From: Burkholderiaceae bacterium | Lineage (GTDB): Bacteria; Pseudomonadota; Gammaproteobacteria; Burkholderiales; Burkholderiaceae_D | Reading direction: 5' to 3' | Assembly: GCA_019752915.1 (NCBI GenBank) | Contig: JAIELO010000312.1 | Span: 1-18,916, forward strand | DNA length: 18,916 bases | Shown: positions 1 through 18,916 of the stretch, one piece after another | Layout: each line of letters begins with the position of its first letter | Numbering within the stretch: position 1 is the first letter of the stretch | Program-made: the position numbers and the translations under genes | The notes under the pieces: generated by a model | What the model saw: the letters and a program-made list of their open reading frames with translations, nothing else | What the model was told of the DNA's origin: nothing | The model's database searches: none

Positions 1-917
1 CGATCCAGTTCTTCCAGACGCGCCGTCAATTCCGACAGCGGCACCAGCTGCGCGCCCTGCAAATGTCCGAGCTGGTCGATGAACTCGGCCTGCTCGCGCA
101 CATCGACGATCTGCGCCGCATCGCCCAGTTCCAGCAAGGCCATCGGCTCGATTTCCCACACGCCGCTGAAACGCAGCGTCAGCGGCGCCCAATCCGGACT
201 ATCCAGCGGTGGCGCCTCGCCGTCCGGCTGGCCGCAACGCAGATTGGCCGGCACCGCCACCGCCATCTGTTTCGGATGCGGCAGGTGCAGGTTGTTCATA
301 TAACCTGTGAAGTCGCCGACATCGACATCGCCGCCCAGACGCGGGTTGTAGCGTCGCTCTTCCGCCACGGTGGTGACGGTGATGCCGCGATAATCATGGC
401 CCGGATACAGCAGACAGTCGTCCGGCAGCGTCAGAATCTGGCCACGCACCGATGCAAACAGATGGCGCGGACTGCCCTGCTGGAAATCGGTGCGTCCGCA
501 ACCACGAATCAGCAGACTGTCACCGGTAAATGCCATGCTCTGGTCATCCAGCACATAGGTCAGGCAACCATTGGTGTGGCCGGGCGTGGCACGCACCGCC
601 ACATGGTGGGTGCCGAAATACACAGTGTCCATATGTTTAAGGGCCCGCTGCACACCCTGTGCACCGGCCACCGCTGCCAGCCCGATACGGCTGCCGCAGC
701 GCTGGCTCAGACGCCACGCCCCTGTCACGTGATCGGCGTGAACGTGGGTATCGAGCGTCGCGACCAGCCGCAGTCCCAGTTCGTCGAGCAAGGCCAGATC
801 GCGAGGTACTTGCTCGTAGACCGGATCGATCAGCAGTGCCTCACCACTCTCACGATCACCGAGCAGGTAGGTGTAGGTCGAGGAGGCGGCATCGTACAAC
901 TGGCGGAAGATGATCAT
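1..917 (-). CDS. Persulfide dioxygenase-rhodanese fusion (ETHE1-like MBL fold), 3' end cut by window
   Basis: The minus strand reads from ATG at 917 without a stop to the window edge, giving 305 residues that begin MIIFRQLYDA. The first ~240 residues are a metallo-beta-lactamase-fold domain of the ETHE1/persulfide dioxygenase group: DTHVHADH at 56-63, TPGHT at 111-115, GDSLLIRGCGRTDFQ at 132-146 and PGHD at 172-175. By analogy with ETHE1, the iron ligands would be H58, H114 and D133. A rhodanese domain starts near residue 250 (VDVREQAEF at 271-279); its catalytic cysteine would lie beyond the window. Such enzymes oxidise glutathione persulfide to sulfite, and the rhodanese half moves sulfane sulfur to or from thiosulfate. 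This is a cytoplasmic sulfide-detoxification role known from the family. The gene is divergent from leuA. The fusion is clear; whether the rhodanese is active cannot be seen. Confidence 0.9.
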   Translation of the reverse strand, partial: MIIFRQLYDAASSTYTYLLGDRESGEALLIDPVYEQVPRDLALLDELGLRLVATLDTHVHADHVTGAWRLSQRCGSRIGLAAVAGAQGVQRALKHMDTVYFGTHHVAVRATPGHTNGCLTYVLDDQSMAFTGDSLLIRGCGRTDFQQGSPRHLFASVRGQILTLPDDCLLYPGHDYRGITVTTVAEERRYNPRLGGDVDVGDFTGYMNNLHLPHPKQMAVAVPANLRCGQPDGEAPPLDSPDWAPLTLRFSGVWEIEPMALLELGDAAQIVDVREQAEFIDQLGHLQGAQLVPLSELTARLEELD

Positions 918-942
918 GGTGGGACTCGGCGAAAAAAACATC

Positions 943-970
943 ACGATACCAGACTCCCATGATCATTCAA
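943..970 (-). promoter_or_regulatory. Candidate sigma70 promoter for the persulfide dioxygenase gene
   Basis: On the minus strand, TTGAAT (970-965) lies 16 bases before TATCGT (948-943), about 26 bases upstream of the ATG at 917. Match is moderate and this is the best pair in the short upstream region. A run of eight T on the minus strand follows in the short leader. Confidence 0.3.
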
Positions 971-980
971 GCAATTTCCC

Positions 981-1010
981 TTGACATGGCGGCCGCCTTT
1001 CTCGTACATT
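981..1010 (+). promoter_or_regulatory. Candidate sigma70 promoter for the leuA leader transcript
   Basis: A perfect TTGACA at 981-986 is followed after 18 bases by TACATT at 1005-1010 (4 of 6 matches to TATAAT). The start of transcription would be near 1017, leaving a leader of about 380 bases before leuA. That is long for a simple promoter and fits a regulated leader. Confidence 0.5.
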
Positions 1011-1057
1011 AAGCCTATGACCTCGTCTCTGCACCTATCCGCTTTCCTGCTGCCGTT

Positions 1058-1100
1058 TGCTAGCGCCCTATCGCTAGCAGCGCGCCACCTAGCACGCGCT
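1058..1100 (+). other. Two adjacent hairpins in the leuA 5' leader
   Basis: TGCTAGCG at 1058-1065 pairs perfectly with CGCTAGCA at 1072-1079 around a 6-base loop. Directly after it, GCGCG (from 1080) can pair with CGCGC (1096-1100) around a loop of about 11 bases. No T-run follows, so neither is a standard terminator. The same stretch is also open as a 28-codon reading frame (1017-1103) with seven Leu codons, but that frame lacks a ribosome binding site, and its ATG coincides with the predicted transcription start. I read this stretch as RNA structure rather than a gene. Confidence 0.5.
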
Positions 1101-1176
1101 TAATCCGCGTTCCAGCTGTACCCCGGTGCCGGCCACAAGTCGCACCAGTCTTCAAATCCCAGGAAAGTTTGCACCG

Positions 1177-1290
1177 ATGTTCAACCCGGCTAGCCATGCT
1201 CCATCCCGCACCAGCGCCTTTGTCGCGTTGCCTGCGCACGCATGCACCCTGCCGCTACTGCTAATGCTACCGATCGGTTGCCTGGCCTAG
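1177..1290 (+). CDS. Putative leucine-rich leader peptide of leuA (leuL-like), 37 aa
   Basis: A short frame, ATG 1177 to TAG 1288-1290, lies 106 bases before the leuA start. It has a good ribosome binding site, AGGAAAG at 1161-1167, nine bases before the ATG. Near its C-terminus (residues 25-31) it reads L-P-L-L-L-M-L, and another Leu is at residue 36. Three of these Leu codons are CTA, a rare codon in this GC-rich sequence; the highly expressed leuA next door uses mostly CTG. A leader peptide with a cluster of rare Leu codons just upstream of leuA is the hallmark of ribosome-mediated attenuation, as in enteric leuL. Downstream, CTGCCG within the Leu run (1249-1254) can pair with CGGCAG (1306-1311), while CTGGC (1282-1286) and GCCAG (1311-1315) form a competing pair. 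No U-rich intrinsic terminator follows, so the read-out mechanism is open (Rho-dependent or translational). Confidence 0.65.
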
Positions 1291-1396
1291 TATTCCGTGG
1301 CCGCCCGGCAGCCAGTTGCCACAGCAGAGCGCCAGCCCCCGGCCGGCATCCAGCAGTTTCCATGCACTTTCCTTATTCAAGACTCAGGAGCACCCT

Positions 1397-3094
1397 ATGA
1401 TGTTGCAGAACCCAGCCGCCAAATACCGCGCCTTCCCCGCCATCCAGTTGACCGACCGCCAGTGGCCTAACCAGATCATCAGCCGCCCACCGATCTGGAT
1501 GAGCACTGACCTGCGCGATGGCAATCAGGCGCTGATCGAGCCTATGAGCCCTGAGAAAAAGCTGCGTTTCTTCGAACTGCTGGTCAAAATCGGTCTCAAG
1601 GAAATCGAAGTGGGTTTCCCTTCCGCGTCCCAGACCGACTTCGACTTTGTGCGCAAACTGATTGACGAAGACCGCATTCCCGACGACGTGACCATCATCG
1701 TGCTGACCCAGTCGCGCGAAGAATTGATCCGCCGCACCGTGGAATCGGCAGCGGGTGCGAAGCGCGCCATCGTGCACCTGTATAACTCGGTCGCGCCAGT
1801 ATTCCGCAAAGTGGTGTTCGGCATGTCGCGCGAAGAAATCACCAACATCGCCACCACTGGCACCAAACTGGTCAAAGAACTGATCGCCCAGCATCCGCAG
1901 ACCGACTGGGGCTTCGAATACACCCCGGAATCGTTCTCCACCACCGAACTCGATTTCTCCAAACATATCTGCGACGCCGTGAGCGCCATCTGGCAGCCAA
2001 CGCCGCAGAACAAAATGATCATCAACCTGCCGTCCACGGTGGAATGCAGCACGCCGAACGTGTACGCCGACCAGATCGAATGGATGTCGCGCAAACTGGC
2101 ACGCCGCGATTCGCTGATCATCAGCGTGCACCCGCACAATGACCGTGGCACCGCCGTCGCTTCCGCCGAACTGGCCGTGATGGCTGGCGCCGACCGCGTC
2201 GAGGGCTGCCTGTTCGGTAACGGCGAGCGCACCGGTAACGTCGATCTGGTGACGCTGGCACTGAATCTGTACACGCAGGGCGTACATCCGGGTCTGGATT
2301 TCTCGGACATCGACGAGGTACGTAAATGCGTTGAAGAGTGCAACCAGTTGCCAGTGCACCCGCGTCACCCGTATGTGGGCGATCTGGTGTTCACGGCCTT
2401 CTCCGGTTCGCATCAGGACGCGATCAAAAAAGGCTTCGCCCAGCAGCAGGAAGGCGCGCTGTGGGAAATTCCGTATCTGCCGATCGACCCGCAGGATCTG
2501 GGCCGTAGCTACGACGCCGTGATCCGCGTGAATAGCCAGTCCGGCAAAGGCGGCATGGCCTATCTGCTGGAACAGGATTACGGTCTGGTGCTGCCACGCC
2601 GTCTGCAGATCGAATTTAGCCGCGCCGTGCAGGCAGTGGCCGATGCCACCGGTCTGGAGATCACGTCCGACGGCATCTACGAGATCTTCAGCAAGGAGTA
2701 CTTCGAACCTGCCACGCCGTACGCCTACAGTTCGCACAAACTGACCGAAGACACCACCAGCGACGAGCCGGTGCAGATCGACATCGCGCTGCAACACCAG
2801 CACGCGCCACTGTCCCTGCAGGGTGGCGGCAATGGCCCGATCGACGCCTTCGTCAATGCACTGGGTCTGGACATCAAACTGATGGACTACCACGAGCATT
2901 CGATCGGTTCCGGTGCCAACGCCAAAGCAGCCTGCTATGTGGAACTGCGTCTGGCCAATGGCCCGACCCTGTTCGGCGCCGCCATCGACAGCAACATCGT
3001 GACGGCCTCGTTCAAGGCCGTGCTGAGCGCTGTCAACCGCCAGCTGAGCCGCACCGAAACGGGCGCTACCGGCAAAACCGTGGCGTCGGTCTGA
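1397..3094 (+). CDS. leuA: 2-isopropylmalate synthase (LeuA, long form)
   Basis: A 565-residue protein starting M-M-L-Q-N-P, catalysing acetyl-CoA + 2-ketoisovalerate to 2-isopropylmalate, the first committed step of leucine synthesis in the cytoplasm. The HMGL-like TIM barrel begins with STDLRDGNQ (36-44, metal-binding Asp), then VHPHND (244-249, metal-binding His pair) and [11 protein letters not shown] (274-284). The last ~130 residues match the LeuA regulatory domain that binds leucine for feedback inhibition. The length fits the longer LeuA class rather than the ~520-aa enteric type. Start choice: CAGGAG at 1385-1390 sits six bases before ATG 1397; a second ATG follows at 1400. An in-frame TTG at 1316 would overlap the leader region and has no comparable site. 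The gene is monocistronic, with a leader peptide upstream and a strong terminator downstream. Confidence 0.96.
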
Positions 3095-3135
3095 CACTGG
3101 TAAATCACTAGCAACAACTAGCACCAAGGTAGTCG

Positions 3136-3165
3136 AAAGCCGCACCACTCTGTGCGGCTTTTTTT
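3136..3165 (+). terminator. Rho-independent terminator after leuA
   Basis: AAAGCCGCAC (3136-3145) pairs with GTGCGGCTTT (3152-3161) around the 6-base loop CACTCT, and the T-run continues to 3165. It lies 42 bases after the leuA stop. A textbook intrinsic terminator. Confidence 0.95.
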
Positions 3166-3212
3166 CGTTGCTGCGTCGCAACAACCTAAAATCACGAAAA
3201 ATCCAATCTGGC

Positions 3213-3218
3213 TATACT
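3213..3218 (+). promoter_or_regulatory. Candidate -10 element for the chemoreceptor gene
   Basis: TATACT (5 of 6 to TATAAT) lies 33 bases before the chemoreceptor ATG, after the leuA terminator. No good -35 hexamer is visible at 16-18 bases upstream. A flagellar sigma28 promoter was looked for (TAAA at 3187) but the spacing to a GCCGATAA-like box does not fit. Confidence 0.35.
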
Positions 3219-3251
3219 GGACCGATCACTACCTACAGAGGAACCGGTACC

Positions 3252-4799
3252 ATGTCTATCTCCAGCCTGAAAATCGGCGCACGCCTCGGTACCGCCTTCG
3301 GCGCCATCCTCCTGCTGATGGCCCTCGTGATCGGCGTCAGCCTGAATAAACTGCACGGCATCGGTCAGCTCAATAGCGCCATCATTGATCAGGACTGGAT
3401 CAAGGCCGATGCAGCCGCGCTGGTCAGCAGCACCACCCGCGCCAATTCGGCCCTGACGTTGGAGCTGTTCAGTACCGACGATCCGGCCCGCATTACCCAG
3501 ATTTACAGTGGCATCGACGCGAATAAAAAGGCCATCACGACAGCGTTGGAGACGCTCGACAATCTGATCACGCACGAGGATGGCAAGGCACTGATGCGCG
3601 ACATCCGCACGCAGCGCAAAGCCTATGTCGTAGCGTTCACCGAGGTCGGGAAATTGCTGGGTTCCGGCCAGCGCGAGGCGGCGCTGAGCGCACTGCACAA
3701 CGACATGATGCCGAAGCTGAACGCCCTGCAGGACAGTATCCGCAAGCTCAATGAGCGCCAGCGCGCGATGGTGAACGATCATGGCGCTGCGATCAAACAG
3801 CATATCAGCGTCGCCACCCAACTGATGCTATGGCTGGGAATGGCCGCGCTGGCCTTCGGCTGCTTTGCCGCGTGGCGCGTGACGCACTCCATCACCGCGC
3901 CGATTGGTGTGGCCGTGGCCGCTGCACAGGCGGTCGCCAACGGCGATCTGACCTGCCATATCAACCATACCCACACCGATGAAATGGGCCAGTTGCTGAC
4001 CGCGCTGCGCCAGATGACCGACAATCTGTCCGACATCGTTGGCCGCGTGCGCGGCGGCACGTCGGCAATTCGCACCGCTTCCGGCGAAATCGCCAGTGGC
4101 AATATGGACTTATCATCGCGCACCGAGGCACAAGCCAGTTCGCTCGAAGAAACCGCTGCCTCAATGGAGGAACTGACCGGCACTGTCAAGAACAATGCCG
4201 GTCACGCCATCGAAGCGAACCAGCTGGCGCATGCCGCCAATGAAGTGGCGCGGCGTGGTGGTGAAGTCGTGTCGCAGGTGGTCGGCACGATGAACTCCAT
4301 CAATGACTCCTCGCGCAAGATCGTCGACATCATCGCCGTCATCGACGGGATTGCCTTCCAGACCAACATCCTCGCGCTGAATGCTGCCGTGGAAGCGGCG
4401 CGCGCCGGGGAACAGGGACGTGGCTTTGCGGTAGTGGCCACCGAGGTGCGTAATCTGGCGCAGCGCTCAGCAGCGGCAGCCAAGGAAATCAAGGTGCTGA
4501 TCGACGATTCGGTCAACAAGGTTGCCACCGGCGCGAAACAGGTGGCATTGGCGGGTAGCACCATGGACGAAGTACAGGAAAGCATCCGTCAGGTCACCGC
4601 CATCGTGGGCGACATTACCCGCGCCGACACCGAGCAACTGGGCGGCATCGAGCAGATTAATATCGCCATCAGCCAGATGGATGAAGTCACGCAGCAGAAC
4701 GCCGCACTGGTGGAACAGGCCGCCGCCGCAGCTGCCGCCATGCAGGATCAGGCCGACGATCTGAGTGCCATGGTCAGCCAGTTCCGCCTGTCAGCCTGA
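3252..4799 (+). CDS. Methyl-accepting chemotaxis protein
   Basis: A 515-residue transmembrane chemoreceptor that controls CheA kinase activity in response to a periplasmic ligand. TM1 is at about 12-31, a roughly 160-residue four-helix-bundle-type periplasmic domain follows, TM2 is at about 191-210, HAMP at about 211-263, then a long cytoplasmic coiled coil. The hairpin tip carries the invariant signature AVEAARAGEQGRGFAVVATE near residues 379-398. Glu/Gln-rich methylation helices flank it (QASSLEETAASMEE; DEVTQQNAALVEQ). There is no C-terminal CheR-binding pentapeptide; the protein ends in SQFRLSA. Start choice: AGAGGA at 3237-3242, nine bases before ATG 3252, which also places TM1 at the N-terminus. 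The ligand cannot be predicted. No other chemotaxis genes are in the window, so it is an orphan receptor. Confidence 0.95.
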   Translation: MSISSLKIGARLGTAFGAILLLMALVIGVSLNKLHGIGQLNSAIIDQDWIKADAAALVSSTTRANSALTLELFSTDDPARITQIYSGIDANKKAITTALETLDNLITHEDGKALMRDIRTQRKAYVVAFTEVGKLLGSGQREAALSALHNDMMPKLNALQDSIRKLNERQRAMVNDHGAAIKQHISVATQLMLWLGMAALAFGCFAAWRVTHSITAPIGVAVAAAQAVANGDLTCHINHTHTDEMGQLLTALRQMTDNLSDIVGRVRGGTSAIRTASGEIASGNMDLSSRTEAQASSLEETAASMEELTGTVKNNAGHAIEANQLAHAANEVARRGGEVVSQVVGTMNSINDSSRKIVDIIAVIDGIAFQTNILALNAAVEAARAGEQGRGFAVVATEVRNLAQRSAAAAKEIKVLIDDSVNKVATGAKQVALAGSTMDEVQESIRQVTAIVGDITRADTEQLGGIEQINIAISQMDEVTQQNAALVEQAAAAAAAMQDQADDLSAMVSQFRLSA

Positions 4800-4801
4800 A
4801 G

Positions 4802-6163
4802 TCAGGCCAGCTGTCGTGCCAGCCGCACGCCCGTGAATTGCCAGCGTGCGCCAGCCGGGAAGAAATTACGATACGTGGCACGTGCGTGTCCGGCCGGTGT
4901 GGCGCACGAGGAGCCGCGCAGCACATACTGGTTCAGCATGAATTTACCGTTGTATTCACCGAGCGCGCCGTCGGCCGTCTGAAAGCCCGGGTAGCCAGCG
5001 TAGCTGCTGCTAGTCCATTGCCAGCAATGGCCAAACATCTGCAACAGCGCTGGTGAATCAGCGCTCGCGCCAGCCCCAGCACAGGCACCAGCACCAGCAC
5101 CGGCAGGGTGCAGCCCGCCCGCTTCCGGCGGTGCAGTTGTCGCCGCCCCTTCCTGTACCAGCGCTGCCTGCAGCGTTGCCGCCAGCTCCCACTCGGCTTC
5201 GGTCGGCAGACGCGCACCGGCCCAGCGTGCATAAGCATCGGCTTCGTACAGCGACAGATGGCAGACTGGCCGTGCCGGATCGAGCGGCTGTTCGCCATAC
5301 AGCGTAAATTCGTAGTACTGCTGCCCTTCCCGACGCCAGTACAGCGGCGCAGACAACTGCTGCTGACGCACCCAGTCCCAGCCTTCGGCCAGCCACAAGG
5401 CCGCCTGGGTGTAGCCACCCGCCGCGATAAAGGCCAGATACTCGCCATTCGTCACCAGCTGCGAGGCCAGTTCGAACGGCGCAACATACTGGCGGTGGCG
5501 CGGCAGTTCGTTATCGAAGCAGAAGCCCGGCCCCTGAAAACCGATCTCCGTCAGGCCGCCTTCAAAACGTAACCAGTGCACGGGCGCTGCGGCGCTGGCA
5601 CGCGCCAGCGGCTGTTCCAGATAGGCGGGCAGCAGCGCGCTCTGTGCCAGCAGATGCTTGACGTCGGTGAGCAGTAATTCCTGATGCTGCTGCTCGTGCT
5701 GCAAGCCCAGCGTCACCAGCGTGGCCAGTTGCGCCTGCGTAGTCGCTGCACCGCTACTAATCCGGGCCATCAGCTGCTGCATGCGCTGATCGACATTGGC
5801 ACGGTAAGCCCGCACCTGCGCCATCGAAGGGCGCGTCAGCAAACCGCGCTGGGCGCGCGGATGCTTTTCACCGATGCCGTTGTAATAGGAATTGAACAGC
5901 ACCCGGAACGCGCTGTGAAATGGCACAAAGTCCGGCTCATGGCGTTCCAGAATAAAGGTCTCGAAGAACCAGGTGGTGTGCGCCAGATGCCACTTCACAG
6001 GGCTGGCATCGGTCATCGACTGGGCGCCGCAATCTTCGTCGGACAGCGGTTCTGCCAAAGCCAGTGTATGGCGGCGCACCTGCAGGTAGGACGCTGCCAG
6101 CGGCATCATCTGCGGGTCCGCGAGCGGGAACACGCCAGCTAATGGCTGCAACGCTGCGTTCAT
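4802..6163 (-). CDS. egtB: Ergothioneine biosynthesis iron-dependent sulfoxide synthase EgtB
   Basis: A 453-residue protein with an N-terminal DinB-like domain and a C-terminal formylglycine-generating-enzyme-like domain, the EgtB architecture. It joins hercynine to a thiol donor (gamma-glutamylcysteine or cysteine, depending on subtype) with O2. The iron triad is visible: LAH with H62, and HEQQH with H156 and H160. FGE-type motifs include LPTEAEWELAA (319-329), GHCWQWTSS (378-386) and RGSSC (416-420). An Ala/Gly-rich stretch (about 335-370) interrupts the C-terminal domain between the last two groups. The start ATG shares one base with the egtD stop (TAATG), so the two are translationally coupled. 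No egtA, egtC or egtE is present here. A selenoneine synthase (SenA) is a homologous alternative, but senB and senC are absent from the window. Confidence 0.93.
   Translation of the reverse strand: MNAALQPLAGVFPLADPQMMPLAASYLQVRRHTLALAEPLSDEDCGAQSMTDASPVKWHLAHTTWFFETFILERHEPDFVPFHSAFRVLFNSYYNGIGEKHPRAQRGLLTRPSMAQVRAYRANVDQRMQQLMARISSGAATTQAQLATLVTLGLQHEQQHQELLLTDVKHLLAQSALLPAYLEQPLARASAAAPVHWLRFEGGLTEIGFQGPGFCFDNELPRHRQYVAPFELASQLVTNGEYLAFIAAGGYTQAALWLAEGWDWVRQQQLSAPLYWRREGQQYYEFTLYGEQPLDPARPVCHLSLYEADAYARWAGARLPTEAEWELAATLQAALVQEGAATTAPPEAGGLHPAGAGAGACAGAGASADSPALLQMFGHCWQWTSSSYAGYPGFQTADGALGEYNGKFMLNQYVLRGSSCATPAGHARATYRNFFPAGARWQFTGVRLARQLA
5071..5106. repeat. Degenerate hexamer-like repeat inside egtB
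   Basis: Imperfect CAGCAC/CAGGCAC units encode the Gly/Ala-rich linker of EgtB (about residues 352-366). All units are multiples of three, so length changes would keep the frame. Confidence 0.5.
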
Positions 6164-7194
6164 TACGGCACCGCGCGGGCATACAGCACCGCAAACCAGT
6201 TGTCAGGATCAGTCCAGTGCTGCACCGTTTCGAAACCAGCGCTTTGCAGCAATTGCTGGAACGCCTGAGGCGTGTATTTGTAGCTGTCTTCCGTGTGCAG
6301 ACGGTCACCGCGCGCAAACTGCTGCGTGCCACCCTGCCACTGCACGCTGAGCGCCGTGCGGGCTTCCAGATGCATTTCAATGCGGCTGGCCGCTGCGTCA
6401 AAATAGGCATAGTGCTGCCACTGCGCCAGATCGAAATCGGCGCCGATCAGGCGATTCACGTGGCGCAGCAGATTCAGGTTAAACGCCGCTGTGACACCCA
6501 GCGCATCGTTGTAGGCGGCATCGAGCACCGCGCTATTCTTGACCAGATCGATACCGATCAGCAGACCGCCATCCTCCCCGGCGTTCGCACGCAGATTGCG
6601 CAGCAGCGCCAGCGCCTGCACGGGCGAAAAATTGCCGATCGACGAACCCGGATAGAAGAACAGCCGGCGTGACGCGCTGACCGACTCGGGCAGACTGAAA
6701 CCGGCGGAAAAGTCCAGCCCTAGTGGCGTCATCTCGATAGCGGGGAACCGCTGTTGCAGACCGTAGACCGCCTGCGTCAGAAACTCCGCCGAAATATCGA
6801 GCGGCACATACTGCTGCGGGCGCAGCAAAGGAAACAGTTGCGCGGCCTTGGCGCAATTGCCGGCGCCAAGATCGATCAGGCTGGCACCGTGGCCGATACA
6901 GGCGGCCATGTCGGCGCCGTAACGGGCGAAAATCGCCGCTTCGGTACGGGTCGGATAATATTCGTCGAGTTCGCAGATGGCTTCGAACAGCTTCGAGCCT
7001 AAGGTGTCATACAGGTACTTGGGCGAGATGTAGGGCCGTGCCGCCAGCAGACCGGTCGTGATTTCGGCCAGCACCGCGGCACTGCCTTGCGCCGCTTCCG
7101 GCAAGGTCTCATGAGCCGACTGCGCCTGGGGCAACACGCCGGCGGCATCGGGCATGGGACACCCGCTCGAAGCACTATGAGGCATCTGCAACAT
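6163..7194 (-). CDS. egtD: L-histidine N-alpha-methyltransferase EgtD
   Basis: A 343-residue SAM-dependent methyltransferase that trimethylates histidine to hercynine, the first step of ergothioneine synthesis. Motifs in order: LYDTLGSKLFEAI (61-73) and DEYYPTRTE (77-85), conserved at the start of the fold; the SAM-binding loop LIDLGAGN (106-113); FFYPGSSIGNF (179-189); AYNDALGVTAAFN (228-240); IEMHLE (272-277) and TEDSYKY (301-307), where E302 and S304 keep the spacing of the histidine-binding Glu/Ser pair known in mycobacterial EgtD. Start choice: GAAAGG seven bases upstream of ATG 7194 on the minus strand. Other in-frame ATGs lie at 7185 and 7155, and the first ~40 residues are poorly conserved, so a shorter form is possible. 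It is the first gene of the egtD-egtB operon and is divergent from the substrate-binding protein gene. Confidence 0.95.
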   Translation of the reverse strand: MLQMPHSASSGCPMPDAAGVLPQAQSAHETLPEAAQGSAAVLAEITTGLLAARPYISPKYLYDTLGSKLFEAICELDEYYPTRTEAAIFARYGADMAACIGHGASLIDLGAGNCAKAAQLFPLLRPQQYVPLDISAEFLTQAVYGLQQRFPAIEMTPLGLDFSAGFSLPESVSASRRLFFYPGSSIGNFSPVQALALLRNLRANAGEDGGLLIGIDLVKNSAVLDAAYNDALGVTAAFNLNLLRHVNRLIGADFDLAQWQHYAYFDAAASRIEMHLEARTALSVQWQGGTQQFARGDRLHTEDSYKYTPQAFQQLLQSAGFETVQHWTDPDNWFAVLYARAVP

Positions 7195-7232
7195 TGCTTG
7201 ACCTTTCGAATGGATGATCCCGTCTTCCGATG

Positions 7233-7246
7233 TTTGCTATGATAGC
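7233..7246 (+). promoter_or_regulatory. Extended -10 promoter block with palindrome upstream of the binding-protein gene
   Basis: TTTGCTATGATAGC contains the extended -10 TGCTATGAT (7235-7243) and the palindrome GCTAT-G-ATAGC (7236-7246). It reads TATGAT on plus, toward the transporter gene, and TATCAT on minus, toward egtD, so it could serve both directions or be an operator. The identical 14 bases recur at 13185-13198 before the permease genes. No strong -35 is seen. Confidence 0.5.
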
Positions 7247-7337
7247 TGAAGATGTATCGCCATGTGTGACGCCTGTATTACCGTGCGGCGGCACCACGAG
7301 ACCATCCCTGAACCATTACCCAGATAAGGTCAACGCC

Positions 7338-8213
7338 ATGAAATTTTCGCCCCTGCACACCCTGAAATCCCTGTTCGCCGCGACGCTGTTGCTGGCCGCC
7401 ACCTACGCCCAGGCCCAGTCGGCCGACCACGTATTCCGCGTATCAGCCATCCCTGATGAAGCGCCAACCGAGTTGCAGCGTAAGTTCAAGCCACTGGGCG
7501 AATATCTGGAGAAGAAAATCGGCATGAAGGTGGAATTCACCCCGGTGACCGACTACGCCGCTTCGGTAGAAGCACTGATCAATAAGAAAGTCGACATGGT
7601 CTGGTTCGGCGGCTTCACCTTCGTGCAAGCCAAGGACCGCAGCAAGAACCAGATCACCCCGCTGGTGCAGCGCGCCGAAGATGAAAAATTCAAATCGGTG
7701 TTCATCACCACCAACAAAGACATCAACAAGCTGGAAGACCTGAAAGGCCGCACCCTGAGCTTCGGTTCGGAATCGTCGACCTCGGGCCACCTGATGCCGC
7801 GTTCCTTCCTGCTGGCTGCCAAAATCAATCCGGACACCGACCTGAAACGCATCGCCTTCTCCGGCGCCCATGACGCCACCGTGGCCGCCGTTGCAGGCGG
7901 CAAGGTCGACGCCGGCGCATTGAACATCTCGGTCTGGGAAAAACTGGTCGCCGAGAAGAAGGTCGATCCTGCCGTGGTCCGCGTGTTCTACACCACGCCC
8001 GGCTACTACGATTACAACTGGAGCGTACGTAGCGACATGAGCGCCGATCTGAAGAAAAAACTCAGCGACGCTTTCCTGGCACTCGATCCGAAAAATCCGC
8101 AGGACAAAATCATCATGGACCTGCAGCGCGCCTCGAAATTCATCCCGACCAAGGCTGAGAACTACACCGCAATCGAAGCAGCGGCACAGAACGCGGGTCT
8201 GCTGAAGAAGTAA
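7338..8213 (+). CDS. PhnD-type periplasmic substrate-binding protein (phosphonate/phosphite/selenate class)
   Basis: A 291-residue secreted binding protein. Residues 1 to about 26 are a signal peptide: MKFSPLHTLK, a hydrophobic core, then AQAQS at the likely cleavage site. The mature part is a type II periplasmic fold of the PhnD family: VSAIPDEAPTEL near the start, VEFTPVTDYAASVEAL, DMVWFGGFTFVQAK, GSESSTSGHLMPR (the anion-binding loop region) and YDYNWSVRSD. The SSTSGHLMPR and PDEAPTEL wording recalls proteins named putative selenate ABC transporter binding protein, but substrate class cannot be fixed from sequence. Start choice: AAGGT at 7325-7329, eight bases before ATG 7338, giving a normal signal peptide; an upstream in-frame ATG (7230) would bury it. 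It is followed after 3 bases by its ATPase gene. Confidence 0.88.
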   Translation: MKFSPLHTLKSLFAATLLLAATYAQAQSADHVFRVSAIPDEAPTELQRKFKPLGEYLEKKIGMKVEFTPVTDYAASVEALINKKVDMVWFGGFTFVQAKDRSKNQITPLVQRAEDEKFKSVFITTNKDINKLEDLKGRTLSFGSESSTSGHLMPRSFLLAAKINPDTDLKRIAFSGAHDATVAAVAGGKVDAGALNISVWEKLVAEKKVDPAVVRVFYTTPGYYDYNWSVRSDMSADLKKKLSDAFLALDPKNPQDKIIMDLQRASKFIPTKAENYTAIEAAAQNAGLLKK

Positions 8214-8216
8214 TCG

Positions 8217-9041
8217 ATGCTGACTTACCAACTGCAAGAGCTGACGGTGCGCCATCCCGGCGCAGCGCAGCAGGCTGCCCTGCACAGCCTGAACCTGAGC
8301 ATCAAGCAGGGCGAACAGATCGCCCTGATCGGTCCCTCGGGCGCGGGCAAGACCACACTCCTGGCCACGCTGGCACTGGCCCAGCAGCCAGCCAGCGGGC
8401 GCTTCGAGGCATTCGGGGTGGTGCCGTGGGCGCTCGCCCATGGTGCGCGTCACCGCCTGCGCGCACGGCTGTTTCTGGCGCCGCAGACGCCGCCGCTGCC
8501 ACCCCGCCAGCGGGTGGTCACGGCGGTGCTGGCAGCACGCTTGCCGCACTGGAGTTTGTGGCGCTCACTGACGTCGCTGTTCAAACCGGCCGATCCGGAG
8601 GCAGCATGGCAGGCACTCTCGCGCTTCAATCTGGGCGATAAACTCTATGCGCGGGTTGACCGCTTGTCGGGTGGCGAACGGCAGCGCTGTGCGCTGGCGC
8701 GCTTGCTGTTGTCGACGGCCGAAGCACTGCTGGTCGATGAACCCTTATCGGCGCTCGATCCGGCACTCTCCACGCTGACCCTGAATACCCTGCGTGAGGA
8801 AGCGCGCCAGCGTAACGCCACGCTGATCTGCAGTCTGCATCAGGTAGAACTGGCGCTGGCACACTTCCCGCGCATCGTCGCCCTGCGTGACGGCCGGATT
8901 GCCTTCGACCTGCCGCGCGAACAGGTCACCCCGGCGATGATCGCTGCCCTGTATCAGGGCGAGACCACGCAATCGCCCGAGGCTGCGTTGCCGGAATCCG
9001 ACCCGATGCTGGTCCGGCCCGGCGTAGGTGCCTGCCTGTAA
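8217..9041 (+). CDS. ABC transporter ATP-binding protein (PhnC-like)
   Basis: A 274-residue ATPase that would energise import of the ligand of the preceding binding protein. Visible motifs: Walker A GPSGAGKTT (39-47), Q-loop Q90, signature LSGGERQR (150-157), Walker B ALLVDEP (170-176, catalytic E175) and the switch His in LICSLHQVE (H208). The signature and the LIGPSGAGKTTLL wording fit the PhnC group. The start ATG lies three bases after the stop of the binding-protein gene. The last ~25 residues after ALYQGE are a low-similarity tail. The cognate permeases are not adjacent; the nearest candidates begin at 13327 on the same strand. The stop codon runs straight into a tandem repeat. Confidence 0.9.
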   Translation: MLTYQLQELTVRHPGAAQQAALHSLNLSIKQGEQIALIGPSGAGKTTLLATLALAQQPASGRFEAFGVVPWALAHGARHRLRARLFLAPQTPPLPPRQRVVTAVLAARLPHWSLWRSLTSLFKPADPEAAWQALSRFNLGDKLYARVDRLSGGERQRCALARLLLSTAEALLVDEPLSALDPALSTLTLNTLREEARQRNATLICSLHQVELALAHFPRIVALRDGRIAFDLPREQVTPAMIAALYQGETTQSPEAALPESDPMLVRPGVGACL

Positions 9042-9067
9042 GTACGCAAAGTACGCAGAGTACGCAA
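9041..9067. repeat. Three tandem 9-bp repeats at the end of the ATPase gene
   Basis: AGTACGCAA, AGTACGCAG and AGTACGCAA follow one another without spacing, starting on the last base of the ATPase stop codon. Next comes a small hairpin (CCGCA/TGCGG, loop CAG, about 9078-9090). The spacer separates convergent genes. No T-run makes this a standard terminator. Confidence 0.8.
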
Positions 9068-9104
9068 GCCCGGCCCGCACAGTGCGGCGCCGGTACTGCG
9101 TCGA

Positions 9105-9809
9105 TCATCCCCCTGAGGGCAGCTCGTAACGGTAGCCCACCCCGTACACCGAATGCAGACAATCGGCGCGTGCGCCCAGCTTGCGGCGGATGTTACGGAT
9201 ATGCGAGTCGACCGTGCGGTCGCTGGTATCGCGCTGATCTTCATGCGACAGATCCAGTAATTGCTGGCGCGAGAACACCCGCTGCGGATGGTCGATCAAT
9301 TCTGCCAGCAGGCGGAATTCCACCGGCGTCAATGCCATCGCCACCCCGTCCAGCCTGACGTCCATACGTTCCCGATCGACCAGCAGTGGCAGCATGGGTG
9401 GCGTTGCCGGTTCGCTGATGCTCAATGGCGCTTGCAGCTTCCCGCTACGCCGCAAATGCACCTTGGCGCGCGCCACCACTTCACGCGGACTGAAAGGCTT
9501 GCAGACATAATCGTCGGCTCCCGTTTCGAGACCCAGCAGCCGGTCGATTTCCGTCACCCGCGCCGTCAGCATGATGATCGGCAGCTGGGAAAAGCGCCGC
9601 ACCTCGGTGCAGACACCGATGCCATCCAGCTGCGGCAGCATCAGATCGAGCACCATCAGGTCAATGTCAGCGTTGCGTGCCTGCGCGACCGCGCTCAGAC
9701 CATCTGCCACGTGCGTGCAGCGGTAGCCGGCGGCCTCGAAATAATCGTTCAGCAGCGCTGCAATCTTGGCGTCATCTTCGACCACCAGTATGTGCTGACG
9801 ATGCTCCAT
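9105..9809 (-). CDS. baeR: BaeR-like OmpR-family response regulator
   Basis: A 234-residue DNA-binding response regulator. The receiver domain (about 5-118) has the acidic pair E11/D12, phospho-acceptor D55 in LVLDLMLP-type context (VLDLMLP, 53-59), T82 and K104 in CKPFSPRE. A winged-helix OmpR-type domain covers about 145-232 (LTPVEFRLL, RVFSRQQLL, DRTVDSHIRNIRRKL, VYGVGYRYE). Wording such as TEIDRLLGLETGADDY and CKPFSPREVVARAK is close to enteric BaeR, which controls envelope-stress and efflux genes. Start choice: GGAGG eight bases before ATG 9809. It is the second gene of a kinase-regulator operon, 31 bases after the kinase stop. The BaeR name is by resemblance; targets here are unknown. 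Confidence 0.93.
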   Translation of the reverse strand: MEHRQHILVVEDDAKIAALLNDYFEAAGYRCTHVADGLSAVAQARNADIDLMVLDLMLPQLDGIGVCTEVRRFSQLPIIMLTARVTEIDRLLGLETGADDYVCKPFSPREVVARAKVHLRRSGKLQAPLSISEPATPPMLPLLVDRERMDVRLDGVAMALTPVEFRLLAELIDHPQRVFSRQQLLDLSHEDQRDTSDRTVDSHIRNIRRKLGARADCLHSVYGVGYRYELPSGG

Positions 9810-9840
9810 CAGGAATGCCTCCGATTGAGATGCGTGTTAT

Positions 9841-11433
9841 TCATGTGCGCGTCGCAGTCGCAACGGACAGTGGCAAGCGCAGCAGCATGCGCACCCCGCC
9901 CAGCACCGAAGCGCTGGCGCCTATGGTTCCGCCATGCGCTTCGACCAGTGCGCGGCAGATCGCCAGTCCCAGACCGCTGCCGCCACGCTCGCGCGTGCGC
10001 GCCGCATCGACCCGGTACAGGCGCTCGAACAACTGGCCATGGGTACCGGCCGGAACACCGGGCGCCGTGTCTTCGATCACCAGTTCGGCCTGTCCCTGCA
10101 GCGTTTGCAGGGACAGCACAATCTCCCCGCCAGCATCGGTATAACGCAGACTGTTCTCCAGCAGATTGACCAGTACCTGCGTCAGCCGGCCGGCATCGGC
10201 GCGCAACAGCACTGGCCCGGACGGCAAGCGCCAGCTCAGGTCCAGCCCCTGCTGGCGTGCCCGCGTCTGATAGCGTAGCAGTAAAGGCGCCAGCAAAGCC
10301 TGCAGGTCCAGCACTTGCCAGTCATATTGCAGATCGCCGGCAGCGGCCATGGTCAGCTGGTGCAGATCATCGACTAACTGGTTCAGGCGCAGCACCTCGG
10401 TATGCAGCGAAGCCAGCGCATGGGCATCGGCCTGTCGGATGCCATCCTGCAGCGCTTCGATTTCGCCACGGATGACCGATAGCGGCGTGCGCAATTCATG
10501 CGACACATCGGCCAGCATCTTGCGACGTTGCTGCTCGCTCGCCTCCAGCGCCTGTGCCATCGCATTCACGTGCAGCGCCAGCTCGGCCAGTTCATCGCGC
10601 GATAGCAGCGGCGCGCGCGCCGACAACTCGCCCTTCGCCAGTCGCGCCGTCACATCGCGCAGCGCTGCCACCGGGCGCAGTAGATGCCGCGCCAGCCAGA
10701 TCGCCGCCAGCAACGCCACCCCGAACAGCGCACAGGCCAGTAGCACAATGGTGCGCAGCTGCTCGCGCAGGAAAGTGGTAGCGCTGGTATCGGCACCGCT
10801 GGCCTGGCGCAGTGGCAGCATGCGCATCCGGCCCACTACCTGCCCGTCGACTTTGATGGCACGTTCTATCCCCGGCGGAAAATCCGCCGGCCCGATCACG
10901 CTACGGCCGTCGGCATCGACAATCGAAATACGCGACAGCAGGCCGACCGGATCATGCCGGTTCGGCGGCGGATCGCGGCGTGGTGGTGGCGGGACCAAGC
11001 CCGGACCCGGACCCGGACCCGGTCCCGGCTCCTGCTCCGTCCCCGGCCCTGCATCGTCGCCATGTTCCGGTCTTGGCCTAGGACCGCGTGGCGGGTGACG
11101 CCCGTCACCACGATGCGCACTTTGCGCACGATGTGGCCGGTCATCGCCGGCGGCATCGGCCTGCAACTGTGGCTGCATCTCGGCCAGCAGATCACCGAGC
11201 ACTCTGGGCCTGCCACGCAGCCATTCGAAATTTCCCTCGCGCCGGTAGCGCTGTTCCAGCAGCACCCGCAGTTGATCGAAATCCTGCGTCTGCAACTGGT
11301 TCAGATAGGAGACGAAACCGCGCTGCAGACTGACGCTGGTCACCCACGCCATGGTAACCAGACACAGCAGCACAATCGCCGTCACGGCCAGTGCGATTTT
11401 GCGCACGATGGTTAGGCGCCATCTCGATTCCAT
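9841..11433 (-). CDS. baeS: BaeS-like membrane sensor histidine kinase
   Basis: A 530-residue sensor kinase. TM1 lies at about 11-33, a periplasmic domain at about 34-226, TM2 at about 227-250, HAMP at about 250-302, then HisKA with DVSHELRTPL (H312) and a HATPase domain with N-box NLLENSLRYT (423-432), G1 EDTAPGVP (454-461) and G2 GGSGLGLAIC (484-493). EDTAPGVP and the following FERLYR resemble BaeS. The periplasmic domain carries an unusual insert (about 95-160): rich in His/Arg/Pro, then a Gly-Pro repeat. Start choice: ATG 11433 puts TM1 at the N-terminus and has AGGG/CAGG upstream. A longer in-frame start at 11619 would run across the cytochrome gene promoter and add a Cys-rich tail unlike this family. 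It is the first gene of the operon. Confidence 0.93.
   Translation of the reverse strand: MESRWRLTIVRKIALAVTAIVLLCLVTMAWVTSVSLQRGFVSYLNQLQTQDFDQLRVLLEQRYRREGNFEWLRGRPRVLGDLLAEMQPQLQADAAGDDRPHRAQSAHRGDGRHPPRGPRPRPEHGDDAGPGTEQEPGPGPGPGPGLVPPPPRRDPPPNRHDPVGLLSRISIVDADGRSVIGPADFPPGIERAIKVDGQVVGRMRMLPLRQASGADTSATTFLREQLRTIVLLACALFGVALLAAIWLARHLLRPVAALRDVTARLAKGELSARAPLLSRDELAELALHVNAMAQALEASEQQRRKMLADVSHELRTPLSVIRGEIEALQDGIRQADAHALASLHTEVLRLNQLVDDLHQLTMAAAGDLQYDWQVLDLQALLAPLLLRYQTRARQQGLDLSWRLPSGPVLLRADAGRLTQVLVNLLENSLRYTDAGGEIVLSLQTLQGQAELVIEDTAPGVPAGTHGQLFERLYRVDAARTRERGGSGLGLAICRALVEAHGGTIGASASVLGGVRMLLRLPLSVATATRT
11000..11028. repeat. Hexanucleotide tandem repeat inside the kinase gene
   Basis: CCCGGA is repeated three times, then CCCGGT and a partial CCCGG, about 4.8 copies. 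On the coding (minus) strand it gives the Gly-Pro repeat at residues about 136-145. Unit length keeps the reading frame, so copy number can vary without breaking the kinase. Confidence 0.85.
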
Positions 11434-11490
11434 ACCTGCCCTTGTCTGGGTACTGCCACACACCACACGGTGCCAGCACATCATACCTGC

Positions 11491-11563
11491 CAAATGTGCA
11501 GGCAATATGGATGATGCGCTAAAGCAACAACAAGTTGCCGCCTGCATTGTTCCTGCACATTTG
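11491..11563. promoter_or_regulatory. Pair of perfect 12-bp sites in inverted orientation between kinase and cytochrome genes
   Basis: CAAATGTGCAGG at 11491-11502 and its exact reverse complement CCTGCACATTTG at 11552-11563 flank 49 bases in the divergent region 11434-11606. Centre-to-centre distance is 61 bp, close to six helical turns. Separately, CATACCTGCC occurs at 11431-11440 and 11482-11491. The arrangement suggests operator sites, perhaps for the BaeR-like regulator encoded here. Confidence 0.55.
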
Positions 11564-11606
11564 CACGGCACTCTGGCGTCATTGTCACAGCACCCCGGAG
11601 ACCACC

Positions 11607-13136
11607 ATGCGCCCCACACCGAGCAACTATCTGCCTCTCAGCCTCCTCGCTGCCGCCGTCCTGAGCGGCTGCGGTGGCAGCAGCGACACGGCGAGCGTCG
11701 CTGCCACGCCACGCGTCTTACAGGGTGCTGCAGTGGCCACACCGGCGGCCGTCAGCACACCGGCGGCGGTCAATCCGTTACTGCCCGTCGCCAACGAAGC
11801 GGGCGAAGCGCTCACCCTCAGTAGCGCGGGCAGCATCGATCGCAGCAATCCCTTCTTTCAGGGGCAGGGCAATGGCCGCAGTTGCGCCAGTTGCCACCAG
11901 CCCGACAACGGCTGGAGCATCGGCCCGGACAAACTCGCCGCGCGCTTCACCGCTAGTAACGGCCTCGATCCGGTCTTCCGCAGCGTCGATGGCGCCGTCT
12001 CGCCACTGGCTGCCACCACCACGCTCGAACAGAAACGGCTAGCCTACGCGCTGCTACTGGGTAAAGGCCTGATCCGGGTTGGCCTGCCGCTGCCAGCCGG
12101 CGCCGAATTCTCGCTTGCCAGCGTCGACGACCCTTATCACTACGCCAGCGCCAGCGAACTGTCATTATTCCGCCGCCCGCTACCCACCACCAATCTGAAA
12201 TTCCTCAGCAGCGTGATGTGGGATGGCCGCGAGACGGCCACCGGCACCACGGGTGCCAACTGCCTGCGCAATGTCCGCCCCGCCCTGTGCTTTGCCAGCA
12301 TCGATAGCAGCCTGCTGCACCAGTCCAACGCCGCAGTACGCGGCCATGCCGAAGCTGCGGCCGATCTGAGCGCCGCCCAGCAGCGCGCCATCGTCGATTT
12401 CGAGCAAACCCTGTTCACCGCCCAGATTACCTCTAGCAGCGCTGGCAGCCTGACGGCAGCAGGTGCGCTGGGCGGCCCGCTGGCACTGTCGCAGACGGCC
12501 TACTACTTCGGCATCAACGATCTGGAAGCTGGCGACTACCAGAGTGGCGCGCCTTTTAACCGCAGCGTCATCAACCTGTACGGGGCTTGGCGCAATCTGG
12601 ACCGGCCGCAACCACCAGCGCAGCGCGGTCGCCCGCCTGCAGCACCGACTGCAACCGACCTGGCGCGTGCCGCCATCGCCCGGGGCGAACAGATTTTCAA
12701 TAACAAGGGTTTCAATATTACCGGTGTCGCCGGTTTCAATGACGAACTGCGCCGCCCGCTGGCCCGCGGCAGCTGCACCAGTTGCCACGACGCGCCGGGC
12801 ATCGGTTCGCAATCGGTCGCCCGCCTGTTCAATACCGGCGTGGCCGCCGCAGCGCTACGTAGCGCAGACCTGCCGCTGTACACCCTGCGCAATAACGCCA
12901 CGGGCGAGACCGTCGCCACCAGCGACCCCGGCGCCGCCATGGTCAGCGGCAAGTGGAAAGACATCGGCCGCTTCAAGGTGCCGAGCCTGCGCGGGCTGGA
13001 ATCACGCTCGCCGTATTTCCATGACGGCTCGGCGGCCAGCATCGAAGCACTGGTGAAGTTCTACGACACCCGCTTCGCAATCGGCTACACCCCGCAGGAG
13101 GCGGCCGATCTGGCAGCGTTCCTGAAAGCGCTGTAA
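11607..13136 (+). CDS. Di-heme cytochrome c peroxidase/MauG-family lipoprotein
   Basis: A 509-residue exported protein. The N-terminus is a lipoprotein signal: MRPTPSNYLP, a hydrophobic stretch, then the lipobox LSGC with C22. An Ala/Thr/Pro-rich tether (about 28-60) follows. Two c-type heme sites are present: CASCH (93-97) and CTSCH (390-394). The C-terminal FKVPSLRGLESRSPYFHDG motif is typical of the bacterial di-heme peroxidase/MauG family. Such proteins reduce peroxide or carry out oxidative protein or metabolite chemistry in the periplasm; which applies here cannot be told. It is longer than classical CcpA (about 320-350 aa), with extra residues between the hemes. Start choice: GGAG at 11597-11600, six bases before ATG 11607. 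It is divergent from the kinase gene across paired inverted sites, so control by that two-component system is plausible. Confidence 0.9.
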   Translation: MRPTPSNYLPLSLLAAAVLSGCGGSSDTASVAATPRVLQGAAVATPAAVSTPAAVNPLLPVANEAGEALTLSSAGSIDRSNPFFQGQGNGRSCASCHQPDNGWSIGPDKLAARFTASNGLDPVFRSVDGAVSPLAATTTLEQKRLAYALLLGKGLIRVGLPLPAGAEFSLASVDDPYHYASASELSLFRRPLPTTNLKFLSSVMWDGRETATGTTGANCLRNVRPALCFASIDSSLLHQSNAAVRGHAEAAADLSAAQQRAIVDFEQTLFTAQITSSSAGSLTAAGALGGPLALSQTAYYFGINDLEAGDYQSGAPFNRSVINLYGAWRNLDRPQPPAQRGRPPAAPTATDLARAAIARGEQIFNNKGFNITGVAGFNDELRRPLARGSCTSCHDAPGIGSQSVARLFNTGVAAAALRSADLPLYTLRNNATGETVATSDPGAAMVSGKWKDIGRFKVPSLRGLESRSPYFHDGSAASIEALVKFYDTRFAIGYTPQEAADLAAFLKAL

Positions 13137-13139
13137 GCC

Positions 13140-13170
13140 TGCAGCAGCGGCAATCACTGCCGCTGCTGCA
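13140..13170. terminator. Perfect 13-bp hairpin after the cytochrome gene (no T-run)
   Basis: TGCAGCAGCGGCA (13140-13152) pairs perfectly with TGCCGCTGCTGCA (13158-13170) around the 5-base loop ATCAC, four bases after the cytochrome stop. It is very stable but not followed by T residues, so it may be a 3' stabilising or Rho-assisted end rather than a classical terminator. Confidence 0.55.
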
Positions 13171-13184
13171 TGGGAGCCGGCTTC

Positions 13185-13198
13185 TTTGCTATGATAGC
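13185..13198 (+). promoter_or_regulatory. Second copy of the extended -10/palindrome block, before the permease operon
   Basis: TTTGCTATGATAGC is identical to 7233-7246 and lies 128 bases before the first permease ATG. It supplies TGCTATGAT (extended -10) and the palindrome GCTAT-G-ATAGC. Upstream CTTC and downstream GCTGA-like bases are also similar between the two copies. This gives the permease half of the transporter its own promoter after the cytochrome hairpin. Confidence 0.5.
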
Positions 13199-13239
13199 GG
13201 CTGATTCCCTCGGAACCAGACAACGCGCGAATAGCTTTC

Positions 13240-13269
13240 ATAGCGCCGCATGCCCGCATGCGACGCTAT
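13240..13269. promoter_or_regulatory. Inverted repeat in the leader of the permease operon
   Basis: Two 14-base arms (13240-13253 and 13256-13269) pair with a single mismatch (13246/13263) around CC. Outer arms are ATAGCG/CGCTAT and inner arms CGCATGC/GCATGCG. It could be an operator or an RNA hairpin in the leader. No T-run follows. Confidence 0.55.
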
Positions 13270-13326
13270 CGCAATCGACCAATCATAGACCGCTAGCCCG
13301 TCGCTAGATTACCCGCTCCCGTAACG

Positions 13327-14160
13327 ATGACCGCATCGCTCACTAGTTTGCATCCCGATCCGGCCTGGCGCGGCCGACTGGCCATAAGCGCCGTCGCCCT
13401 GATCCTGCTCTGGCCGATGCTGGTGGTGACCGAATTCAAGCCTTGGCTGCTGCTGGACTGGCAAAGCCTGAGCGCCACAGGTCGATTTCTGGCCGATTTT
13501 CTGGTGCCGGCGCACGGACCGGAATTCCTGCTCATGCTGCTCGAGCAAACCTGGCAAACGGTCGCCATTGCCACCGCCGGTCTGACACTGGCCCTGCTCG
13601 GCGCGATTCCCGCCACCCTGATTATCAACGAGCAACTGTCGATTTCACGCCTCGGCACCGGCCGTATGCGGCCACTGGCGCGCGCCGTGCGCCAGCTGGT
13701 GCGCTGGTGCATGGTGATACTGCGCAGCGTGCCCGAACTGGTGTGGGCGCTGCTGTTCGTGCGCATCATCGGCCTCGGTCCCACCGCCGGTGTGCTGGCC
13801 ATCGCCCTGACCTACTGCGGCATGCTGGGCAAAGTGTATGCCGAGATTCTCGAATCGTCCGACGCGCGCGCCAGTAACACCCTGCTCGCCAACGGCAGCG
13901 GGCGCCTTGCCGCACTGCTGTATGGTGCGCTGCCGGAAGCGGCCGCCGAACTGATGTCCTACACCGTGTATCGCTGGGAATGCGCGATCCGTGGCTCGGT
14001 CGTAATGGGCTTCGTCGGCGCGGGCGGGCTGGGTCAGCGCATGGATGAATCAATGAAAATGCTGGCCGGCGCAGAAGTGAGCAGCATGCTGCTGGTGTTC
14101 GTCGCCCTGGTTGCGCTGGCCGACCTGTTTTCCAAAACCTTACGGCGCCGCCTCGGATGA
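13327..14160 (+). CDS. PhnE-type ABC transporter permease (first of a pair)
   Basis: A 277-residue inner-membrane permease with about six hydrophobic segments, starting with one at about 18-36. The cytoplasmic EAA-type loop is seen around YAEILESSDARASNTLLANG and the following GALPEAAAELMSYTVYRWE; VMGFVGAGGLGQ follows, as in PhnE proteins. These permeases form the channel for the anion delivered by a PhnD-type binding protein. No good Shine-Dalgarno sequence is seen before ATG 13327. The gene overlaps the next permease by four bases (ATGA), so they are coupled and probably form a heterodimer. The matching binding protein and ATPase are at 7338-9041. Confidence 0.88.
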   Translation: MTASLTSLHPDPAWRGRLAISAVALILLWPMLVVTEFKPWLLLDWQSLSATGRFLADFLVPAHGPEFLLMLLEQTWQTVAIATAGLTLALLGAIPATLIINEQLSISRLGTGRMRPLARAVRQLVRWCMVILRSVPELVWALLFVRIIGLGPTAGVLAIALTYCGMLGKVYAEILESSDARASNTLLANGSGRLAALLYGALPEAAAELMSYTVYRWECAIRGSVVMGFVGAGGLGQRMDESMKMLAGAEVSSMLLVFVALVALADLFSKTLRRRLG

Positions 14161-14948
14161 AATCGCCCCTGCCTGCCGCCCCGCGCCGCGACTGGACCAT
14201 CCTCAGCCTGATGCTGCTGGTGCTGTGCCTGATCGTCGCCAGCTTCGCCACCCTGCCTCTGAAATGGCGCGAATTCTTCACGTTCGACGCCGTGCGCAGT
14301 ATTCTGGAACTGCTGGCCGGCTTCACCCCGCCTGACCTGACGCCAGCCTTCCTCACACGCACCGGCTGGGCCGCTATCGAAACCATGGCCATGTCGGCAC
14401 TCGGCACCCTACTCGCCGTAGCCGCAGCACTGCTATTTTCCCTGCCCGGCTCCGGGCGACTGGGACGCCCTGCCCGTGCCCTGATGCGCGCCCTGCTGAA
14501 TGTACTGCGCTCGATCCCGGAACTGGTGTGGGCCGCGATTCTGCTGATCGCAGCAGGTCTGGGCCCGTTCGGCGGCACACTGGCGCTAGCCGCCCACACC
14601 GCCGGGGTGCTGGGACGGCTGTTTGCCGATGCGCTGGAAAATGCCGCACCACTGCCGGAACAGAGCCTGCGCACCAATGGCGCCAGTGCCAGCGCCGCCT
14701 TCTTCTACGCGACCCTGCCGCAAACCCTGCCCCAGATGCTGTCCTACACCCTGTACCGCTGGGAGAACAATATCCGCGCCGCCGCCATCCTCGGTGTGGT
14801 CGGCGCCGGTGGACTGGGGCAGATGCTGAAATTTCACCTGTCGCTGTTCCAGATGCAGCAGGCCGCCACCGTGATCCTCGCCATGCTGTTACTGGTGGCG
14901 CTGGTCGATGCCGTCAGCTTCGCGCTGCGCCGCGCGCTCACCCGCTAG
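14157..14948 (+). CDS. PhnE-type ABC transporter permease (second of a pair)
   Basis: A 263-residue membrane protein paralogous to the preceding permease. Shared landmarks are LRSIPELVWA (LRSVPELVWA in the first), an EAA loop around LFADALENAAPLPEQSLRTNG, then ATLPQTLPQMLSYTLYRWE and VVGAGGLGQ. The two repeats suggest an old duplication into a heterodimeric channel. The first hydrophobic segment is at about 13-32. Start ATG 14157 overlaps the previous stop. The gene is followed after 19 bases by a LolD/MacB-type ATPase. Confidence 0.88.
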   Translation: MKSPLPAAPRRDWTILSLMLLVLCLIVASFATLPLKWREFFTFDAVRSILELLAGFTPPDLTPAFLTRTGWAAIETMAMSALGTLLAVAAALLFSLPGSGRLGRPARALMRALLNVLRSIPELVWAAILLIAAGLGPFGGTLALAAHTAGVLGRLFADALENAAPLPEQSLRTNGASASAAFFYATLPQTLPQMLSYTLYRWENNIRAAAILGVVGAGGLGQMLKFHLSLFQMQQAATVILAMLLLVALVDAVSFALRRALTR

Positions 14949-14967
14949 CCCTTTTCCAAAGCTCCCC

Positions 14968-15639
14968 ATGCTCGAACTGCGTCACCTGAGTAAAACCTAC
15001 GGCAATGGCCGCACCGTCCTGAACGACGTCAGCTGGCACTTCAAGGCAGGCGAATTCGTTGCCATCATGGGCGATTCGGGGGTCGGTAAATCCACCCTGC
15101 TCAATCTGATCGCCGGGCTCGATACGCCCGATACCAGCAGCGGCCCGGATGCGATTCTGGTCGACGGGGTGGCGCTGGCCAGCCTCGATGACGATGCCGC
15201 GACCCGTCTGCGCCGCCAGCGCATGGGCTTTATTTTTCAGGCCTTCCACGTGCTGCCGCACCTGACGCTGCAGCAGAATGTGGCGCTGCCGCTACTCCTG
15301 AACGGCATGCCGACCGGCGCTGCGACCGAGATGCTGGCAGCGGTCGGGCTGGGCGGACGCGAACACGACTTCCCCCATCAACTCTCGGGCGGCGAAATGC
15401 AGCGCGTCGCCATCGCGCGGGCACTGGTGCATCGCCCGGCGCTGGTACTGGCCGACGAACCGACCGGCAACCTCGATCCCGACACCGCCCACAGCATCCT
15501 CGAACTGCTGCGCAGAGAGATTAAAGCCACCGGTGCCTGCGCCATCATGGTCACCCACGCCCACAGCGCCGCCGCCATGAGCGACAAAGTACTTCATTTA
15601 TCAAAGATTGGCATACAAGAAACAACAAACGTCAAGTGA
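14968..15639 (+). CDS. ABC transporter ATP-binding protein (LolD/MacB-type)
   Basis: A 223-residue ATPase with Walker A GDSGVGKST (35-43), Q-loop Q91, signature LSGGEMQR (139-146), Walker B ALVLADEPTGNLD (158-170, catalytic E164) and switch His in IMVTHAHS (H197). The SGVGKSTLLNLIAGLD and DEPTGNLD wording is that of the LolD/MacB/FtsE group, which normally works with FtsX-type permeases; none is present here. Instead the gene follows two PhnE-type permeases by 19 bases, in the same operon. It may be an alternative ATPase for them or serve something encoded elsewhere. The start ATG lacks a clear ribosome binding site, fitting translation by coupling. The last ~15 residues fall in AT-rich DNA unlike the body of the gene. 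Confidence 0.87.
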   Translation: MLELRHLSKTYGNGRTVLNDVSWHFKAGEFVAIMGDSGVGKSTLLNLIAGLDTPDTSSGPDAILVDGVALASLDDDAATRLRRQRMGFIFQAFHVLPHLTLQQNVALPLLLNGMPTGAATEMLAAVGLGGREHDFPHQLSGGEMQRVAIARALVHRPALVLADEPTGNLDPDTAHSILELLRREIKATGACAIMVTHAHSAAAMSDKVLHLSKIGIQETTNVK

Positions 15640-15828
15640 TTTGACCAATAAACAAGCTAATTTATTTGTCACATCGTGCCATTCCGCACCTGCCGTAGTA
15701 TGATTTGCCTAACTTGCATGGTTATCAAGAATGTTGAGAAGCGCTCTCATTCAGATAAGTAATGTGGGCGCTAGCCTTGCCAGGAAACGTCATCTTTTAT
15801 CCACGTTTTGAGCAAAGGAGGAGCAATC

Positions 15829-16116
15829 ATGAACGTACGGCAAAAGAAGCTGGAACTGATCGAAGCCATGAATCGTGCTCGGGCCCTGGAACCTTCCAGT
15901 TTCGTCCCGAACAAGCTGCTTGACACTTTGATCGAAAAGATGAACTTGAAAAACGACGCAGAACTCTGCCGAGTTTTGGAGGTACAACCTCCGATTATTA
16001 GCAAAATTCGTCATCGCAAACTAACCGTCGGCGCGACTATTTTGCTGCGTATGCATGAGAAGTCGGACATCAGCATACGTGAATTGAAGGACCTGTCGAC
16101 CGCTTCGATGCACTGA
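15829..16116 (+). CDS. Small HTH DNA-binding protein
   Basis: A 95-residue protein with a central helix-turn-helix-like segment: LKNDAELCRVLEVQPPIISKIRHRKL (about 41-66), resembling Cro/C1 (XRE)-type proteins. The N-terminal helix (VRQKKLELIEAMNRARA) is followed by VPNKLLDTLIEKM, and the C-terminus by GATILLRMHEKSDISIRELKDL. I recall close relatives as conserved small proteins of Burkholderiales, some longer at the C-terminus; this is from memory. The ribosome binding site AAAGGAGGAG (15814-15823), five bases before the ATG, is the strongest in the window, so high expression is likely. The gene and its flanks are more AT-rich than the neighbours. Targets and role are unknown. Confidence 0.85.
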   Translation: MNVRQKKLELIEAMNRARALEPSSFVPNKLLDTLIEKMNLKNDAELCRVLEVQPPIISKIRHRKLTVGATILLRMHEKSDISIRELKDLSTASMH

Positions 16117-16143
16117 ACAGCCTAGCTGCTCATGCGATGCCGA

Positions 16144-16167
16144 GCGCCGGCATGCGGAATCCGGCGC
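16144..16167. terminator. Hairpin downstream of the HTH gene
   Basis: GCGCCGG (16144-16150) pairs with CCGGCGC (16161-16167) across a 10-base loop, 27 bases after the HTH stop. No T-run follows, so termination would be weak or Rho-assisted. The rest of the gap to 16243 shows nothing I can name apart from CTAG-rich sequence. Confidence 0.4.
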
Positions 16168-16243
16168 CCTTAGTAGCAACACCGTACAGCCCAAACCCTG
16201 CTGAACGACACCTCGCTACTCACCTCATTGTTCTAGCACCCCG

Positions 16244-16840
16244 CTAGCATTTTTCATATTTCCAGTTACGTGCTTTCCCTTCGGCGATCCACTCGACTGC
16301 CTGTTCACGCCTGCGCGCACGGGTCGCCTCGGTTTTTGCCTCGTCCAGCCAGGCGATATACTCGCGCTGCTTGCCGGGCGTGAACTCACTGAAATGCTGC
16401 TGCGCTGCCGGCACCAGCGCCAGTGCCGCCTGCAGATCGTCCGGAACCGTCACGGCCGTCGTCACGCGAGTGCGTACGCGCGGCTGTGCTACACCATCCT
16501 GATTGAGTTGCATCGCCTGTCGTAAATAAGCCTGCAGTTGCGGCACCGGCGGCAGTTCGTCGAGCGTCGTGATGCGCCCGAACTGGCCCATCGCGTCGCG
16601 CTGCGCGGCGTCGCCCATCAGCAGTTCGGCCTTCCAGAAATTGAGCGCGCAGTGCGCCTTGAATGCCGCCGTGCTGCATAACATGCCCTGATACATAAAG
16701 TGCGGGAAGCTCCACTTCATGGTTTCTTCCACCTCGGGGCAGGTATCGTGCACCACCGCGCGCAAATGACGCAGGATAGGCTGGGCAAACGGCGCCGCCT
16801 GTTCAATGTAGGCATCAACGCGGGGATCGGTGGTAGGCAT
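16244..16840 (-). CDS. DUF1801/YdeI (OmdA-type) family protein
   Basis: A 198-residue cytoplasmic protein. The N-terminal half (about 8-125) is a DUF1801-type fold: DAYIEQA, then EETMKWSFPHFMYQG (38-52) and HCALNFWK (63-70). The C-terminal half (about 130-195) is an OmdA/YdeI-type segment: TVPDDLQAALA, FSEFTPGKQREYIAWLDEAK and TRARRREQAVEWIAEGK. Relatives are mostly of unknown function; one Bacillus relative protects against antimicrobial peptides and one is linked to OmpD in Salmonella, but nothing here supports a specific role. Start ATG 16840 fits the family N-terminus; a longer in-frame start at 16969 would overlap the divergent oxidoreductase gene. No strong ribosome binding site is visible. 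It is divergent from the oxidoreductase, 110 bases apart. Confidence 0.87.
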   Translation of the reverse strand: MPTTDPRVDAYIEQAAPFAQPILRHLRAVVHDTCPEVEETMKWSFPHFMYQGMLCSTAAFKAHCALNFWKAELLMGDAAQRDAMGQFGRITTLDELPPVPQLQAYLRQAMQLNQDGVAQPRVRTRVTTAVTVPDDLQAALALVPAAQQHFSEFTPGKQREYIAWLDEAKTEATRARRREQAVEWIAEGKARNWKYEKC

Positions 16841-16950
16841 ATTGAGATTTCGCAGACGGACAGTAATCGTCAATATACCAAACCGGCGCAGCGCCGCAAG
16901 CCAGGGGTTCTGTTCTATACTCCGCACAACAGAATTCATCACACTCGCCG

Positions 16951-18916
16951 ATGCCCAAACACCCCGCACCCGGACGCATACAAGCCTACCCGCACGCCGC
17001 CGCCGGCTGGGGCGCCGTCAAACAGGTCGCCGTCAATCTGGTGCGCGAAAAAGTCAGCGTCGGACAACTGCCGGCCTTACTCCGCCAGAACCAGCCGGGC
17101 GGCTTCGATTGCCCCGGCTGCGCCTGGCCCGACCGGGCAGCCGGTGCCAGCTTCGCGTTCTGCGAGAACGGCGTCAAAGCCGTCGCCGCCGAAGCCACCA
17201 GCAAACGTATCGGCGCCGATTTTTTCGCCACCCACAGCGTCAGCGCACTGCTGGAACAATCCGACTACGCGCTCGAGCAGCATGGCCGCCTGACCGTGCC
17301 ACTCGAATACGACCCTGCCAGCGACCACTATCGTCCGATCGCATGGGAGCGCGCGTTTGCCGTCATCGCCGAACATCTGCACGCCCTGCCCGACCCGAAT
17401 CAGGCCGCCTTCTATACGTCGGGACGCACCGCCAACGAAGCCGCGTTTCTATTCCAGCTATTCGTACGCATGTATGGCACCAACAACTTCCCGGACTGCT
17501 CGAATATGTGTCACGAGCCGACCAGCCGCGGTCTGCCCGGCACGGTCGGCGTAGGCAAAGGCACTGTCACGCTGGACGACTTCGAACAGGCCGATCTGCT
17601 ACTGATTTTTGGCCAGAATCCTGCCACCAATCACCCGCGCATGCTGGGCGAATTGCGTGCTTGCGCCAGACGCGGCGCCAGCATCGTCTCGATCAACCCG
17701 CTGCGCGAACGGGGACTGGAACGCTTTACCAGCCCCACTCACGCCAGCGAAATGCTCGGCAACGGCAGCACCACGATTAGCTCAATGTTTATCCAGCCGC
17801 GACTGGGCGGTGACTTTGCGCTCATCAAAGGCATCGCCAAGCGTCTGCTGGAACTGGACGATGCCGCACGCGCGGCGGGCAATGCCAGTCTGCTCGATCG
17901 CGACTTTATCGATCAGCACACCAGCGGCTTTGCCGCCTTCGAGCAAGACCTGCGCGCGCAGGATTGGGCACCATTACTGGAAGAATCGGGCGTATCACGC
18001 GCGCAGGTCGACCAACTGGCCGAACTGTATAGCCGTAGCCGGAATGTGATCAGCACCTGGGGCATGGGGCTGACCCAGCACAAAGGCGCCGTCGCCACCA
18101 TCCAGCTGCTGTCGAATCTGATGATGATGCGCGGGAATATCGGCCGTCCCGGTGCCGGTCTCTGTCCGGTGCGCGGCCACTCGAATGTACAGGGTGACCG
18201 CACCATGGGCATCGAAGAAAAACCCACCAGCGCGTTTCTCGAGCGCCTCGCGCAGGTGTTCGACTTTGACCCACCGCGCCAGCATGGCTATGACACCGTC
18301 GCCAGCATTCAGGCCATGCTCGATGGACAGGTTAAAGTGTTTGTGGCGATGGGTGGCAACTTCGCGATGGCCACGCCGGATACACCGCGCAGCTTCGAGG
18401 CCTTGCGCTCCTGCGCGCTGACCGTGCAGATTGCCACCAAACTCAATCGCAGCCATCTGATACACGGCAAAGCGGCGCTGCTGTTGCCCACGCTGGGGCG
18501 CACCGAAATCGATCTGCAGAATGGCGTCGCGCAGGGTGTCAGCGTGGAGGACTCGATGAGCATGGTGCACCTGTCCTATGGCCAGAACACCCCCGCTTCC
18601 AGTGCCCTGCTCTCGGAAACCATGATCGTCGCGCGCATGGCCGATGCCACACTGGGACACGACAAAGTCGACTGGCTGGGCTACGCCGGCGACTACGCGC
18701 GCATCCGCGATGCCATCGCACAGGTGTTCGACGACTTCCACGATTTCAACCAGCGCGTTGCCCAGCCGGGCGGCTTTCATCTCAAAGTCGCCTCGCGCCA
18801 GCGCGAGTGGCGCACCGCCAGCGGCAAAGCCCAGTTCATCGTCCACCCGCTAGCCACCGACACGCCGATCCAGCGCGCCCGCGCCCTGCATGGCAAACGC
18901 CTGATGGTACTCATGA
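16951..18916 (+). CDS. FdhF/YdeP-type molybdopterin oxidoreductase alpha subunit, 3' end cut by window
   Basis: The frame is open from ATG 16951 to the window edge, 655 residues. It begins MPKHPAPGRI and matches the formate-dehydrogenase-H-like alpha subunit (FdhF/YdeP) family of molybdopterin enzymes. FDCPGCAWPD (52-61) near the N-terminus has Cys54/Cys57, with C71 in AFCENG; the classical four-Cys iron-sulfur pattern of FdhF is not complete. YGTNNFPDCSNMCHEP lies at about 175-190; C187-H188 corresponds to the selenocysteine-His pair of E. coli FdhF, so this is a Cys form. Later family landmarks include WGMGLTQHKGAVATIQLLSN, MMMRGNIGRPGAGLCPVRGH and GNFAMATPDT. The substrate is not determinable; YdeP relatives are linked to acid resistance. 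The partner gene fdhD is often next to such genes and may lie past the edge. Confidence 0.93.
   Translation, partial: MPKHPAPGRIQAYPHAAAGWGAVKQVAVNLVREKVSVGQLPALLRQNQPGGFDCPGCAWPDRAAGASFAFCENGVKAVAAEATSKRIGADFFATHSVSALLEQSDYALEQHGRLTVPLEYDPASDHYRPIAWERAFAVIAEHLHALPDPNQAAFYTSGRTANEAAFLFQLFVRMYGTNNFPDCSNMCHEPTSRGLPGTVGVGKGTVTLDDFEQADLLLIFGQNPATNHPRMLGELRACARRGASIVSINPLRERGLERFTSPTHASEMLGNGSTTISSMFIQPRLGGDFALIKGIAKRLLELDDAARAAGNASLLDRDFIDQHTSGFAAFEQDLRAQDWAPLLEESGVSRAQVDQLAELYSRSRNVISTWGMGLTQHKGAVATIQLLSNLMMMRGNIGRPGAGLCPVRGHSNVQGDRTMGIEEKPTSAFLERLAQVFDFDPPRQHGYDTVASIQAMLDGQVKVFVAMGGNFAMATPDTPRSFEALRSCALTVQIATKLNRSHLIHGKAALLLPTLGRTEIDLQNGVAQGVSVEDSMSMVHLSYGQNTPASSALLSETMIVARMADATLGHDKVDWLGYAGDYARIRDAIAQVFDDFHDFNQRVAQPGGFHLKVASRQREWRTASGKAQFIVHPLATDTPIQRARALHGKRLMVLM

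Follow-up and report, generated by a model that had tools for sequence, protein, structure and literature searches.

The window, the whole stretch of 18,916 nucleotides that was analysed (contig JAIELO010000312.1 of a Burkholderiaceae bacterium), has a leuA gene for a 2-isopropylmalate synthase of the yeast-type class at 1397..3094 on the plus strand (TIGR00970, 798 bits against a cut-off of 697). The best-matching named LeuA is that of Duganella qianjiadongensis (94%), and the genome is thus Duganella-like. leuA is the controlled gene of this study: its leader is 380 nt long and has two Leu- and CUA-rich ORFs, uORF1 and then uORF2. Elsewhere in the window there are ergothioneine-type genes for EgtB (4802-7194, minus strand) and EgtD (7230-9041, plus strand), and next to them lies a transporter with a binding protein that has a match to a putative selenate family. 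The EgtB also scores 388 bits for the selenoneine synthase SenA (cut-off 420). A divergent gene at 3-944 (minus strand) encodes the motif T-H-V-H-A-D-H and a C-terminal part resembling a rhodanese domain, and its product is likely a metallo-beta-lactamase-fold sulfur enzyme.

uORF2 has 37 codons (1177..1290, plus strand) and follows a ribosome-binding site, AGGAAAG at 1161..1167 (plus strand), which is conserved in the portion of the genus alignment that was inspected. This frame, with 106 nt from its stop codon to the leuA ATG at 1397, had been proposed to be a Leu leader peptide in the first-pass annotation, and it was found as described. The control-codon run CTG CCG CTA CTG CTA ATG CTA (1249..1269, plus strand) encodes L-P-L-L-L-M-L with CTA codons at 1255, 1261, and 1267. 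Both the Leu content and the CTA content are above chance: six of the last 14 residues are Leu (P 0.005), and three of the seven Leu codons are CTA, as compared with 5 of 385 (1.3%) in nine hand-picked long ORFs of the window, leuA among them (P 7e-5).

The same annotation asked for a comparison of relatives. I collected 203 leuA upstream regions, in which some genomes are represented twice by near-identical copies with different ids. Many of the counts below refer to 100 chosen loci bearing the conserved RNA element described in the next section. They are my own pick from the loci with matches to the model of that element (R1), plus L047; near-duplicates, weaker matches, and some strong matches (for example, L168, L174, L188, and L203) were left out, and many of the 100 also trained R1. 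It was revealed that the frame, the Leu/CTA run, and their position are kept, with the element in 34 of 37 loci of the genus and CTA in 99 of the 100 chosen loci at the position of the last CTA codon (1267 in the window). All 100 have a uORF2 frame with an in-frame start codon and a stop codon. The median stop-free run ahead of the last CTA codon is 57.5 codons in the uORF2 frame versus 10.5 and 41 in the other frames. A Shine-Dalgarno-like core was found by a script rule in 60 of the 100 loci, and 25 of the 85 loci that bear uORF1 have no uORF2 ATG with such a core by the rule used. The CTA share of the Leu codons is 41% (244/598) in 97 distinct uORF2 sequences and 57% (370/652) in 81 distinct uORF1 sequences.

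The earlier description of the leader was correct for uORF2 but incomplete, since it missed the second Leu/CTA-rich ORF upstream. This ORF, uORF1 (1017..1103, plus strand), has 28 codons encoding MTSSLHLSAFLLPFASALSLAARHLARA, seven of them Leu codons and four of these CTA. It follows a promoter-like site at 981..1010 (plus strand), with the -35 hexamer TTGACA at 981-986, an 18-nt spacer, and the -10 hexamer TACATT at 1005-1010. No other promoter-like site occurs in 900-1450 (shuffle mean 0.2), and relatives of the window have similar hexamers and spacing ahead of uORF1; transcription would start from it. Because the ATG lies only 6 nt past the TACATT box, uORF1 is probably leaderless. When an ATG was required 3-11 nt past a promoter-like site, and four or more Leu codons in the ORF that it opens, a promoter-proximal Leu ORF was found in 145 of the 203 regions (some of them two ids of one genome). 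The gap between the -10 box and the ATG is 6 nt in 81 and 7 nt in 33, together 114, of 122 distinct uORF1 sequences. All 37 loci of the genus, the window included, have uORF1, and 85 of the 100 chosen loci have the uORF1 arrangement. The pN/pS of uORF1 is 0.61 versus 0.71 in both other frames, which is not decisive, and the excess of Leu in uORF1 of the window is borderline (P 0.06).

Of the 15 chosen loci lacking uORF1, 13 come from genera or isolates of Alcaligenaceae and two from MAGs, one of Pandoraea and one with the title Burkholderiaceae. Ten such loci were printed, and in several of them a single uORF2-type ORF begins just past a TGNT(T/C)GACT-like box, which may be an extended -10.

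The end of uORF1 was also considered as a site of RNA structure, and this candidate was rejected: the alifold energy is -4.6 kcal/mol in 24 Duganella sequences and 0 in two other groups. Separately, 1041-1049 (codons 9-11 of uORF1, GCUUUCCUG) can form 9 bp with 1160-1168, the ribosome-binding site of uORF2. This pairing is strong in the window, where none of 100 shuffles is as good and the fold of 1018-1180 has a z of -3.04. Pairing of this type falls below z -2 in 24 of 85 loci (mean z -1.24), and 18 of the 24 belong to the window's genus; it is strong in many Duganella loci and seldom so elsewhere. It is a candidate for coupling uORF1 and uORF2.

An RNA element around the uORF2 stop codon

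Near the end of uORF2 lies a conserved RNA element at 1264..1325 (plus strand), which scores 77.2 bits with R1, the window being one of the 85 training sequences. The element has two helices. S1 pairs 1276..1286 with 1303..1313 (plus strand), as indicated by covariation, with 8 of its 11 pairs changed on both sides. S2 pairs GUGGC at 1297..1301 with GCCAC at 1318..1322 (plus strand); three of its five pairs are changed on both sides, and all five are kept in 99 of the 100 chosen loci. S1 and S2 cross, since the 5′ arm of S2 sits in the S1 loop, and they would be mutually exclusive. The stop codon of uORF2 (1288-1290) also lies in the S1 loop. The same is true in 91 of the 100 chosen loci, with the offset, counted from where the 5′ arm ends, always being 2, 5, or 8, while the stop codon comes earlier in six loci and later in three.

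The motif is present in 113 and absent from 90 of the 203 upstream regions. From the 113, 103 were taken and 10 were missed by the end rule, and 85 distinct sequences made up the alignment A1. In A1, 97.4% of the cells pair, and 47 cells are changed on both sides versus 16.9 in shuffles. Further pair types are no commoner in A1 than in shuffles (403/500), and both-side changes occur in only one of the five S2 pairs. A wider alignment of 100 sequences, a separate choice of mine including weaker and distant loci, has 97.3% of the cells paired, both-side changes in 11 of the 16 pairs, and 86 cells changed on both sides versus 22.8 +/- 3.5 in shuffles (0/500); it was fitted to a model containing S1 and not S2, which favours S1. 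For S2 alone, this alignment has six cells changed on both sides versus 0.2 in shuffles (0/500). When S2 was slid by -3 columns on this alignment (A3), the covariation score was 0.143 versus 0.087, but only 77.7% of the cells pair. In the distant members L091, L188, L190, and L216, the arms are much rewritten while the pairing is kept. Moreover, the codons around the uORF2 stop codon have nearly invariant third positions and variable first and second positions (ATC/ACC and CCG/GCG), which indicates that the constraint acts on the RNA. Taken by itself, the fold of 1240-1410 has an ordinary energy (z -0.90), so that the case rests on covariation and not on energy.

The conserved pairs are those of S1 and S2. 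The pairings that the first-pass annotation proposed, 1282-1286 with 1311-1315 and 1249-1254 (CTGCCG) with 1306-1311, can form in the window but are kept in only 9 and 6 of the 100 loci, respectively. A search of Rfam (E up to 1) gave no family matching the leuA leader and no T-box. It had a single match in all, a weak one to Leu_leader (RF00512) of 22.4 bits (gathering threshold 50) at 3060-3165, over the leuA stop codon, which is probably due to chance.

Ribosome position and read-out

In a masking simulation, the footprint of a ribosome was masked at the uORF2 stop codon or at stalled positions, and the probabilities of S1 and S2 were averaged over the 100 chosen loci. The mean S1 probability is 0.69 without a ribosome and 0.01 with a ribosome at the stop codon (0.00 in the window). 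A stall two or four codons ahead of the last CTA codon gives 0.77 or 0.79 (0.66 in both states in the window), while a stall on the last CTA codon lowers the value to 0.30 (0.15 in the window). This is the geometry of a switch that the ribosome reads and in which a stall lets S1 form. The mean S2 probability is 0.04 in the free RNA, 0.06 with the ribosome at the stop codon, and 0.17 with a stall on the last CTA codon, and in the window it is at most 0.02 in the simulated states. Since S2 is rarely predicted in any state, the claim that S2 replaces S1 is weakened. A ribosome at the stop codon would cover part of the 5′ arm of S2 too.

The reading that I prefer, with a probability of roughly 0.6, is that the leuA leader senses leucine by ribosome-mediated attenuation and does so with two leader peptides in series. 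When charged Leu-tRNA, above all the one reading CUA, is plentiful, the ribosome would reach the uORF2 stop codon and cover the 5′ arm of S1. S1 would be blocked, S2 might form instead, and transcription would stop early. Under a shortage of charged Leu-tRNA, the ribosome would stall on the CUA run, S1 would form and exclude S2, and leuA would be transcribed. uORF1 would be the first checkpoint in the series and would sharpen the response. Because no RNA structure at the end of uORF1 was found to be conserved between genera, uORF1 probably acts via translation, RNA polymerase coupling, or Rho access rather than via hairpins.

The missing U-tract had been noted before, and the scan agrees with it: no canonical intrinsic terminator was found in the window leader. 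Between uORF1 and uORF2, terminator-like sites occur in 5 of 85 loci versus 5.2 in shuffles; between the element and leuA, they occur in 8 of the 100 loci versus 7.2 in shuffles and are not enriched. Seven of these eight sites consist of S2 followed by a T-rich tail. At least five T in eight nucleotides within 20 nt past S2 were found in 24 of the 100 loci against a background of 11%, where related loci are not independent and one locus has no detectable S2 arm. Cupriavidus metallidurans CH34 has S2 followed by CG-TTTTT. Such T-runs after S2, resembling a weak intrinsic terminator, occur in Cupriavidus and several Alcaligenaceae; in scans of single loci by the rule of the program used, L044 has one terminator (shuffle mean 0.4), and L042 and L085 have none.

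Since the T-run after S2 is absent in the window, Rho acting on C-rich, G-poor stretches would be the likelier read-out there, which is the weakest step of the preferred reading. One such stretch is the spacer from uORF1 to the ribosome-binding site of uORF2 (1104..1160, plus strand; 24 C and 12 G of 57), and another runs from the element to the ribosome-binding site of leuA (1326..1382, plus strand; 21 C and 12 G of 57). By composition, they resemble Rho sites. C exceeds G in the spacer in 84 of 85 loci (control 56/85) and in the second stretch in all 54 uORF1-bearing loci where this stretch is at least 30 nt long. The read-out in Duganella may be Rho-dependent, weakly intrinsic, or translational. 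A more specific version of the preferred reading is tentative: a leucine RNA absent from Rfam, extending from Burkholderiales to some other members of the class, might sense through a stop codon in the loop of crossing helices, and the Oxalobacteraceae might have added a leaderless peptide in front, making a two-stage attenuator read by Rho and not by an intrinsic terminator. If the two-stage reading is true, a shortage of leucine would have to be sensed at both stages, which would make the response switch-like.

The sign of the switch may be the opposite, although I consider this rather unlikely. S1, with its 11 GC-rich pairs, would then be the attenuating hairpin and would form once the ribosome has come off at the stop codon, and a stall on the last CUA codon would keep S1 open and allow leuA expression. 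S1 is indeed far stabler than S2 (0.69 versus 0.04 in the free RNA), a stall on the last CTA codon does lower it to 0.30, and L076, L160, and L167 have T-runs directly after S1 (five T in eight). However, at least five T in eight within 12 nt after S1 occur in only 3 of the 100 loci, a count not directly comparable with the 24 after S2, which spans 20 nt. Stalls on earlier Leu codons leave S1 free, and S2 would have no role in spite of its conservation.

Control of translation rather than transcription, in which the leader would govern access to the leuA ribosome-binding site whether leucine is sensed as above or in another way, overlaps the preferred reading and is unlikely as a separate explanation. 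The lack of enriched terminators fits it, as does the actinobacterial LEU element, whose Leu codons are proposed to pair with the Shine-Dalgarno box of leuA (PMC1262725). In the present loci, however, the Leu run pairs with the leuA ribosome-binding site no better than in shuffled sequences (mean z +0.31, n=100), and this pairing was rejected. The spacing between the element and leuA ranges from 33 to 151 nt among the 100 chosen loci.

It is still less likely that S1 and S2 jointly form a riboswitch-like pseudoknot which binds leucine, tRNA, or a protein while the peptides only set the ribosome traffic. Both crossing helices are conserved with both-side changes, the near-invariant third codon positions point to selection on the RNA, and the LEU element was likewise drawn as a pseudoknot (PMC1262725). 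A ligand-binding RNA, however, would need neither the CTA codons nor the stop codon in the S1 loop, which are kept. Moreover, only a short connection leads from S1 to S2 (in the window, 4 nt versus 11 pairs), and it seems doubtful that both helices are full-length at once.

That uORF2 encodes an arrest peptide stalling the ribosome at the stop codon is very improbable. Its tail, L-P-I-G-C-L/R-A, is alike from Duganella to Bordetella, but the conservation is at the RNA level, and L030, L091, L186, and L190 stop before C-L-A yet keep S1, partly by compensating changes. Finally, short frames are common (20 frames of at least 20 amino acids overlap 900-1450), but the idea of uORF2 as a chance ORF without function is contradicted by the conservation, codon, and covariation results and is hardly credible.

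Distribution of the leader forms

Is this element common outside the genus? In the window's own genome, R1 has a single strong match (2e-14; the next is 0.14). I searched 300 order-level, 321 class-level, and 349 phylum-level genomes with R1 at E up to 0.01. Outside the own genome, 29 distinct matches were found, 27 of them just before leuA and two (L225 and L237) not, and some of the matched genomes hold training loci (for example, G116, G139, and G088), so that those matches are not independent. The element is spread over Oxalobacteraceae, Alcaligenaceae, Cupriavidus, and one Pandoraea MAG. R1 also has weaker matches, in Methylobacillus (28 bits) and in genomes that belong to the class but not to the order. 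A search of phages with the element gave no match, and a search of plasmids found it on three Cupriavidus replicons. In two Cupriavidus loci (L239 and L240), leuA is located on the second large replicon; its leader is of the single-peptide form and has T-rich stretches past S2. No uORF1 was found in the element-bearing Alcaligenaceae and Cupriavidus.

Within the genus, the element is kept in the 34 of 37 genomes mentioned above, the window included. Among five further loci of the genus, L126, L127, L135, and L138 have the element and L143 does not. uORF2 and the element are absent while uORF1 is retained in L033, L034, L038 (of which L059 is a named copy), and L143 of the genus and also in L058 of Massilia eburnea. 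This loss is probably secondary, since Alcaligenaceae and Cupriavidus carry the element. In summary, leuA leaders exist in three forms: single-peptide, two-peptide, and second-peptide-lost.

A few loci differ from these. Genome G409 has a second leuA of the same class (L228) with its own weaker copy of the element (51.6 bits), in addition to the one that the genome already has. L108, L111, L117, and L116 have another conserved promoter-proximal ORF before leuA, ending LMLRLLRVDVERRLRPAR (a variant in L116). This is a different leader class; R1 has no match in L108, L111, and L117 and a weak match in L116 (28.7 bits). In Parvibaculum sedimenti, an alphaproteobacterium, leuA has a Leu-rich promoter-proximal ORF and also a weak R1 match (33 bits; L113, 1402-1457).

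Comparison with known systems

Literature on leuA leaders was searched, largely among open-access papers, for Betaproteobacteria, Bordetella, Burkholderia, Rho, tandem leader peptides, transcription start sites, and citations of earlier comparative studies; none of the titles listed describes such a leader. Leucine attenuators are reportedly treated by Vitreschak et al. in 2004. In the enteric leuL, a Leu-rich leader peptide with rare CUA codons precedes leuA, and mutually exclusive RNA structures are read by the ribosome. The present leader likewise has a Leu-rich, CUA-bearing peptide ahead of leuA. It differs from leuL in that the RF00512 model finds nothing in the leader at E up to 1, that no U-tract terminator is present in the window, that there are two peptides, the first probably leaderless, that the stop codon lies in the S1 loop, and that the helices cross and share no arms.

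The tna attenuator of E. coli is Rho-dependent, and the ribosome on its leader peptide may control the access of Rho. Here, in contrast, a role of Rho is suggested by base composition alone. The article on the LEU element cites tna as a precedent (PMC1262725). According to the same article, the LEU element has a base stem formed by the Leu codons and the leuA Shine-Dalgarno box (PMC1262725). It resembles the present leader in plan only: a Leu-rich peptide before leuA, a pseudoknot or alternative helices, and no obvious terminator. However, the LEU-type base stem is not seen here (z +0.31), and the accessible description of LEU has no second peptide (PMC1262725).

For the leaderless peptide, a precedent is the trpL attenuator of Sinorhizobium meliloti, whose transcript starts at the ATG of the leader peptide and which controls trpE(G) (PMC7298713). 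A start of the leader-peptide transcript at the ATG is predicted here as well, from the gap of 6-7 nt behind the -10 box. The trpL attenuator has one peptide, for tryptophan (PMC7298713), while here the probably leaderless ORF is followed by another leader ORF that has a ribosome-binding site of its own. Two leader peptides before one gene are also described for ermB, but that case concerns antibiotic-induced translational attenuation and not amino-acid supply (PMC8274638).

The two-peptide leader with crossing helices is apparently an uncatalogued version of the classic leucine attenuator. With it, the catalogue of amino-acid attenuators would gain an RNA family from a large group comprising Oxalobacteraceae, Cupriavidus, and Alcaligenaceae, for which the Rfam and literature searches described above yielded no leucine attenuator. 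The strong preference for CUA offers a clean codon-level handle, and the three leader forms on one gene make a natural comparison for the role of a leader peptide without a following terminator.
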